This document shows, piece after piece, positions 1 through 64,000 of a DNA stretch of 64,000 nt; position 1 is the stretch's first letter, and every line of letters starts with the position of its first letter. This DNA is from Alphaproteobacteria bacterium. GTDB lineage: Bacteria; Pseudomonadota; Alphaproteobacteria; Reyranellales; Reyranellaceae. The notes under the pieces are model-generated. The model was not told where the DNA came from and searched no databases. It saw only the letters and a program-made list of their open reading frames with translations. The stretch covers positions 326,001 to 390,000 of the forward strand of contig JAHBYP010000004.1 in NCBI GenBank assembly GCA_019635875.1. Reading direction: 5' to 3'. The position numbers were made by a program, and so were the translations under genes.

Positions 1-51
1 GCGGTGATCGTCGCAGGCCTCGTGCTGATGAATGCACCGCGCCTGTTCTGA
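1..51 (+). CDS. 3' end of an unidentified, probably membrane protein (partial)
   Basis: Frame 1 is open from the window edge to a TGA at 49-51 and encodes only 16 residues, mostly hydrophobic (AVIVAGLVLMNAPRLF). This would fit the last transmembrane helix of a membrane protein. Too little is present to name a family, and with so few codons chance openness is possible. Confidence 0.35.
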   Translation, partial: AVIVAGLVLMNAPRLF

Positions 52-103
52 AGCGCCGATGTGCTAGAGTGCCGGCAACGACAACGAAGCGATTTCCCCT
101 CGC

Positions 104-1288
104 ATGGCAGCTTCCAAAGGGCGGACCCGCAAGAGCGGCGGCGGCAAGACGCGCGCGCGCAAGGGCAAGTCGCGCAAGGCGGCGCCGGCGACAATCGGCG
201 CGCGCCTCGATGAGGCGCTTGCCGCCGTCGGCGCCTACGGCCGCGGCCTGTTCGACGCCATGCTGGCGCGGCGGCTGGCGTTCGGCGCGTTGGCGCTGCT
301 GTGCCTGGCGGTCCTGGGCATCGGTGGCGGCTTCTGGCTGACCGGCATTCTCAATGGCCCACGTCCGTCGCCGCCGGCGACGATTGCGGCGAAGCCCGAA
401 CCGTCGCGGCCGGCGCCGACGACGAGCAGGCCGTCACCGCCGCCGCGCTACGCCAGCATCGAGCAGGTACCGGGGCTGCCGGTGTACAGCGAGTCGGAAG
501 GCAAGCCGCAGCCGAACTACGAGGAACGCCGCGCACCGCCATCGACGCCGCGCGCGGCGCCGGCGGGCGCAGCATGGCAGCGCAACGCCATCGCCTTCAG
601 CGACGATCGTCGCCGGCCGCTGATCGTCGTGGTGATAGACGACATGGGCCTCGACCGGCCGCGCTCGCGTCGGATCACCGAGCTGCCGCGTCCACTGACC
701 CTGTCCTATCTGCCCTATGCGCGCAACCTCGCCGAGCAGGCAACGGCGGCGCGCGGCCGCGGGCACGAGCTTATGCTGCATCTGCCGATGGAGCCGTTGT
801 CGCGCGGCGTCGATCCAGGACCCAACGCGCTGCTCACCAACCTGTCGCTCGACATGATCCGCCGGCGCACGGTCGCGGCACTGGACTCGTTCTCCGGCTA
901 TGTCGCGGTCAACAATCACATGGGCAGCAGGTTCACGACCTGGCGTCCCGGCGTCGAGGTGTCATTGCGCGAGATGAAGACGCGCGGGCTCGCCTTCCTC
1001 GATTCGCGCACGCATGCCGACACGGTGGGTGGCCTGGTGGCCGAGGAACTCGGCATGCCCAACGTCGATCGCCACGTGTTCCTGGACGATGTCATGGCCA
1101 TCGACGCCGTGCGGCGACAGCTTGCCGAGACCGAGGTGCTGGCGCGCCGCCAGGGCTTCGCCGTCGCCATCGGCCATCCGCACGACGTCACCATCCAGGC
1201 GCTGGCGGAGTGGCTGCCCGGCCTGTCGGGCAAGGGCTTCGTCCTCGGCCCGATCAGCGCGGCGATCCGCCGACGGGGTTGGCAGTAG
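104..1288 (+). CDS. Divergent polysaccharide deacetylase family protein (YibQ-like)
   Basis: 394 aa. A very basic N-terminus (residues 1-30, Lys/Arg/Gly rich) precedes one transmembrane helix (about 58-80), a Pro-rich linker (84-160), and a periplasmic domain from about residue 175 that starts PLIVVVIDDMGL and continues with a LMLHLPMEP stretch. These are hallmarks of the YibQ divergent polysaccharide deacetylase family (NodB-like fold, cell-envelope glycan related). The true substrate of the family is unclear. In many alphaproteobacteria this gene follows a ctpA-type protease and an envelope-hydrolase activator; that part lies outside the window. No strong Shine-Dalgarno sequence is visible before the ATG, but the basic leader and helix make sense from this start. 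Confidence 0.85.
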   Translation: MAASKGRTRKSGGGKTRARKGKSRKAAPATIGARLDEALAAVGAYGRGLFDAMLARRLAFGALALLCLAVLGIGGGFWLTGILNGPRPSPPATIAAKPEPSRPAPTTSRPSPPPRYASIEQVPGLPVYSESEGKPQPNYEERRAPPSTPRAAPAGAAWQRNAIAFSDDRRRPLIVVVIDDMGLDRPRSRRITELPRPLTLSYLPYARNLAEQATAARGRGHELMLHLPMEPLSRGVDPGPNALLTNLSLDMIRRRTVAALDSFSGYVAVNNHMGSRFTTWRPGVEVSLREMKTRGLAFLDSRTHADTVGGLVAEELGMPNVDRHVFLDDVMAIDAVRRQLAETEVLARRQGFAVAIGHPHDVTIQALAEWLPGLSGKGFVLGPISAAIRRRGWQ

Positions 1289-1336
1289 CCCGCGGCGCGT
1301 TCTAGCGTCGCCCCCTCGACGAACGGAGGAACGAAT

Positions 1337-2788
1337 ATGGACGCGACGTGGATGGCGGCGGGCGATCTCGCGGCGGCGGTGCGCGCCCGCAAGGTCTCGG
1401 CGGTCGAGCTGCTCGAGCATTTCCGCCGGCGCGTCGATCAGCACAACCCGAAGGTCAATGCCGTCGTCGTCTTCGACTGGGAGCGCGCGAAGGAGCGGGC
1501 AGTCGAAGCCGACAAAGCGCTGGCCAAGGGCAAGCCGCTCGGGCCGCTGCATGGCGTGCCCATGACGGTGAAGGAGTGCTTCGACGTCGAGGGCCTGCCG
1601 ACCACCGCCGGTGCCGTTGCCCTGAAGGCCAACGCCGCGCTGCGCCATGCCGATGCGGTGAACAAGCTGGTCGATGCCGGCGCGGTGATCTTCGGCAAGA
1701 CCAACACGCCGCTCTACGCCGGTGACTTACAGACCTACAACGAGGTCTACGGCACGACCAACAATCCCTGGGACCTGACGCGCGGCCCGGGTGGCTCCTC
1801 GGGCGGCTCGGCGGCGGCGCTGGCGACGGGCATGACACCGCTCGAGCTGGGCAGCGATATCGGCGGCTCGATCCGCAACCCGGCGCATTTCTGCGGCGTG
1901 TACGGCCACAAGCCGAGCTTCGGCGTGGTGCCGTTGCGCGGGCATGTGCCGGGACCGCCGAACTCGCTCTACCTGCCCGACATCGCCGTTGCCGGGCCGC
2001 TGGCGCGCAGCGCCGACGACCTCGACCTCGCGCTTTCGGTGCTGGCCGGGCCGGGCGAATGGGACGCCACCGCTTGGCGCATCGACCTGCCGGCGCCGCG
2101 GCGTACCGCGCTCGCCGACTACCGGATCGCGATCTGCCCGGACGATGCGTTCTGTGCGGTCGAAACGGAAATCGCCGACGCCATCAGTCGCGCCGCTGAC
2201 GCGGTCGCCAAGTCCGGCGCCACCGTGCGGCCGTCCAGGCCGGCGCTCGATTTCGGCGACAGCTTCCGCCGCTTCTACCGCATGCTCGCCGCCGCCCTGG
2301 CGCCGGGCTACGACGAGGGCCTGCTGGAACAGCTGGCGATCGGTGCCAAGGCGGTGACCGACCCGCGGGCGATGAGCACGCTGTTCATGCGCGGCTCGAC
2401 CATGCGCCACGTCGACTACGTGCGCGAAGCGGCGGCCCGCCAGGAAGAGCGCGCGCGCTGGGCGGACTTCTTCACCGGCTACGACGTCTTCCTGTGCCCG
2501 ATCGTCATGACAGCGGCCTTTGCGCACGACCATTCGCCGGACCTGCAGGCGAGGCGTCTGACGGTCAACGGTGTGCAACGCGGTTACCTGGAAGCGATCG
2601 GATGGGCCGGGCTGATCGGCAATGTACGACTGCCTGCGACCGTGGTGCCGGTGGGACGCAGCAGGGCCGGCCTGCCGATCGGCATGCAGGTGGTCGGGCC
2701 CTATCTGGAGGACCGTACCTGCATCGATCTGGCACGGCGATTGACGGATGTCATCGGTGGCTTCACGCGGCCATCGGGCTACGCCTGA
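1337..2788 (+). CDS. Amidase (amidase signature family)
   Basis: 483 aa, full length for the family. The Ser-cisSer-Lys triad can be read: Lys79 in MTVKECFD, the Gly/Ser-rich signature around residues 152-158 with Ser154 as cis-Ser, and nucleophile Ser178 in GSDIGGSIR. The family hydrolyses carboxamides to acid plus ammonia. GatA is unlikely because no gatC or gatB is nearby and the sequence resembles catabolic amidases. A GGAGGA Shine-Dalgarno lies 7 nt before the ATG. The gene stands alone, 48 bp after the YibQ gene. Substrate unknown; cytosolic, with no signal peptide. Confidence 0.9.
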   Translation: MDATWMAAGDLAAAVRARKVSAVELLEHFRRRVDQHNPKVNAVVVFDWERAKERAVEADKALAKGKPLGPLHGVPMTVKECFDVEGLPTTAGAVALKANAALRHADAVNKLVDAGAVIFGKTNTPLYAGDLQTYNEVYGTTNNPWDLTRGPGGSSGGSAAALATGMTPLELGSDIGGSIRNPAHFCGVYGHKPSFGVVPLRGHVPGPPNSLYLPDIAVAGPLARSADDLDLALSVLAGPGEWDATAWRIDLPAPRRTALADYRIAICPDDAFCAVETEIADAISRAADAVAKSGATVRPSRPALDFGDSFRRFYRMLAAALAPGYDEGLLEQLAIGAKAVTDPRAMSTLFMRGSTMRHVDYVREAAARQEERARWADFFTGYDVFLCPIVMTAAFAHDHSPDLQARRLTVNGVQRGYLEAIGWAGLIGNVRLPATVVPVGRSRAGLPIGMQVVGPYLEDRTCIDLARRLTDVIGGFTRPSGYA

Positions 2789-2891
2789 ACGTTGACGAAA
2801 AAGCCCACTGAGCGCAGCGAAGCCGATTTCCGTCCCTGCGATCGATTGGCTATCCTCGACTCCGACAAGAACGAGCGTCGAGGAAGTGCCC

Positions 2892-4499
2892 ATGTCGTTT
2901 ACGCCCGTCGATTGGCGCGGAAGCATCGTCAACCCCTTCGCCGGGCGCGACGTCACCTGGCTGCTCGACTTCCGCGCCGAGACACGCGGCGATCATCCGT
3001 ACCTGGTGTGGGAGCCGTTCGAGGGCCCGCGCCAGGTCTGGACGTACCGGCAGTTCCGCGATCGCGTGCAGCGCGTCGCCTCCGGCCTGCACAGGCGCGG
3101 AGTGAAGGCCGGCGATTTCGTGCTGGCTCATCTCGACAATTCGCCCGAGCTGGAGTTCGTCTGGTTCGCGTGTGCCCGGCTGGGCGCAGTGGTCGTGACC
3201 ACCAACACGCGCTCGGCCGGCGAGGAGCTGGCGTACTTCGCCGATCACTGCGGCGCTGTCGGCGCCATCACCCAGCCGGAGCTGGCGGAAACGGTCGCAG
3301 CGAACGCCCGCAACATCAAATGGCTGGTCGTCACCGAGCATATGGTCGAGGGCGGCGAGCCGCCGGCCGGGCTGCGGCCGCAGAAGGCCAACGCCTTCTC
3401 CTCGCTCGACGGCGATCCCGCCGACCTGCCGAAGCTCGAGGCCGATCCCTGGCGGCCGGGCTCGGTGCAATACACGTCAGGCACCACGTCGCGGCCCAAG
3501 GGCGTCCTGTGGACGCAGGGCAACGCGCTGTGGGGCGCGCGGACATCGGCGATCCACCAGAACCTCAACGAGGCCGACGTGCATCACGTCGTGATGCCGT
3601 CGTTCCATACCAATGCGCGCGCCTACTCGATCCTGCCGGCGATGTGGGCCGGCGGCACCGTCGTGCTGCAGCCGAAATTCTCGGCGCGGCGCTTCTGGGA
3701 CGTGGCGCTGCGCAACCGCTGCACCTGGCATTCGACCCTGCCGTTCTTCCTCAAGGCGCTGATGCAGCACGACATCCCGCCGCATCACTTCCGCATGATG
3801 GGCAACGCCATCAACGAGCCGCCGTTCGACGAGGTGTTCAAGGTACGCACCATCGGCTGGTGGGGCATGACCGAGACGGTGAGCCAGGGCATCATCGGCG
3901 ACGCACTGCTGCGCAATCGACCGATGACCACGGGCCGGCCGGCCGCGGGCTACGGCATCCGCATCCTCGACGAGGATCTGGCGACGCCGATCGCGCCCGG
4001 CGGCATCGGCCACCTGCAATGCCAGGGCACGCGCGGCATCCAGATCTTCGCCGAGTATCTCGACAACGCACAGGCCACGGCCGACAGCTTCACCGAGGAC
4101 GGCTGGTTCATGACCGGCGATCGCGTGAAGCTGGAGGAGGACGGCTACATCACCTTCAGCGACCGCGACAAGGACATGCTCAAGGTCGGCGGCGAGAACG
4201 TCGCCGCCTCGGAGATCGAACGCGTCATCGCCCTGGTGCCCGGCGTGCAGGAATGCGCCGTGGTGGCGCAGAAGCACCGCATGCTCGACGAGGTGCCTGT
4301 CGCGTTCGTCATTCCGGCGCCGGGAATCGCCATCGAGGGCAACAACGAGCTGCCCGACCGCATCCTGGGCGAATGCGCCGCCAAGCTCGCCGACTTCAAG
4401 CGGCCGCGCGCGGTGTTCCTGGTCGAGGACATGCCGCGCTCGACGCTGGAGAAGGTGCACAAGGTGGCGCTGCGCGCTCGCCTGTCGGTCGCCGGCTGA
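2892..4499 (+). CDS. AMP-dependent acyl-CoA synthetase/ligase
   Basis: 535 aa from the ATG at 2892, which has GAGGAA 7 nt upstream; an in-frame GTG at 2886 lies too close to that site. ANL-superfamily features: phosphate loop YTSGTTSRPKG at residues 194-204, a GWWGMTET adenine-binding segment, WFMTGDR before the hinge, and a C-terminal Lys region. It activates a carboxylate to acyl-AMP and then acyl-CoA, most like the CaiC/long-chain ligase branch. Two acyl-CoA dehydrogenases 3.5 kb downstream suggest a catabolic setting. The stop codon abuts the stop of the convergent sigma-factor gene with no base between them. Substrate unknown. Confidence 0.9.
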   Translation: MSFTPVDWRGSIVNPFAGRDVTWLLDFRAETRGDHPYLVWEPFEGPRQVWTYRQFRDRVQRVASGLHRRGVKAGDFVLAHLDNSPELEFVWFACARLGAVVVTTNTRSAGEELAYFADHCGAVGAITQPELAETVAANARNIKWLVVTEHMVEGGEPPAGLRPQKANAFSSLDGDPADLPKLEADPWRPGSVQYTSGTTSRPKGVLWTQGNALWGARTSAIHQNLNEADVHHVVMPSFHTNARAYSILPAMWAGGTVVLQPKFSARRFWDVALRNRCTWHSTLPFFLKALMQHDIPPHHFRMMGNAINEPPFDEVFKVRTIGWWGMTETVSQGIIGDALLRNRPMTTGRPAAGYGIRILDEDLATPIAPGGIGHLQCQGTRGIQIFAEYLDNAQATADSFTEDGWFMTGDRVKLEEDGYITFSDRDKDMLKVGGENVAASEIERVIALVPGVQECAVVAQKHRMLDEVPVAFVIPAPGIAIEGNNELPDRILGECAAKLADFKRPRAVFLVEDMPRSTLEKVHKVALRARLSVAG

Positions 4500-5375
4500 T
4501 CATGTCTTATCGGCCGGCCGCAGCCCGGCCGCTTCGTTGGCGTAGCGGGCATAGCGGAAGTCGCGGATCTCCAGCAGGCGGCCATCCGCGAAACGCAGCA
4601 CCGAGAAGTGCACTGGCGTCGCCGTGGGGTCGTTCGGATCGATGATGATTGCCGCCGGCCGGCCTTCGACCTCGCCGGCGACCATGCGCCAGTCGTCGCC
4701 GCGCGACGCGTTGGCGAAATAGCGACCGACTTCCTCGCGGCCCTTCATCCGGGTGCGGTTGAAGACCTCGACCCGGACCTCGTCGGCGAGCATGGCGCGG
4801 ATGGTGTCAAAGTCACGGGCGTTGAAGCGATCGACATAGGCCGCCAGCAGCGAGCGATCGGATTCGGCCAGGGCCGGCAGAGGCTCATCGTCCGGCTCGG
4901 CCGCCAGTTCGCGAAGACGCGCTCGACCGCGATGCAGCGCCGCTTTCACGGCGGGGACCGTAGCGTCGACCACGGCCCCGATCTCGTCGAGGGAATGGCC
5001 CAGCACGTCCATCAGGATGACACAGCTGCGTTGTGCCACCGGCAGCCGCATGAAGGTGCGCAAGGCCGCGGCCGATGCCTGGCGGGCGGCGATTTCGTCG
5101 GCCGGATCGACGACCATCTCAAGGTCCTCATCGGCGCGCAGCGCGTCTTGCCGCGCGCGGCGGCGCAGGTGGTCGAGCGCCGCGTTGTGGGCGACGCGGA
5201 ACAGCCAGCCCTCGGGATTGGCGATCGGACCGGCCCGCGGGAAGGCCTCGATGGCCTTGAGCATCGCCTCCTGCAGCACGTCCTCGCCCTCGATCACCGA
5301 GCCGGTCATGCGGGCGCAATAGCGGTGCAGCTTTGGCCGCATTTCGACGAGAAGGCGCTCCAGGCTCTCACTCAC
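4500..5375 (-). CDS. ECF-type RNA polymerase sigma factor with C-terminal SnoaL-like domain
   Basis: 291 aa, much longer than a minimal ECF factor. Sigma region 2 is at about residues 10-80 (EDVLQEAMLKAIEAF, then NPEGWLFRVAHNAALDHLRRR). Region 4 is near 125-180 (QRSCVILMDVLGHSLDEIGAVV, TVPAVKAALHRGRARL). A C-terminal extension of about 100 residues (LLAAYVDRFNARDFDTI onward) looks like the NTF2/SnoaL fold seen in ECF41-type factors, where it acts as an intramolecular regulator in place of an anti-sigma factor. No anti-sigma gene is adjacent, which agrees. The GTG start at 5375 overlaps the stop of the upstream GST by 4 bp, implying translational coupling. The reading frame stays open well upstream of this GTG, but that part is the GST gene in another frame. 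Confidence 0.85.
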   Translation of the reverse strand: MSESLERLLVEMRPKLHRYCARMTGSVIEGEDVLQEAMLKAIEAFPRAGPIANPEGWLFRVAHNAALDHLRRRARQDALRADEDLEMVVDPADEIAARQASAAALRTFMRLPVAQRSCVILMDVLGHSLDEIGAVVDATVPAVKAALHRGRARLRELAAEPDDEPLPALAESDRSLLAAYVDRFNARDFDTIRAMLADEVRVEVFNRTRMKGREEVGRYFANASRGDDWRMVAGEVEGRPAAIIIDPNDPTATPVHFSVLRFADGRLLEIRDFRYARYANEAAGLRPADKT

Positions 5376-6028
5376 GCGGCCACCGCCTCGCGCTTGCGGG
5401 CGAGATCGGCCGGCGTCCAGAACTCGCCGCGCTGCCAGGCAGGCATGGCGCGCAGGCGCGCCAGATAGGCGGCGATAGCCGGGAAGGGTGCGAAGTCGAA
5501 GCCGCCGAGAGCGGCGGCGTCGAGCACGGGGCCGAAGCCGCAGTCGACCAGGGTGAGATCGTTGCCCATCAGCCAGGGCGATGCGGCAAGGCGCGTCTCC
5601 AGCAGCCTGAGCGGCTTCTCCAGATCCGTCTCGCCGCGCGCCGCAGCCGCCTCGTCGCTCGGGCCGCCGACCAGGGGCATGAAGAAGCGATGGAACCACA
5701 CGGCGCTGGCGGGCTCGCGCAGGTAGTGCGCCTCGACGAACAGCCAGCGCAGCGCCTCGGCGCGCGCCTCGTAGCCCTTTGGCCACAGGCCGTAGCGCTC
5801 GCCGAGATAGGCGACGATGGCGTTCGACTCCGGCAGCACGAAGCCGCCATCGACCAGCACCGGCGCCTTGCCGACGGGATTCAGCGCCAGGAATGCCGGC
5901 GTCCGCTGCTCGCCGCCGGCGAGATCCATCCGGTGCACCTTGTGCGGCAACTCCAGGGCGTTGAGCGCCAGGCGCGCCTTCTGCGGGTGCAGACTGGGGT
6001 ACCAGTACAGTGTTCTTTCGATCGTCAT
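5372..6028 (-). CDS. Glutathione S-transferase family protein
   Basis: 218 aa. The thioredoxin-like N-terminal domain (about residues 4-80) opens LYWYPSLHPQKARLAL and has the cis-Pro/GSH-binding pattern NPVGKAPVLVDGGFVLPESNAIVAYL. An all-helical C-terminal domain follows, ending KREAVAA. Cytosolic GSTs conjugate or reduce with glutathione; the substrate is unknown. The gene overlaps the downstream ECF sigma factor through GTGA (4 bp), so the two are almost certainly one transcript. This is unusual company for a GST and suggests detoxification under, or feeding, that sigma factor. Confidence 0.9.
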   Translation of the reverse strand: MTIERTLYWYPSLHPQKARLALNALELPHKVHRMDLAGGEQRTPAFLALNPVGKAPVLVDGGFVLPESNAIVAYLGERYGLWPKGYEARAEALRWLFVEAHYLREPASAVWFHRFFMPLVGGPSDEAAAARGETDLEKPLRLLETRLAASPWLMGNDLTLVDCGFGPVLDAAALGGFDFAPFPAIAAYLARLRAMPAWQRGEFWTPADLARKREAVAA

Positions 6029-6101
6029 GGCGGGGCTCCTCGTGGCTGCCTGATTCCAAGACGTGCGGCATCAGGCAAAGGATTCGGCCGAGCGACGATT
6101 T

Positions 6102-7046
6102 TCACACCGGCATGGCCCGCTTCTGATGAGCGCGGCCGACCTTGGCGGTCTCGGGGTCGTGGCCGGCGACGACCCGCACGCCCTCGTCGATGCGACCGGC
6201 GATGTTGTCGGGCGCGCAGCCCTCGAGAAAGGCGATGCCGCGGGCGCGACAGGCCTTCAGGACGCGATCGCGCGCGGCTTTCATCTCCGGCGGGAAGGGC
6301 TGGCGCGGCACGGTGCGGTAGCCCAGCGACAGGCCGAGGTCGCCCGGCCCGAGCTCGGCAAAGCCCAGGCCCGGCACGTCGAGGATCGCCTCGCAATTGG
6401 CGATTCCTTCCGGGCTCTCCAGCTTGACGCCGAGCAGCAACTCGCCCTCGGGATTGAGCGGCCAGGGATCGCAGCGGCTGAGGTAGTCGAGCTCGCTGAT
6501 ACCCCAGATCGGCGCCGCCGTCGGCTCCGAGCCGCGGCCGCGCGTGCCGATGCCGAGCTTGCCGCCCGTCGGCTGCGGTCGCACGGCACCGCCCAGGCGG
6601 TCGACCGGCGAGGGCAGGGCGGCGTCGACCCCGGCCAAGTTCGGGGGATAGCGGCAGGACTCGACGAAGGCGCGGGTGGCGTCGGGGGTCTCGGCCTGGC
6701 ACAGCAGGATGCCGTGCACGCCGCGGCCGAGGATCTGGCGGAACTGCCAGGCGTTGAAACGCACATTGGCCTCGTCGGTGCCGTTGACCGGCGCCTCGAC
6801 AATCACCGCCGGCGTGCGATGGCCCGAGCGGGTCGGGCCGGCCTCGACCATGCCGCGCATGTACTCGGCCAGCCCGGTCATGTCGAAGGCGCCGTGCTCC
6901 ATGCCGACATTGATGTAGTCGGCCCAGGTCTCGGCATCGGCGCGGCCCTGCGCGTAGGTCAGCACGTGGCCGGTATGCGGGCCGTCGTAGTAGATCGCCT
7001 GATCCTGTCCCAGCAGCTCAACGGCGCGATTGATACGGCTGGCCAT
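6102..7046 (-). CDS. HpcH/HpaI aldolase/citrate lyase family protein
   Basis: 314 aa from the ATG at 7046, chosen over an upstream in-frame ATG at 7082 because GGGAGG sits just upstream of it. TIM-barrel class II pyruvate aldolase features: QFRQILGRGVHGILLCQAET (metal/substrate region), LLLGVKLESPEGIANCEAIL (with the metal-binding Glu), and GLGFAELGPGDLGLSLGY near the C-terminus. The family carries out retro-aldol cleavage of 4-hydroxy-2-oxo acids, yielding pyruvate or a relative. It is somewhat longer than HpaI (about 265 aa). Transcribed away from the next gene across a short spacer. Confidence 0.85.
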   Translation of the reverse strand: MASRINRAVELLGQDQAIYYDGPHTGHVLTYAQGRADAETWADYINVGMEHGAFDMTGLAEYMRGMVEAGPTRSGHRTPAVIVEAPVNGTDEANVRFNAWQFRQILGRGVHGILLCQAETPDATRAFVESCRYPPNLAGVDAALPSPVDRLGGAVRPQPTGGKLGIGTRGRGSEPTAAPIWGISELDYLSRCDPWPLNPEGELLLGVKLESPEGIANCEAILDVPGLGFAELGPGDLGLSLGYRTVPRQPFPPEMKAARDRVLKACRARGIAFLEGCAPDNIAGRIDEGVRVVAGHDPETAKVGRAHQKRAMPV

Positions 7047-7100
7047 GGGCCCTCCCGGCGTTTGTCTCCCGGCGGCGAGCATAGCGTCCTATGATCCGAC

Positions 7101-7925
7101 ATGCCGCACGAGATCGTCTCGACCATCCGACCGCTCAAGTCGTCGCCTTGCGCCGGCGTGCGGCACCCGCGCGTGGCGATCTTCGCTCCCGCGCGCTTCG
7201 CCGCCGATCGGCCGTTCCTTGTCGTGCTGTTCTTCCACGGCTTCGAGAGCCTGTGCGCCAGGGGCCATCCTCGGCCCTTCGAGGAGTCGCTGCGACGGCA
7301 CGCGCTGGCGCGCCAGCTCGCGGCTTCGGATCGCAATGCCATCATCGTCGCGCCGCGTCTTGCGCTGTCACCGCGCGAGCACCGGCGCGGTGCGCCTTTT
7401 CAGACCCGGCGCAGCATCGATGCGGTACTGCGAGAGTCGGCACAGATCACGCGCCGAATGCTGGGCACGTCGACGCGATTTGCGACGGCGTTCGCGGGCG
7501 CCCCGCTGCTGCTGACGGGCTTCAGCGCCGGCCACCATGCGCTCTCGGCGTGCAGCGCCCATCCCGACCTCATGGCGCGAACCAGGGCGGTCGCCTTCTT
7601 CGATGCGCTGTACGACGACGACCGCTACGCGCGCGATCCACGGTCGATGCTCGAGCACGCGGCGCTGATCTGCGTCAATCGCCGGGGCTACGATCGTGAC
7701 AACGGACCGAAGGAGGCGCGCTACCGCAGGCGCCTGGCGGCCGCCGGCGTGCGCCTCACGCGCCTTGCCGCGATCGGCTCGCTCGGTCGTGGGATGGCGG
7801 TCATCGAGCGCATCGCCGTGGCGGACCACTGCACGATGCTCGCCGCCAGCGACGGCCTCGCGCGCGTGATGGCGAAGACGCCCCAAGGCTTCCGCCTGTT
7901 GAAACCCCGAGCCGCAGTGGGTTGA
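7101..7925 (+). CDS. Putative alpha/beta-hydrolase-like protein
   Basis: 274 aa. Hydrolase-like signs are PFLVVLFFHGFES (strand beta-3 and an HG oxyanion motif, residues 38-50) and LLLTGFSAGHHALS (nucleophile elbow G-F-S-A-G, Ser142). A late His (IAVADHCTML, near the C-terminus) could complete a triad. No family closer than the superfamily is recognised. Transcribed divergently from the aldolase gene with 54 bp between start codons. The ATG is at the beginning of a compact open frame with no better start downstream before HGF. Confidence 0.65.
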   Translation: MPHEIVSTIRPLKSSPCAGVRHPRVAIFAPARFAADRPFLVVLFFHGFESLCARGHPRPFEESLRRHALARQLAASDRNAIIVAPRLALSPREHRRGAPFQTRRSIDAVLRESAQITRRMLGTSTRFATAFAGAPLLLTGFSAGHHALSACSAHPDLMARTRAVAFFDALYDDDRYARDPRSMLEHAALICVNRRGYDRDNGPKEARYRRRLAAAGVRLTRLAAIGSLGRGMAVIERIAVADHCTMLAASDGLARVMAKTPQGFRLLKPRAAVG

Positions 7926-7996
7926 AGGACCCGCCCCGCGGCGATACCGTCCCACCAAAACCAGTACTGGCCGCCCAGGGCGGAAGGACCACCCGC

Positions 7997-9208
7997 ATGC
8001 ACATGAACTTCACCGACGCCGACCGCGCCTTCCAGGGCGAGGTGCGCGACTGGCTCAAGGTCAACCTGACGCCGGAGATCGTCGGCGAGAGCAAGGTGGC
8101 GCGAAACGCGCACATGCCCAAGGAGCGGCTGCTCGACTGGCAGAAGCGCCTGGCCGCCAAGGGTTGGCTGTGCACCAACTGGCCCAGGGAGTTCGGCGGC
8201 CCGGGCTGGACGCCGACGCAGAAGTACATCTTCGAGATGGAGATGGCGAACGCCGGCGCGCCGGGCACCTCGCCCTTCGGGCCCAAGATGTGCGCGCCCG
8301 TGATCATGAAGTTCGGCACCGACGAGCAGAAGCGGCGCTACCTGCCGCCGATGCTCAACAGCGACCTGATCTGGTGCCAGGGCTATTCCGAGCCAGGCTC
8401 GGGCTCCGACCTCGCCTCGCTGCGCACGCGCGCGGTGCGCGACGGCGATCACTACGTCATCAACGGCTCGAAGACCTGGACCACCGGCGCGCATATCGCC
8501 GACTGGATGTTCTGCCTGGTGCGCACCTCGACCGAGGGCAAGCCGCAGGACGGCATCTCCTTCGTCGTCTTCCCGATGAGCACGCCGGGCGTGAAGGTCG
8601 AGCCGATCGTCACCGCCGACGGCAATCGCGAGGGCAACCACGAGGTCAACCAGGTCTTCCTCGACGACGTGCGCATCCCGGTCGACCAGCGCATCGGCGA
8701 GGAGAACAAGGGCTGGACCTGCGCCAAGTACCTGCTGGAGTTCGAGCGCGGCGGCAATCCCTACAGCCCGCGCCTGCGCTCCTCGTTCGAGCGCCTGAAG
8801 CGCATGGTGGGCGAGGCGGCCAACGGCGAGTCGAAACTGGGCGGCGATCCGGCCTGGCGCGAGAAGCTGGCGCGCACCGAGATCGAGATCTCCGGCCTGG
8901 AGATGTTCGAGATGGAGTTCTACTCCAAGCTCAGCGGCGGCCAGAATCCGGGCCCGCTGTCCTCGATGATCAAGCTGCGCGGCACCGAGGTCATGCAGCA
9001 GGTCCAGGAATACGCCGTCGATGTCGCGGCGCACTACGCGGCGCCATTCCCCAACCAGCGCAAGCCGAACTCCAACGAGGAGCCGATCGGCCCGGAGGGT
9101 TCCGACGTGCTGGCGCCGCGCTACTTCAACGGCCGCAAGATGACGATCTACGGCGGCTCGTCGGAAGTGCAGCGCGGCATCATGGCCAAGGCGATGCTGG
9201 GTCTCTAG
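7997..9208 (+). CDS. Acyl-CoA dehydrogenase (first of a tandem pair)
   Basis: 403 aa from the ATG at 7997, preceded by GGAAGGA; the reading frame extends upstream but only through non-family sequence that overlaps the previous gene. Features: LIWCQGYSEPGSGSDLASL (FAD/substrate region, about residues 125-142), KTWTTGAHIADW, and C-terminal IYGGSSEVQRGIMAKAMLG. The catalytic Glu of MCAD-type enzymes (YEGT) is Gly here, so the base must lie elsewhere, as in other YGG-type family members. FAD-dependent alpha,beta-dehydrogenation of an acyl-CoA; electrons normally pass to ETF. Probably cotranscribed with its paralogue 18 bp downstream. Confidence 0.92.
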   Translation: MHMNFTDADRAFQGEVRDWLKVNLTPEIVGESKVARNAHMPKERLLDWQKRLAAKGWLCTNWPREFGGPGWTPTQKYIFEMEMANAGAPGTSPFGPKMCAPVIMKFGTDEQKRRYLPPMLNSDLIWCQGYSEPGSGSDLASLRTRAVRDGDHYVINGSKTWTTGAHIADWMFCLVRTSTEGKPQDGISFVVFPMSTPGVKVEPIVTADGNREGNHEVNQVFLDDVRIPVDQRIGEENKGWTCAKYLLEFERGGNPYSPRLRSSFERLKRMVGEAANGESKLGGDPAWREKLARTEIEISGLEMFEMEFYSKLSGGQNPGPLSSMIKLRGTEVMQQVQEYAVDVAAHYAAPFPNQRKPNSNEEPIGPEGSDVLAPRYFNGRKMTIYGGSSEVQRGIMAKAMLGL

Positions 9209-9226
9209 CGCGCGAGGGAGGAGGGC

Positions 9227-10441
9227 ATGCATCTGCAGTTCACGGCCGAGGAACTCGCCTTCCAGACCGAGATCCGCACCTGGATCGCACAGAACATGCC
9301 GAAGGAGGTGGCGGAGGAATCGCGGCGCAGCCGCAGCAGCCACGTCTCGCGCGAGCGGCTGATCCAGTGGCAGAAGATCCTCGCCGCCAAGGGCTGGCTG
9401 ACGCCGAACTGGCCCAAGGAGCACGGCGGACCGGGCTGGAACTCGACGCAGAAGTTCATCTTCGAGATGGAGATGGCGCGCGCGGACTCGCCGTACCTGT
9501 CGTCGTTCAGCCTGAAGATGGTGGCGCCCGTGCTGATGAAGTACGGCAGCGACTGGCAGAAGGAGCGCTTCCTGCCGGCGATCGCGCGCGCCGAGGAACT
9601 GTGGTGCCAGGGCTACTCGGAGCCCGGCTCGGGCTCCGACCTCGCCTCGCTGCGCACGCGCGCGGTGCGCGACGGCGACGACTACGTCGTCAACGGCCAG
9701 AAGATCTGGACGACCAACGCGCATTGGGCGGACTGGATCTTCTGTCTGGTGCGCACCTCGACCGAGGGCAAGCAGCAGGAGGGCATCAGCTTCCTGCTGA
9801 TCGACATGAAGTCGCCGGGCATCAAGGTCGAGCCGATCTACCTGACCGACGGCACGCGTACGCCGATGCGGCACGAGGTCAACCAGGTGTTCTTCGACAA
9901 CGTCCGCGTGCCGGTGAAGAACCGCGTCGGCGAGGAGAACAAGGGCTGGACCTACGCCAAGTACCTGCTGGAGTTCGAGCGCGGCGGTCAGGCGCATGGC
10001 CCGCGCCTGCGCAAGTCGCTGCGCCATCTTGATGACCTGGCCGAGCTCTGGGTCAAGGACGGCAAGCCGCTGTCTTCGGATCCGGCGTGGCGCGAGAAGA
10101 TGGCGGCGCTGCGCATCGAGATCGACGCCGTGGAGATGAACGAGCTGGCCTTCTACAGCTCGCTGAAGTCGGGCGACTCGCCGGGCCTGCAGGCTTCCGT
10201 GGTCAAGATGCGCGGCACCGAGGTCGGCCAGAAGATCACCGAGATGGCGGTCGAGGCGGTAGGCAGCTATGCCCAGCCCTTCACCGAGCTGCGCAACTAC
10301 GACTCCAACGTGGTGCCGGTCGGGCCGGGCTACAGCGACGACGCCGCGCCGCGCTACTTCAACCAGCGCAAGACGACGATCTTCGGCGGCTCCTCCGAGG
10401 TGCAGCGCAACGTGCTGTCGAAGGCGTTGATCGGCCTGTAG
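9227..10441 (+). CDS. Acyl-CoA dehydrogenase (second of a tandem pair)
   Basis: 404 aa, with GGAGGA just upstream of the ATG. Clearly paralogous to the preceding gene: same start pattern (F-T-x-E/D-x-x-AFQ), the same LWCQGYSEPGSGSDLASL segment, and C-terminal IFGGSSEVQRNVLSKALIG. A 53-bp stretch (9626-9678) is identical to 8396-8448 in the first copy. Differences are spread over the rest, so the pair probably acts on different chain lengths or as a heteromer, as proposed for other tandem dehydrogenases of this type. Cytosolic flavoprotein of beta-oxidation or a related CoA pathway. Confidence 0.92.
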   Translation: MHLQFTAEELAFQTEIRTWIAQNMPKEVAEESRRSRSSHVSRERLIQWQKILAAKGWLTPNWPKEHGGPGWNSTQKFIFEMEMARADSPYLSSFSLKMVAPVLMKYGSDWQKERFLPAIARAEELWCQGYSEPGSGSDLASLRTRAVRDGDDYVVNGQKIWTTNAHWADWIFCLVRTSTEGKQQEGISFLLIDMKSPGIKVEPIYLTDGTRTPMRHEVNQVFFDNVRVPVKNRVGEENKGWTYAKYLLEFERGGQAHGPRLRKSLRHLDDLAELWVKDGKPLSSDPAWREKMAALRIEIDAVEMNELAFYSSLKSGDSPGLQASVVKMRGTEVGQKITEMAVEAVGSYAQPFTELRNYDSNVVPVGPGYSDDAAPRYFNQRKTTIFGGSSEVQRNVLSKALIGL

Positions 10442-10531
10442 CGACCCGACGGAGCCCGATCCTTATCCACATCGGGTTCCTGTTGGCGCGGTCCGGTCAA
10501 CCCCGGTAGCCTTGCACCAACGGAGGCGCGG

Positions 10532-11068
10532 ATGTTTTGGCCGATCCGCAGGGCAGCGACACTAGCCATGGTCGCGCTGGTCATGGGCTGCACGCAGCCG
10601 CCGGCGCGACAGGGCGCTAGCCGCTCGCCGACCCATATGCCGAGCCAGCCAGCGATCGTCCAGCTCGCCAGTGCGGCGGCCGCGTCGGACCATGAACGCG
10701 AGCGCCATCGCCGGCAGGACATCGATGTTCCGCCGCGGGCCGCCGCCGGGGCAGGCCACGCGTCGCTGCCCGTGCCGCCCGTCTCGAGCGTGCGCCACGC
10801 CCCGTCACGCTTGCTGCGTCACTCGGCCGACCTGCTGAGCATCACCCAGGTCAGCCTCAATGCTGGGCCCGCCGGCCGCGACCTGGCGGCGGATGCGCTC
10901 GATTGGCTCGAACGCCGGCTATATCGCAGCGCGGCGCAGCATCGCGCCGACGCATCCGAACCACGCAGGTTGATCGATCCCGCCGAGTCGCTGGCGGCGT
11001 TTCTCGGCGCCAGCCGTCCGACAACGGGCGCCTCGCCGCCGACGATGGGCGAGCTGGGCTCGGACTGA
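10532..11068 (+). CDS. Putative lipoprotein of unknown function
   Basis: 178 aa. Short basic N-terminus (MFWPIRRAA), hydrophobic segment (TLAMVALVM) and a lipobox-like V-M-G-C at about residues 17-20, followed by a Pro/Ser-rich low-complexity stretch. No domain recognised. The rest is Ala/Arg rich with a possible helix around LADALDWLERRLYRSAAQHR-type residues. GGAGG precedes the ATG. It ends 4 bp from the convergent YjfC-like gene. Codon pattern is a little less regular than its neighbours, so the product is plausible but not certain. Confidence 0.6.
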   Translation: MFWPIRRAATLAMVALVMGCTQPPARQGASRSPTHMPSQPAIVQLASAAAASDHERERHRRQDIDVPPRAAAGAGHASLPVPPVSSVRHAPSRLLRHSADLLSITQVSLNAGPAGRDLAADALDWLERRLYRSAAQHRADASEPRRLIDPAESLAAFLGASRPTTGASPPTMGELGSD

Positions 11069-11072
11069 GCCT

Positions 11073-12200
11073 TCAGAAGTAGTGCGGCACGAAGCGGCTG
11101 TGGTTGTTGAGGATCGGCCCACTGTCCTCGCGCACGCCGATGCCGGCGGGCTGGCCGTCGACGATCCACGAGCCGATCACCACGTGGTTGCCGTCGAATA
11201 CCGGCAGCGGCTGGTAGGTCTGGAAGATGTAGCCCTCGGCGCCATAGGTGCCATCGGTGGTCTGGCCCAGCCCGGGCCCGACGAGCTGCACGTTGCGGCC
11301 CTCGCGGCCGAGGATCGGCTTGCGCACATAGCGCTCGCCCAGGCGTTGGTCGGCCTCGAAATAGGCCGGCAGCAGATTGGGATGGCCGGGGAACATCTCC
11401 CACAAGAGCGACAGGATCGCCTTGCTCGACAGGATCGCCTTCCACGCTGGCTCGAGGAAGGCGGTGGTGTCCGACAGGATGAAGCGGCCGAACTCCTCGC
11501 GCATCATCCATTCCCACGGGTAGAGCTTGTGCAGCACCTGCACCGGCACCTCGTCGAGATCGGTGAAGCGCGAGCCGTTCCAGCCGATCTCCTCGACGTT
11601 CAGCGTCTTGGTCTGCAACCCGGCCTGCGAGCAGGTGTCGCGCATGTACTCCGACGTGACCCAGTCCTCCGGTTCCTCCTCCATGCGGGCGAAATGCACG
11701 ATGGCGTCGGGCGGCAGGATTCCGGCGACCTTGCGCCAGGCGTCGATCAGCTTCTCGTGCGCGCTGTTGAACTGGTCGGCGCCGGGCAGCACGTCCTTCA
11801 TCCAGAACCACTGGGCCACCGCCATCTCGAGCAGCGAGGTCGGCGTGTCGGCGTTGTACTCCAGCAGCTTGGGCGGCGACTTGCCGTCATAGGCGAGATC
11901 GAAGCGGCCGACGATGGTCGGATCCTGGCGGAACCATACCGATTCGATGTAGGAGCCGAACTGCTCGGGAATCGCCAGCGGCTTCCACAGCCTGTTCTTC
12001 ACCACGTACTCGACGGCCTTCAGGCATATCCTGTGCAGCTCGGCGGTGGCGTCGTCGAGCTCGTCGACTTCCTTCTCGGTGAAGCGATAGCGCGCCTGCT
12101 CGAACCAGTACGGCTTGCCGTCGAGATGGTGGAACTCCAGCCCGACCGACTCGACCTTCTTCTCCCAGTCGATGCGCGCCGGCGACCATTCACGCTGCAC
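11073..12200 (-). CDS. Glutathionylspermidine synthase-like ATP-grasp protein (YjfC/YgiC family)
   Basis: 375 aa, GTG start at 12200 with GGAG about 7 nt upstream. Matches the GSP_synth ATP-grasp family: N-terminal FHHLDGKPYWFEQARYRF, central PPKLLEYNADTPTSLLE (substrate-binding), RKPILGREGRNVQLVG (ATP-grasp lysine/glycine loop) and C-terminal RFVPHYF. It lacks the amidase half of full GspSA. E. coli YgiC and YjfC are of this type and have ligase-like ATPase activity without a settled substrate. Last gene of a three-gene minus-strand operon with DUF350 and DUF1190 genes, as in yjfLMC; the DUF1190 stop is 12 bp upstream of its start. Confidence 0.9.
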   Translation of the reverse strand: MQREWSPARIDWEKKVESVGLEFHHLDGKPYWFEQARYRFTEKEVDELDDATAELHRICLKAVEYVVKNRLWKPLAIPEQFGSYIESVWFRQDPTIVGRFDLAYDGKSPPKLLEYNADTPTSLLEMAVAQWFWMKDVLPGADQFNSAHEKLIDAWRKVAGILPPDAIVHFARMEEEPEDWVTSEYMRDTCSQAGLQTKTLNVEEIGWNGSRFTDLDEVPVQVLHKLYPWEWMMREEFGRFILSDTTAFLEPAWKAILSSKAILSLLWEMFPGHPNLLPAYFEADQRLGERYVRKPILGREGRNVQLVGPGLGQTTDGTYGAEGYIFQTYQPLPVFDGNHVVIGSWIVDGQPAGIGVREDSGPILNNHSRFVPHYF

Positions 12201-12212
12201 GGCAATCTCCGG

Positions 12213-12653
12213 TCACGAGGAACCCGAGCCGTGCGATCTCACGCTGGTCCCGAAGCCGCCGCGCGAGCTGGTGCCGCCACTGGTGGTCGTCGTCACGCTG
12301 GTCGGGCGCGACGTCGTCCTCACGCTGGTCGGCCGTGACGACGGCGTCGTCGTCGTGTCGCGGCCCCGGCCTCCGAACCAGTAGACCGGGTGCGAGTTGT
12401 ACCAGCGCGAGCCGGTGCTGGTCGTCCCCGTCGTGCAGTTCGTGGGCACGAACATCGTGCCGTCTGGCCGACACGTCGGATTTCCCGCCGCCTGGCATTC
12501 GGCGACCGTCGCGAAGCGGTTGGCGCTGCAGCGCAGCCCACCGGCAATATTCTCCGGACTGCTGGCGCTCGACCCCATGAACGGAATGGTCGCTGCGCCG
12601 ACGCCGGCGGCGCCCAGCATGGTGAGACCGATCACTGTCGAAGCGCGTGCCAT
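12213..12653 (-). CDS. DUF1190 (YgiB/YjfM-like) protein
   Basis: 146 aa from the ATG at 12653; the reading frame runs further upstream but only opposite the DUF350 gene. N-terminal hydrophobic segment with small residues (TVIGLTMLGAAGVGAATI) resembling the YgiB export/lipoprotein leader though without a clear lipobox Cys. Then a Cys-containing region (LRCSANRFATVAECQAAG, then TCRPDGTMFVPTNC) and a YWFGGRG stretch, with a Thr/Ser/Gly/Arg-rich low-complexity tail containing repeated RPTSV units. Assignment rests on the Cys pattern, the tail and the position between DUF350 and the ATP-grasp gene. Function unknown; likely envelope-associated. Confidence 0.75.
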   Translation of the reverse strand: MARASTVIGLTMLGAAGVGAATIPFMGSSASSPENIAGGLRCSANRFATVAECQAAGNPTCRPDGTMFVPTNCTTGTTSTGSRWYNSHPVYWFGGRGRDTTTTPSSRPTSVRTTSRPTSVTTTTSGGTSSRGGFGTSVRSHGSGSS

Positions 12654-12670
12654 GAGCGAGCCCTCCGACT

Positions 12671-13081
12671 CTAGTAGGTGAGGCAAGCCGCGTTGAGGAT
12701 GCCGAAGCCGAGGGACAGGCAGCAGGCGGTCGCGCCCACCGAAACCATGCCGCTCTCGATCAGCCGCACCATGTCCTTGATGATCACCCGGGACAGGAAG
12801 TGCACGCCGATCTGCAGGAGCATGGCGATCAGTGCCCACATCGCGACGTCGGGAATGCTCACGCTGTGGGCGATGGTGCTCGCCAGCGGCAGGCAGAAGC
12901 CGAGCAGGGCGCCGCCAAGGCTGAGGCCTGCCGCCAGATTGCCATTGCGGATGAGGTCGAGCTCCGAGTAGGGCGTCACCCAGATGTAGATCGTCAGGAA
13001 CAAGCCCAGGAGAACCACGGCGAGGCTGAAGTAACCGATGAAATGCGGCAGAGCCTTCAGCAAATAGGCAAATTCTTCCAT
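12671..13081 (-). CDS. DUF350 membrane protein (YjfL-like)
   Basis: 136 aa if started at the ATG at 13081; an ATG two codons upstream (13087) directly abuts the AGGG site, whereas the 13081 ATG has it at 6 nt. Four transmembrane helices: FIGYFSLAVVLLGLFLTIYI, LAAGLSLGGALLGFCLPLA, VAMWALIAMLLQIGVHFL and SVGATACCLSLGFGILNAA. This helix layout with an acidic/polar ELDLIRNGN loop is typical of the DUF350/YjfL family. First gene of the DUF350-DUF1190-YjfC-like operon. Function unknown, perhaps a membrane partner of the ATP-grasp ligase. Confidence 0.85.
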   Translation of the reverse strand: MEEFAYLLKALPHFIGYFSLAVVLLGLFLTIYIWVTPYSELDLIRNGNLAAGLSLGGALLGFCLPLASTIAHSVSIPDVAMWALIAMLLQIGVHFLSRVIIKDMVRLIESGMVSVGATACCLSLGFGILNAACLTY

Positions 13082-13119
13082 GTGCATCCCTGAGCGTTCA
13101 CTTAGTCAGTTTCTCATCA

Positions 13120-13890
13120 TTAGCCTGCCATCGTCAATCCACCTGACACGCTGATGGTCTGGCCGGTGATGAAGGCGGCGTCGTCGCTGGCGAGGAAACA
13201 GACGGCGCCCGGGATGTCCTCGGGCTGGCCCACGCGCTTCATCGGGATTGCATTGACGAGCGCGGCGCGCACTTTCTGGCCGCGCTCGGATTCGCCCGCG
13301 ACCTGGGCCAGCAGGGGCGTGTCGGTCGGGCCGGGGCAGACGGTGTTCAACGTCACGCCGCGGCGTGCGGTCTCGCGCGCCACGGTCTTGGTGAAGGCGA
13401 TGATGCCTCCCTTGCAGGCGGAGTAGACCGCCTCCTGCGAGGAGCCGACCCGGCCGGCATCGGAGGCAATGTTGACCACGCGCCCCCAGGCGCGTTCGAG
13501 CATGCCAGGAAGGGTGGCGTGGTGCAGGTTGAGCGGCCCCTTGAGGTTGATGGCGATCAGCGTTTCCCAGAGGTCCGGCGTGGTGTCGACGAAATTGGCG
13601 AAGCGATCCCAGCCGGCGTTGTTGACCAGGATGTCGGCCGCGCCGACCTCGCGGGCGAACAGGTCGACCGCGTCCTTGACCGCTGCATAGCTGGTGATGT
13701 CCACACCGACCGGCTCGGCCACGCCGCCCCCGCTGCGGCGGATCCCGTCCGCCACCCTGGTTGCCGCCTCCAGGTTCTTGTCGAAGACGCCGACGCGCGC
13801 GCCATAGGCAGCGAAGCGTCGGCAGATGGCGCCGCCGATCGCGCCGCCGCCACCGGTGACGATGACGTTCCTGTCCTTCAGGCCACGCAT
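13120..13890 (-). CDS. SDR-family oxidoreductase (BadH-like 3-hydroxyacyl-CoA dehydrogenase type)
   Basis: 256 aa. Classical short-chain dehydrogenase: NAD(P)-binding VTGGGGAIGGAICRRF at about residues 11-26, DILVNNAGW, Ser of NIASDAGRVGSS, and catalytic Tyr/Lys in YSACKGG, then CPGPTDTPL. It resembles 2-hydroxycyclohexanecarboxyl-CoA dehydrogenase (BadH) and related enzymes. This fits the enoyl-CoA hydratase gene that ends 10 bp upstream on the same strand: hydration followed by 3-hydroxyacyl-CoA oxidation. GAGGAG precedes the ATG. The exact substrate is an inference. Confidence 0.88.
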   Translation of the reverse strand: MRGLKDRNVIVTGGGGAIGGAICRRFAAYGARVGVFDKNLEAATRVADGIRRSGGGVAEPVGVDITSYAAVKDAVDLFAREVGAADILVNNAGWDRFANFVDTTPDLWETLIAINLKGPLNLHHATLPGMLERAWGRVVNIASDAGRVGSSQEAVYSACKGGIIAFTKTVARETARRGVTLNTVCPGPTDTPLLAQVAGESERGQKVRAALVNAIPMKRVGQPEDIPGAVCFLASDDAAFITGQTISVSGGLTMAG

Positions 13891-13900
13891 GGCGCGCTCC

Positions 13901-14713
13901 TCAGATCGGCGAGTAGGGATCGAAGCGCGGCTTGCGCTTCTCCAGGTGCGAGGCCAGGCCCTCCTTCACCTCGGGCCCCATGAAGCCCAGCATCTCCAGC
14001 GCCGTCGAGGCGTCGAAGGACGGCCCCATCATGCGCAGCCAGTTGTTGAGCGCATACTTGGTGAAGCGGATCGAGGTCTGGGCGCCTTCGGCCAGCTTGG
14101 TGGCGACCTCCAGGCCCTTGGCCTCGAGCTGGTCGTCCTCGACGCACATCGACACCAGGCCGATGCGCTCGGCCTCCTCGCCGTCGACCGCCTCGCAGAG
14201 CAGCAGGTAGTACTTGGCCTTGGCCATGCCGCAGAGCAGCGGCCAGACGATGACCGCGTGATCGCCGGCGGCGACGCCCAGCCGCGTATGCCCGTCGATG
14301 ATCTTGGCCTTCTTCGAGACGATCGAGACATCGGCCAGGATTCCGGCGACCAGGCCGGCACCCACGGCCGGCCCGCGCATGGTGCTCACGATCGGCTTGG
14401 AGCAGTTGATGACGTTGTAGACGATGTCGCGCGCCTCCTTCCAGGTGCGCAGGAGCGCGTTGAAGTCCTTCATGTTGTTCTCGATCAGGTCGAAATCGCC
14501 GCCGGCCGAGAACACCTTGCCGCCGGCGCCCTGGATGATCACGCAGTTCACCGTGTCGTCGCCGTCGATGTCGCGCCAGACGTTGACCAGCTCGGTATGC
14601 ATGATGGCGTCGGTGGCGTTGTACTTCTCCGGCCGGTTCATGGTGACGCGCAACACCTTGGGGTGCGGCCGATCGAAAAGTAGACGCTGGTACCGCTGCT
14701 GCCACGCCGACAT
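13901..14713 (-). CDS. Enoyl-CoA hydratase/isomerase family protein
   Basis: 270 aa crotonase-fold protein. Oxyanion-hole segments are [14 protein letters not shown] (about residues 64-77) and [31 protein letters not shown] segment aligns with the second catalytic-loop region of crotonases and has Asp where classical hydratases have Glu, as several isomerase or atypical hydratase members do. C-terminus [10 protein letters not shown] is typical. First gene of a two-gene operon with the SDR. Likely acts on a CoA ester in fatty- or alicyclic-acid degradation. Confidence 0.88.
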
Positions 14714-14824
14714 GTCGCTTCCTCCCCTGATGGCGGAGAAGCCTAGCGCGTGGCGGCGAGCCGTGGCTAGCCGGGCGGGTTCGCACCGCGCGCTGCGGGC
14801 GAATATTCCGCCGATCGGCTTGAG

Positions 14825-15448
14825 CTACATCAGGGCGCGGCGAACCGAGGCGAGCACGGCGATGGTGTTCATCTGCGCGATGATCGCCGGTCCGGGGCAC
14901 GTGGTCTTCGGATCGTTGGGCGGCCGCTTCATCAGGAGGCCATGCTTCTTGCCGACGATCTCGACGAAGCTGTGGCCGGTAATGCCGCGCTGGTGCCTGT
15001 CGCCCGGATCCTTGTTGCTGGTGCCGACCGGCACCAGCCGCACGGCGGGGTGCTCCTTCTGGATCCACGCCATGAGCTCGGCGCCCGCGTGGAGCTGCTG
15101 CAAGGTCAAGGGGTCGTTCTGCGAGGCGAACTCGATGTGAACCGCTTGCGTGTTGAATGCACCGGTGCTCATCGCGCCATCCTTGGTGTCGACGTGCTGG
15201 ATGATCTGACCGGTGGATTCGACGGTGAAGTGCGCAGATACCCCGAACTGGGAACTGGGATTCGCCTTGCGCGCGGCACGCGTCTCGGCGGTCCAGTAGT
15301 TGACGTTGCTTTGCGCCTGATTGGTGTTCGACTGAGGCGCCCAGGTCTGGTGCATGACAATGCGCACCACCTCGCCGTTGCCGTTGGGACGGGTCGATCC
15401 CGGCTCAGTCATCAGAATCGTGCCGTTGCGCGCTGGATACATGGCCAT
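14825..15448 (-). CDS. N-acetylmuramoyl-L-alanine amidase (Amidase_2 family)
   Basis: 207 aa. The zinc-ligand pattern of the Amidase_2/PGRP fold can be read: first His in VRIVMHQTW, a substrate/structural His in FGVSAHFTVE, a later His in GITGHSFVE and the terminal Cys in KTTCPGP. It would cleave the bond between MurNAc and the peptide stem. A very strong GGGAGGTGA Shine-Dalgarno precedes the ATG. No signal peptide, lipobox or transmembrane helix is visible, so unlike AmpD (cytosolic recycling) or exported AmiD its location is unclear. It could need lysis or a separate export system. Confidence 0.85.
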   Translation of the reverse strand: MAMYPARNGTILMTEPGSTRPNGNGEVVRIVMHQTWAPQSNTNQAQSNVNYWTAETRAARKANPSSQFGVSAHFTVESTGQIIQHVDTKDGAMSTGAFNTQAVHIEFASQNDPLTLQQLHAGAELMAWIQKEHPAVRLVPVGTSNKDPGDRHQRGITGHSFVEIVGKKHGLLMKRPPNDPKTTCPGPAIIAQMNTIAVLASVRRALM

Positions 15449-15491
15449 TGATCACCTCCCGCGACGGGTGACGACAATGGACGAGCAGGTT

Positions 15492-15516
15492 ACACCACGG
15501 CGCTTCGCCGTGGTGT
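15492..15516. repeat. Perfect 11-bp stem hairpin between trpE and the amidase gene
   Basis: Arms 15492-15502 and 15506-15516 are perfect reverse complements around a 3-nt loop. It lies 3' of trpE (minus strand), so it could end that transcript, but no T-run follows on either strand. A Rho-assisted or transcript-protecting role is more likely than a classic intrinsic terminator. Confidence 0.6.
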
Positions 15517-15554
15517 CGCTCCCGTGAATTTGATGGCTGTCAGGCCACCATCAG

Positions 15555-17078
15555 TCAGCGCGGCAGGTTCGCGCCGCGGGCCGCAGAGGCGAACTTCACC
15601 GCTTCCTCCGCCGCGCGTACCAGGGCACGTGCCTTGTGCAGGCTTTCCTGGAATTCCGATTCGGGATCGGAGTCGGCGACCACACCGACGCCGGCCTGGA
15701 CATACATCGTGCCGTCCTTGACCAGCGCGGTGCGCAATAGGATGCAGGTATCCATCGTGCCGTTGGCGGCGAAGTAGCCGGCGGCACCGGCGTAGATGCC
15801 GCGGCGCACCGGCTCGAGCTCGTCGATGATCTCCATTGCGCGCACCTTCGGCGCGCCCGACAGCGTGCCCGCCGGGAAGCCGGCTGCCAGCGCGTCGATC
15901 GCGTCGAGCCCCTCGCGCAAGGTGCCCTCGACATGGCTGCTGATGTGCTGGACGTGACTGTACTTCTCGATGGTGAACTGCTCGACCACCCGCACCGAAC
16001 CCAGCTTGGCGACGCGGCCGACGTCGTTGCGCGCCAGGTCGACCAGCATCAGGTGCTCGGCGCGTTCCTTCGGATCGGCGAGCAGCTCCTCGGCCAGGCG
16101 CTTGTCTTCCTCCGGCGTGGCGCCGCGCGGCTTGGTGCCGGCGAGCGGACGGATGGTGACGATGTTGTCGCGCAGGCGAACGAGGATCTCGGGCGAGGAG
16201 CCGACGATGGCGAAGTCGCCGAAGTCGAAGTGGATCAGGAATGGCGAGGGATTGATCCGCCGCAGCGAACGATACAGCGCCAGCGGCGGCAGCTCGAAGG
16301 GCAGGGAGAAGCGCTGCGACGGCACGATCTGGAAGGCATCGCCGGCGTGCACGTACTCCTTGCAGCGCTCGACCATGTCGAGGAAGGCCTGCTTCGTCAT
16401 GTTGGCCTGCGGCGCCGGCAGCTCCTCGAGCTCGCGCCCGGTGTCGCGGCGCGGCAGGGTGCGCTCGAAATCCGCCATGGCGTCGGCCAGGCGCTCGCGC
16501 GCCAGGTCGTAGGCGCTTTCGGGATCGACGTCGGGACGCGGCCAGACCGGCGTGATCACCGTCACCATGTCCTCGAGCCGGTCGAAGATGCAGATGATGG
16601 TCGGCCGCAGCATGATCGCTTCCGGCAGATGGGTTGGATCCGGATTCCTGTCCGGCAGCCGCTCCATCTGACGCACCATGTCATAGCCGAGGAAGCCGAA
16701 CAGGCCGGCGGCCATCGGCGGCAGGTTGGGCGGCATGTCGATCTGCGATTCGTTCACCAGCGAGCGCAGGGTCTCCAGCGGCTTGCCGGGCAGGAGCTCG
16801 AAGGCATGCGGCGCGGTGCGCGCCTTGCGATTGACCTCGGCCTGGCCGCGGATGCAGCGCCAGATCAGATCGGGCTTGAAGCCGATGATCGAGTAGCGCC
16901 CGCGTACCGAGCCGCCCTCGACCGATTCCAGCAGGAACGAGAAGGGCCGGCCATCGGCCAGCTTGATGAAGGCGGAAACCGGCGTCTCCAGGTCGGCGAC
17001 GAGTCGGGTCCACACCAGCGACGGTTTTCCGGCGCGATAGGTGGCGGCGAAGGATTCGTAGGCAGGCTCGACGGTCAT
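15555..17078 (-). CDS. trpE: Anthranilate synthase component I
   Basis: 507 aa. Chorismate-binding enzyme: N-terminal FSFLLESVEGG carries the LLES-type tryptophan feedback site, and the C-terminal catalytic domain shows IVPSQRF, FLIHFDFGDF, RPLAGTKPRG, LVDLARNDVGRV, GTLSGAPKVRAMEIIDELE and VQAGVGVVADSDPESEFQE. It converts chorismate to anthranilate using ammonia from a TrpG partner. ppiD lies upstream, as in many alphaproteobacteria. Unusually, the expected trpG-trpD-trpC do not follow; the next gene is an unrelated amidase, so the glutaminase subunit must be elsewhere. Confidence 0.96.
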   Translation of the reverse strand: MTVEPAYESFAATYRAGKPSLVWTRLVADLETPVSAFIKLADGRPFSFLLESVEGGSVRGRYSIIGFKPDLIWRCIRGQAEVNRKARTAPHAFELLPGKPLETLRSLVNESQIDMPPNLPPMAAGLFGFLGYDMVRQMERLPDRNPDPTHLPEAIMLRPTIICIFDRLEDMVTVITPVWPRPDVDPESAYDLARERLADAMADFERTLPRRDTGRELEELPAPQANMTKQAFLDMVERCKEYVHAGDAFQIVPSQRFSLPFELPPLALYRSLRRINPSPFLIHFDFGDFAIVGSSPEILVRLRDNIVTIRPLAGTKPRGATPEEDKRLAEELLADPKERAEHLMLVDLARNDVGRVAKLGSVRVVEQFTIEKYSHVQHISSHVEGTLREGLDAIDALAAGFPAGTLSGAPKVRAMEIIDELEPVRRGIYAGAAGYFAANGTMDTCILLRTALVKDGTMYVQAGVGVVADSDPESEFQESLHKARALVRAAEEAVKFASAARGANLPR

Positions 17079-17173
17079 GGCAGGCTCTCGGGCAGGCGTG
17101 TCAGCGGATCGGTGAAAGCGGAGGCCTCAGCCCCGCCATCGCCCATCTCGCACCTGCTGCCAGAGACTGCCGT

Positions 17174-19111
17174 TCATTGTTGCTGCTCACCCGGTCGGAA
17201 GACCGTCGCCAGAGCTTCGGGATCGCGCGCCACACCATAGCGCCTTTCCAGCAGCTGGACATAGGCGTCGCGCATCGCGCGCGCCGTGACGGCGTCGAGT
17301 TCCTTGTCGAGCTGCTGCAGCTCGGCGGCCGCCTTGGCGGGATCGGCGGCGACAATTTCCTTCAGCCGCACGATGGTGGCGCCGCCGGTATCCGGCACCA
17401 CCGCGGCCTCGCCCGGCTTGAGCTTGAACAGCGCCGTGACGCCGGCCGCCGCGAGGCCGTTTGCCTCGTCGCGGTCGCTACGGTCCACCGGCTTGGACGT
17501 CTTGACCGCCAGCCGCAAGGCCTGCGCCTGGGTGTCGAGGTCGGTCACCGCGCCAAGCTTGTCGACGATCGACTTGGCCTGCGCCTCGGCCGCCTTGCGC
17601 CGCTCGGCCTCGATCCACGCCACCACGACCTGCGCCTTGATATCCTCCAGCGGCGGCGTGCGCGCCGGAATCACCCTGTCGACGCGCACGACATAGAACG
17701 CGCCGCTGCGCAGCTCCTTCACACTGCCGGTCTTGCCCTCGGTCATGCCCCAGGCGGCGCCCAGCATGTCGGCCGCGGCCTCGCCACCGACCGCCGGGCG
17801 TCCGGCCGTGTCGAAGCCGCGTTGATCGACCGCCTCGACCTTCTGCAGCTTGAGCTTGGTCGCCTCGGCCGCGGCGTCGAGATTGTCGGCGCGGCCGAGC
17901 TCGCGGTCGAACTCGCCGATCAGGCGACCGAGCACCTCGCTCGCCAGTTCCTTGCGCAATTCGGCCTCGATGCGTGGCTTCAGCGACTCGAAGGAGGGGT
18001 TCTCGCCGGGCTCGATCTTGGTGACGCGCGCCACGTGCCAGCCCAGCGGCGACTTCACCGGCGCCACGGCGCCTGGCTCCTTGAGCGCAAAGATCGCCTT
18101 GGCGAGATCCGGCGGCAGCTCGCGCTGCTCGACGCCGCCCAGCCCGATCACCGCGCCGTCGCGCTGCAGGATCTCCTTGCTGGCATCCTCGAGCGACTTG
18201 CCTCCGGCAACCGCGGCGGCGATCGCCTTGGCCTTGTCCTCTTCCGCGACGACGACCTGGTCGACCTCGCGCTTCTCCGGCCGTGCGTAGCGCGCCAGCC
18301 GTTCGTCGAAGGCCTGCTTCAGCATGTCCTCGGTGATGTTCACCAGCTCGAGGACGTCGCTTTCCTCGACCATGACGAAGCTCAGCGAGCGCCGCTCGGC
18401 GACCTGGAAACGGCTCTTGACCGTCTCGTAGAACGCCTTGAGCTGCTCGTCCGTGGGCTGCGGCGGATCGGGCATACGCACTGCCTCGAGTGTCAGCGTC
18501 TCGGCGATGCGCTGCTCCTTGCGAAAGCGGAACAGCGCGTCGCGCAACGGTGCGGGCGTGTCGGCCGCATCCATCATCGCGCCGACCAGCTGGTTGGCCG
18601 CCATCTCGCGGCGCTTGTCCTGCAAGTAGAGCGCCTCGGGCACGCGGTTCTGCTGCAGGATGTAGCGAAACTGCACCGGGCTGAACCTGCCGTCGGCCTG
18701 GAAAGCCGGCTCGCGTTCGACCGCGGCGCGCAGTTGGGCGTCGGTGATGACAATGCCGGCATCGGCGATCGCACGGTCGAACAGCACGCGCTCCTCCAGG
18801 CCGCGCAGCGCCTGGAAGGGCAGGCCCATGGCCATGGCCGCCTCGTTGGTGAGCTGGCCGCGGAATTGCTGGTTGAAGCGGTCGTACTGGCGACTGTACT
18901 CGTCGCGCACCTCGCGGCCCTTGATCTGGGTACCGCCGAAATGGAAGGGACCGACCTGAACGCCGCCGATGCGCGAGACGGTGGCGTCGGCGCCGGCCAT
19001 GCGAAGGGCGCTGCTGACGCCGGCGATGTCGCTGAAAACGAAGGCAATCAGCAGCACGCTGAGCAGCAGGGCGAGGACAATCGAGGCGGCTATCTTGCGG
19101 AAACGGTTCAT
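17174..19111 (-). CDS. ppiD: PpiD/SurA-type peptidylprolyl isomerase, periplasmic chaperone
   Basis: 645 aa from the ATG at 19111 (MNRFRKIAASIVLALLL), since the upstream extension of the frame has no family character. One N-terminal transmembrane anchor (about residues 8-28), then a SurA_N-like helical domain (GGTQIKGREVRDEYSRQ onward) and a parvulin PPIC domain in the middle (FALKEPGAVAPVKSPLGWHV). A second degenerate PPIC-like part and a C-terminal SurA-like helix follow. Role: inner-membrane anchored folding helper for outer-membrane proteins. Located between tpiA (divergent) and trpE, the usual alphaproteobacterial neighbourhood. Confidence 0.9.
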   Translation of the reverse strand: MNRFRKIAASIVLALLLSVLLIAFVFSDIAGVSSALRMAGADATVSRIGGVQVGPFHFGGTQIKGREVRDEYSRQYDRFNQQFRGQLTNEAAMAMGLPFQALRGLEERVLFDRAIADAGIVITDAQLRAAVEREPAFQADGRFSPVQFRYILQQNRVPEALYLQDKRREMAANQLVGAMMDAADTPAPLRDALFRFRKEQRIAETLTLEAVRMPDPPQPTDEQLKAFYETVKSRFQVAERRSLSFVMVEESDVLELVNITEDMLKQAFDERLARYARPEKREVDQVVVAEEDKAKAIAAAVAGGKSLEDASKEILQRDGAVIGLGGVEQRELPPDLAKAIFALKEPGAVAPVKSPLGWHVARVTKIEPGENPSFESLKPRIEAELRKELASEVLGRLIGEFDRELGRADNLDAAAEATKLKLQKVEAVDQRGFDTAGRPAVGGEAAADMLGAAWGMTEGKTGSVKELRSGAFYVVRVDRVIPARTPPLEDIKAQVVVAWIEAERRKAAEAQAKSIVDKLGAVTDLDTQAQALRLAVKTSKPVDRSDRDEANGLAAAGVTALFKLKPGEAAVVPDTGGATIVRLKEIVAADPAKAAAELQQLDKELDAVTARAMRDAYVQLLERRYGVARDPEALATVFRPGEQQQ

Positions 19112-19264
19112 CAGCCTGTCCGGATGCGCCCAAGGCGCGGAAGGCGCATCCCTACCACTGGCCCGCGGCGCGCGGCAACGGCCAAACCCGCGCCGGATCA
19201 AGGCGTTCGCGGGGCAAGCGATGACATGTTAGAGAGCCGCGAAACGAGCGGAGAGCTGACGCCC

Positions 19265-20002
19265 ATGCCCGACCGACGCCCCCTGATTGCCGGCAATTGG
19301 AAGATGAACCTGATGGTCAAGGACGCTGTCGCCCTTGCCGAGGCTTTGCGCGCGGGCGCCGTGTCCGCCAGCGCGGAGGTCGTGGTGTGCCCGGTGACGG
19401 TGCAGATCGCCGCTGTCGCCCAGGGCCTGTCCGGCAGCGCCATCGGCGTCGGAGGCCAGGACTGCCACGCCGATGTGTCGGGAGCCCATACCGGCGACGT
19501 CTCGGCCGAGATGCTGGCCGATGCCGGCGCGCGCTGGGTGATCGTCGGCCATTCGGAGCGACGTACGGATCATGGCGAGACCGACGAGCAGGTTCGGGCC
19601 AAGGCGGCGGCGGGGTTGCGCGCCGGCCTGACGCCAATCATCTGCGTCGGCGAAACCCTGGCGCAGCGCAAGGCGGGCGAGACGCTCGACGTGCTGGCGC
19701 GACAGATCGCCGCCAGCGTGCCGCCGGGTGCGCCCAGCATCGTCATCGCCTACGAACCGGTCTGGGCGATCGGCACCGGGCTGACGCCGACCACCGCCGA
19801 GATCGACGAGGCCCACCGCCATCTGCGCGCACGGCTTGCCGGCGTCGTGCCGGATGCGCAGGCAGTGCGCATTCTCTACGGCGGCTCGGTGAAGGCCGCG
19901 AACGCCGCCGAGATCCTGGCCGTCGCCGATGTCGACGGCGCGTTGGTCGGGGCTGCCAGCCTCAAGGCCAGCGACTTCCTGCCGATCGTGGCCGCCGCCT
20001 AG
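19265..20002 (+). CDS. tpiA: Triosephosphate isomerase
   Basis: 245 aa from the ATG at 19265. Substrate Lys in IAGNWKMN, catalytic His in IVGHSERR, catalytic Glu in AYEPVWAIGTG, phosphate loop in LYGGSVKAANA. Interconverts dihydroxyacetone phosphate and glyceraldehyde 3-phosphate in the cytosol. Divergent from ppiD over 153 bp, a spacer that also holds a 9-bp stem (19122-19130 with 19143-19151) likely to fold in the ppiD leader. Confidence 0.97.
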   Translation: MPDRRPLIAGNWKMNLMVKDAVALAEALRAGAVSASAEVVVCPVTVQIAAVAQGLSGSAIGVGGQDCHADVSGAHTGDVSAEMLADAGARWVIVGHSERRTDHGETDEQVRAKAAAGLRAGLTPIICVGETLAQRKAGETLDVLARQIAASVPPGAPSIVIAYEPVWAIGTGLTPTTAEIDEAHRHLRARLAGVVPDAQAVRILYGGSVKAANAAEILAVADVDGALVGAASLKASDFLPIVAAA

Positions 20003-20006
20003 CGGC

Positions 20007-20420
20007 CTATTGCAGGCGCTGGCGCATGGCGCGCAGGACGTCGCGGCAGGCGCTCTCGCAGCGCCGGCAGGCCTCGGCGCAGATGCGGCAATGCTCATGC
20101 TGCCGCGCGTGCATCTCGCATTCCTCCGCGCACAGCAGGCAGATCGCGGCACAGGTATCGAGCATCGAGACCAGAACGGCGTCGCTGGATCCGGTCCGCC
20201 GCGAGGCGACCTTGCCGGTCGCCAGGCAAATATCGGCGCAGTCCAGGTCGAGTCTGATGCAGCGGGCGAGCTCGCCGACCATGTCCTCGCCGAGGCAGGC
20301 GTCGGCGCAGGCGGTGCAGGCCTGGGCGCAGCCGAAGCACTCCTCGATGCAGCGGATCAGGGTGGCATCGGCGCGACCCGCGACATCAGGGTGCGAGCCG
20401 AGCATGGCCTGGGTGTACAT
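20007..20420 (-). CDS. Four-helix-bundle copper-storage protein (Csp3-like)
   Basis: 137 aa from the ATG at 20420, preceded by GGGAGGA. 18 cysteines sit mainly in CxxxC and CxxC spacings along predicted helices (RCIEECFGCAQACTACADAC, LDCADIC, TCAAICLLCAEEC, HCRICAEACRRCESAC). This matches the DUF326/Csp family, which binds many Cu(I) ions inside the bundle. There is no signal peptide, which fits cytosolic Csp3 rather than exported Csp1. It ends 4 bp from the convergent tpiA. A consensus EcfG-type promoter lies 33-58 bp upstream of the start, suggesting induction in the general stress response. Confidence 0.88.
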   Translation of the reverse strand: MYTQAMLGSHPDVAGRADATLIRCIEECFGCAQACTACADACLGEDMVGELARCIRLDLDCADICLATGKVASRRTGSSDAVLVSMLDTCAAICLLCAEECEMHARQHEHCRICAEACRRCESACRDVLRAMRQRLQ

Positions 20421-20452
20421 GGCGTCCTCCCAAGGTCGGAAACTGAGCCGCC

Positions 20453-20478
20453 AACGCCACCGTGGCCGGCGACGTTCC
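20453..20478 (-). promoter_or_regulatory. EcfG-type (general stress) promoter for the copper-storage gene
   Basis: On the minus strand GGAAC (20478-20474), a 17-nt spacer and CGTT (20456-20453) match the alphaproteobacterial sigma-EcfG consensus GGAAC-N16/17-CGTT without mismatch. The predicted start near 20446 leaves a leader of about 26 nt containing the GGGAGGA ribosome site. Seen directly; that a sigma-EcfG acts here is inferred from the consensus. Confidence 0.6.
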
Positions 20479-20565
20479 CCGGGCTGGCGCTGTAGCGGCA
20501 AACCGACTAGAACACCGGCCGATTCGCAGTTCGGGCCGCCTGCGGCCCAAGGGAAACAAGTCTCG

Positions 20566-20928
20566 ATGCAAGCCATCCAGAATGTCGTGCTGGCGCTCCA
20601 TGCCCTGATCGCCGTGGCGATGGTCGTGGTCGTGTTGCTGCAGCGCAGCGAGGGCGGCGGGCTCGGCATGGGCCGCTCGTCCGATGGCATGATGAGCGTG
20701 CGCGGCCAGGCCAATCTCCTGACCCGCACGACGGCGATCCTCGCCGCCGTGTTCTTCGCCACCAGCATCGCTCTGGCGGTGTTCGCCGGCACGTCGAACA
20801 GGCCCCCGCCGATCATCCCGACCGGCCCGTCCGCGCCGGTGGCGCCGGGCGCCGCCCCGACTCCGGGTGCCGCGCCGGCTCCGGCGACGCCCGCGCCGCC
20901 CACGGCTCCGGCCGCCCCGACCCGCTAG
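20566..20928 (+). CDS. secG: Preprotein translocase subunit SecG
   Basis: 120 aa from the ATG at 20566. Two transmembrane helices (NVVLALHALIAVAMVVVVLL and LTRTTAILAAVFFATSIALA) flank the conserved LQRSEGGGLGMG loop typical of SecG. The C-terminal tail (about residues 78-120) is Pro/Ala rich, as in many alphaproteobacterial SecG proteins. It is the accessory subunit of the SecYEG channel. Between tpiA and pyrG, the standard order. A strong intrinsic terminator follows at 20954-20982. Confidence 0.94.
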   Translation: MQAIQNVVLALHALIAVAMVVVVLLQRSEGGGLGMGRSSDGMMSVRGQANLLTRTTAILAAVFFATSIALAVFAGTSNRPPPIIPTGPSAPVAPGAAPTPGAAPAPATPAPPTAPAAPTR

Positions 20929-20953
20929 GGTCGGCGGTATTCGATCCCGAGGA

Positions 20954-20982
20954 GGGCGAGCGCCCGGGCGTTCGCCCTTTTT
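20954..20982 (+). terminator. Intrinsic terminator after secG
   Basis: A GC-rich hairpin pairs 20954-20964 with 20967-20977 (one G-T wobble; the innermost pairs open to form the loop) and is followed at once by five T. It separates secG from pyrG, so pyrG needs its own promoter in 20983-21087. Confidence 0.85.
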
Positions 20983-21057
20983 CGTTGTGGCACGATGGCA
21001 GGGGGCCAGCGTTTTCCACACGTCCGTTCCTACGCTCGCCACGTCCGTCTTGGCTGA

Positions 21058-22716
<1,659 letters not shown>

Positions 22717-22816
22717 AGGGTTCTGCGAGCTGGCAGGAATCCTCTGATAGTTGGCGTTTCACGCTGTCCGGCACGAGGTGTAGGACTCGGCCTCGACTGT
22801 TCGATGGAGGCCCGCC

Positions 22817-23497
22817 TTGCCCAGCTTCAACGTCGGCTTCGTCATCTTTCCCCACCTGACGCAACTCGACTTCACGGGGCCGCTACAGGTGCTGTCGCGC
22901 CTGCCCGGCGCCGCCGTTCAGATCGCGGCAAAATCCGCAGCGCCTGTGCCCAGCGATTGCGGTCTCTCACTGGTGCCGACGCACACCTTCGCCGACTGTC
23001 CGCAATTCGACCTGATCTGCGTGCCTGGCGGGGCGCAAGGCGTGGTCGACGCGATGGGCGATCGGGAGACTGTCGACTTCGTGCGCCGGCAGGCGAGCGG
23101 CGCAAGGTACGTCACCTCGGTGTGCACGGGCGCGTTCATCCTCGGTGCCGCGGGCATGCTCAAGGGCCGCCGGGCGACCACGCATTGGGCTTTCACGGAT
23201 CTCCTGCCGCTGGTTGGCGCGATCCATGAGAAGGCCCGCGTGGTGCGGGATGGCAACGTCGTTACCGCCGGAGGCGTCACATCGGGCATCGATTTCGCCC
23301 TGGGCATCGTCGCGGATATCGCCGGCGAGGCGGCGGCGCATGCGGTCCAGCTCGGCATCGAATACGATCCCGCGCCGCCGTTCGACAGCGGCCATCCCGA
23401 TCGTGCTCCCGGCGCCGTCACGACGAGCGTGTCGGATCGATATGGTCGCGTGCACTCGGCCTATCGCACCAGCCTCGAAGGAATGGCGGTGGCCTGA
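22817..23497 (+). CDS. DJ-1/PfpI family protein (isonitrile hydratase-like)
   Basis: 226 aa. Class I glutaminase-like fold: N-terminal NVGFVIFPHLTQLDFTGPLQVL with the conserved acidic position, CVPGGAQG, and nucleophile elbow VTSVCTGAFILGAAGML carrying the reactive Cys, then HWAFTDLLP and TAGGVTSGIDFAL. This layout matches the InhA isonitrile hydratase/AraC-regulator N-domain group, but no HTH is attached. The substrate is not established for most members. Stands 100 bp after pyrG, convergent with the MAPEG gene. Confidence 0.85.
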   Translation: MPSFNVGFVIFPHLTQLDFTGPLQVLSRLPGAAVQIAAKSAAPVPSDCGLSLVPTHTFADCPQFDLICVPGGAQGVVDAMGDRETVDFVRRQASGARYVTSVCTGAFILGAAGMLKGRRATTHWAFTDLLPLVGAIHEKARVVRDGNVVTAGGVTSGIDFALGIVADIAGEAAAHAVQLGIEYDPAPPFDSGHPDRAPGAVTTSVSDRYGRVHSAYRTSLEGMAVA

Positions 23498-23509
23498 TGC
23501 CGCCGAGGG

Positions 23510-23977
23510 TCACGCGCCCAGCGCGACGATCAGCGTCCAGCCCGTAATGCCGATCAGGATCAGCGAGCCGATGGTCCACAGGGTCGCGCGCATGTCGTGG
23601 GTCTGCGCAGTGAAGTAGGCCGCGAAATGCAGCAGGCGCGAGGCGATGTAGCCGTAGAGCAGGATCTGCGCCCACAGCAGCGACGGGCCGGCGAGGACGA
23701 ACAGCAGTCCCGCCACGAGGAAGAACGGCAGGTTCTCCAGGTCGTTCATCTGGATGCGGCGGATGCGCTCGACGCGTTCGTTGGGCAGCAGCTGCTTCGG
23801 ATCCGGATCGGGATTGAGCGGCGTCCGGCGCAGATCCTCGGGCGAGCGGTAGCCGCCCTTCTCCTGCATCATGCGCACGACGGTGAGCCACGACATCGAC
23901 ACCGCCTTCAGGATCATGATCGTGGCGGCGATGGCATAGGTCGCGAAGACCGGATTCTGCAGGCCGATCTTGTCCAT
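23510..23977 (-). CDS. MAPEG family membrane protein (microsomal GST-like)
   Basis: 155 aa with four transmembrane helices: ATYAIAATIMILKAVSMSWL, LENLPFFLVAGLLFVLAG, AQILLYGYIASRLLHFAAYF and TLWTIGSLILIGITGWTLIV. The ERVERIRRIQMNDLENLPFF segment between helices is the MAPEG signature (Glu/Arg/Asn/Asp contacting glutathione). Membrane-bound glutathione transferase or peroxidase type. The HxlR regulator gene ends 25 bp upstream on the same strand, so the two probably share a transcript. Confidence 0.88.
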   Translation of the reverse strand: MDKIGLQNPVFATYAIAATIMILKAVSMSWLTVVRMMQEKGGYRSPEDLRRTPLNPDPDPKQLLPNERVERIRRIQMNDLENLPFFLVAGLLFVLAGPSLLWAQILLYGYIASRLLHFAAYFTAQTHDMRATLWTIGSLILIGITGWTLIVALGA

Positions 23978-24002
23978 GGTTCGTGTCCCCCTCGTTCTGG
24001 TT

Positions 24003-24332
24003 CTACTCGGCCGCGATCTGCGCGGCGCGTGTTGTCTGCCACCAGTCGCTGAGCGAGCCGATGATCGGCATCAGGCGCACGCCCGACTCGCTCAGCGCGT
24101 AGTCGACGCGCGGCGGCACCTGCGGCGTGATCGTTCGCGTGATCACGCCGGCTTCCTCGAGCGCGCGCAGCTCGCGCGTCAGCATCTGCTGGGAGATGCC
24201 GGCATTGGCGCGCCTGAGCTCGTTGAAACGCATCGGCCCGCGGCTGAGATAATACAGGATCAGCGCCCGCCAGCGGCCGCTGAGCAGGACCATGGCGCCC
24301 TCGATCGGGCAGTGGGACACGCGATCGCGCAT
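24003..24332 (-). CDS. HxlR-family transcriptional regulator
   Basis: 109 aa, whole of the winged-helix HxlR domain. Conserved N-terminal Cys8 (SHCPIEGAM, the redox or electrophile-sensing residue in characterised members), LLSGRWRALILYYLSRGPMRFNELRR, then ISQQMLTRELRALEEAGVITR (recognition helix and wing). It likely represses or activates the MAPEG gene behind it and the divergent GST gene. The 118-bp spacer holds a candidate inverted repeat at 24381-24400. Confidence 0.9.
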   Translation of the reverse strand: MRDRVSHCPIEGAMVLLSGRWRALILYYLSRGPMRFNELRRANAGISQQMLTRELRALEEAGVITRTITPQVPPRVDYALSESGVRLMPIIGSLSDWWQTTRAAQIAAE

Positions 24333-24380
24333 GTGCTGTCGTCTCCTGTGGTCCTATGGATGTGACCGGGTCAGAATATT

Positions 24381-24400
24381 TTGCGTTCTTGGCGTCGCAA
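24381..24400. promoter_or_regulatory. Candidate operator for the HxlR regulator
   Basis: TTGCG and CGCAA, separated by 10 nt, form an inverted repeat in the middle of the divergent hxlR/GST spacer. Spacing suits a winged-helix dimer. Short arms, so this could be chance. Confidence 0.25.
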
Positions 24401-24450
24401 TTGCAGCACTCTATGTGGGCGTTCCATTCACCAGCAAGAAGGTCTGAACG

Positions 24451-25155
24451 ATGGAACCGATCCTGCTCTATGGACATCCTCTCGGCAGCTCGATGGGACT
24501 GGTCGCGGCGCTCGAATGGCTCGGCGAGCCTTACCGGCTGTCGCGCGTTCTGATGCCGGACGACATGCTCGACGAAACCTACGCTCGACTCAACGGCCGG
24601 CAGGAGACGCCGGTGCTGATCACCGAGGATGGCCGCGTGCTGAGCGAGACCATGGCCATCGCCCTGTGGCTCGAAGCGCGCGACACCCAACGGCGCATCA
24701 GCTTCGCGCCGGGCAGCGCCGAGGCCGATCGGCTGCACCAGGTCATGGCCTTCCTCAACACCGGCTTCACCGCCGCGTTCAGTGCCTACTGGGTGGCGCT
24801 GGAGATGGCGACACCCGACGCGGCCTACCAGGCGGCACTGCGCCGTTTCGGCCGCGCGCAGGTCAACAACCGACACCGCAAGCTCGAGACCATGATGGGC
24901 GACACGCCGTATCTGGCGGGCGATCGGCCGACGCTGGCCGACGCGCTCTTCGTCGGCGTGGCGCGCTGGGCGGATTTCCATGACGCGATCGATGCCGCCG
25001 AGTATCCCCGCATCGCCGCGCTGCGCCGGCGGTTGGACGCCGATGCGGCGGTACGCTTCGCCACCGCCATCGAGAACGGCGAGACGCCGGCGGGCGTCGG
25101 CGCATTGCGCGGCCATGTGGCTCTGTCGGAGGTGCCGCGACTGCTCGCCGCCTGA
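24451..25155 (+). CDS. Glutathione S-transferase family protein
   Basis: 234 aa. N-terminal thioredoxin-like domain: ILLYGHPLGSSMGLVAALEWLGEPYRLSRV, then RQETPVLITEDGRVLSETMAIALWL with cis-Pro and the ES glutathione contact. C-terminal helical domain includes MMGDTPYLAGDRPTLADALFV (the N-capping/hydrophobic staple motif). Divergent from the HxlR-MAPEG pair, which suggests one electrophile-responsive glutathione detoxification module. Distinct in sequence from the GST at 5.4-6.0 kb. Confidence 0.9.
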   Translation: MEPILLYGHPLGSSMGLVAALEWLGEPYRLSRVLMPDDMLDETYARLNGRQETPVLITEDGRVLSETMAIALWLEARDTQRRISFAPGSAEADRLHQVMAFLNTGFTAAFSAYWVALEMATPDAAYQAALRRFGRAQVNNRHRKLETMMGDTPYLAGDRPTLADALFVGVARWADFHDAIDAAEYPRIAALRRRLDADAAVRFATAIENGETPAGVGALRGHVALSEVPRLLAA

Positions 25156-25158
25156 TCC

Positions 25159-25187
25159 TTGCGCGGGCGCGACCTGCTGGCTACAAG
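25159..25187 (+). promoter_or_regulatory. Candidate housekeeping promoter for eno
   Basis: TTGCGC (25159-25164), 17-nt spacer and TACAAG (25182-25187), 33 bp before the enolase ATG. Partial match to the alphaproteobacterial vegetative pattern; no experimental support. Confidence 0.3.
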
Positions 25188-25207
25188 GCCGCGCCCGCCC
25201 TCCCTGA

Positions 25208-26969
<1,762 letters not shown>

Positions 26970-26973
<4 letters not shown>

Positions 26974-27461
26974 TTCTTGGGATCGTGATCGTGGTCGTGC
27001 GGATGCGGATGGGTGGGGTCGACCCAGTACACCGTCTCCGGCTTCTCGACCGGGGCGATGTCGATGTTGATGGCGATCGCCTCGTTGTCCGAGCGCACCA
27101 GCACGCATTCCAGCGCCTCGCTCTGTGAGGCGTTGATCTCCTGGTGCGGCACGTAGGGCGGCACGTAGATGAAATCGCCCGGGCCGGCCTCGGCGGTGAA
27201 CTGCAGCTGCTCGCCCCAGCGCATGCGCGCGCGGCCCTTCACGACGTAGATGACGCTCTCCAGGTGGCCGTGGTGATGCGCGCCGGTCTTGGCGTCGGGA
27301 TGTATGGTGACCGTGCCGGCCCACAGCTTCTGCGCGCCGACGCGGGCGAAGTTGATCGCCGCGGCGCGGTTCATGCCCGGCGTCTGGGCGGTGTTGGTGT
27401 CGAGGCTGCCGGCGGGGATCACCCGCACGCCGTCGTTGCGCCAGTCCGTGGCCCTGCTCAT
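26970..27461 (-). CDS. Cupin-domain protein
   Basis: 163 aa. Cupin motif 1 is in GAHHHGHLESVIYVVKGRARM (metal-binding His-x-His, Glu) and motif 2 in PGDFIYVPPYVPHQEIN (His). C-terminal tail is strikingly His/Asp rich (THPHPHDHDHDPKK), a likely metal-binding extension. Small-molecule binding or dioxygenase-type role unknown. Coupled to the downstream GNAT gene by a 4-bp overlap; divergent from ftsB. Confidence 0.85.
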
Positions 27462-27628
27462 GGTCTTCCCTGTCGATCTGCTGCGGGCGGCTTATCGGCC
27501 CGCCCGGTCCACGGTCAAGCAATCGATCCTAATGCCGCTGCAAGGCTTCATCACTGGAGCCTAAGACTCTCGTTTCATTGATGTTTCTTGCCTGCGTTCT
27601 CGAATCGTGGGACACTGCCCGTGCGCTT

Positions 27629-27925
27629 ATGTTTCGCTTTCGTCAGATCCTCACGCCCGTCCTGTTCGCCTTGGTGTTCGGCTATTTCGGCTATCACCTG
27701 ATGCATGGCGAACGCGGCGTCCTGGCCCTGCTGCAGTTGCGGCAGGAGGTCGCGCGTGCCGAGGCCACACTGGCCGAGACCGAGGCGACCAGGCGCATCT
27801 GGGAGCGTCGCGTGGCCGGCCTGCGCAGCCAGAGCCTCGATCCGGACATGATCGACGAGCGGGCGCGCACGTTGCTGCATGTCGCCTGGCCCGACGACAT
27901 CGTCATCTTCACGCCGTCGCGCTGA
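27629..27925 (+). CDS. ftsB: Septum formation initiator family protein (FtsB/DivIC-like)
   Basis: 98 aa from the ATG at 27629 (MFRFRQILTPVLFALVFGYF); a longer start at 27578 would add a hydrophobic stretch with no family resemblance. One transmembrane helix at about residues 7-25, then a coiled coil (LLQLRQEVARAEATLAETEATRRIWERRV) and DPDMIDERARTLLHVAWPDDIVI, characteristic of FtsB/DivIC in alphaproteobacteria. Divisome protein linking FtsL and FtsQ. Between eno and the pdh genes as expected, but a TRAP transporter has entered between it and pdhA. Confidence 0.88.
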   Translation: MFRFRQILTPVLFALVFGYFGYHLMHGERGVLALLQLRQEVARAEATLAETEATRRIWERRVAGLRSQSLDPDMIDERARTLLHVAWPDDIVIFTPSR

Positions 27926-28033
27926 TCCGGCCCGGCTTGCGCCGCGCACCGAGCGCCACTATTGAAGGCGGCGGCGTCGATATCCTGGCGACGCCGGGCG
28001 GACACTGAATTTGAATTCCGGAGGAAACAGACG

Positions 28034-29005
28034 ATGACCATCATCCGTCGCGGCGTACTGGCCGCAACGGCCCTCGTGGCCATTGCCGGCGCGGCCGGCG
28101 TGGTGGCGCAGCCCAGGGGCATGACGCTGGGCACGGCCTCGGTCGGAGGCACCTACTTCATCTATGGCGGCGTGGTCGCCAAGATCCTGACCGACAAGCT
28201 GGGCGTGCAGGTCTCGACACAGCAGACCCAGGGCCCGAACCAGAACGTCATCCTGGTCGACGACAAGAAGATCGAGCTGGGCATGACCACGATGGGCGTG
28301 GCGCTGCAGGCCTGGAACGGCTCGGCCGAATGGACCAAGGGCAAGAAGTTCTCCAACATCCGTGCGCTGTTTCCGATGTACGACACGCCGCTGCAGTGCG
28401 TGGCGCTGAAGAAGTCGGGCATCACCAGCTTCAAGCAGCTCGACGGCAAGACGGTGGGCGTCGGTCCGCGCGCCGGCACGCCCGGCACCTACTTCCCGCT
28501 GGTGTTCACCGCGCTGGGCATGAAGGCCACGATCCGCAACGGCCAGGGCGCCGACATGGGCGGACAGCTCGGCGACGGCATCCTCGACGCGTTCTGCTTC
28601 GGCGCCGGCCTGCCGATCCCGATCTTCTCGCAGATCGACGCCGAGCGGGAGGCCGTGTTCTTCACCTGGACCGACGAGGAGCGGGCCAAGATCCGCAAGG
28701 CCATGCCGGAGTTCTCCGAGGCGGTGATCCCCGCGGGAACCTACAAGCAGCAGACCGCCGACCAGAAGACGATCGGCCTGTACAATTTCGGCATCGCCCA
28801 CAAGGATCTGCCGGACGACGTCGCCTACAACGTCGTCAAGACGATCCTCGACAACAACGCGGCAATGGTGCAGGGCCATGCGTCGGCCAAGGAGACGCTG
28901 GCCGCCAACGCTTCGCGCAACGGCTTCCTGCCGTTCCATCCCGGCGCGGTGAAGTACTACAACGAGAAGGGCATCAAGCTCGACCCGGCGACCGTCCCGA
29001 AGTGA
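28034..29005 (+). CDS. TAXI-family TRAP transporter solute-binding protein
   Basis: 323 aa from the ATG at 28034, GGAGGA 9 nt upstream. Sec signal peptide (basic MTIIRR, hydrophobic LAATALVAIAGAAG, likely cleavage near VVAQ). Mature part has the TAXI family opening LGTASVGGTYFIYGGVVAKIL and central TVGVGPRAGTPGTYFPLVF. Binds an unknown ligand (TAXI proteins take organic acids or amino acids) and hands it to the fused permease downstream. A hairpin with T-run follows it, probably making its message more abundant than that of the permease. Confidence 0.92.
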   Translation: MTIIRRGVLAATALVAIAGAAGVVAQPRGMTLGTASVGGTYFIYGGVVAKILTDKLGVQVSTQQTQGPNQNVILVDDKKIELGMTTMGVALQAWNGSAEWTKGKKFSNIRALFPMYDTPLQCVALKKSGITSFKQLDGKTVGVGPRAGTPGTYFPLVFTALGMKATIRNGQGADMGGQLGDGILDAFCFGAGLPIPIFSQIDAEREAVFFTWTDEERAKIRKAMPEFSEAVIPAGTYKQQTADQKTIGLYNFGIAHKDLPDDVAYNVVKTILDNNAAMVQGHASAKETLAANASRNGFLPFHPGAVKYYNEKGIKLDPATVPK

Positions 29006-29030
29006 CGGCGGCGCGGTAACGCATCGGCGC

Positions 29031-29059
29031 ACGCCCGCTCCCCTTGGGGCGGGCGTTTT
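29031..29059 (+). terminator. Hairpin with T-run between binding protein and permease
   Basis: ACGCCCG (29031-29037) pairs with CGGGCGT (29050-29056), with an inner CCCC/GGGG stem, followed by four T (29056-29059). In a binding-protein/permease operon this likely acts as a partial terminator. Confidence 0.65.
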
Positions 29060-29136
29060 GCTATCCAAAGGGTAAGGGAAGCGCTGCGGCTCGATCGGCT
29101 GAAGACCGGCGGCCGCATCCGGGGACGGGTGGTTTC

Positions 29137-31191
29137 ATGGCGAACGTGAACGCGGCTGCCGACGTGCGCGAAGTCGGCGCGGTCGATGTCGAGGAACTGG
29201 AGCATTCCGGCGGCCGCCGCGAGCACCGCCCGTGGGAGCAGGTGCTGTTCTTCTGGCTGTGCGCCGCCTTCACCGGCTTCCATCTGTGGATCCTGGTCGG
29301 CCCCGTGGTGCTCAAGCAGCTCGACGCGCTGCTGGGCATCGGCGACTTCCTCTACAAGGCGATCGCACCCAACATCGACCAGGAGCTGTTCCGCGCCATA
29401 CACCTCGCGTGGGGCGCCACCCTGGGCTTCGGTTTCTTCACCATCGCGAAGGGGCGCGGCCGCGACGGCACGCCCTGGTACGACTGGCTGTTCATGCTCG
29501 GCGCGATCGCCTGTGCCGTCTACATGTGGCAGAACCTCGACGAGCTGCAGATGAACCAGGGGGCGGTCTACGACCTGCCCGATCTCGTCTACAGCCTGGT
29601 CGGCCTTGTCGTCGTCTTCGAGTTCACGCGGCGGACCGCCGGCAATGCGCTGACCATCATCGCCGGGATCTTCATGCTCTACGCGATGTTCGGGCACGTC
29701 TTCCCGGAGTCCTGGGCGCTCTACCACAACAAGTCGCTCAGGGATCTGTGGTTCGGCTTTCCCTACATCTTCAGCAATCTCGGCGTGTTCGGCCCCACTC
29801 TCGAGGTGTCGTCGACCTTCATCATCATGTTTACCGCGTTCGCCGCGTTCCTGACGCGCTCGCGCGCCGGCGAGTATTTCAACGACCTGTCGGTGGCCCT
29901 GGTCGGCTGGGCGCGCGGTGGCCCGGCGAAGGTCGCCGTGCTGTCGGGCGTGATGTTCGGATCGGTCAGCGGCTCGTCGGTGGCCAACGTCGTGGCTTCG
30001 GGAGCGGTCACCATCCCGATGATGCGCCGGGTCGGATACGACCGTGCCTCCGCGGGCGCGATCGAGGCCACGTCGTCGACCGGCGGCCAGATCACGCCGC
30101 CGGTGCTGGGCGCCGCGGCCTTCCTGATGGCCGAGGCGACGGGCATCAAGTATGCCGAGATCGCCGCTGCGGCGATCATTCCCTGCCTGCTGTTCTACGT
30201 CGCCTGCTATGCGCATTGCGATCTGCACGCGGCCAAGCACGGCCTGCGCGGCATCCCCCGCGCCGAGCTGCCGCCGCTTGGTCCGCTGCTGATGCGGCTC
30301 TACATGATCGCGCCCATCGCGGTGCTGATCGGCGCCTTCGTCAGCGGCTACTCCGCCTTCCTCGCCGCCGGCCTCGGCATGGGGCTGTGCATCCTGGTGA
30401 GCTGGCTCAACGGCATCGCGCGTCTGCCGAACGGCAGGCTGGGCTGGCGGCGCGGCGACGACGTGATGGGCGGCAAGGCGATCGTCCAGGCGCTGGAGAT
30501 CGGCGCCAAGGACAGCATCCAGCTCGTCGCTGTCTGTGCCGCCGCCGGCGTCATCGTCGGCGTCATCGCGCTCACCGGCATCGGCGGCCGCTTCGCGCAG
30601 ATCATGCAGGCCATCGCTGGCCAGAACCAGCTGCTGGCGATGTTCTTCACCATGATCATCGTGGTGATCCTCGGCATGGGCATGCCGACCACGGCCGCCT
30701 ACGCCATCGCCGCCGCCGTGGTCGCGCCCGGCCTGCAGCAGGTCGGCGTGCCCAAGCTGGTCGCCCACATGTTCATCTTCTACTTCGCGGTGCTGTCGGC
30801 GATCACGCCCCCGGTCGCGGTCGCCTCATTCGCCGCCGCCGGCATGGCCAGAGCCGATCCCTGGCGAACGTCGTGGATCGCCGTGAAGATGGGCCTGGCA
30901 ACCTTCATAGTGCCGTTCATGTTCTTCTACAGCCCGGTGCTGCTGGGGCAGGGCAGCTTCATGGAAATCGCACACGTCACGGTCACCGCCATGATCGGCG
31001 TCTGGCTGCTGGCCTGCGCCACCGAGGGCTGGTTCACGGAACGGCTGGCGATGTTCCCGCGAGTCCTGTCCGGCATCGCGGCACTTGCCCTCATCACGCC
31101 CGGTGCGATCACCGACCTGGTCGGTATCGCTCTCGCAGTTGCGGCATGGGGCACGCAGCGCTTCTACTTTCGCTCGCGGATGACCACCTAG
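29137..31191 (+). CDS. TRAP transporter permease, fused DctQ-DctM type (TAXI system)
   Basis: 684 aa from the ATG at 29137. A soluble acidic N-terminus (about 40 residues), a four-helix small-subunit part (VLFFWLCAAFTGFHLWILVG onward) and a large-subunit part with about 12 helices. The TRAP large-subunit signature can be seen in VLSGVMFGSVSGSSVANVVASG and in TSSTGGQITPPVLGAAAFLMAEATG, then GMGMPTTAAYAIAAAVVAPGL. Sodium-coupled secondary uptake with the TAXI binding protein upstream. Both genes interrupt the usual ftsB-pdhA junction and are probably a later insertion. Confidence 0.92.
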   Translation: MANVNAAADVREVGAVDVEELEHSGGRREHRPWEQVLFFWLCAAFTGFHLWILVGPVVLKQLDALLGIGDFLYKAIAPNIDQELFRAIHLAWGATLGFGFFTIAKGRGRDGTPWYDWLFMLGAIACAVYMWQNLDELQMNQGAVYDLPDLVYSLVGLVVVFEFTRRTAGNALTIIAGIFMLYAMFGHVFPESWALYHNKSLRDLWFGFPYIFSNLGVFGPTLEVSSTFIIMFTAFAAFLTRSRAGEYFNDLSVALVGWARGGPAKVAVLSGVMFGSVSGSSVANVVASGAVTIPMMRRVGYDRASAGAIEATSSTGGQITPPVLGAAAFLMAEATGIKYAEIAAAAIIPCLLFYVACYAHCDLHAAKHGLRGIPRAELPPLGPLLMRLYMIAPIAVLIGAFVSGYSAFLAAGLGMGLCILVSWLNGIARLPNGRLGWRRGDDVMGGKAIVQALEIGAKDSIQLVAVCAAAGVIVGVIALTGIGGRFAQIMQAIAGQNQLLAMFFTMIIVVILGMGMPTTAAYAIAAAVVAPGLQQVGVPKLVAHMFIFYFAVLSAITPPVAVASFAAAGMARADPWRTSWIAVKMGLATFIVPFMFFYSPVLLGQGSFMEIAHVTVTAMIGVWLLACATEGWFTERLAMFPRVLSGIAALALITPGAITDLVGIALAVAAWGTQRFYFRSRMTT

Positions 31192-31364
31192 GGCGGGTCA
31201 GCAAGAAAGTTTCGGACGCCGCGCGATGTTTTGCAACAATCCGCGCGCCGCGCCGCGGCGGAATGTTGGACAAGAGTTTTTCCTAGGCAGATCAAAGTCT
31301 CTTCATCACAGTCGGTTATGAAGCCGGGGACAAGAGCGCAGCGTTCGTGTCGGGAGGACAGCCG

Positions 31365-32423
31365 ATGGCCAAAGCAGCCGCCGCCAAGTCGAAACCGTCC
31401 GCATCGGTCGAGTCGCCAAGCAGGACCGGCGACAACAGCATCGCTCCCGAGCAGCTCCGGCAATTCTACCGAGACATGCTGCTGATCCGGCGTTTCGAGG
31501 AACGCGCCGGACAGCTCTACGGCATGGGTCTCATCGGCGGATTCTGCCATCTCTACATTGGCCAGGAAGCCGTCGTCGTCGGCATGCAGGCGACCATCGA
31601 CAGCACCAAGGACGCCGTGCTGACCAGCTATCGCGATCACGGTCACATGCTTGCCTGCGGCATGGATCCGCGCGGCGTGATGGCCGAGCTCACCGGCCGC
31701 GAGGGCGGCTATTCGCGCGGCAAGGGCGGCTCGATGCACATGTTCTCGAAGGAGCGCAATTTTTACGGCGGCCACGGCATCGTCGGTGCGCAGGTGCCGA
31801 TCGGCACCGGCCTGGCCTTCGCGCGCAAGTACCGCGGCGAGAACAGCGTGTCGCTGACCTACTACGGCGACGGCAGCGCCAACCAGGGCCAGGTCTACGA
31901 AGCGATGAACATGGCGGCGTTGTGGAAGCTGCCCGTCGTCTACGTCATCGAGAACAACAAGTACGGCATGGGCACCTCCGTCGAGCGCGCGTCCGCCGTC
32001 GTCGACCTCTACAAGCACGGCGAATCGTTCGGCATTCCCGGCGAGCAGGTCGACGGAATGGACGTGATCGCGGTCAAGGCCGCCGGCGAGCGCGCGGTCG
32101 AGCATGCACGCTCGGGCAAGGGACCTTACGTGCTGGAGATGCTGACCTACCGCTACCGCGGCCACTCCATGAGCGATCCGGGCAAGTATCGCACCAAGGA
32201 AGAGGTCGAGAAGATGCGTGGCGAGCGCGACCCGATCGAGCGTCTGAAGAAGCGCATGACCGACGCCAGGGCGATGGACGAGGCGGCGCTGAAGGCGCTC
32301 GACGCCGAGGTGCGCCGCATCGTCGCCGACGCCGCCGAGTATGCGACCACGAGTCCGGAGCCCGATCCCAAGGAGCTGTGGACCGACGTGCTGGTGGAAA
32401 GCAAGCCACCGCAAGCCACCTGA
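31365..32423 (+). CDS. pdhA: Pyruvate dehydrogenase E1 component, alpha subunit
   Basis: 352 aa from the ATG at 31365, behind GGGAGGA. Thiamine diphosphate site [21 protein letters not shown] with GDG at residues 168-170 and Asn197-Asn198 (ENNKYGMGT), plus [15 protein letters not shown] and [15 protein letters not shown] (phosphorylation-loop region in homologues). Oxidative decarboxylation of pyruvate with PdhB. The N-terminus is Ala/Lys/Ser rich and probably disordered. The 173-bp upstream region holds the operon promoter, not identifiable with confidence. Confidence 0.97.
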
Positions 32424-32452
32424 CACGCATCGATCGGAACGGATTCTCAGTC

Positions 32453-33841
32453 ATGGCCATCAACGTCCTGATGCCGGCGCTGTCGCCGACGATGACCGAA
32501 GGCAAGCTCGCCAAGTGGCACGTCAAGGAAGGCGACAAGGTCACCGCCGGCATGGTGATCTGCGAGATCGAGACCGACAAGGCGACCATGGAGGTCGAGG
32601 CGGTCGATGAAGGCACCGTCGGCAAGATCCTGATCACCGAGGGCACCGAGAACGTCGCCGTCAACACGCCGATCATGGTGCTGACCGAGGAAGGCGAGAG
32701 CGCCGACGCGGCTCCGGCACCCGCGCCGGCTGCGGCGCCGAAGGCGGAAGCCGCGCCGCAGGACGAGAAGCAGGCGCCCCTCACCAAGCCGGCAGCACCT
32801 GCAGTCGCAAGCGCGCCGCCTGCGGCGAGGCCGGCGCCCGAGCCCGAGTGGGGAGGCGCCACCAAGAAGCTCTCGGTGCGCGAGGCCCTGCGCGACGCCA
32901 TGGCCGAGGAGATGCGCGCCGACGAGAACGTCTTTCTGATGGGCGAGGAGGTCGCGCAGTACCAGGGCGCCTACAAGGTCAGCCAGGGCCTGCTCGACGA
33001 GTTCGGCGCCCGGCGAGTTATCGACACGCCGATCACCGAGCACGGCTTTGCCGGGCTCGGGGTCGGCGCCGCCTTCGGTGGGCTCAAACCCATTGTCGAG
33101 TTCATGACGTTCAACTTCGCCATGCAGGCGATTGACCAGATCATCAACTCGGCAGCCAAGACTCTCTACATGTCGGGCGGCCAGATGGGCTGCCCGATCG
33201 TTTTCCGGGGTCCCAACGGCGCCGCCTCGCGCGTCGCCGCGCAGCACTCGCAGTGCTACGCCAGCTGGTACGCGCACGTCCCGGGGCTGAAAGTGGTGGC
33301 GCCGTGGAGCGCCGCCGACGCCAAGGGCCTGCTGAAGGCGGCGATCCGCGATCCCAACCCGATCATCTTCCTCGAGAACGAGATCCTTTACGGTCAGAGC
33401 TTCGATGTGCCCGATACCAGCGACTTCGTGCTGCCGATCGGCCGCGCCAAGATCGAGCGGCCGGGCAAGCACGTTACCATCACCGCCTTCTCGATCATGG
33501 TCGGCAAGGCGCTGCAGGCGGCCGATGAGCTGGCCAAGGAAGGCATCGAGGCCGAGGTGATCAACCTGCGCTCGCTGCGTCCGTTCGACACCGAGACCAT
33601 CGTCGAGTCGGTGAAGCGCACCAACCGGCTGGTGTCGGTCGAGGAGGGCTGGCCCTTCGCCGGCATCGGCTCGGAGATCGCCGCCCTGGCGATGGACCAC
33701 GCCTTCGACTGGCTCGACGCGCCGGTCAAGCGCGTCGCCGGGCTCGACATTCCGCTGCCCTATGCGGCGAATCTCGAGAAGATGGCGCTGCCGCAGCCCC
33801 AGGACATCGTCGCCGCCGCCAAGGCGGTCTGCTACCGCTGA
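32453..33841 (+). CDS. pdhB: Pyruvate dehydrogenase E1 component, beta subunit, with N-terminal lipoyl domain
   Basis: 462 aa. Residues 1-80 are a lipoyl domain with the lipoylated Lys43 in [14 protein letters not shown] Pro/Ala-rich linker (about 81-130) leads to the E1-beta domain ([51 protein letters not shown]). A lipoyl domain on E1-beta is a known alphaproteobacterial trait. The lipoyl domain is almost identical to that of PdhC downstream, so duplication or conversion between the two genes is likely. 29 bp after pdhA. Confidence 0.97.
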
Positions 33842-33853
33842 CGGGGACGAGCC

Positions 33854-35152
33854 ATGGCGATCAACATCCTCATGCCGGCGCTGTCGCCGACCATGACCGA
33901 AGGCAAGCTGGCCAAGTGGCATGTCAAGGAAGGCGACAAGGTCACATCAGGCAATGTCATCTGCGAGATCGAGACCGACAAGGCGACCATGGAGGTCGAG
34001 GCGGTCGACGAGGGCATCATCGGCAAGATCGTGGTGCCGGAGGGCACCGAGGGCGTCGCCGTCAACGCCGTGATCGCGATCCTGGTCGAGGAAGGCGAGG
34101 AAGTGCCGGCCGGTGATGCCAAGCCGGCTGCTTCCGCGCCTAAACCCGCAGCGTCACCCGCGCCCGCCGCAGCGCCTGCATCAGCGCCTCAAGGTTCGGC
34201 GCCTCCTCAACCAGCCACTGCAGCACCGGCTCCAGCGAATACATTGGAAGGTGGGCGCGTGTTCGCCTCTCCTCTGGCCAAGCGCCTTGCGGCGGAGGCG
34301 GGGCTCGATCTGTCGAAGATCAGTGGCTCGGGCCCGCACGGCCGGATCGTGAAGGAAGACGTTGAGCACGCCGCCAAGGCGGGCACGGCCAAGCCGGCTG
34401 CGGCGCCCCAGCCCGCTGCCGCGAAAGGTCCGGCCCAGCCGCAATTCGTGGTACCGGGCGAGGCAACGACCAAGATTCCGCACACCTCGATCCGCAAGGT
34501 CATCGCGCGCCGCATGAGCGAGTCCAAGCAGACGGTGCCGCATTTCTACCTGACGGTGGATTACGAGATCGATGCGCTGCTCGAGGCACGCAAGGCGCTC
34601 AACGCGCTGGCCGAGAAGAGCAAGGGTGCCAAGGTCTCGGTCAACGACATGGTGATCAAGGCCTGCGCCATGGCGCTGCGCGACCATCCCGACGTCAACG
34701 CCTCGTGGAGCGAGGAGGCGATGATCCAGTACAACACCGTCGACATCGCCGTGGCGGTGGCGACGGATCGCGGCCTGGTGACGCCGATCGTGCGCAACGC
34801 CGACCTCAAGGGTCTGGGCCGCATCGCCGCCGACATGAAGGACCTCGCGTCCCGTGCGCGCGAGGGCAAGCTGAAGCTCGACGAGTTCCAGGGCGGCGGC
34901 TTCACCATCTCCAACCTCGGCATGTACGGCATCAAGGATTTCCTGGCGATCATCAACCCGCCGCAGGCCGCGATTCTCGCGGTCGGCGCCGGCGAGGAGC
35001 GCGTGGTCGTGCGCGACGGCCAGATGGTGATCCGCAACATCATGAGCTGCTCGCTGTCGGTCGATCACCGCGTCGTCGACGGCGCGCTGGGCTCGGTCTT
35101 CCTGCAGACGCTGCGCTCGTACATCGAGCAGCCTGCGACGATGCTGCTGTGA
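33854..35152 (+). CDS. pdhC: Dihydrolipoamide acetyltransferase (E2 of pyruvate dehydrogenase)
   Basis: 432 aa. One lipoyl domain (residues 1-80, Lys43 in [13 protein letters not shown]), a Pro/Ala linker, a peripheral-subunit-binding domain near 140-175 (FASPLAKRLAAEAGLDLSKI, GRIVKEDV), a second Pro/Ala linker, and the acetyltransferase domain (IPHTSIRKVIARRMSESKQT to the end) with the catalytic His in CSLSVDHRVVDGA. Core of the PDH complex; transfers acetyl to CoA. 12 bp after pdhB. Confidence 0.97.
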   Translation: MAINILMPALSPTMTEGKLAKWHVKEGDKVTSGNVICEIETDKATMEVEAVDEGIIGKIVVPEGTEGVAVNAVIAILVEEGEEVPAGDAKPAASAPKPAASPAPAAAPASAPQGSAPPQPATAAPAPANTLEGGRVFASPLAKRLAAEAGLDLSKISGSGPHGRIVKEDVEHAAKAGTAKPAAAPQPAAAKGPAQPQFVVPGEATTKIPHTSIRKVIARRMSESKQTVPHFYLTVDYEIDALLEARKALNALAEKSKGAKVSVNDMVIKACAMALRDHPDVNASWSEEAMIQYNTVDIAVAVATDRGLVTPIVRNADLKGLGRIAADMKDLASRAREGKLKLDEFQGGGFTISNLGMYGIKDFLAIINPPQAAILAVGAGEERVVVRDGQMVIRNIMSCSLSVDHRVVDGALGSVFLQTLRSYIEQPATMLL

Positions 35153-35163
35153 GGAGCTGAGCC

Positions 35164-35529
35164 ATGGCCGAGGGTGTGCGCATCTGCCTCGCCGACAAGC
35201 TGGCGAGCTTCAGCGACAAGTGGCAGCCGAAGATCGTCGAAACGATCGACGACTACGAGATCAAGGTGGTGAAGGTCGACGGTGATTTTGTCTGGCACGA
35301 GCATGCCGATGCCGACGAGTTGTTCATCGTCATCAAGGGCCGGCTCCGCATGGATTTCCGCGACCGGCAAGTGACGCTCGGGCCGGGCGAGCTGATCGTC
35401 GTGCCGCGCGGCACCGAGCACAAGCCGTATGCCGAGGACTGCGAGATGATCCTGCTCGAGCGTCGCGGCGTGCCCAATACCGGCGACGGGCCTGCCAACG
35501 ATCGCACGGCCCAGCCGATGAGGATCTGA
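35164..35529 (+). CDS. Small cupin protein embedded in the PDH operon
   Basis: 121 aa, single cupin barrel: motif 1 in FVWHEHADADELFIVIKGRLRM (HxH...E), motif 2 in PGELIVVPRGTEHKPYAED (His). Sits 11 bp after pdhC and 1 bp before lpdA, so it is translated from the same message as E2 and E3. Such metal-binding cupins have many roles. The place suggests a PDH-linked function (metal, redox or 2-oxoacid sensing), but nothing in the sequence proves it. Confidence 0.85.
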   Translation: MAEGVRICLADKLASFSDKWQPKIVETIDDYEIKVVKVDGDFVWHEHADADELFIVIKGRLRMDFRDRQVTLGPGELIVVPRGTEHKPYAEDCEMILLERRGVPNTGDGPANDRTAQPMRI

Positions 35530-35530
35530 C

Positions 35531-36943
35531 ATGGCCGATACCAGCTTCGACCTCATCGTCATCGGCAGCGGACCGGGCGGCTACGTCACCGCGATCCGCG
35601 CCGCGCAGCTCGGCATGAAGACGGCGATCGTCGAGCGCGAGCTGCTCGGCGGCATCTGCCTGAACTGGGGCTGCATCCCGACCAAGGCGCTGCTGCGCTC
35701 GGCCGAGGTCTATCATCTGATGAAGCACGCCGATGCCTATGGGCTGTCGGCCAGCGGCGTGGCGTTCGACGCCAGGAAGGTCGTCGAGCGCAGCCGCAAG
35801 GTCGCGGGCCAGCTCAACAGCGGCGTGACCTTCCTGATGAAGAAGCACAAGATCGCGGTCTTCTTCGGCAGCGGCAAGCTCGACGGCGTCGCTGGCGGGC
35901 TGCGCAAGGTCGCGGTCGCCGGCAAGGACGGCAAGGCCACCGCGCTCACAGCCAGGAACGTCATTCTCGCCACCGGCGCGCGGGCGCGCGAGCTGCCGGG
36001 CATGGAGGCCGACGGCAAGCTGGTGTGGACGTATCGCGAAGCGATGGTGCCGCCTTCGATCCCCAAGTCGCTGCTGGTGATCGGCTCGGGCGCGATCGGC
36101 ATCGAGTTCGCCAGCTTCTATCGCACCTTCGGCGCCGAGGTGACGGTGGTGGAGGTGATGGACCGTGTGCTGCCGGTCGAGGACGCCGACATCTCGGCCT
36201 TCGCCAGAAAGGCGTTCGAGAAGCAGGGCATGAAGATCATGACCAGCGCCACGGTGAAGGCGCTGAAGAAGGGCGCGAGCAACGTCACGGCGACGATCGA
36301 GGCCGGCGGCAAGACGCAGGACATCACCGTCGAGCGCGTGATCTCCGCCGTCGGCATCGTCGGCAACGTCGAGACGCTCGGGCTGGAAGGCACCAAGGTG
36401 AAGGTCGATCGCACGCATGTCGTGGTCGACGGTTGGGGCGCTACCGGCGAGCCTAATGTCTATGCCATCGGTGATCTCACCGGTCCACCCTGGCTGGCGC
36501 ACAAGGCGAGCCACGAGGGCGTCACCTGCGTCGAGAAGATCGCCGGCGTGAAGGGCGTTCATCCCTTCGAGACCAAGAACATCCCGGGCTGCACCTATTG
36601 CCATCCGCAGGTCGCCAGCGTCGGCCTGACCGAGGCGGCGGCCAAGGCGGCGGGGCACCGGGTGAAGGTCGGTCGCTTCCCCTTCATCGGCAACGGCAAG
36701 GCGATCGCGTTGGGCGAGGCCGAGGGGCTGGTGAAGACGGTGTTCGACGCCAAGACCGGCGAGCTCCTGGGCGCGCACATGGTGGGCGCCGAGGTCACCG
36801 AGCTGATCCAGGGCTACACCATTGCGCGTACGCTCGAGTCGACCGAGGCCGAGCTGATGCATACGGTGTTCCCGCATCCGACAATCTCCGAGACGATGCA
36901 CGAGGCCGTGCTCGACGCCTACGGGCGGGTGCTGCACGTCTGA
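35531..36943 (+). CDS. lpdA: Dihydrolipoamide dehydrogenase (E3)
   Basis: 470 aa. FAD-binding IVIGSGPGGYVTAIRAAQLG, redox disulfide Cys43/Cys48 in GGICLNWGCIPTKALL, NAD site LLVIGSGAIGIEFASFY, second FAD site NVYAIGDLTGPPWLAHKA, and the His-Glu dyad in HTVFPHPTISETMHEAV. Reoxidises lipoyl groups on E2 (and possibly on the E1-beta lipoyl domain), reducing NAD. Follows the cupin by 1 bp. Confidence 0.97.
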   Translation: MADTSFDLIVIGSGPGGYVTAIRAAQLGMKTAIVERELLGGICLNWGCIPTKALLRSAEVYHLMKHADAYGLSASGVAFDARKVVERSRKVAGQLNSGVTFLMKKHKIAVFFGSGKLDGVAGGLRKVAVAGKDGKATALTARNVILATGARARELPGMEADGKLVWTYREAMVPPSIPKSLLVIGSGAIGIEFASFYRTFGAEVTVVEVMDRVLPVEDADISAFARKAFEKQGMKIMTSATVKALKKGASNVTATIEAGGKTQDITVERVISAVGIVGNVETLGLEGTKVKVDRTHVVVDGWGATGEPNVYAIGDLTGPPWLAHKASHEGVTCVEKIAGVKGVHPFETKNIPGCTYCHPQVASVGLTEAAAKAAGHRVKVGRFPFIGNGKAIALGEAEGLVKTVFDAKTGELLGAHMVGAEVTELIQGYTIARTLESTEAELMHTVFPHPTISETMHEAVLDAYGRVLHV

Positions 36944-36947
36944 GCCG

Positions 36948-37436
36948 ATGCGCAGCGAGCGGGAGATTCTCGAGTTCATCCGCCAGGCGCTGCGGGAGAA
37001 GGACGAGGCGCGGCGGCTCGAGCAGATCCGCCGCCAGGAGGAGAACGAGCAGAAGAAGGTCTTCTACCAGGCCGCACGCGCGGTGCTGACGCATGTCGTC
37101 CTTCCGGGCATGACGAGGGTGCACAACATCAGCGCCCAGGCCGGGCTGCGCGCGGCGATCGGCGACACCGGCGACTTCTACCTGCCCGACCAGCCCGACC
37201 CGACTTTGGTGGCGAAGTTCGCCATGCCGCTGCCGAAGACGGCACCCGAGCTGCCGCTCTGCGTGTCGTTCAAGGCGGTCTTCCCGCACGGCTTCGCGGT
37301 CTACTTCACCGATGTCGACAAGTCGCAGGCCGACGCCAAGGGCACCGTCGAGGAAGTGCCGCTGGAGGACGTCACGCCGGAGATGGTCGAGATCTGCCTG
37401 CTGCGCGTGCTGCGCAACCACCTGCACGAGATGTGA
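36948..37436 (+). CDS. Conserved-looking protein of unknown function
   Basis: 162 aa, 4 bp after lpdA. Residues 1-45 are charged and helical (REILEFIRQALREKDEARRLEQIRRQ-type, broken here for length), likely a coiled coil. A compact mixed region follows with repeated Pro (LPDQPDPTL, FAMPLPKTAPELPLCVSFKAVF) and an aromatic HGFAVYFTDVDKSQ. Ends with a helix rich in Glu/Val/Leu (DVTPEMVEICLLRVLRNHL). No signal peptide or membrane segment. Not recognised; linkage suggests a role with the PDH complex or lipoylation. Confidence 0.8.
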   Translation: MRSEREILEFIRQALREKDEARRLEQIRRQEENEQKKVFYQAARAVLTHVVLPGMTRVHNISAQAGLRAAIGDTGDFYLPDQPDPTLVAKFAMPLPKTAPELPLCVSFKAVFPHGFAVYFTDVDKSQADAKGTVEEVPLEDVTPEMVEICLLRVLRNHLHEM

Positions 37437-37472
37437 CCACCTCCCCTCCGTCCCTGGGATGCCGGGGGTCCC

Positions 37473-38480
37473 ATGGCCAACTTGACGTCGCCCACCGAAC
37501 GCATCACCTGTAGCTGCATGGAACCCACTCTCGACAAGCCCGCCGTCGCGCGTGCCGAGCGACATCCGGAGAAGGCGCACCGGCCGGACAATCCCGTCGC
37601 GCGCAAGCCGGCCTGGATCCGGGTCAAGGCGCCGAACTCGCCGCAATTCGCCGAGACGCGCCGCCTGATGCGCGAATACGGGCTGAGCACGGTGTGCGAG
37701 GAAGCCGCCTGCCCGAATATCGGTGAGTGCTGGAAGCACAAGCACGCCACCTTCATGATCATGGGCGACACCTGCACGCGGGCCTGCGCCTTCTGCAACG
37801 TGCGCACTGGCATGCCCGGCGCGCTCAATCCGCACGAGCCGGTCAACGTCGCCGAGGCCGTCGGCAAGCTCGGCCTGAGCCACGTCGTCATCACCTCGGT
37901 CGATCGCGACGACCTGCCCGACGGCGGGGCGGCGCATTTCGTCCAGGTGATCGAGGCGATTCGCCGCGCCTCGCCCGATACGACGATCGAGATCCTGACG
38001 CCGGACTTCCTGCGCAAGCGCGGCGCGATCGAGGCCGTGGTCGCGGCCAGGCCCGACGTGTTCAACCACAACCTCGAGACCGTACCGCGGCTCTACCCGA
38101 CGATCCGCCCGGGCGCGCGCTACTTCGCCTCGCTGCAGCTGCTGGCCAAGGTCAAGGAGACCGACCCGGCACGCTTCACCAAGTCGGGCCTGATGGTCGG
38201 CCTCGGCGAGACCAAGGGCGAGATCCTGCAGGTGATGGACGATTTGCGCGCCGCCGACGTCGACTTCCTCACCATCGGCCAGTACCTGCAGCCCACCCCC
38301 AAGCACGCCGCGGTCGAGCATTTCTGGACTCCCGAGGAGTTCGCCCAACTCGCCAGCGCGGCGCGGGGCAGGGGCTTCCTGATGGTCTCGGCCTCGCCGC
38401 TGACGCGCTCGAGCTACCACGCCGGCGACGACTTCCAGCGCCTGCGCGCCGCGCGCGAGGCCAGGCTGGCATCCGGCTGA
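37473..38480 (+). CDS. lipA: Lipoyl synthase
   Basis: 335 aa from the ATG at 37473; a start at 37518 (MEPTLDK) is also possible because the first 15 residues are not conserved in the family. Auxiliary cluster Cys75, Cys80, Cys86 ([12 protein letters not shown]) and radical-SAM cluster Cys101, Cys105, Cys108 (CTRACAFC), plus C-terminal TRSSYHAGD with the cluster-ligating Ser. Inserts two sulfurs into octanoyl groups on lipoyl domains, here three per PDH set (E1-beta, E2 and others elsewhere). Placement after lpdA ties cofactor synthesis to its client. Confidence 0.97.
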
Positions 38481-38487
38481 GGCGATC

Positions 38488-38952
38488 ATGCCGGTGCATC
38501 GCGAACGGCGGGTGCTGCCCTACACGCCGCGCCAGCTCTTCGACCTCGTGGCCGACATCGAGGCCTATCCGCAATTCCTGCCGTGGTGCATCGGCGCGCG
38601 CATTCGCCGCCGCGACGGCGCGCGGATCATCGCCGACCTGATCATCGGCTTCCGCCTGTTCCGCGAGCGCTTTACCTCGACGGTCTCGCTGATGCCGGGC
38701 AATCCCGACGGCCCGCGCATCGACACGATCTACGCCGACGGCCCGTTCAAGCGGCTGGAGAGCTACTGGATCTTTCACCCGCATGCCGGCGGCTGCGACG
38801 TCGAGTTCTTCGTCGACTTCGAGTTCAAGTCGCGCCTCCTGCAGGCGACCATCGAGCTGTTGTTCCACGAGGCCGTGCGCCGCATGGTCGCCGCCTTCGA
38901 AACCCGCGCCGCCAAGCTCTACGGCGCAATTCCCGGGGCACGACCGGCGTAA
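38488..38952 (+). CDS. Coenzyme Q-binding protein COQ10 homologue (RatA-like START domain)
   Basis: 154 aa. Polyketide-cyclase/START-like fold: PYTPRQLFDLVADIEAYPQFLPWC near the N-terminus, IIGFRLFRERFTSTVSLMPG, GPFKRLESYWIFHPHAGGCDVEFFVDFEF, and C-terminal LFHEAVRRMVAAFETRAAKLYG. The COQ10/RatA family binds ubiquinone and supports respiration. Starts 7 bp after lipA, so probably part of the same operon, as in other alphaproteobacteria. Confidence 0.92.
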   Translation: MPVHRERRVLPYTPRQLFDLVADIEAYPQFLPWCIGARIRRRDGARIIADLIIGFRLFRERFTSTVSLMPGNPDGPRIDTIYADGPFKRLESYWIFHPHAGGCDVEFFVDFEFKSRLLQATIELLFHEAVRRMVAAFETRAAKLYGAIPGARPA

Positions 38953-38960
38953 CGCCACAC

Positions 38961-39026
38961 TGTCATTCCGAGCGCAGCGAGGAATCCAGTGACCGCCCTG
39001 GATTCCTCGCTCCGCTCGGAATGACA
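38961..39026. repeat. 29-bp near-perfect inverted repeat (dispersed palindromic element)
   Basis: Arm 38961-38989 pairs with 38998-39026 with one mismatch around an 8-nt loop. The arms contain CATTCCGAGCGCAGCGAGGA, a sequence type met in many alphaproteobacterial intergenic palindromes. It fills the space between the convergent coq10 and cinA genes and could also end both transcripts. Confidence 0.85.
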
Positions 39027-39039
39027 GAGAGAGTTGCGA

Positions 39040-39543
39040 TCAGCGCACCGCGTCGCCCAGCATCGCCAGCGCCGTCTCGACGGCGCGCGCCCGGATCTCG
39101 TCGCGATCACCGGGAAACACGTGTCGGGCCGTCACCGTCGGCCGGCCGCGCCGGGCACAGCCGAAATGCACCAGTCCCACCGGCTTCTCGGTGCTGCCGC
39201 CGCTCGGCCCGGCGACGCCGGTGATCGACACCGCGACATCGGCCAGCGATTCTACCAGCGCGCCCTCGGCCATGGCGCGTGCGACGGGCTCGCTCACCGC
39301 GCCGTAGGACAGCAGGGTCGCGCGCGGCACGCCGAGCATCTTCTCCTTGGCTTCGTTGGAATAGGTGGCGAAGCCGCGCTCGACGACATCGGACGAGCCG
39401 GGGATCGCGGTCAGGGTCGCGGCGACGAGGCCGCCGGTGCACGACTCTGCTGTCGCCAGCTTCAGCCCGGCGCGGCGGTAGAGCTCGAGCAGGTCGGTGG
39501 CCAGCGCGCGCCAGGTCCCGGGGAAGAGAGCGTCGGTCATCAT
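39040..39543 (-). CDS. pncC: CinA C-terminal domain protein, nicotinamide-nucleotide amidase
   Basis: 167 aa, so only the CinA_C (PncC) domain without the N-terminal MoCF part. Motifs: LKLATAESCTGGLVAATLT, GFATYSNEAKEKMLGV, ITGVAGPSGGSTEKPVGLVHFG. Deamidates nicotinamide mononucleotide to nicotinate mononucleotide in NAD recycling. Start at 39543 overlaps the ispDF stop by ATGA (4 bp), so it is coupled to ispDF. The longer reading frame upstream is only a shadow of ispDF. Confidence 0.93.
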   Translation of the reverse strand: MMTDALFPGTWRALATDLLELYRRAGLKLATAESCTGGLVAATLTAIPGSSDVVERGFATYSNEAKEKMLGVPRATLLSYGAVSEPVARAMAEGALVESLADVAVSITGVAGPSGGSTEKPVGLVHFGCARRGRPTVTARHVFPGDRDEIRARAVETALAMLGDAVR

Positions 39544-40742
39544 TGCTCCTGGGCCGGCACGGCGACGGTGGCGATGGCCTGTGCGGCGATACCTTCGCCG
39601 CGGCCGGTGAAGCCGAGCTTCTCGGTCGTCGTCGCCTTCACCGCGACGCGATCGACGGCGATGTCGAGGATCTCCGCGACGCGCGCGCGCATGCGTTCGC
39701 GATGCGGCCCGACCTTGGGGCGTTCGCAGATGATGGTGACGTCGAGGTTGACGATCCGTCCGCCGCGCTTGGTCACGAGGTCGGCGGCATGGCGCAGGAA
39801 GCGGTCGGATGACGCGCCGCGCCATTGCGGATCGGCGGGTGGGAAGTGCGCACCGATGTCGCCGGCGGCGATCGTGCCCAAGAGCGCGTCGGTCAGCGCA
39901 TGCAGCGCGACATCGGCGTCGGAGTGGCCGACGAGCCCCTGGGTGTGCGGCACGGACACGCCGCACAAGCTCACCGCGTCGCCCGGACCGAAGGCGTGCA
40001 CGTCGAAGCCGGTGCCGGTGCGGGTCTCCATGGCCAGGGCAAGCTCCCGTTCGGCGCGCGCGAGGTCGGCGTCGGTGGTGATCTTGAAGTTGCGTTCCGG
40101 GCTCTCGACCAGGGCGATCCGGCAACCGGCCTGCTCGGCCACGGCCGAATCGTCGGTCAACGCCGTGGCCTCGTCGTTGCCAAGCGCGGCGACGGCGCGG
40201 TGGGCGGCGAGGATGCGCTCGAAGCGGAAGACCTGGGGGGTCTGCGCGCGCCACAGCAGCTGGCGCGAAATGGTGGCCGCGACCATCGTCTCGCCGTCGG
40301 CGCGCTTGAGCGTGTCGGCCAGCGGGACCGCGGCGAGGGCGCCATCGACGCCATCGCGTGCCGCAGCCTCCAGGGTGCGGGTGATGGTGCCGGCATCGAC
40401 CAGCGGCCGGGCGGCGTCGTGGATCGCCACCAGCTCGACGCCCCGGCCGGCCAGCCCCTCCAGCCCGTTCAGCACCGAGCGCTGGCGGGTGGACCCGCCG
40501 GTGACCGGCGGCGGCAGCTCGAGCCCGGCGGTGGCTGCGTCATAGAGCGGCAGGTCGGCATCGGCGATCACCACCTGCACCAGGCCGATCCCGGGATGGC
40601 GGACGAAGCGCTCGAGCGCATGTCGCAGGACCGCAACGCCCGCTAGGCCCAGATATTGCTTCGGAAGGGCGGCTCCAAGCCGATGGCCGCGGCCGGCGGC
40701 CACGATCAGCGCGGCGGTACGCGGGGCGGACGATGGGGGCAT
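39540..40742 (-). CDS. ispDF: Bifunctional IspD/IspF enzyme of the MEP isoprenoid pathway
   Basis: 400 aa. IspD half (about residues 1-235): LIVAAGRGHRLGAALPKQYLGL (CTP site) and AIHDAARPLVD. IspF half (about 240-400): TGFDVHAFGPGD (zinc Asp/His), HSDADVALHALTDALLG, DIGAHFPPADPQWRGA and KATTTEKLGFTGRGEGI. It makes CDP-methylerythritol and 2-C-methyl-erythritol 2,4-cyclodiphosphate. Fusion is common in alphaproteobacteria. Divergent from dusB over 85 bp. Confidence 0.97.
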   Translation of the reverse strand: MPPSSAPRTAALIVAAGRGHRLGAALPKQYLGLAGVAVLRHALERFVRHPGIGLVQVVIADADLPLYDAATAGLELPPPVTGGSTRQRSVLNGLEGLAGRGVELVAIHDAARPLVDAGTITRTLEAAARDGVDGALAAVPLADTLKRADGETMVAATISRQLLWRAQTPQVFRFERILAAHRAVAALGNDEATALTDDSAVAEQAGCRIALVESPERNFKITTDADLARAERELALAMETRTGTGFDVHAFGPGDAVSLCGVSVPHTQGLVGHSDADVALHALTDALLGTIAAGDIGAHFPPADPQWRGASSDRFLRHAADLVTKRGGRIVNLDVTIICERPKVGPHRERMRARVAEILDIAVDRVAVKATTTEKLGFTGRGEGIAAQAIATVAVPAQEQ

Positions 40743-40827
40743 GGCGCGATCATACAGGGTTGAAAGTGCCGGGGCGACGCGGTACCAAGGTGGTCAAGAT
40801 TTACGCACTTCAGAAACTGCATAGAAA

Positions 40828-41880
40828 ATGAGCAGCGTAGGGACTACTCCATCCATCAGCCCGGCGCCGATCGCCATCGGCGGCGTGACCCTGGAGGCGC
40901 CCGTGATCCTGGCGCCGATGTCGGGCGTCACCGACCTGCCGTTCCGCCGGCTGGTCAAGAGCGAGGGGGCGGGACTGGTGGTGTCGGAGATGATCGCCAG
41001 CCAGGCGATGATCCGCGAGAACCGCAAGACCCTGCTGATGGCCGCGCGCGGCGAGGGCGAGGAGCCGATGGCGGTGCAGCTCGCCGGCTGCGAGCCCGAG
41101 GTGATGGCCGAGGCGGCGAAGCTCAACGAGGACCGCGGCGCGCAGATCATCGACATCAATTTCGGCTGCCCGGTGAAGAAGGTCGTCAACGGCCATGCCG
41201 GCTCCTCGCTGATGCGCGACGAGGTGCATGCCGCAAGGATCCTCGAGGCCACCGTCCGGGCGGTGAAGCTTCCGGTGACGCTCAAGATGCGCAAGGGCTG
41301 GGACGAGCGCTCGCAGAACGCGCCCAGCCTCGCGCGCATCGCCGAGCAGAGCGGCATCCGGATGATCACGGTGCACGGCCGCACGCGCTGCCAGTTCTAC
41401 GAGGGGCAGGCCGACTGGACCTTCATCCGCTCGGTCAAGGAGGCCACGCGCCTGCCGGTGATCGTCAACGGCGACATCGTCTCGTTCGACGACGTGACGA
41501 CGGCGCTGGCGCAATCGGGCGCCGACGGCGTGATGATCGGCCGCGGCGCCTACGGGCGGCCCTGGTTCTTGCGACAGGTCGCACATTTCCTGAGGACCGG
41601 CGAGCGCCCGGCCGACCCGCCGCTGGCAATTCAGTATGAGTTGCTGTCGCGCCACTACGAGGAGACGCTGGCGCACTACGGCGAGCATGCCGGCGTGCGC
41701 ATGGCGCGCAAGCATATCGGCTGGTACTCCAAGGGCCTGCCGGGCTCGGCCGAGTTCCGCTCGACGGTCAATCGCGTCGCCGACGCGGCCGAGGTGCGCC
41801 GCCTGGTGGCCGCCTTCTACGCCGCCGCGATCGATCGCGGCCACACGCGCAGCTTCATCCCCGAGCGCGAGGCCGCCTGA
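40828..41880 (+). CDS. dusB: tRNA-dihydrouridine synthase
   Basis: 350 aa. FMN-binding TIM barrel: LAPMSGVTDLPFRRL, MAVQLAGCEPEVMAEAAKL, DINFGCPVKKVVNGHAGSSLM (catalytic Cys in CP), TLKMRKGWDE, ITVHGRTRCQFYEGQADW, VNGDIVSFDD, IGRGAYGRPW. Reduces uridines in the tRNA D-loop. Lies directly before ntrB (1-bp gap between stop and next ATG), the classic dusB-ntrB (nifR3-ntrB) arrangement. Confidence 0.96.
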   Translation: MSSVGTTPSISPAPIAIGGVTLEAPVILAPMSGVTDLPFRRLVKSEGAGLVVSEMIASQAMIRENRKTLLMAARGEGEEPMAVQLAGCEPEVMAEAAKLNEDRGAQIIDINFGCPVKKVVNGHAGSSLMRDEVHAARILEATVRAVKLPVTLKMRKGWDERSQNAPSLARIAEQSGIRMITVHGRTRCQFYEGQADWTFIRSVKEATRLPVIVNGDIVSFDDVTTALAQSGADGVMIGRGAYGRPWFLRQVAHFLRTGERPADPPLAIQYELLSRHYEETLAHYGEHAGVRMARKHIGWYSKGLPGSAEFRSTVNRVADAAEVRRLVAAFYAAAIDRGHTRSFIPEREAA

Positions 41881-41881
41881 C

Positions 41882-43021
41882 ATGGCCCAGCGCGCCGCCG
41901 CCCTCGCGCGATCCGAACGCAGCGGCCCGATCCCGCCGGCCGAGGCGATCCTCGCGGCGCTGGTCGAGGCGACCATCGTGGTCGATGGCGGCGATACCAT
42001 CCTCTATGCCAACCCGGCGGCCGAGCAGTTCTTCGGCACCGGCGCCGCGCTGCTGATCGGCCACCCGCTCGAGGACTTCCTGCCCCGGGACTCGCCGGCC
42101 TTCTCGCTGATGACCCAGGTGCGGCTGAGCGCGGCGGCGGTGAGCGAGAGCGGTGTGACCTTGAGCTCGCCGCGCATCGGCGCGCGCTTCGTCGCCATCC
42201 TGATGGCGCCGGTGCACGACGGCGACGACCGCATCGTGATCTCGCTGCTCGAGCAGTCGATCGCCCGCAAGATCGACAACCAGATGCTGCACCGGGGCGC
42301 GGCGCGCTCGGTCAGCGCCATGGGCTCGATGCTGGCGCACGAGGTCAAGAACCCGCTGTCGGGCATCCGCGGCGCGGCCCAGCTGATCGAGCAGTCGCTG
42401 GGCGAGGACGAGCGCGAGCTGACGCAGCTGATCTGCGAGGAGACCGATCGCATCGTCGCCCTGGTCGACCGCATGGAGGCCTTCGCCGACGGCCGTCCGG
42501 TCGAGCGCGGCCCGGTCAACATCCACCAGGTGCTGGGCCACGTGCGCAAGGTCGCCGAGAACGGCTTCGGCCGGCGCGTGAGGTTCGTCGAGAACTACGA
42601 TCCGTCGCTGCCCTCGGTCTGGGGCAATCGCGACCAGCTCATCCAGGTGTTTCTCAATCTGGTGAAGAACGCCTGCGAGGCGGTTCCGGAAGAGGGCGGC
42701 GAGGTGATTCTCTCGACCGCCTATCGGCAGGGCGTGCGGCTTGCCGTTCCGGGCGTGCGGACCAAGGTGCATCTGCCGCTGGTCGTCTCGGTGCAGGACA
42801 ACGGTCCGGGCATCGCCGAGGCGATCCGCGACCAGGTGTTCGACGCGTTCGTCACCAGCAAGGTCAACGGCACCGGGCTCGGACTCGCCCTGGTGGCAAA
42901 GATCGTCAATGACCACGGAGGGGTCGTCGAGTTCGACAGCGAGCCGAGGCGTACGGCCTTCAACGTCATGCTGCCCATGCAGCCGGTGACGGTGGAGGAA
43001 CCGACCCGCTTCGGTGGCTAG
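41882..43021 (+). CDS. ntrB: Nitrogen regulation sensor histidine kinase NtrB
   Basis: 379 aa, soluble. N-terminal PAS domain (about residues 20-130), HisKA with phospho-accepting His153 in SMLAHEVKNPLSGIRGAAQL, and HATPase with NRDQLIQVFLNLVKNACEAVP (N box), VQDNGPGIAEAI (G1) and NGTGLGLALVAKI (G2). Phosphorylates NtrC under nitrogen limitation, under control of PII. The ATG lies 1 bp after the dusB stop, indicating coupling. Confidence 0.96.
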   Translation: MAQRAAALARSERSGPIPPAEAILAALVEATIVVDGGDTILYANPAAEQFFGTGAALLIGHPLEDFLPRDSPAFSLMTQVRLSAAAVSESGVTLSSPRIGARFVAILMAPVHDGDDRIVISLLEQSIARKIDNQMLHRGAARSVSAMGSMLAHEVKNPLSGIRGAAQLIEQSLGEDERELTQLICEETDRIVALVDRMEAFADGRPVERGPVNIHQVLGHVRKVAENGFGRRVRFVENYDPSLPSVWGNRDQLIQVFLNLVKNACEAVPEEGGEVILSTAYRQGVRLAVPGVRTKVHLPLVVSVQDNGPGIAEAIRDQVFDAFVTSKVNGTGLGLALVAKIVNDHGGVVEFDSEPRRTAFNVMLPMQPVTVEEPTRFGG

Positions 43022-43039
43022 TACGCAACGGAGCCCCCC

Positions 43040-44527
<1,488 letters not shown>

Positions 44528-44541
44528 CGATCTTCCCCCGT

Positions 44542-44578
44542 CTTCCCTTCTCCCCCGCCTTCGCAGGGAGAAGGGAAG
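44542..44578. repeat. 13-bp stem palindromic element after ntrC
   Basis: Arms 44542-44554 and 44566-44578 are perfect reverse complements of the CTTCCCTTCTCCC type with an 11-nt loop. It shares the CCTTCTCC/GGAGAAGG core with the larger element after ntrX and looks like a shorter member of the same family. It may protect the ntrBC 3' end. Confidence 0.6.
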
Positions 44579-44702
44579 CGCGCAACAGCCCGTCCCCCTC
44601 CGGGAGATGGCGAGGACCGCGAGATAGCCAGCGGGGGCGGGGCTGCGGTAGATTGAGAGTCCCCGGCCGGCGCGCCGTGCGCCGCCCAAGACTTGCGGTG
44701 CG

Positions 44703-46958
44703 ATGAGCGTTCCATCGGCCTCCGTTCCGGAGCGTCCCCTGATCGTCTGGCTGGCGCGCTTCGGGCAGCTGTTCACCGGCCGCGCCGCGGCCCTGGCGCT
44801 GGTCGTGCTGGCGATGATCGCCGGCGCGCTGACCTACGCCGCCTTCGGCGGCCTGCTGCCGATGACCTTCGCCAATCGCTGGTTCGTCGGCGGCCTGCTG
44901 GCGGCGGACGTCGTCATCGCCATCGGGCTGGCCGCGGTGGTCGGCGCGCGCGTGGTACGCGCCCTGCTGGAGCAGCGCCGCGGCGCCGCCGGCGCGCGCC
45001 TGCATGTGCGCATGGTGCTGCTGTTCGGCCTGTTCGCCGTGGTGCCGACCTTCGTCGTCGCCATGGTCTCGGGCTACTGGCTCTCGATCGGCCTGCAGGA
45101 GTTCGTCAACGAGCGCATCGCGCGCGGCATGGACAGCGCCCGCCTGCTCGGCAACTCGGCGCTGGAGCCGCAGCGCGCCGCCGTGCTGACCGATGTCGAG
45201 CGCCTGTCGAGCGCGCTGCAGCTGCTCGGCCCCGATACCGTGGGCGACAGCGAACGCGCGCCGGCGACGCTGGCGCGGCTGGCACCGGGCTCGCCGACGC
45301 TGTTGGACGCGGTGATCGTCGATTCCTCGGGCCAGACCATCGCCTCGATCGGCCTGATCGCCGGCCGGCCCGCGCCGTCCTACGTGCCGCCATCCTCGTC
45401 GCTGGCCAGGGCCGCGGCCGAGGCGGGACCGCTGGTCGAGTTGCGGCAGACCGGCGTCTACGTCGTGCTGCACCTCTTCACCGGCGGCAACCTGTTCCTG
45501 GTGACCGGCCACAATGTCGATCCCGGCCTGTGGTTCCACGTCGACCAGATCGCACGCGCCGATGCCTTCCTGACCCAGCTCGAGAGCAACTCGATCGACA
45601 ACCAGCTCAGGGTGTTCGCGGTCTACGCCGTGATTGCAGCGCTGATGCTGCTGTCGGCGGTGTGGCTGGCTCTGAACTTTGCCTCGCGCCTGGCGCAGCC
45701 GATCGGCAATCTGATGACGGCGGCCGACCAGGTGCGCAAGGGCGACCTCTCGGCGCGCGTGCCGGAGGAGGGCGCCGACGACGAGCTGAGAAGGCTGGTG
45801 CGCGCCTTCAACCGCATGACGCGCCAGCTCGACGAGCAGCGCCGCGATCTGGTCGACGCCAACCGCCAGCTCGACGAGCGACGCCAGCTCACCGAGGCGA
45901 TCCTCTCGGGCGTCTCCGCCGGCGTGCTGAGCATCGGCACCGCCGGCGAAGTGCTGCGCGCCAATCGTTCCTCCGCCGACCTGCTGGGCCTGCCGTCCGA
46001 CCAGATCGAGGGCCGCCGGCTGCTCGACGTCCTTCCCGAGCTCGACGACGCGCTGGAGCAGGCACGTGCCCGGCCCGAGCGCGCCTATCAGCGGCAGATC
46101 GACATCCGCCGCGACGGTGTGTCGCGCACCCTGCTGGTGCGCATCTCGACCGAGCGGGGCGAGGACGGGCTGCGCGGCAATGTCGTGACCTTCGACGACG
46201 TGAGTGACCTCATGGCGGCCCAGCGGATGGCCGCCTGGGCCGATGTGGCGCGGCGCATCGCGCACGAGATCAAGAACCCGCTTACCCCGATCCAGCTCTC
46301 CGCCGAGCGGCTCAAGCGCAAGTACCTGCGCCAGATCACCGACGATCCCGACACCTTCACCATCTGCACCGACACCATCGTGCGCCAAGTCGGCGACATC
46401 GGCCGCATGGTCGACGAGTTCTCGTCCTTCGCCCGCATGCCCAGGCCGACGCTCGCCAGGGAGGACCTCAAGGAACTCTGCCAGCAGGCGCTGTTCCTGC
46501 AGCGCACCGCCCAGCCGCAGATCGAGTTCATCGCCGAGCTGCCCGAGGCGCCGCCGATCGTGGTCTGCGACCGACGTCAGATCGGCCAGGCGCTGACCAA
46601 CCTGCTGAAGAACGCCGGAGAGGCGATCGAGGGACGCGATCCGCCGTCAGACGGCGGCAAGCTTCCGCCGGGCCGGATCCAGCTGCGGCTGCTCGATCGC
46701 GGCGGCGAGTTGCGCGTGGTGATCGAGGACAACGGCAAGGGCCTGCCGCGCGAGGGCCGCGAGCGGTTGACGGAACCCTATGTCACCACGCGAAGCAAGG
46801 GCACCGGCCTGGGGCTGGCGATCGTCAAGAAGATCATGGAGGACCACGGCGGCGCACTGCTGCTCGACGATTGCGAGGGTGGCGGAGCACGGATCTCTTT
46901 GCTATTCCATCGCGCCGCTGAACAGGCTCGCCCGGCCGCCACCGCCGCGTCCGCCTGA
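44703..46958 (+). CDS. ntrY: Sensor histidine kinase NtrY
   Basis: 751 aa. N-terminal membrane part with helices near residues 25-45 (ALALVVLAMIAGALTYAAF), 55-80, 100-125 and about 300-325 (VIAALMLLSAVWLALNF), framing a periplasmic sensor region. HAMP follows (QPIGNLMTAADQVRKGDLSARV), then PAS, HisKA (WADVARRIAHEIKNPLTPIQ) and HATPase with KGTGLGLAIVKKIMEDH. Partner of NtrX, linked to nitrogen or redox control. About 175 bp after ntrC, so probably a separate unit from ntrBC. Confidence 0.95.
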   Translation: MSVPSASVPERPLIVWLARFGQLFTGRAAALALVVLAMIAGALTYAAFGGLLPMTFANRWFVGGLLAADVVIAIGLAAVVGARVVRALLEQRRGAAGARLHVRMVLLFGLFAVVPTFVVAMVSGYWLSIGLQEFVNERIARGMDSARLLGNSALEPQRAAVLTDVERLSSALQLLGPDTVGDSERAPATLARLAPGSPTLLDAVIVDSSGQTIASIGLIAGRPAPSYVPPSSSLARAAAEAGPLVELRQTGVYVVLHLFTGGNLFLVTGHNVDPGLWFHVDQIARADAFLTQLESNSIDNQLRVFAVYAVIAALMLLSAVWLALNFASRLAQPIGNLMTAADQVRKGDLSARVPEEGADDELRRLVRAFNRMTRQLDEQRRDLVDANRQLDERRQLTEAILSGVSAGVLSIGTAGEVLRANRSSADLLGLPSDQIEGRRLLDVLPELDDALEQARARPERAYQRQIDIRRDGVSRTLLVRISTERGEDGLRGNVVTFDDVSDLMAAQRMAAWADVARRIAHEIKNPLTPIQLSAERLKRKYLRQITDDPDTFTICTDTIVRQVGDIGRMVDEFSSFARMPRPTLAREDLKELCQQALFLQRTAQPQIEFIAELPEAPPIVVCDRRQIGQALTNLLKNAGEAIEGRDPPSDGGKLPPGRIQLRLLDRGGELRVVIEDNGKGLPREGRERLTEPYVTTRSKGTGLGLAIVKKIMEDHGGALLLDDCEGGGARISLLFHRAAEQARPAATAASA

Positions 46959-46992
46959 TAGCCTGTAGCTCGAGCCCCCGATCCCCGCCGCC

Positions 46993-48393
<1,401 letters not shown>

Positions 48394-48399
48394 CGTTTT

Positions 48400-48553
48400 C
48401 CTTCTCCTCGCGAAGGCGGGGAGAAGGTGCCCGAAGGGCGGATGAGGGGCTTCTCGCCGTCTCGACAACGGCGATCGAGGTCGTTGCGCGAGGAAGCCCC
48501 TCATCCGCCTCGCTGGCGCTCGGCACCTTCTCCCCGCCTTCGCGGGGAGAAGG
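48400..48553. repeat. Large imperfect inverted repeat between ntrX and dat
   Basis: Left arm 48400-48453 and right arm 48493-48553 are reverse complements except one substitution and a short internal replacement; about 40 nt separate them. Arm ends read CCTTCTCC and GGAGAAGG. The transcript would fold into a long stem. Same family as the element at 51967-52089. No ORF of note inside. Probably a dispersed MITE-like or REP-like unit. Confidence 0.8.
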
Positions 48554-48569
48554 AATGAGAGGGGAGTTC

Positions 48570-49430
48570 ATGTCGCGTATCGCTTACGTCAATGGACGCT
48601 ACGTGCCGCACCGCGACGCGCAGGTGCATATCGAGGACCGCGGCTATCAGTTCGCCGACGCGGTCTACGAGGTGATCGGCATCGCCGATGGCCGCTTCCT
48701 CGACGAGGACCCGCATCTCGATCGTCTCGGTCGTTCGCTCAACGAGCTGCGCATCGCCTGGCCGATCGATCGCAAGGCGCTGAAGTTCGTGTTGCGCGAG
48801 GTGGCGCGGCGCAATCTCGTGCGCCATGGCCTGGTCTACTTCCAGGTCTCGCGCGGCGTGGCGCGGCGCGACTACGGCTTTCCCAAGGACACCAGGCCGG
48901 CGCTGGTCGTCACATCCCGGCATACGCCGGCACCGTCGCCCGATACCGGCCCCGGCGTCGCCGTCATCACCACGCCCGACCTGCGCTGGAAGCGCGTCGA
49001 CATCAAGACCACCGGCCTGCTGGGCGGCGCGCTGGGCAAGCAGCAGGCGCGCGAGAACGGTGCCTTCGAGGCCTGGCAGGTCGACGAGAACGGCTTAGTC
49101 ACCGAAGGCACGTCGAGCAACGCCTGGATCGTCACATCGGGCGGCGAGCTGGTGACGCGGCCGCTGGGCAACGACATCCTGGCCGGCATCACCCGGGGTA
49201 CCGTGGCCAGGGTCGCCGCCGCGCTGCAGCTCAAATTGACCGAACGCCCCTTCACCGTCGCCGAGGCGCAGCAGGCGCGCGAGGCGTTCATGACCAGCGC
49301 CACCTCCTTCGTCACACCGATCGTCAGGATTGACGGCAAGGCGGTGGGCGGGGGCCGTCCCGGCGACACGGCACGCCGCCTGCGCGCGGAATATTTCCGC
49401 GTCGTGTCGGAGGCACCGTCATTCCTGTGA
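48570..49430 (+). CDS. dat: D-amino-acid transaminase (fold-type IV PLP enzyme)
   Basis: 286 aa from the ATG at 48570 (MSRIAYVNGRY) with AGGGGA upstream; a start 5 codons earlier is less likely. PLP Lys146 in VDIKTTGLLGGALGKQQA, matching the D-alanine transaminase DIK motif, plus RGYQFADAVYEV at the N-terminus and TEGTSSNAWIV, LAGITRGTV. Makes D-glutamate/D-alanine for peptidoglycan. D-specificity over branched-chain transaminase is inferred from the DIK and RGVARRD segments. The HAD gene overlaps it by 4 bp. Confidence 0.9.
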   Translation: MSRIAYVNGRYVPHRDAQVHIEDRGYQFADAVYEVIGIADGRFLDEDPHLDRLGRSLNELRIAWPIDRKALKFVLREVARRNLVRHGLVYFQVSRGVARRDYGFPKDTRPALVVTSRHTPAPSPDTGPGVAVITTPDLRWKRVDIKTTGLLGGALGKQQARENGAFEAWQVDENGLVTEGTSSNAWIVTSGGELVTRPLGNDILAGITRGTVARVAAALQLKLTERPFTVAEAQQAREAFMTSATSFVTPIVRIDGKAVGGGRPGDTARRLRAEYFRVVSEAPSFL

Positions 49431-50083
49431 GCGACGCAGCCCCGCCGCCGCCGCCGCGCGCGGTGATTTTCGATTGGGACAACACGCTGGTCGACACCTG
49501 GCCGACCATCACGCGATGCTACAACTCGGTCTTCACAGCCTTCGAGATGGACTGCTGGACCGAGGATGAGACACGCTCTCGCGCCCACGGCTCGCTGCGC
49601 GACGTCTTTCCGAAGCTGTTCGGCGAGCGCTGGGAGGAAGCGCGCGAGATCTTCTTCGGCACGTTCAACGCCTGCCACCTGGCGGCATTGCGGCCGCTCG
49701 ACGGCGCCCACGAGCTGCTGCGCGAGCTTGTCGCACGCGGCGTCTATCTCGCCATCGTCAGCAACAAGACAGGTTCCGCGCTGCGCGCCGAGGTCGGCCA
49801 TCTCGGCTGGGACGCCCTGTTCGCCAGGGTGGTCGGCGCCACGGATGCCGCGCGCGACAAGCCGGCGCCCGATCCGGTCACCATCGCGTTATCGGGCGCC
49901 GGATTGCAGCCGGGTGATCCCATCTGGTTCATCGGCGATACCGTCGTGGACCTGCAATGCGCCCATGCGACAGGCTGCGTGCCGGTGCTGGTTCGTGCTC
50001 AGGAGCCCGGTCCCGGGGAACTTCTGGAGTACCCGCCCCGGCTTTATGCACGCAACGTTCATGCACTGCGGGCGTTGATGTAA
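49427..50083 (+). CDS. HAD-superfamily phosphatase (phosphoglycolate phosphatase-like)
   Basis: 218 aa. GTG start at 49427 overlaps the dat stop (GTGA). Motif [13 protein letters not shown] (nucleophile and acid Asp), motif [12 protein letters not shown], motif III Lys in [13 protein letters not shown] and motif [19 protein letters not shown]. Subfamily IA helical cap between motifs I and II. Substrate unknown. Coupled with dat, upstream of hfq, an arrangement that recurs in Rhodospirillales-type genomes as far as I recall. Confidence 0.9.
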
Positions 50084-50204
50084 GGGGTTTCCGGGACTAT
50101 ATCTCCCACGAGTAGGCGGCACGCGGTTTGCGTGTGCTCTCGTGTCGCGTCATCCCGGACACCATGGCGGTGCTCGGCAACAGCCACCAAAGGGGGCCAA
50201 GAAG

Positions 50205-50465
50205 GTGTCGGAAAAAGCACAAAATGTTCAGGACGTGTTCCTGAACCACATCCGCAAGACCAAGACGCCGGTCACGATCTTCCTCGTCAACGGCGTGAAG
50301 CTCCAGGGCATCGTCACCTGGTTCGACAATTTCTCGGTCCTGCTGCGTCGCGACGGTCATTCGCAGCTTGTCTACAAGCATGCGATCTCGACCATCATGC
50401 CGGTGACTCCGGTCCAGCTGTTCGAGAATGAGAAAACACCCGCAGCCGCCACCGCGGATCATTGA
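50205..50465 (+). CDS. hfq: RNA chaperone Hfq
   Basis: 86 aa from a GTG at 50205 ([20 protein letters not shown]), with AGGGGG 8 nt upstream; the frame is open earlier, but that part does not match Hfq. Sm1 motif [27 protein letters not shown] and Sm2 [11 protein letters not shown]. Hexameric chaperone for sRNA-mRNA pairing. Overlaps the hflX start by 38 bp. Preceded by a 121-bp spacer likely carrying its promoter. Confidence 0.95.
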
Positions 50466-51858
50466 TCCAGCCGAGATCCCCGAACAGACGCTGATCGACG
50501 GCGAGGAAGAGCCGCGCCGTCGACGCGTGTCCGAACCGCAGGACACCGCGGCCGGCCCGATACTGGCCGCCGTCATCTGTCCGCTGGCGCACGAACGCGC
50601 GAGCGGCGGCGATCAGCCGGCGGCGCGCGGCAGCCAGGCCGTGCTGGCCGAGGCGATCGGCCTGGCGCGCGCCATCGACCTCGACGTGCGCATCGCGCAG
50701 ACGCTGGCGCTGCGCCAGCCGGTGCCGGCGACCCTGCTGGGCCGCGGCGCGGTCGAGCGCCTCAAGGACGCCATCGCCGAGCAGCACATCAAGGTCGCCA
50801 TCGTCGACACCCGGCTCAGCCCGGTGCAGCAGCGTAACCTCGAGAAGGCGTGGAACTGCAAGGTCATCGACCGCACCGGCCTGATCCTCGAGATCTTCGG
50901 CGCGCGCGCCCGCACGCATGAAGGCCGCCTGCAGGTCGAGCTGGCCTCGCTCGACTACCAGCGCAGCCGGCTGGTGCGGTCGTGGACCCACCTCGAACGC
51001 CAGCGCGGCGGCTTCGGCTTCCTCGGCGGTCCCGGCGAGTCGCAGCTCGAGCTCGATCGCCGCATGATCGAGGCACGCATCCTGCACATCAAGCGCGACC
51101 TGGCGAAGGTCAAGCAGACGCGCGGCCTGCATCGCGCCGGCCGGAAGAAGGGCGCGATCCCGACCGTGGCGCTGGTCGGCTACACCAACGCCGGCAAGTC
51201 GACGTTGTTCAACCGCATCGCCCGGTCCGACGTCTTCGCCAAGGACCTGCTGTTCGCCACGCTCGATCCGACGATGCGCTCGATCCGCCTGCCCAACGGG
51301 CAGCGCGCCGTGCTGTCCGACACGGTGGGCTTCATCGCCGACCTGCCGACCAGCCTGGTCGCCGCATTCCGCGCCACGCTGGAGGAGGTGATCGAGGCCG
51401 ACCTGATCGTGCATGTGCGCGACGTCGCGCACGAGGACAGCGAGCGCCAGCGCCACGATGTCGAGTCGGTGCTGCGCGAGCTTGGCCTCGAGGAACGCAT
51501 CGCCGAGGGCGACATGATCGAGGCGCTCAACAAGATCGACCTGCTGCCGATGGCCGATCGCCTGCGCCTGGAGACCGTGTCCTCGACCGGCCGAGACCGG
51601 CGGTCGGTGTTCCCGATCTCGGCGGCGACGGGCGAGGGCGTCGATACGCTGCTCGAGGCCATTGCGGAGCGTCTGGCCGCCGCCGCCGCGCCGATAGAGG
51701 TCGAGCTGCCGCTGGCCGACGGCGCCACCATCGCCTGGCTCTACCGCCACGGCGACGTGCGCGCGCGCCACGAGCTCGACGACCGCGCCGTCTTCACCGT
51801 GGCGATGGACGCCGAGACCCGCGCCCGCCTGGCACACCGCCTGGGCCGCGACGTCTGA
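50428..51858 (+). CDS. hflX: GTPase HflX
   Basis: 476 aa. N-terminal HflX domain ([22 protein letters not shown], the Gly-rich ribosome-facing segment), then the G domain: G1 [13 protein letters not shown]3 [15 protein letters not shown]4 NKID in [10 protein letters not shown]5 region ISAATGEG. Splits stalled 70S ribosomes, mainly under stress. Start overlaps the hfq 3' end by 38 bp in another frame, the common hfq-hflX coupling. Confidence 0.95.
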
Positions 51859-51966
51859 TTTGACGACTGTCTTCGGGCCGCGCCGCTCCAGCGGCGCTCA
51901 TGATGCGTCGCTGGAGCGACGCGGCCCAAACACCTTGAAGCCGCTCCCGGTTGGATACGCGATCAC

Positions 51967-52089
51967 CCTTCCCCCGGAGGGGGAAGGTGCCCGAAGGGCG
52001 GAAGGGGGATGTCGAAGACGAACTGAGGAGTCCGTCTTCGACATCCCCCATCCGGCGCTGCGCGCCACCTTTCCCCCTCCGGGGGAAGG
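51967..52089. repeat. Large imperfect inverted repeat between hflX and groES
   Basis: Left arm 51967-52020 and right arm 52033-52089 are mostly reverse complements around a 12-nt centre. The inner arms also carry a local palindrome (CCTTCCCCCGGAGGGGGAAGG). Same overall design as 48400-48553 (outer CCTTC.CC stem, central GCCCGAAGGGCGG), but not the same sequence throughout. Confidence 0.8.
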
Positions 52090-52123
52090 TAAGATCGAAC
52101 CGATCGTCCGGACGTGAGACGGG

Positions 52124-52152
52124 TTGACGAGAGACGGGCCGGTTCCTAAAAC
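52124..52152 (+). promoter_or_regulatory. Candidate promoter of groES
   Basis: TTGACG (52124-52129), 17-nt spacer, TAAAAC (52147-52152), 40 bp before the ATG. The -35 is good, the -10 poor for sigma-70; CCTAAAA around it also recalls heat-shock sigma-32 -10 elements. No CIRCE inverted repeat is visible. Confidence 0.35.
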
Positions 52153-52191
52153 CGCGCCCGGAACGCCATTCAGTCACTCCGGGGAAAACCG

Positions 52192-52479
52192 ATGAAACTC
52201 AAGCCCTTGCACGATCGTGTCCTGATCCAGCCGACCGATGCCGAGACCAAGACCAAGGGCGGCATCATCATTCCCGACACCGCCCAGGAGAAGCCGCAGC
52301 AGGGCAAGGTGGTCGCCGCCGGCAAGGGCGCGCGCCTCGAGGACGGCCGCCTGCAGCCGCTCGACGTCAAGGTCGGCGACGTGGTGATGTACGGCAAGTG
52401 GTCGGGCACCGAGGTCAAGCTCGGCGGCGTCGACTACGTGATCCTCAAGGAAAGCGACATCATGGGCGTGGTCGGCTGA
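52192..52479 (+). CDS. groES: Co-chaperonin GroES
   Basis: 95 aa, full length. [20 protein letters not shown], mobile loop [18 protein letters not shown], roof [18 protein letters not shown], and C-terminal [19 protein letters not shown]. Canonical co-chaperonin with the hydrophobic GGIIIP loop intact. groEL does not follow: the next gene 19 bp on is an inositol-monophosphatase homologue. The partner must be elsewhere in the genome, perhaps alongside another groES copy. Confidence 0.96.
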
Positions 52480-52498
52480 GCCGCCGACGCCGAATGAC

Positions 52499-53341
52499 AT
52501 GACGCTGCGCGACGGCGATATCGAGAACGTCGCCGAACTCATGAAGGAGAGCGCGACGGCGGAACTGCTGTCGCGCTTTCGTCGTCTTCAGGAAGGCGAC
52601 ATCCGCGAGAAGGCGCCGGGCGACCTGGTGACCGTGGCCGACGTTGCCAGCGAGCAGCGTCTCGCCAGCGGGCTGTCGAAGATCCTGCGCGGCGCGCCCG
52701 TCGTGGGCGAGGAGGCGGTCGCCGCCGAGGCCGGGCTGATCTCGCACATCGCCGAGGCCGAGGCCGCGTGGATCGTCGATCCGCTCGACGGCACGTCGAA
52801 CTTCTCCAAGGGCATCGAGCGCTTCGCCATGATCGTGGCCCTGGTACGCGGCGGCGAGACCGTCGCCGGCTGGATCTACGAGCCGGTGCGCGGGCGCATG
52901 GCGATCGCCACGCTGGGCGGCGGGGCAACGATCGATGGCGTGCGCATGGAGTTGCCGGCGACCGGCCCCCTGCGCGACGCGCATGGCTTCGTCGGCTACA
53001 AGATCAAGCGCGAGGTCGAGCGCAGCATGCGCGGCGGCGCCAGGCGCCAGTTCGGCGGGCTCTCGACGCTGGCCTGCGCCGGCATCGAGTATCTCGAGAT
53101 CCTCGCCGGCCAGGCGCATTTCTCGCTCTATCGCCGCACGCGCGCCTGGGATCATGCCGCCGGCACCCTGCTGCTGCGCGAGGCAGGCGGGCTGGCCAAC
53201 CGTCACGACGGCAAGCCCTATCACCCGACCCAGCCCGATAGCGCCGGCATCCTCACGGCGCCCGACGAGAAGCGCTGGGTCGAGCTCTACGAATTGCTGC
53301 TGGGGGCGCCGGCGCCGCTGCTCGATCGCGGCTCGTCCTGA
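52499..53341 (+). CDS. Inositol monophosphatase family protein
   Basis: 280 aa. Lithium-sensitive phosphatase family: DLVTVADVASEQRL, metal Glu in VVGEEAV, WIVDPLDGTSNFSKGIERF (metal Asp pair) and the second-site WDHAAGTLLLREAGG. Substrate could be inositol phosphate, histidinol phosphate or another sugar phosphate; residues seen do not decide. 19 bp after groES on the same strand. Its last 55 bp overlap the receiver gene on the other strand. Confidence 0.9.
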   Translation: MTLRDGDIENVAELMKESATAELLSRFRRLQEGDIREKAPGDLVTVADVASEQRLASGLSKILRGAPVVGEEAVAAEAGLISHIAEAEAAWIVDPLDGTSNFSKGIERFAMIVALVRGGETVAGWIYEPVRGRMAIATLGGGATIDGVRMELPATGPLRDAHGFVGYKIKREVERSMRGGARRQFGGLSTLACAGIEYLEILAGQAHFSLYRRTRAWDHAAGTLLLREAGGLANRHDGKPYHPTQPDSAGILTAPDEKRWVELYELLLGAPAPLLDRGSS

Positions 53342-53721
53342 TCCGCATCGGGCACGAAGTGCAGGGCGGCGGCCCGGACGACCTCTGGCCCGTCGAACGG
53401 CTTGGCGAGGCGCGGCGCATTACGGAACTCCGGCGGAATCAGCTCGGCCTCGCCGTAGCCCGTCAGGAACATGATCGGCACGCCTGTGTCGAGCAGCCGC
53501 CGGGCCAGCGGGAAGCAAAGCTCACCGGCGAGATTGATATCGAGGACGGCGCCATCGAGGGCACCCTCTTCAGCGCGTTGCATCGCCTGGTCCACGCGCC
53601 CGACGGGGCCGACAACCTGGCAGCCGCATTCCTCGAACAGCTCGCGGATCGTCTCGGAGACGAGGAAGTTGTCCTCGACGACCAGGATGCGCAGTCCACG
53701 CAGTTCGGGTGGCGGGCTCAT
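53287..53721 (-). CDS. Single-domain response regulator (FAT-GUY-like receiver)
   Basis: 144 aa from the ATG at 53721; the frame is open further upstream through the kinase gene in another frame. Receiver residues: acidic pair in VVEDN, phospho-acceptor Asp61 (GAVLDINLAG), Lys107 (LAKPFD). VPIMFLTGYGE at 81-91 resembles the PFxFATGY motif of the FAT GUY receivers that pair with HWE/HisKA_2 kinases in alphaproteobacteria. No output domain. It starts 18 bp after the kinase stop, so it is the third gene of the cheB-kinase operon. The 3' end overlaps the IMPase gene by 55 bp. Confidence 0.88.
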   Translation of the reverse strand: MSPPPELRGLRILVVEDNFLVSETIRELFEECGCQVVGPVGRVDQAMQRAEEGALDGAVLDINLAGELCFPLARRLLDTGVPIMFLTGYGEAELIPPEFRNAPRLAKPFDGPEVVRAAALHFVPDADQDEPRSSSGAGAPSSNS

Positions 53722-53738
53722 TGCGCCCTCCCCGCAGG

Positions 53739-56700
53739 TCAGTTGCCCTGGATGTTGCCCTTGGCGGGAAACTCGATGCTCCAACGCACACCGGTGCTGG
53801 AAGGCTCCATGCTCGCCGTGCCCTGAAGCTCGAATTCGACACTGCGCTTCACGAAAACCGTGCCGAAGCCGTCGACCAGCGGGCCGTTCACAGGCGGCCC
53901 ATCGCTTTCCGTCCAGCTGAGCGTCATGCTGCCATTCGCGTCGACCGGGCGCCACGCGACATCGACGCGACCGCCGTTCTTCGACAGGCTGCCGTACTTG
54001 GCCGCGTTGGTCGCCAGTTCGTAGAACACCATGCCCAAGGTCGCGGCCGCGCCGGGCGTCAGGCGCAGATCGGTGCCGTGCAAGGCGACATCGGCGCTGT
54101 CCTTCTCGACATGGCCTTGCAGCGCCGTGCCGATCACCGCGCGCAGGCTGGCGCCGGTCCAGTTGGTGCGCGACAGCAGGTCGTGCGTCGACGCCATCGC
54201 GCGCAGCCGGCCGAGGAAGGCTTCCGAGAAATCGGTCAGCGACTCGCTGCTCTTCATCATGCGCGAGGCGAGCGCGCCGATCGTGGTGATGATGTTCTTC
54301 ACCCGGTGCTGCAGCTCGTAGAGCAGTACTCGCTGATGCGCCTCCGCCGCCTTGCGCTCCGAGATGTCGACGAGCGCGGCGATTCCGCCGCGCACCTGGC
54401 CGGCCTCGCCGAACAGCGGAGTCGCCGACATCATGACGTCGACCCGGCTGCCGTCGGCGCGCACCAGGTGGCCCTCGAAGCCGGGCACCGCCTGGCCCGA
54501 TTGCGCCGCGCGCTGCAGCGGATGCTCGGCGGGCCTCAGCTCGCGGTCGCCCTCGAACACACGCAGCGCCGTCGTCACCGGCCGCGGCCCGCCGGCCTCG
54601 AAGTCCTCGCCATTCTGGCCCAGCAGGTGGGCGCCGTAGCGGTTGACGCGCACGCGCTCGCTGCGGTTGTCCTCCATGATCAGGATGCCGACCGGCAGCA
54701 GGTTGAGCAGGGTCTCAAGGCTCTGCACCCGATTGCGAAGGTCGGTGGTGAGCTCGCCGATGCGCGCCTCGGCGGCGGTGATTCTGGTGACGTCCATGAA
54801 GGTGATCACCACGCCGCCGATGACGTTGTCGACGGTTCGATAGGGCATCATCCGCATCACGTAGCGCGTGTCGTTGTGGGTGCTCTGGACCTGCCGCTCG
54901 ATGGTCGCCAGTGTGCGCATCACGCGCTCGGCGTCCTCCTGCACCGAGTCGAGCTCGAAGCGGGCGCGCACATGCGTGATCGGCCGGCCCGTGTCGCTCT
55001 CGACCAGGCGGAAGAGATCCTTGGCCGCGGGGGTGAAGTTCTTCACCGATAGGTTGCGGTCGAGAAAGATGGTGGCTATCTGCGTGCTCTCCAGCAGGTT
55101 GGCGACGTCGGAGTTCGCCCGGCTTAGCTCGTCGACGCGTGCGTTGAGCTCGGCGTTGACGGTCTGCAGCTCCTCGTTGATCGACTGCAGTTCCTCCTTG
55201 GAGGTCTCGAGCTCCTCGTTGGCGGACTGCAGCTCCTCGTTCATCGAGGACAGCTCCTCGTTGCCCGACTTCAGCTCCTCGTTGGAGGATTCCAGCTCCT
55301 CGGTGGTGGTCTGCAGGCGCTCCTTGGTGGCGCGAAGCTCCTGCTCGATCTGGCGCAGGCCGGCGCTTTCCAGGTCTTCGCCCGCCACCGACAGCTCTTC
55401 CTCCGCCGCGGTCTTGATGCCGCCGACGTCCTGGAAGATCACCATGAAGAGCGGATCGTGGGCAGGCCCGGGCCGGATCGGGTGAATGATCAGGTCGAGC
55501 GACTGGCGACCGCCATTGGTGCCGACCGCGACATTGCGCTGGGTCACGGTCTGGCCGGTGCTGACCGCCTTGTGCACCGCGGCGCGCAGGTCCGGCCGCA
55601 GGCCCTGGCGCGCCATGCTGAAGATGTCGATACGCGGCGCGCCCGGCGCCAGCTCCAGGTACTTGCCGGTGCGCGCCGAGCCGTGCAGCAGGTCACCGTC
55701 GGCGTTGATCACGACGTAGGCCGGCGCAAAGCGCTCCAGGAGCTGCCGCTCAGCCAGGGTCTGGATCGGCTCCTGCGCGACCTGTACGCGGTCGCCGGGC
55801 GCGAGGCGCCGGCGCGCGATGTCCGGCGTGGTCAGCGGGAACTCGGGCAGCCGGCGGTCGATCTGCGGGCGCCGGCGGAAGATGCGGTGCGTCTTGTCGA
55901 CGGTCGAGAACATCCGCGAATGACGCGTGACATTCTCCGACGTGCCGAGGAACAGGAAGCCGGGATCGTTGAGCGCGTAGTGGAACAGGGGAATCAGCCG
56001 GTTCTGCAGATCGGGCGTCAGGTAGATCAGCAGGTTGCGGCAGCTGACGAGGTCGAGCTTGGAGAACGGCGCGTCACGCAGCAGGTTGTGCGCCGAGAAC
56101 AGGCAGATTTCGCGCAGGTCGCTGGCGATGCGGTAGCTGCCGTCCTCGCGCACGAAATGCCGTTCCAGCCGCGCTGGCGAGACGTCGCGTGCGATCGTCG
56201 AGGGGTAGCGGCCGACGCGCGCGATCTGCAGCGACTGCTCGTCGATGTCGCTGGCGAAGATCTGCAGCCTGGGCGCGGCCTGCGTCTTGGGCATGTGTTC
56301 GCGCAGCAGGATGGCGATGGAGTAGGCCTCCTCGCCGGTCGAGCAGCCGGGCACCCAGACGCGCACGGAATCGTCCGGCCCCTTGCCGTGGAACAGCGCC
56401 GCAATGACCTCGCGCTCCAGAGCCTCGAAGGCAGCCGGGTCGCGGAAGAAGTTGGTGACACCGATCAGCAGGTCCTGCAACAGCGCGTCGAGCTCCTGCG
56501 GCTCCTTGCGCAGGCGCTCGATGAACTCGGGGATCTGATCGATCTGCAGTACCTGCATGCGCCGCTGCACGCGGCGCGCCACTGTCTTGTCCTTGTAGCC
56601 GGTGAAGTCGTGCCCGGTGCGCAGGCGCAGCAGAGTGGTGATCTGCGAAAGGTGGTCGACGGTCTCCTGCAGGACGCCATCGGGGCCTTTGCGGCCATCG

Positions 56701-57314
56701 ATGCGCGTGAGGTGCTGGAAGTAGTCGGTGAGCTTGGCCGCGATCTCGTCGATCGGCAGGACGAAGTCGACCATGCCCGTGCGCACGGCGCTGCGCATCA
56801 TGCCGTCGTACTCAGCGCCGTCCTGGGCGAGGGTCAGGCCGCCATGCTCCTTGATCGCGCGCAGGCCGATGGTGCCGTCGCTGCCGGTGCCCGAAAGGAT
56901 GACGCAGGCGGCGTTCTCGCCCTTGGCGGCCGCCAGCGACAGCAGGAACGCATCGATCGGCGTGCGCAAGCCGCGCTGCTCGGTCACCGGTCCAAGATGC
57001 AGGCGGTCGTCGGCGATGGTCAGCGTCTTGTTGGGCGGGATGATGTAGATGTGATCCGGCTCGATGCTCATGCCATCGCCTGCCTCGACCACCGGCAGGT
57101 CCGCGGTGCGATCGAGCAGGCCGGGCAGGACGCTGGCGTGCGACGGATCGAGGTGCTGGACGATGACGTAGGCGATGCCGCTGTCCGGCTTGAGGATCGG
57201 CAGCAGCGCCTCGAGGGCGCCGATGCCGCCGGCCGAGGCGCCGATGCCGACGACCGGGAGATTGACCACCGGCTGATGGTCCGCGGCCTCCGTGGTCCTA
57301 GGCTTCCTGCTCAT
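53739..57314 (-). CDS. CheB-CheR-PAS-HWE histidine kinase fusion
   Basis: 1191 aa. CheB domain (18-200) keeps its triad Ser27 (GIGASAGG), His55 (VQHLDPSH), Asp147 (SGTGSDGT). CheR domain (about 215-480) shows VWVPGCSTGEEAYSIA and VSCRNLLIYL. PAS-like region, then a long coiled coil of EEL(Q/K)S(A/S/G)NEEL-type repeats (about 655-745), two more PAS domains, and a kinase core with His1003 (LQHRVKNII), N box FYELATNAAKYGSLS and WTE (1134-1136), defining the HWE family. No receiver gates the CheB part. Start at 57314 overlaps the upstream cheB end by 17 bp. Likely a cytosolic sensor kinase with in-built methylesterase/methyltransferase-like modules. Confidence 0.93.
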   Translation of the reverse strand: MSRKPRTTEAADHQPVVNLPVVGIGASAGGIGALEALLPILKPDSGIAYVIVQHLDPSHASVLPGLLDRTADLPVVEAGDGMSIEPDHIYIIPPNKTLTIADDRLHLGPVTEQRGLRTPIDAFLLSLAAAKGENAACVILSGTGSDGTIGLRAIKEHGGLTLAQDGAEYDGMMRSAVRTGMVDFVLPIDEIAAKLTDYFQHLTRIDGRKGPDGVLQETVDHLSQITTLLRLRTGHDFTGYKDKTVARRVQRRMQVLQIDQIPEFIERLRKEPQELDALLQDLLIGVTNFFRDPAAFEALEREVIAALFHGKGPDDSVRVWVPGCSTGEEAYSIAILLREHMPKTQAAPRLQIFASDIDEQSLQIARVGRYPSTIARDVSPARLERHFVREDGSYRIASDLREICLFSAHNLLRDAPFSKLDLVSCRNLLIYLTPDLQNRLIPLFHYALNDPGFLFLGTSENVTRHSRMFSTVDKTHRIFRRRPQIDRRLPEFPLTTPDIARRRLAPGDRVQVAQEPIQTLAERQLLERFAPAYVVINADGDLLHGSARTGKYLELAPGAPRIDIFSMARQGLRPDLRAAVHKAVSTGQTVTQRNVAVGTNGGRQSLDLIIHPIRPGPAHDPLFMVIFQDVGGIKTAAEEELSVAGEDLESAGLRQIEQELRATKERLQTTTEELESSNEELKSGNEELSSMNEELQSANEELETSKEELQSINEELQTVNAELNARVDELSRANSDVANLLESTQIATIFLDRNLSVKNFTPAAKDLFRLVESDTGRPITHVRARFELDSVQEDAERVMRTLATIERQVQSTHNDTRYVMRMMPYRTVDNVIGGVVITFMDVTRITAAEARIGELTTDLRNRVQSLETLLNLLPVGILIMEDNRSERVRVNRYGAHLLGQNGEDFEAGGPRPVTTALRVFEGDRELRPAEHPLQRAAQSGQAVPGFEGHLVRADGSRVDVMMSATPLFGEAGQVRGGIAALVDISERKAAEAHQRVLLYELQHRVKNIITTIGALASRMMKSSESLTDFSEAFLGRLRAMASTHDLLSRTNWTGASLRAVIGTALQGHVEKDSADVALHGTDLRLTPGAAATLGMVFYELATNAAKYGSLSKNGGRVDVAWRPVDANGSMTLSWTESDGPPVNGPLVDGFGTVFVKRSVEFELQGTASMEPSSTGVRWSIEFPAKGNIQGN

Positions 57315-58347
57315 CGCGCGTGGTGCCCCCGCTCTGGGCACTGGGTAGCATTTCGGCGGTCCCACCGCCATCGCGCATCAGTTCCATGATGAGCTGAACA
57401 TCGCGGCTGTAGTCCAGGGCACGCTCGGCCAGGTGATCGGCGAGCCCGTCGCGGCCCTGCTCGCGCTCGTGGGCGGACATGCGCCGGGCCAGCGCGGCGC
57501 GCTCCTGGTGCGAGCGAAGCAGCGTGCCGAGAAGGCGGTCGGCCTCGGCGCCCTGCGAGCTCAGCACCGTATCGGCGTTGTAGGCGTGCCCGACATGGCA
57601 GCGATATCGAAGCATGCCGTTGTCCTCGATCTCCCACAAAGCGCCGTGGCATTCGGGACAGGTGAAGCGCGAGGGCGTACCCAGCATGTCGTCGACTTTC
57701 ATGTCGGCCAACTCCTGTGCCGCGATGGCGGTTTCCAGCCTGATGTCGAACGGGATCTCCGGCGTCGGCCCGGCGGGCTGCCGCACCAGCCTCGCCAGCA
57801 GCGGGCCCAGGGCATCGGCATCGGCGACGTGATCAATCTCGACGTGGCGCATCGCGCTTTGCGGCATGTGCGGCACCATGGCGTCGGCCGGATCCTGCAC
57901 CACGGCCAGGCCGCCGCAACGCTTGATCGCCTTCAGGCCGGCGGTGCCGTCGGACAAGGCGCCGGACAGCACCACACCGATCACGTGGCTGCCGAAGGTG
58001 GCGGCGGCCGAGCGGAACAGCGGGTCGATCGCCGGCCGTGACAGGTTCTCGCGCGGGCCGCGGCGCAGCAGGATGTGATCGTCGTGCAGCATCAAATGGC
58101 GGTCAGGCGTCGCGACGTAGATGTGCCCGGGCTCAAAGACCGCGCCGTTGGCGGCCTCCATGACAGGCAGGGCACTCACTCGGTCCAGGATGCGGGCGAG
58201 GTGGCTCACGGCACCGGTGTGCACGACGACGAAGATCGCCGCCGGCAGGTCTTCCGGCAGATTCGCCACAATGCGCTGCAGTACCTCCAGGCTGCCGGCC
58301 GATCCACCGATGACCGCAATGTCGTGTATGCCGGCGGGATGCCGCAT
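57298..58347 (-). CDS. CheB-type methylesterase domain protein with C-terminal zinc-ribbon-like motif
   Basis: 349 aa. Catalytic Ser16 (IGGSAGS), His43 (VVHTGAVSH), Asp133 (GALSDGTAG). No N-terminal receiver, unlike chemotactic CheB. The C-terminal part has two cysteine/histidine knuckles (FTCPECHGALWE, then YRCHVGHAYN), a possible zinc site, and a helical tail. GAGGA lies 6 nt before the ATG at 58347. First gene of the operon. Since no MCP or other che genes are near, a chemotactic role is unlikely. Confidence 0.9.
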   Translation of the reverse strand: MRHPAGIHDIAVIGGSAGSLEVLQRIVANLPEDLPAAIFVVVHTGAVSHLARILDRVSALPVMEAANGAVFEPGHIYVATPDRHLMLHDDHILLRRGPRENLSRPAIDPLFRSAAATFGSHVIGVVLSGALSDGTAGLKAIKRCGGLAVVQDPADAMVPHMPQSAMRHVEIDHVADADALGPLLARLVRQPAGPTPEIPFDIRLETAIAAQELADMKVDDMLGTPSRFTCPECHGALWEIEDNGMLRYRCHVGHAYNADTVLSSQGAEADRLLGTLLRSHQERAALARRMSAHEREQGRDGLADHLAERALDYSRDVQLIMELMRDGGGTAEMLPSAQSGGTTRDEQEA

Positions 58348-58369
58348 GTCTCGTCCTCAGCTGCTCAGG

Positions 58370-58398
58370 GGCAACGCCGGCAGCGGGCTCACGTTGCC
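58370..58398. promoter_or_regulatory. Symmetric EcfG-like promoter or operator in the cheB divergent spacer
   Basis: GGCAACG (58370-58376) and CGTTGCC (58392-58398) form an inverted repeat 15 nt apart. On either strand it reads GGCAAC-N16-CGTT, one change from the EcfG -35 consensus GGAAC with perfect -10 and spacing. Minus-strand start would fall near 58366, 19 nt before cheB; plus-strand near 58402. Confidence 0.35.
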
Positions 58399-58401
58399 GC
58401 G

Positions 58402-58590
58402 GCTTCGTACGGCAAGGTACTGACCTGCCGGGCGCTCTGGCGCGGGCGCGGCGCGGGTGCCAGCATGACTCGGGCTTCTTCGCAGTACCCCCAGGAGCGG
58501 AGGCTTGGCGACCGCACGCGCGGCGAGCGGTGCCCGTGCTCCGTGTCGAGCGACCGGCCACGCCCCGCCGACGGGCGTGGCCGGCTTTTC
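58402..58590 (+). ncRNA. Candidate small RNA or attenuated leader
   Basis: Between the symmetric promoter-like element and a strong terminator lie about 190 bp with no convincing coding frame on the plus strand. A transcript of this span is predicted only from those two signals. It could also be the leader of the 75-aa gene that follows. Confidence 0.22.
58554..58589 (+). terminator. Strong intrinsic terminator with no gene upstream
   Basis: Arms 58554-58565 and 58573-58584 are a perfect 12-bp GC-rich stem with a 7-nt loop, followed by four T (58586-58589). It ends 24 bp before the 75-aa ORF and points away from cheB, whose gene runs the other way. Confidence 0.75.
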
Positions 58591-58613
58591 GCCCTCAGGA
58601 AGGAGGCGTCATC

Positions 58614-58841
58614 ATGGCCGGCACACCACGCCTCAGCACCGGCGACCATGCCGCGCTGCGCGCGATTGAAGCGGGCGGCGCGGACATTGACCAGGTCAGC
58701 CGGTACTGGCTGTCGTTCTACAGATTGATCGACGAGACGCCGGCCGGCTGTCGCATCACCGCCCGCGGGCGCGACTATCTCAGGCGACTAGCGAGCCTGA
58801 CCTATGGCGACGTCGTGCCCGCGACCGTACCCTGCTCCTGA
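58614..58841 (+). CDS. Small protein of unknown function in the signalling cluster
   Basis: 75 aa from the ATG at 58614, with AGGAGG 8 nt upstream; that good ribosome site chose this start over a longer one that would run through the terminator. No recognisable domain. A mid-protein QVSRYWLSFYRLIDET helix and a C-terminal ARGRDYLRRLASLTYGD segment look like short HTH-type or protein-binding helices. Ends 3 bp from the convergent REC-CRP gene. Not recognised. Confidence 0.65.
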   Translation: MAGTPRLSTGDHAALRAIEAGGADIDQVSRYWLSFYRLIDETPAGCRITARGRDYLRRLASLTYGDVVPATVPCS

Positions 58842-58844
58842 CAG

Positions 58845-59939
58845 TCACTCCGCGGCTCGGGGAGACGCACCGCTGATCTCCGCCGGCAGCGGCTGGTAGA
58901 TTCCCTCGACCGAGCGGACCAGGCGGTCGCGATCGACGATCTGCACCGATTTGCGCGTGGCCCGGATGAATCCTTCGCCCTCGAGCACCTGCAGGGCAAT
59001 GGTGACGCTGGCGCGACGCACGCCCAGGGCCAATGCCAGCGACTCGTGGGTCATCACCAGCCGCGACGCGCGCAGGCGGTCCTGGGCCATCAGCAGACGG
59101 CGCGCCACGCGCTGCGCGACCGTGCCGTGGCCGTGGGCGATCGCCGATTGCGTGACTTGGGCGAGCAGCGCGTGGCTGTACGCCAGCATGTGCCGGCCGA
59201 ACGCGTCGCTGGCCAGCAGGCGTCGCTCGAGAAGCCGCGCATCGAGGCGATAGCCACTGCCCTCGACGTCGACCCGCGCATCGAAGGCCGGCGGCGTGCC
59301 GAGCAGCGACGTCAGGCCGGTGGCGCCTTCGAAGCCGGTCAGGCCGATTTCGATCGTACGGCCCAGCGCCTCCCCGGTCAGCGAAACCAGTCCTCCGGTG
59401 GGGAAGACGACCGAGGCGCTGCGGTGCTGGCGCGAATCGATCAGCCGGCCGGGGATCAGCGCCACCGGCTTCAGCAGGGGCGTCAGCTCCAGCCGGTCGG
59501 CCAGCGGCAGAGTGTCGAGCAGAAGGTTGCCGGTGCGTGTCGAGGTTCCGGCGATCATCGTGTCGAGCGCCAGGCGGAACGTCGACGGCTCGACCGGCTT
59601 GGCCAGGAGGTCGCTGGCGCGCAGCTCCGGCGGCAGCGCGGTATCGGGGTAGCCGGTGACGAAGAGGAAGGGGATGCCGCGCTGTTGCAGCAGCGAGCAG
59701 ACCGGGAAGCTGTTAACGCCGTGCAGGTTGATGTCCAGCACTGCCCCATCGAGCGCGCCGTGGCGCGCCGCGGCCAGCGCTTTGTCCAGGGTGCCGACCA
59801 TGGCGGCGACCTCGAATCCGTGGTCGCGCACGAGGTCGCAAATGCCTTCGGCCGCCAGGTGGTTGTCCTCGACGACCAGGACGCGGGGTACCGCAGGCCG
59901 AACCGACCGCGGGACAAGGTGCGGAGCGGACGTGTTCAC
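58845..59939 (-). CDS. Response regulator: receiver fused to CRP/FNR-type DNA-binding protein
   Basis: 364 aa. Receiver (about 18-130) with acidic pair VVEDN, Asp69 (GAVLDINLHG), Lys114 (LLAKPVEP) and a FAT-GUY-like IPFLFVTGYPD (89-99). A cyclic-nucleotide-domain-like beta region (about 145-260, LLKPVALIPGRLIDSRQHRS onward, with an IEIGLTGFEGATGL segment) lacks obvious cAMP-contacting Arg/Glu pairs. A Crp-type HTH closes the protein (about 270-345: HGHGTVAQRVARRLLMAQDR, LALALGVRRASVTIALQVLE). Phosphorylation presumably controls DNA binding. Single gene, 143 bp downstream of a divergent start. Confidence 0.9.
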   Translation of the reverse strand: MNTSAPHLVPRSVRPAVPRVLVVEDNHLAAEGICDLVRDHGFEVAAMVGTLDKALAAARHGALDGAVLDINLHGVNSFPVCSLLQQRGIPFLFVTGYPDTALPPELRASDLLAKPVEPSTFRLALDTMIAGTSTRTGNLLLDTLPLADRLELTPLLKPVALIPGRLIDSRQHRSASVVFPTGGLVSLTGEALGRTIEIGLTGFEGATGLTSLLGTPPAFDARVDVEGSGYRLDARLLERRLLASDAFGRHMLAYSHALLAQVTQSAIAHGHGTVAQRVARRLLMAQDRLRASRLVMTHESLALALGVRRASVTIALQVLEGEGFIRATRKSVQIVDRDRLVRSVEGIYQPLPAEISGASPRAAE

Positions 59940-60042
59940 GCATCAGCTATGACGCCTCTTCAGACGCCGGTCAACGACCGGACTGTACGCCATCGCACAG
60001 AAAGCTGTCGCGGCGGCGCGCGAAGCGGGTGCGGCATCGCAC

Positions 60043-60068
60043 GGTAACTGAATCGCTGCGCGCGCGTT
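60043..60068 (+). promoter_or_regulatory. Possible EcfG-like promoter upstream of a small ORF
   Basis: GGTAAC (60043-60048), 16-nt spacer, CGTT (60065-60068), same layout as the element at 58370. The predicted start would leave fewer than 10 nt before the ATG at 60084, so the match may be chance. Confidence 0.22.
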
Positions 60069-60083
60069 TAACCGGTTCAGATC

Positions 60084-60389
60084 ATGCCGAACTCTCGCAC
60101 ACGCCGCCTGCCGCACGCCGCCGCCATTGCACTGGACGTGATCGCCGATGTCGGCTCGCGCCAGATCCGGGTGCACGAATTCGAGCTGCGCATGCATCAG
60201 CGCGGCTGCGATTCGCGCGCCGTGTCCGAGGCGCTGCGCGCCTTCGAGCGGCGCGGCTGGAAGGAGATCAGCGGCGGCATGATCGAGTTCAGCGAGGCGG
60301 CGTACCAGGCCGCGCAGAACGGCGGCGCGGAGGCGCCGCGAAGGACGCACCGTCTCAGGCGGCAGCGGGCGATCCCAAACCTTTTCTGA
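60084..60389 (+). CDS. Small protein of unknown function
   Basis: 101 aa. Basic at both ends (NSRTRRLPH, then [16 protein letters not shown]). The middle, QIRVHEFELRMHQRGCDSRAVSEALRAFERRGW followed by EISGGMIEFSEAAYQAAQ, looks like helices of a winged-helix type and may bind nucleic acid. No clear Shine-Dalgarno. Its 3' end overlaps the convergent DUF938 gene by 35 bp. Not recognised. Confidence 0.6.
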   Translation: MPNSRTRRLPHAAAIALDVIADVGSRQIRVHEFELRMHQRGCDSRAVSEALRAFERRGWKEISGGMIEFSEAAYQAAQNGGAEAPRRTHRLRRQRAIPNLF

Positions 60390-60972
60390 ACACCACCGTG
60401 AGATTGTTGGCGGGCATCTCGACGATCTCGTCGAGCGCCAGCCCATGCGTCGCCGCGCCGGCGCGCACCTCGGCGAGGTCGCGGATGCCCCATGACAGAT
60501 CCTGGCGCCGCAGCTCGGCATCGAACGCCGCGTTCGATCGCGCGGTGTGCCGGCCGTCGCGCATGAACGGACCGTAGAGCACGAGCGGCGCATCGGCCGG
60601 CAGCACCCGGCCGGCGCCGCGCAGCATGCCTTCGGTCACGGTCCATGGCGCGATGTGGATGACATTGGCGCTGAACATCGCCTCGGCGCGACGCACCGGC
60701 CACGCATCGGATGCGGCATCGAGCACGAGAGGCGCTTCGACCGTCGTCGCGCCATGCTCGCGCGCCCATCCGGCGATGCTGGCGAAGTCGCGGGCGCCGA
60801 CATCGCTCGGCTGCCAGCGCAGCGGCGCCAGCGCGGCGGCGAAGAAGGCGGCATGCTCGCCGCTGCCCGAGCCGATCTCCAGCACGGTGCCCACTCGCGG
60901 CAGCACGCGGCGCAGCACCGCGAGGATCGGCTCGCGATTGCGCAGGGTGGCGGGTGCGTGGCGCAGGCTCAT
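60355..60972 (-). CDS. DUF938 family class I SAM-dependent methyltransferase
   Basis: 205 aa. Family features: RNREPILAVLRRVLP, motif I TVLEIGSGSGEHAAFFA, the DUF938-typical LRWQPSDVGARDFASI, MFSANVIHIAPWTVTEGM, LVLYGPFMRDGRHTARSNAAFD and WGIRDLAEV. Methyl acceptor unknown. Divergent from the alcohol dehydrogenase gene by about 120 bp. Its last 35 bp overlap the opposite small ORF. Confidence 0.9.
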   Translation of the reverse strand: MSLRHAPATLRNREPILAVLRRVLPRVGTVLEIGSGSGEHAAFFAAALAPLRWQPSDVGARDFASIAGWAREHGATTVEAPLVLDAASDAWPVRRAEAMFSANVIHIAPWTVTEGMLRGAGRVLPADAPLVLYGPFMRDGRHTARSNAAFDAELRRQDLSWGIRDLAEVRAGAATHGLALDEIVEMPANNLTVVFRKGLGSPAAA

Positions 60973-61094
60973 GCCGAGTGGATGCCACGGATGCGCCTCG
61001 TCGGCAAAGCGGCGAGGCGTTGCAGATGAGGCTGCCCGACCGGCCTTCTCGCCGCTAAGCTCGGGATCGACGAGATCGACCGGGAGACAACGCC

Positions 61095-62231
61095 ATGAAG
61101 ATGCGCGCCGCCGTGCTGACCACCTGTTCCGCGCCGCAGCCTTTCGCCAGGAGCAAGCCGCTCAGCATCGAGGAGATCGAGCTCGATCCGCCGGGCGAGG
61201 GCGAGGTTCTGGTCAAGGTCGGGGGCGCCGGGCTCTGCCACTCCGACCTGTCGATCATCAACGGCGATCGGCCGCGGCCGGTGCCGATGGTGCCGGGCCA
61301 CGAGGGTTCGGGCGAGATCGTCGAGGTCGGCGCCGGCGTGCACGATGTGAAAGTCGGCGACCATATCTGCTTCACCTTCAACGTCAGCTGCGGCCGCTGC
61401 CGGCGCTGCCTTGAGGGACGGCCGTACATCTGCGAGCGCTCGGTGGCGCCGCGCGCCGCCGGCGCGCTGCTCTCGGGCGCCCAGCGACTGAAGCGCGGCG
61501 GCCAGTTCATCGGCCATGCCTCGGGCGTCTCGTGCTTCGCCGAGTACGCCGTGGTCGATCGCGGCTCGGTCGTGGTGATCGACCGCTCGCTGCCGCTCGA
61601 CGTCGCCGCGCTGTTCGGCTGCGCCGTGGTCACGGGCGTGGGCGCCGTGGTCAACACCGCGCAGATCCGGCCGGGCAGCACCGTCGCGGTGGTCGGCCTG
61701 GGCGGCGTCGGCCTCAGCGGCCTGTTGGGTGCGGTGCTGGCGGGTGCGGGACGTATCATCGCCATCGACCTGTCGGACGAGAAGCTCGGCCTGGCGCGCC
61801 AGCTGGGCGCCACCGACACGGTCAACGCCGGCGAGGCCGACCACGTGCAGCAGGTGCACGACCTGACCTCAGGCGGCGTCGACTACGCCTTCGACTTCGC
61901 GGGCACGATCAAGGCGATGGAGACGGCGTACATGGTGACGCGCTGGGGCGGCACGACGGTGAGCGCCGGGCTGTCGCCCAACGCCGCCAAGTTCTCGTTC
62001 GCGCAGAGCGTCCTGGTCAGCGAGGAGAAGACCATCAAGGGCAGCTACATGGGCAGCTGCGTGCCGGTGCGCGACATCCCGCGCTTCATCGGCCTGTACC
62101 AGCAGGGCAGGCTGCCGGTCGACCGCATGGTCAGCCGCCGCGTCTCGCTCGAGGAGATGAACGAGGGCTTCGACCGGCTGCAGGCGGTGGCGACGGTGCG
62201 CCAGCTTCTGGTGCCGCACGGGGCGGCGTGA
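61095..62231 (+). CDS. Zinc-dependent alcohol dehydrogenase (MDR family)
   Basis: 378 aa. Catalytic zinc Cys48 (GAGLCHSDL) and His69-Glu70 (PGHEGSGEIVEVG); structural zinc Cys99, Cys102, Cys105, Cys113 (CGRCRRCLEGRPYIC). Rossmann VAVVGLGGVGLSGLLGAVLAGA with Asp in IIAIDLSDEKL favouring NAD. Resembles the class III/aryl-alcohol branch of long-chain Zn-ADHs. Substrate unknown, perhaps an aromatic or aliphatic alcohol feeding the CoA enzymes of the region. Confidence 0.92.
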   Translation: MKMRAAVLTTCSAPQPFARSKPLSIEEIELDPPGEGEVLVKVGGAGLCHSDLSIINGDRPRPVPMVPGHEGSGEIVEVGAGVHDVKVGDHICFTFNVSCGRCRRCLEGRPYICERSVAPRAAGALLSGAQRLKRGGQFIGHASGVSCFAEYAVVDRGSVVVIDRSLPLDVAALFGCAVVTGVGAVVNTAQIRPGSTVAVVGLGGVGLSGLLGAVLAGAGRIIAIDLSDEKLGLARQLGATDTVNAGEADHVQQVHDLTSGGVDYAFDFAGTIKAMETAYMVTRWGGTTVSAGLSPNAAKFSFAQSVLVSEEKTIKGSYMGSCVPVRDIPRFIGLYQQGRLPVDRMVSRRVSLEEMNEGFDRLQAVATVRQLLVPHGAA

Positions 62232-62347
62232 TGATTCCTGTCGCGCGCAAGAACGCGCCGATGTGATCAGAATGGATCAATCCGGCATGGCGTGCGTGCG
62301 GCTGCGGACTTAGCCTGCCGGCATATTCGAGCCTACAGGAGCAATTA

Positions 62348-62503
62348 ATGTTCCGCCGCCGCCCGACCATCGAAGCCGACCGGACCCCTGCCGTCAGCCG
62401 CGTCATCGACGCGGCGCGGGCGCTGTCGAACCTGTTCACCATCCTGTTCTTCGGCGGGGCGATCAGCATCGTCGTGCTGAGCTTCGGCGGCGGCGGCGTC
62501 TGA
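62348..62503 (+). CDS. Small single-helix membrane protein (51 aa)
   Basis: Short frame with AGGAG 6 nt before the ATG. Basic N-terminus (MFRRRPTIEADRTP), amphipathic part, then a transmembrane helix NLFTILFFGGAISIVVLSFGG ending in GGGGV. No family recognised. Placed after the ADH gene and before a terminator-type hairpin, so it could be cotranscribed with the ADH. The good ribosome site and helix support it being real. Confidence 0.55.
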   Translation: MFRRRPTIEADRTPAVSRVIDAARALSNLFTILFFGGAISIVVLSFGGGGV

Positions 62504-62548
62504 GACGTCAGGGCCTCCGGCAGCGCCGGGGGCCGCGGACCAGGAACG

Positions 62549-62591
62549 AGGGCATGTCGAGGGCGCGGCCATCGCCTTCGACATGCCCTTT
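62549..62591 (+). terminator. Hairpin terminator upstream of the Rieske oxygenase
   Basis: Arms 62549-62565 and 62573-62589 pair over 17 bp with one G-T wobble and a 7-nt loop, then TTT. Probably ends the ADH/small-protein transcript. Confidence 0.6.
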
Positions 62592-62638
62592 GCATTTGGC
62601 ACGGGTGGCGTATCCTTCGGGGGCACCCGGAGGCACCC

Positions 62639-63973
62639 ATGACAAGCTCGGCCGAAGGCGCGGAACTCACCCGGACCGGTCCCGGCACGCCCATGGGCCA
62701 GCTCATGCGCGAATACTGGATTCCGGCGCTCAAATCCGCCGAGCTCGAGCGCGACGGCGATCCTGTGCGCCTGATGCTGCTGGGCGAGAAGCTGATCGCC
62801 TTTCGCGATAGCGCCGGCCGGGTCGGCGTCATGGACCATCGCTGCCCGCATCGCTGCGCCTCGCTGTTCCTCGGACGCAACGAGGAGGGCGGCCTGCGCT
62901 GCCTCTATCACGGCTGGAAGTTCGATGCCTCGGGGCAGTGCATCGACATGCCGAGCGTGCCGCCGGAGCAGGATTTCAAGCACAAGGTCAGGGCCGCCGC
63001 CTACCGCACGCTCGAGCGGGCTGGGCTGGTCTGGGTCTACATGGGCGCGCGCGCCGAGGCGCCGCCGCTGCCGGGCCTGCAGATCCTCGACGCGCCCGAC
63101 GACGAGATCAACGTCAGCATGGTCCGGCGCGACTGCAACTACCTGCAGGCGATCGAGGGCGAGATCGACACGGCGCATTTCGGCTACCTGCATGGCGGCC
63201 ACGTCGATCCCGCCAGGCTGAGCGAGGACGAACCGCTGTTCCACACCGTCAACATCCGCGCGCCGCAGTACAGCGTCGCCGACGTGCCCTGGGGCACGCA
63301 GTACGGCGCCTACCGATCGGCGGGAGAGGGCAGGACCTACTGGCGCTTCGCCAACTTCCTGTTTCCCTTCTGGACGCAGGCGCCCAACGGCGAGTTCGAT
63401 AGCCATGCCCATGGCCGCGCCTGGGTGCCGCTCGACGACCATCACACGATGTACGTCTTCATCTGGTGGAAGCGCGCCACCTCGGCGATGTCGCTGCCCC
63501 AGCCGGCCTACCGCGACGGCACGCCGATCGGCGGCACCGGTCGCGGCAACCGGCTGCTGCCCAACACCACCGACTGGCTCGGGCGCTGGCGCATGGCCGA
63601 CAACGAGGCCAACGACTGGGGAATGGACCGCCGCGCGCAGCGCAGCAGCGCGATCTACAGCGGCATCGACGGCATCCACCTGCAGGACCAGGCGATCACC
63701 GAGAGCATGGGGCCGATCGTCGATCACACGCGCGAGCATCTCGGCCCGTCCGACCAGATGATCACGCGCACGCGGCGGCGCCTGCTGATGGCCGTTCGCG
63801 CGCTCAGCAATGCGGGCACCCTGCCGCCCGGCGTCGAGGATGGCGGCGTCTATCGCGGCGCGCGCAGTGGCTATTTCGTCAGCGACGATCAGGGCGCGTG
63901 GCGCGAGGTGTATGACCGGCGGCTAGCCGCCGCCGCGCGGCCCACGAGCCCGTCCGCGCGCGCAGCGGAGTAG
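62639..63973 (+). CDS. Rieske aromatic ring-hydroxylating oxygenase, alpha-type subunit
   Basis: 444 aa. Rieske [2Fe-2S] ligands Cys69, His71, Cys88, His91 (DHRCPHRCASLF, then LRCLYHGWKFD). Catalytic iron region EGEIDTAHFGYLHGGHVD with the Asp bridge and two His. Layout resembles phthalate/phenoxybenzoate dioxygenase oxygenase components (single-type alpha3). A reductase partner is required; none lies in the 27 bp left in the window. Acts on an aromatic or related ring, substrate unknown. Confidence 0.93.
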   Translation: MTSSAEGAELTRTGPGTPMGQLMREYWIPALKSAELERDGDPVRLMLLGEKLIAFRDSAGRVGVMDHRCPHRCASLFLGRNEEGGLRCLYHGWKFDASGQCIDMPSVPPEQDFKHKVRAAAYRTLERAGLVWVYMGARAEAPPLPGLQILDAPDDEINVSMVRRDCNYLQAIEGEIDTAHFGYLHGGHVDPARLSEDEPLFHTVNIRAPQYSVADVPWGTQYGAYRSAGEGRTYWRFANFLFPFWTQAPNGEFDSHAHGRAWVPLDDHHTMYVFIWWKRATSAMSLPQPAYRDGTPIGGTGRGNRLLPNTTDWLGRWRMADNEANDWGMDRRAQRSSAIYSGIDGIHLQDQAITESMGPIVDHTREHLGPSDQMITRTRRRLLMAVRALSNAGTLPPGVEDGGVYRGARSGYFVSDDQGAWREVYDRRLAAAARPTSPSARAAE

Positions 63974-64000
63974 CGCACAAATCGGATCCGTACGTCCTTT

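Follow-up and report, generated by a model that had tools for sequence, protein, structure and literature searches.

A CheB-CheR-HWE histidine kinase with a candidate built-in methyl-accepting coiled coil in an alphaproteobacterial genome without chemoreceptors

CheR and CheB are known from textbooks as enzymes of chemoreceptors. What they might act on when both are fused to a histidine kinase, in a genome that has no chemoreceptor and therefore no known substrate on offer, is the question raised by a cluster at 53287-59939 of the window analysed here, a stretch of 64,000 nucleotides from contig C4 of a 6.2 Mb alphaproteobacterial genome (G000; completeness estimated at 100%). The five open reading frames described there by a sequence-only reading are all present, and their domains score above the Pfam cut-offs. 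Four lie on the minus strand: a stand-alone CheB without a receiver (57298-58347; Pfam, PDB match and model), a fusion kinase of 1191 residues (53739-57314; Pfam, alignment and PDB matches), a single-domain receiver (53287-53721; Pfam, alignment and profile against the PDB) and a REC-CRP regulator (58845-59939; Pfam REC and Crp-type HTH, alignment, profile against the PDB and AlphaFold model). The start of the fusion kinase is most likely 57314, overlapping the stop of the stand-alone CheB, and overlaps of a similar kind are found at loci L039 and L057; the start of the receiver was refined to 53721. The fifth reading frame (58614-58841, 75 residues) lies on the plus strand, opposite to the other four and convergent to REC-CRP. 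It looks like a real gene, because it has a counterpart in the same place in a genome of the same genus (G002; 66% identity) with a pN/pS of 0.34. Pfam and NCBIfam searches placed it in no known family, it was not found in the loci other than those of G000 and G002, and it is treated as a neighbour and left out of the mechanism proposed below. A second small reading frame without known family lies beside REC-CRP (60084-60389, plus strand; 64% identical in G002). No sigma-70-like promoter or terminator was found in the cluster and no FNR/FixK-type palindrome in the 64,000-nt window, and PADLOC gave nothing beyond chance matches to coiled coil. A GroES-like co-chaperonin reading frame, recognised by eye, lies outside the cluster (52192-52479, plus strand) between hflX-like and inositol-phosphatase-like genes, with no groEL next to it in the listed region.

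The absence of a chemoreceptor, CheA and CheW from the neighbourhood, pointed out from the sequence alone, holds genome-wide. Neither MCP signal domains nor CheW domains were found in the whole genome, CheA is absent because it would also carry a CheW domain, and no Che pathway made up of these components is therefore encoded; the single CheR of the genome is the one in the fusion kinase. The MCP, CheW and CheR families were all detected in E. coli and Caulobacter, used as controls, and genome G018 likewise has no MCP, no CheW and one CheR. As the protein on which CheR and CheB usually act is thus missing, the earlier suggestion that these enzymes do something other than chemotaxis is supported. 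Judging from sequence, the candidate substrate of the methylesterase and methyltransferase parts is a coiled coil within the kinase itself.

The fusion kinase consists of a CheB domain (56715-57257; Pfam, alignment and PDB match), a CheR domain (55860-56651; Pfam, alignment and PDB match), a PAS-like region, the coiled coil, a PAS_10 domain (54786-55103; Pfam), a PAS_4 domain (54351-54704; Pfam) and an HWE dimerisation/phosphoacceptor and ATPase region (53760-54362; Pfam and PDB match) with a predicted phospho-acceptor at His1003, all on the minus strand. By its HWE_HK phosphoacceptor domain (PF07536; 79.6 bits versus a cut-off of 22.8) and its H, WxE and N-box motifs (ELQHRVKN, LSWTES and YELATNAAKYG), it is an HWE histidine kinase, and its PDB matches include the HWE structures 5epv and 6ph4 and the CheR structure 5ftw. 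Seven further HWE kinases are encoded in the same genome. Ser27, His54 and Asp146 of the fused CheB domain are invariant in the alignment, as is the putative triad of the stand-alone CheB (Ser16, His43 and Asp133) in 12 homologues. The C-terminus of the stand-alone CheB (57298-57750, minus strand) comprises a putative zinc motif, CxxC...CHxGH, also invariant in 12 homologues, and a helical domain; a fold search with the model matched no solved fold beyond the catalytic domain.

The coiled coil between CheR and PAS_10 (residues 668-727; 55134-55313, minus strand) is an array of EELxSxN heptads and, on sequence comparison, a candidate built-in methyl-accepting region. No other part of the fusion kinase is as conserved, the coiled coil having 91% identity between the window and Mesorhizobium versus 46-66% for the CheB, CheR, PAS and HWE parts, 88-91% identity to three homologues from outside the family versus 40-73% for the other domains, and 73% identity to a protein from Sulfuricurvum. 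The motif Glx-Glx-x-x-[ASTG] is found in 112 of 114 heptads in a set of 19 sequences that includes Betaproteobacteria, Deinococcus, Bacteroidota, Rhodothermota, Cyanobacteria and Campylobacterota. When the heptad register is set with Leu at d, mean entropy in this set is 0.05 bits at the exposed position b and 0.20 bits at c, versus 0.56 bits at a and 0.68 bits at d in the core. In a structural coiled coil, the core is expected to be more conserved than the exposed positions; the pattern here is thus the reverse of that expected. The second Glx of each pair falls at heptad position c, the same register as in MCPs, in which the methylated residue is typically the second Glx, at position c (PMC6829392; PMC1079850). 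In Tsr, changing the first Glu at one site reduced methylation about 35-fold (PMC1079850). The window protein does not carry the full consensus [ASTG][ASTG]xx[EQ][EQ]xx[ASTG][ASTG], as the upstream [ASTG][ASTG] pair is unsatisfied, and position g of the array is often bulky. We put the likelihood of a self-methylated array only just short of even.

The principal rival is a plain kinase-receiver module in which the EELxSxN array is nothing more than a rigid helix for signalling or dimerisation, CheB and CheR acting on another protein. This is quite conceivable, although we lean against it: coiled coils between domains are a common place for signalling helices, and the array and CheR could simply have been passively co-inherited. 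Such a helix would not, however, be expected to be the best conserved part of the kinase, nor to be more conserved at b and c than in its core, and the genome has no MCP and carries the array nowhere else at an E value of 0.01. None of the other seven HWE kinases in the genome shows the array, which, across ten family genomes, is confined to CheB-CheR proteins. When only the coiled coil was used as query, 240 class genomes yielded 25 matches, and CheR is present in 29 of the 30 array loci inspected (family loci included); three split versions, in which the coiled coil is encoded by a separate gene directly behind CheB-CheR, were found in plasmid records. Two array proteins without CheR were found, L272 (in G176) and L247 (on a Paracoccaceae plasmid), both of which retain CheB. 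Their EE counts are the lowest of 24 sequences, L272 having mostly kept the Glu at c and lost that at b. Low counts without CheR are expected if CheR maintains the EE pairs, and they argue against a helix that is rigid only, but this coupling in two CheR-less cases is possibly a coincidence or the result of relaxed constraint, and array and CheR may have been inherited together as one ancestral block. On the Paracoccaceae plasmid, the CheB-PAS kinase without CheR is immediately preceded by a gene (L247 2207-3064) whose annotation is fixK, of Crp/Fnr type.

The setting of the kinase is conserved well beyond this genome. Scanning of the kinase alignment against 84,980 species genomes yielded 43 loci, and across Alphaproteobacteria CheB, fusion kinase and receiver follow one another in this order in about 30 or more loci (about 30 of the 43, with several others ending at contig edges). 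The grouping seen in the window is, therefore, not due to chance, and this shared gene order identifies the trio of CheB, fusion kinase and single receiver as the conserved unit. Its hosts are Reyranella-type bacteria, Enhydrobacter, Mesorhizobium, Aminobacter, Amaricoccus and metagenome-assembled genomes; two looser relatives of the kinase in Sulfuricurvum have neither a CheB nor a receiver gene as neighbour. One trio (L230; G005:C1:12000-28000) is decaying: the kinase frame is intact, the CheB has lost its middle by internal deletion, the receiver is split over two frames and REC-CRP is unlinked.

Both receivers of the cluster are akin to the FATGUY type. The single-domain receiver has a predicted phospho-Asp61, PIMFLTGY and Lys107, and the receiver of REC-CRP a predicted phospho-Asp69, PFLFVTGY and Lys114; relative to PFxFATG[G/Y], L or V stands in place of the A and the rest fits closely, and a receiver beside another HWE kinase of the same genome reads PFAFATGY. 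Among solved structures, the best matches to both profiles were Sma0114 (2lpm; E 1.9e-26 for REC-CRP and 9.8e-25 for the single receiver) and SdrG (5ieb; 9.8e-20 and 7.6e-23), well ahead of other receivers; both are published FATGUY receivers (PMC9981736). Helix alpha4 is missing in Sma0114 (PMC9981736), and the REC-CRP model matches this, with no helix of at least four residues between beta4 (88-92) and beta5 (108-110). In a tree, all 15 REC-CRP receivers form one clade (99/95) nested, with moderate support (86/83), among the trio receivers, as expected from a single fusion event of a trio-type receiver, and both groups stand apart from PhyR and the other HWE partners. The receivers of this genome most like both mostly adjoin HWE kinases. 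The link between the two receivers and this kinase, initially drawn from their motifs, has thus gained support from synteny, phyletic match, the tree and the best PDB matches, and a kinase-receiver module is very likely. Another receiver close to those of the trio, FATGUY-like with PFFFASGY, is an orphan: it lies on another contig with no HWE kinase adjoining (L233; G000:C5:48000-56000, at about 3.9-4.3 kb).

The REC-CRP regulator joins its receiver to a CRP-like beta domain, a long helix and a Crp-type HTH. The AlphaFold model (mean pLDDT 82.7) has a beta-roll, the long helix and the HTH, and its fold matches in the PDB are GlxR and CRP. Among 385 class genomes, no full-length REC-CRP was found outside the family of the window, and elsewhere only the CRP part or the receiver was matched. 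The full kinase is present in 9 of 75 family genomes (G000, G002, G005, G018, G019, G028, G429, G435, in which it is split over two contigs, and G439). REC-CRP occurs in all nine, versus six of the 66 genomes without the kinase (Fisher 4e-8, with genomes treated as independent; 1e-5 for complete genomes only, relatedness being ignored). It lies near the kinase in eight of the nine, in arrangements that differ. It may be found upstream, either on the same strand or divergent, or downstream, where it is convergent, on the same strand or about 9 kb away. Retention of this proximity through rearrangement argues for a functional link. The phospho-site, scored as damaged upon loss of the acidic pair, the Thr/Ser, the Lys or the N-terminus, is damaged in four of the seven REC-CRPs of kinase-less genomes versus none of the nine in kinase genomes (p = 0.02, on small numbers). 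It could be proposed instead that REC-CRP belongs to a different kinase and that its nearness is incidental, given that six family genomes have it without this kinase (G020 has two such genes) and that G005 has both but unlinked; this seems unlikely in view of the co-occurrence, the varied but close arrangements, the kinship of the receivers and the decayed phospho-site of some REC-CRPs in genomes without the kinase. REC-CRP is, on its distribution, a lineage-specific addition to the trio, and we consider it probably one output of the kinase. No cAMP-contact motif like that of CRP can be made out in it by eye, so that its input is probably phosphorylation, and the pocket sequence, likewise by eye, makes cAMP an unlikely ligand. 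The branched phosphorelay ending in a CRP-like regulator, proposed from the sequence alone, is thus supported as regards two FATGUY-type receivers tied to the kinase, but its REC-CRP end occurs in a single family, while the trio is found widely.

A role as an input arm of the general stress response, in which the HWE kinase and FATGUY-type receiver would feed PhyR, is improbable, even though the FATGUY receivers SdrG and MrrA act in that response (PMC5964349), such receivers are promiscuous and PhyR is present in the genome, because the PhyR locus, with NepR-like and EcfG-like reading frames, lies on another contig (C1), the cluster has no EcfG-type promoter motif, the occurrence of the kinase is followed instead by that of a dedicated transcriptional regulator, REC-CRP, and Sma0114, itself a FATGUY receiver, acts in catabolite repression (PMC5964349); the stress-response link drawn in the sequence-only reading finds no local support.

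We return to the reading in which the cluster is a two-component module that works without chemoreceptors and has an adaptation system of its own, an explanation that, taken as a whole, we regard as evenly balanced. The PAS domains of a cytoplasmic kinase would sense, and the kinase would autophosphorylate on His1003, as its family suggests. The fused CheR would methylate the c-position glutamates of the EELxSxN coiled coil joining CheB-CheR to PAS-HWE, and the fused and stand-alone CheB would demethylate or deamidate the same residues, the level of methylation setting kinase gain, as in chemoreceptors. Phosphate would pass from the kinase to the two related FATGUY-type receivers, the single-domain one acting as a relay, sink or hub, as described for MrrA and SdrG, and REC-CRP as a CRP-fold regulator in which phosphorylation would replace the cyclic nucleotide as input. 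The wider proposal is a tentative one, to which we give somewhat less than an even chance: CheB-CheR-PAS histidine kinases of several phyla may be self-contained methyl-accepting kinases, in which a single cytoplasmic protein would hold receptor-type methylation memory, with no chemoreceptor, CheA or array involved, and in this lineage would drive a CRP-type transcription factor.

The cluster is a variant of HWE/FATGUY signalling. It shares with the systems of Sma0114, SdrG and MrrA an HWE phosphoacceptor and ATPase and an adjacent FATGUY-type receiver, but differs in that the kinase carries CheB and CheR as fused domains and that the other FATGUY-type receiver forms part of a CRP-type DNA-binding regulator. 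It resembles MCP adaptation in its CheR and CheB with putative catalytic residues, its heptad coiled coil and its Glx pairs at b/c (PMC6829392; PMC1079850), but has no MCP, CheA or CheW, and the candidate substrate is in the same polypeptide, directly before the PAS-HWE kinase. The Che3 system of Rhodospirillum centenum (CheS3 with an HWE domain; PMC3868531) likewise combines Che-type enzymes with an HWE kinase in a non-motility setting, but it has an MCP, CheA and CheW, all of which the window genome lacks. REC-CRP shares the beta-roll, long helix and HTH of CRP and GlxR, but differs from them in having an N-terminal receiver and no cAMP-contact motif discernible by eye. CheB-CheR kinase fusions are common in annotation and their domain families are known, and a CheB-CheR hybrid has been noted in passing for R. 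centenum; the open papers searched gave no description of a CheB-CheR-HWE mechanism, the trio, the REC-CRP family or the array as a methylation substrate, and an earlier mention of the architecture is possible.

Bacterial memory by methylation may, thus, exist outside chemotaxis, and if this is true, covalent sensory adaptation extends to ordinary two-component signalling in many bacteria. The array provides a prediction at residue level, namely methylation of the second Glu in every EELxSxN heptad. Published work connects FATGUY motifs with intermediary receivers and not with outputs (PMC9981736), a point against the explanation proposed here. REC-CRP, for its part, joins a FATGUY-type receiver to an output that binds DNA and runs counter to the view that these receivers are mainly intermediaries. 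Kinase homologues occur in the genetically tractable Sinorhizobium meliloti (L254) and Rhizobium etli (L253). In L061 and other Mesorhizobium loci, from many genomes, at about 13.0-13.4 kb, a further receiver gene lies convergent to the trio, and another is found upstream.
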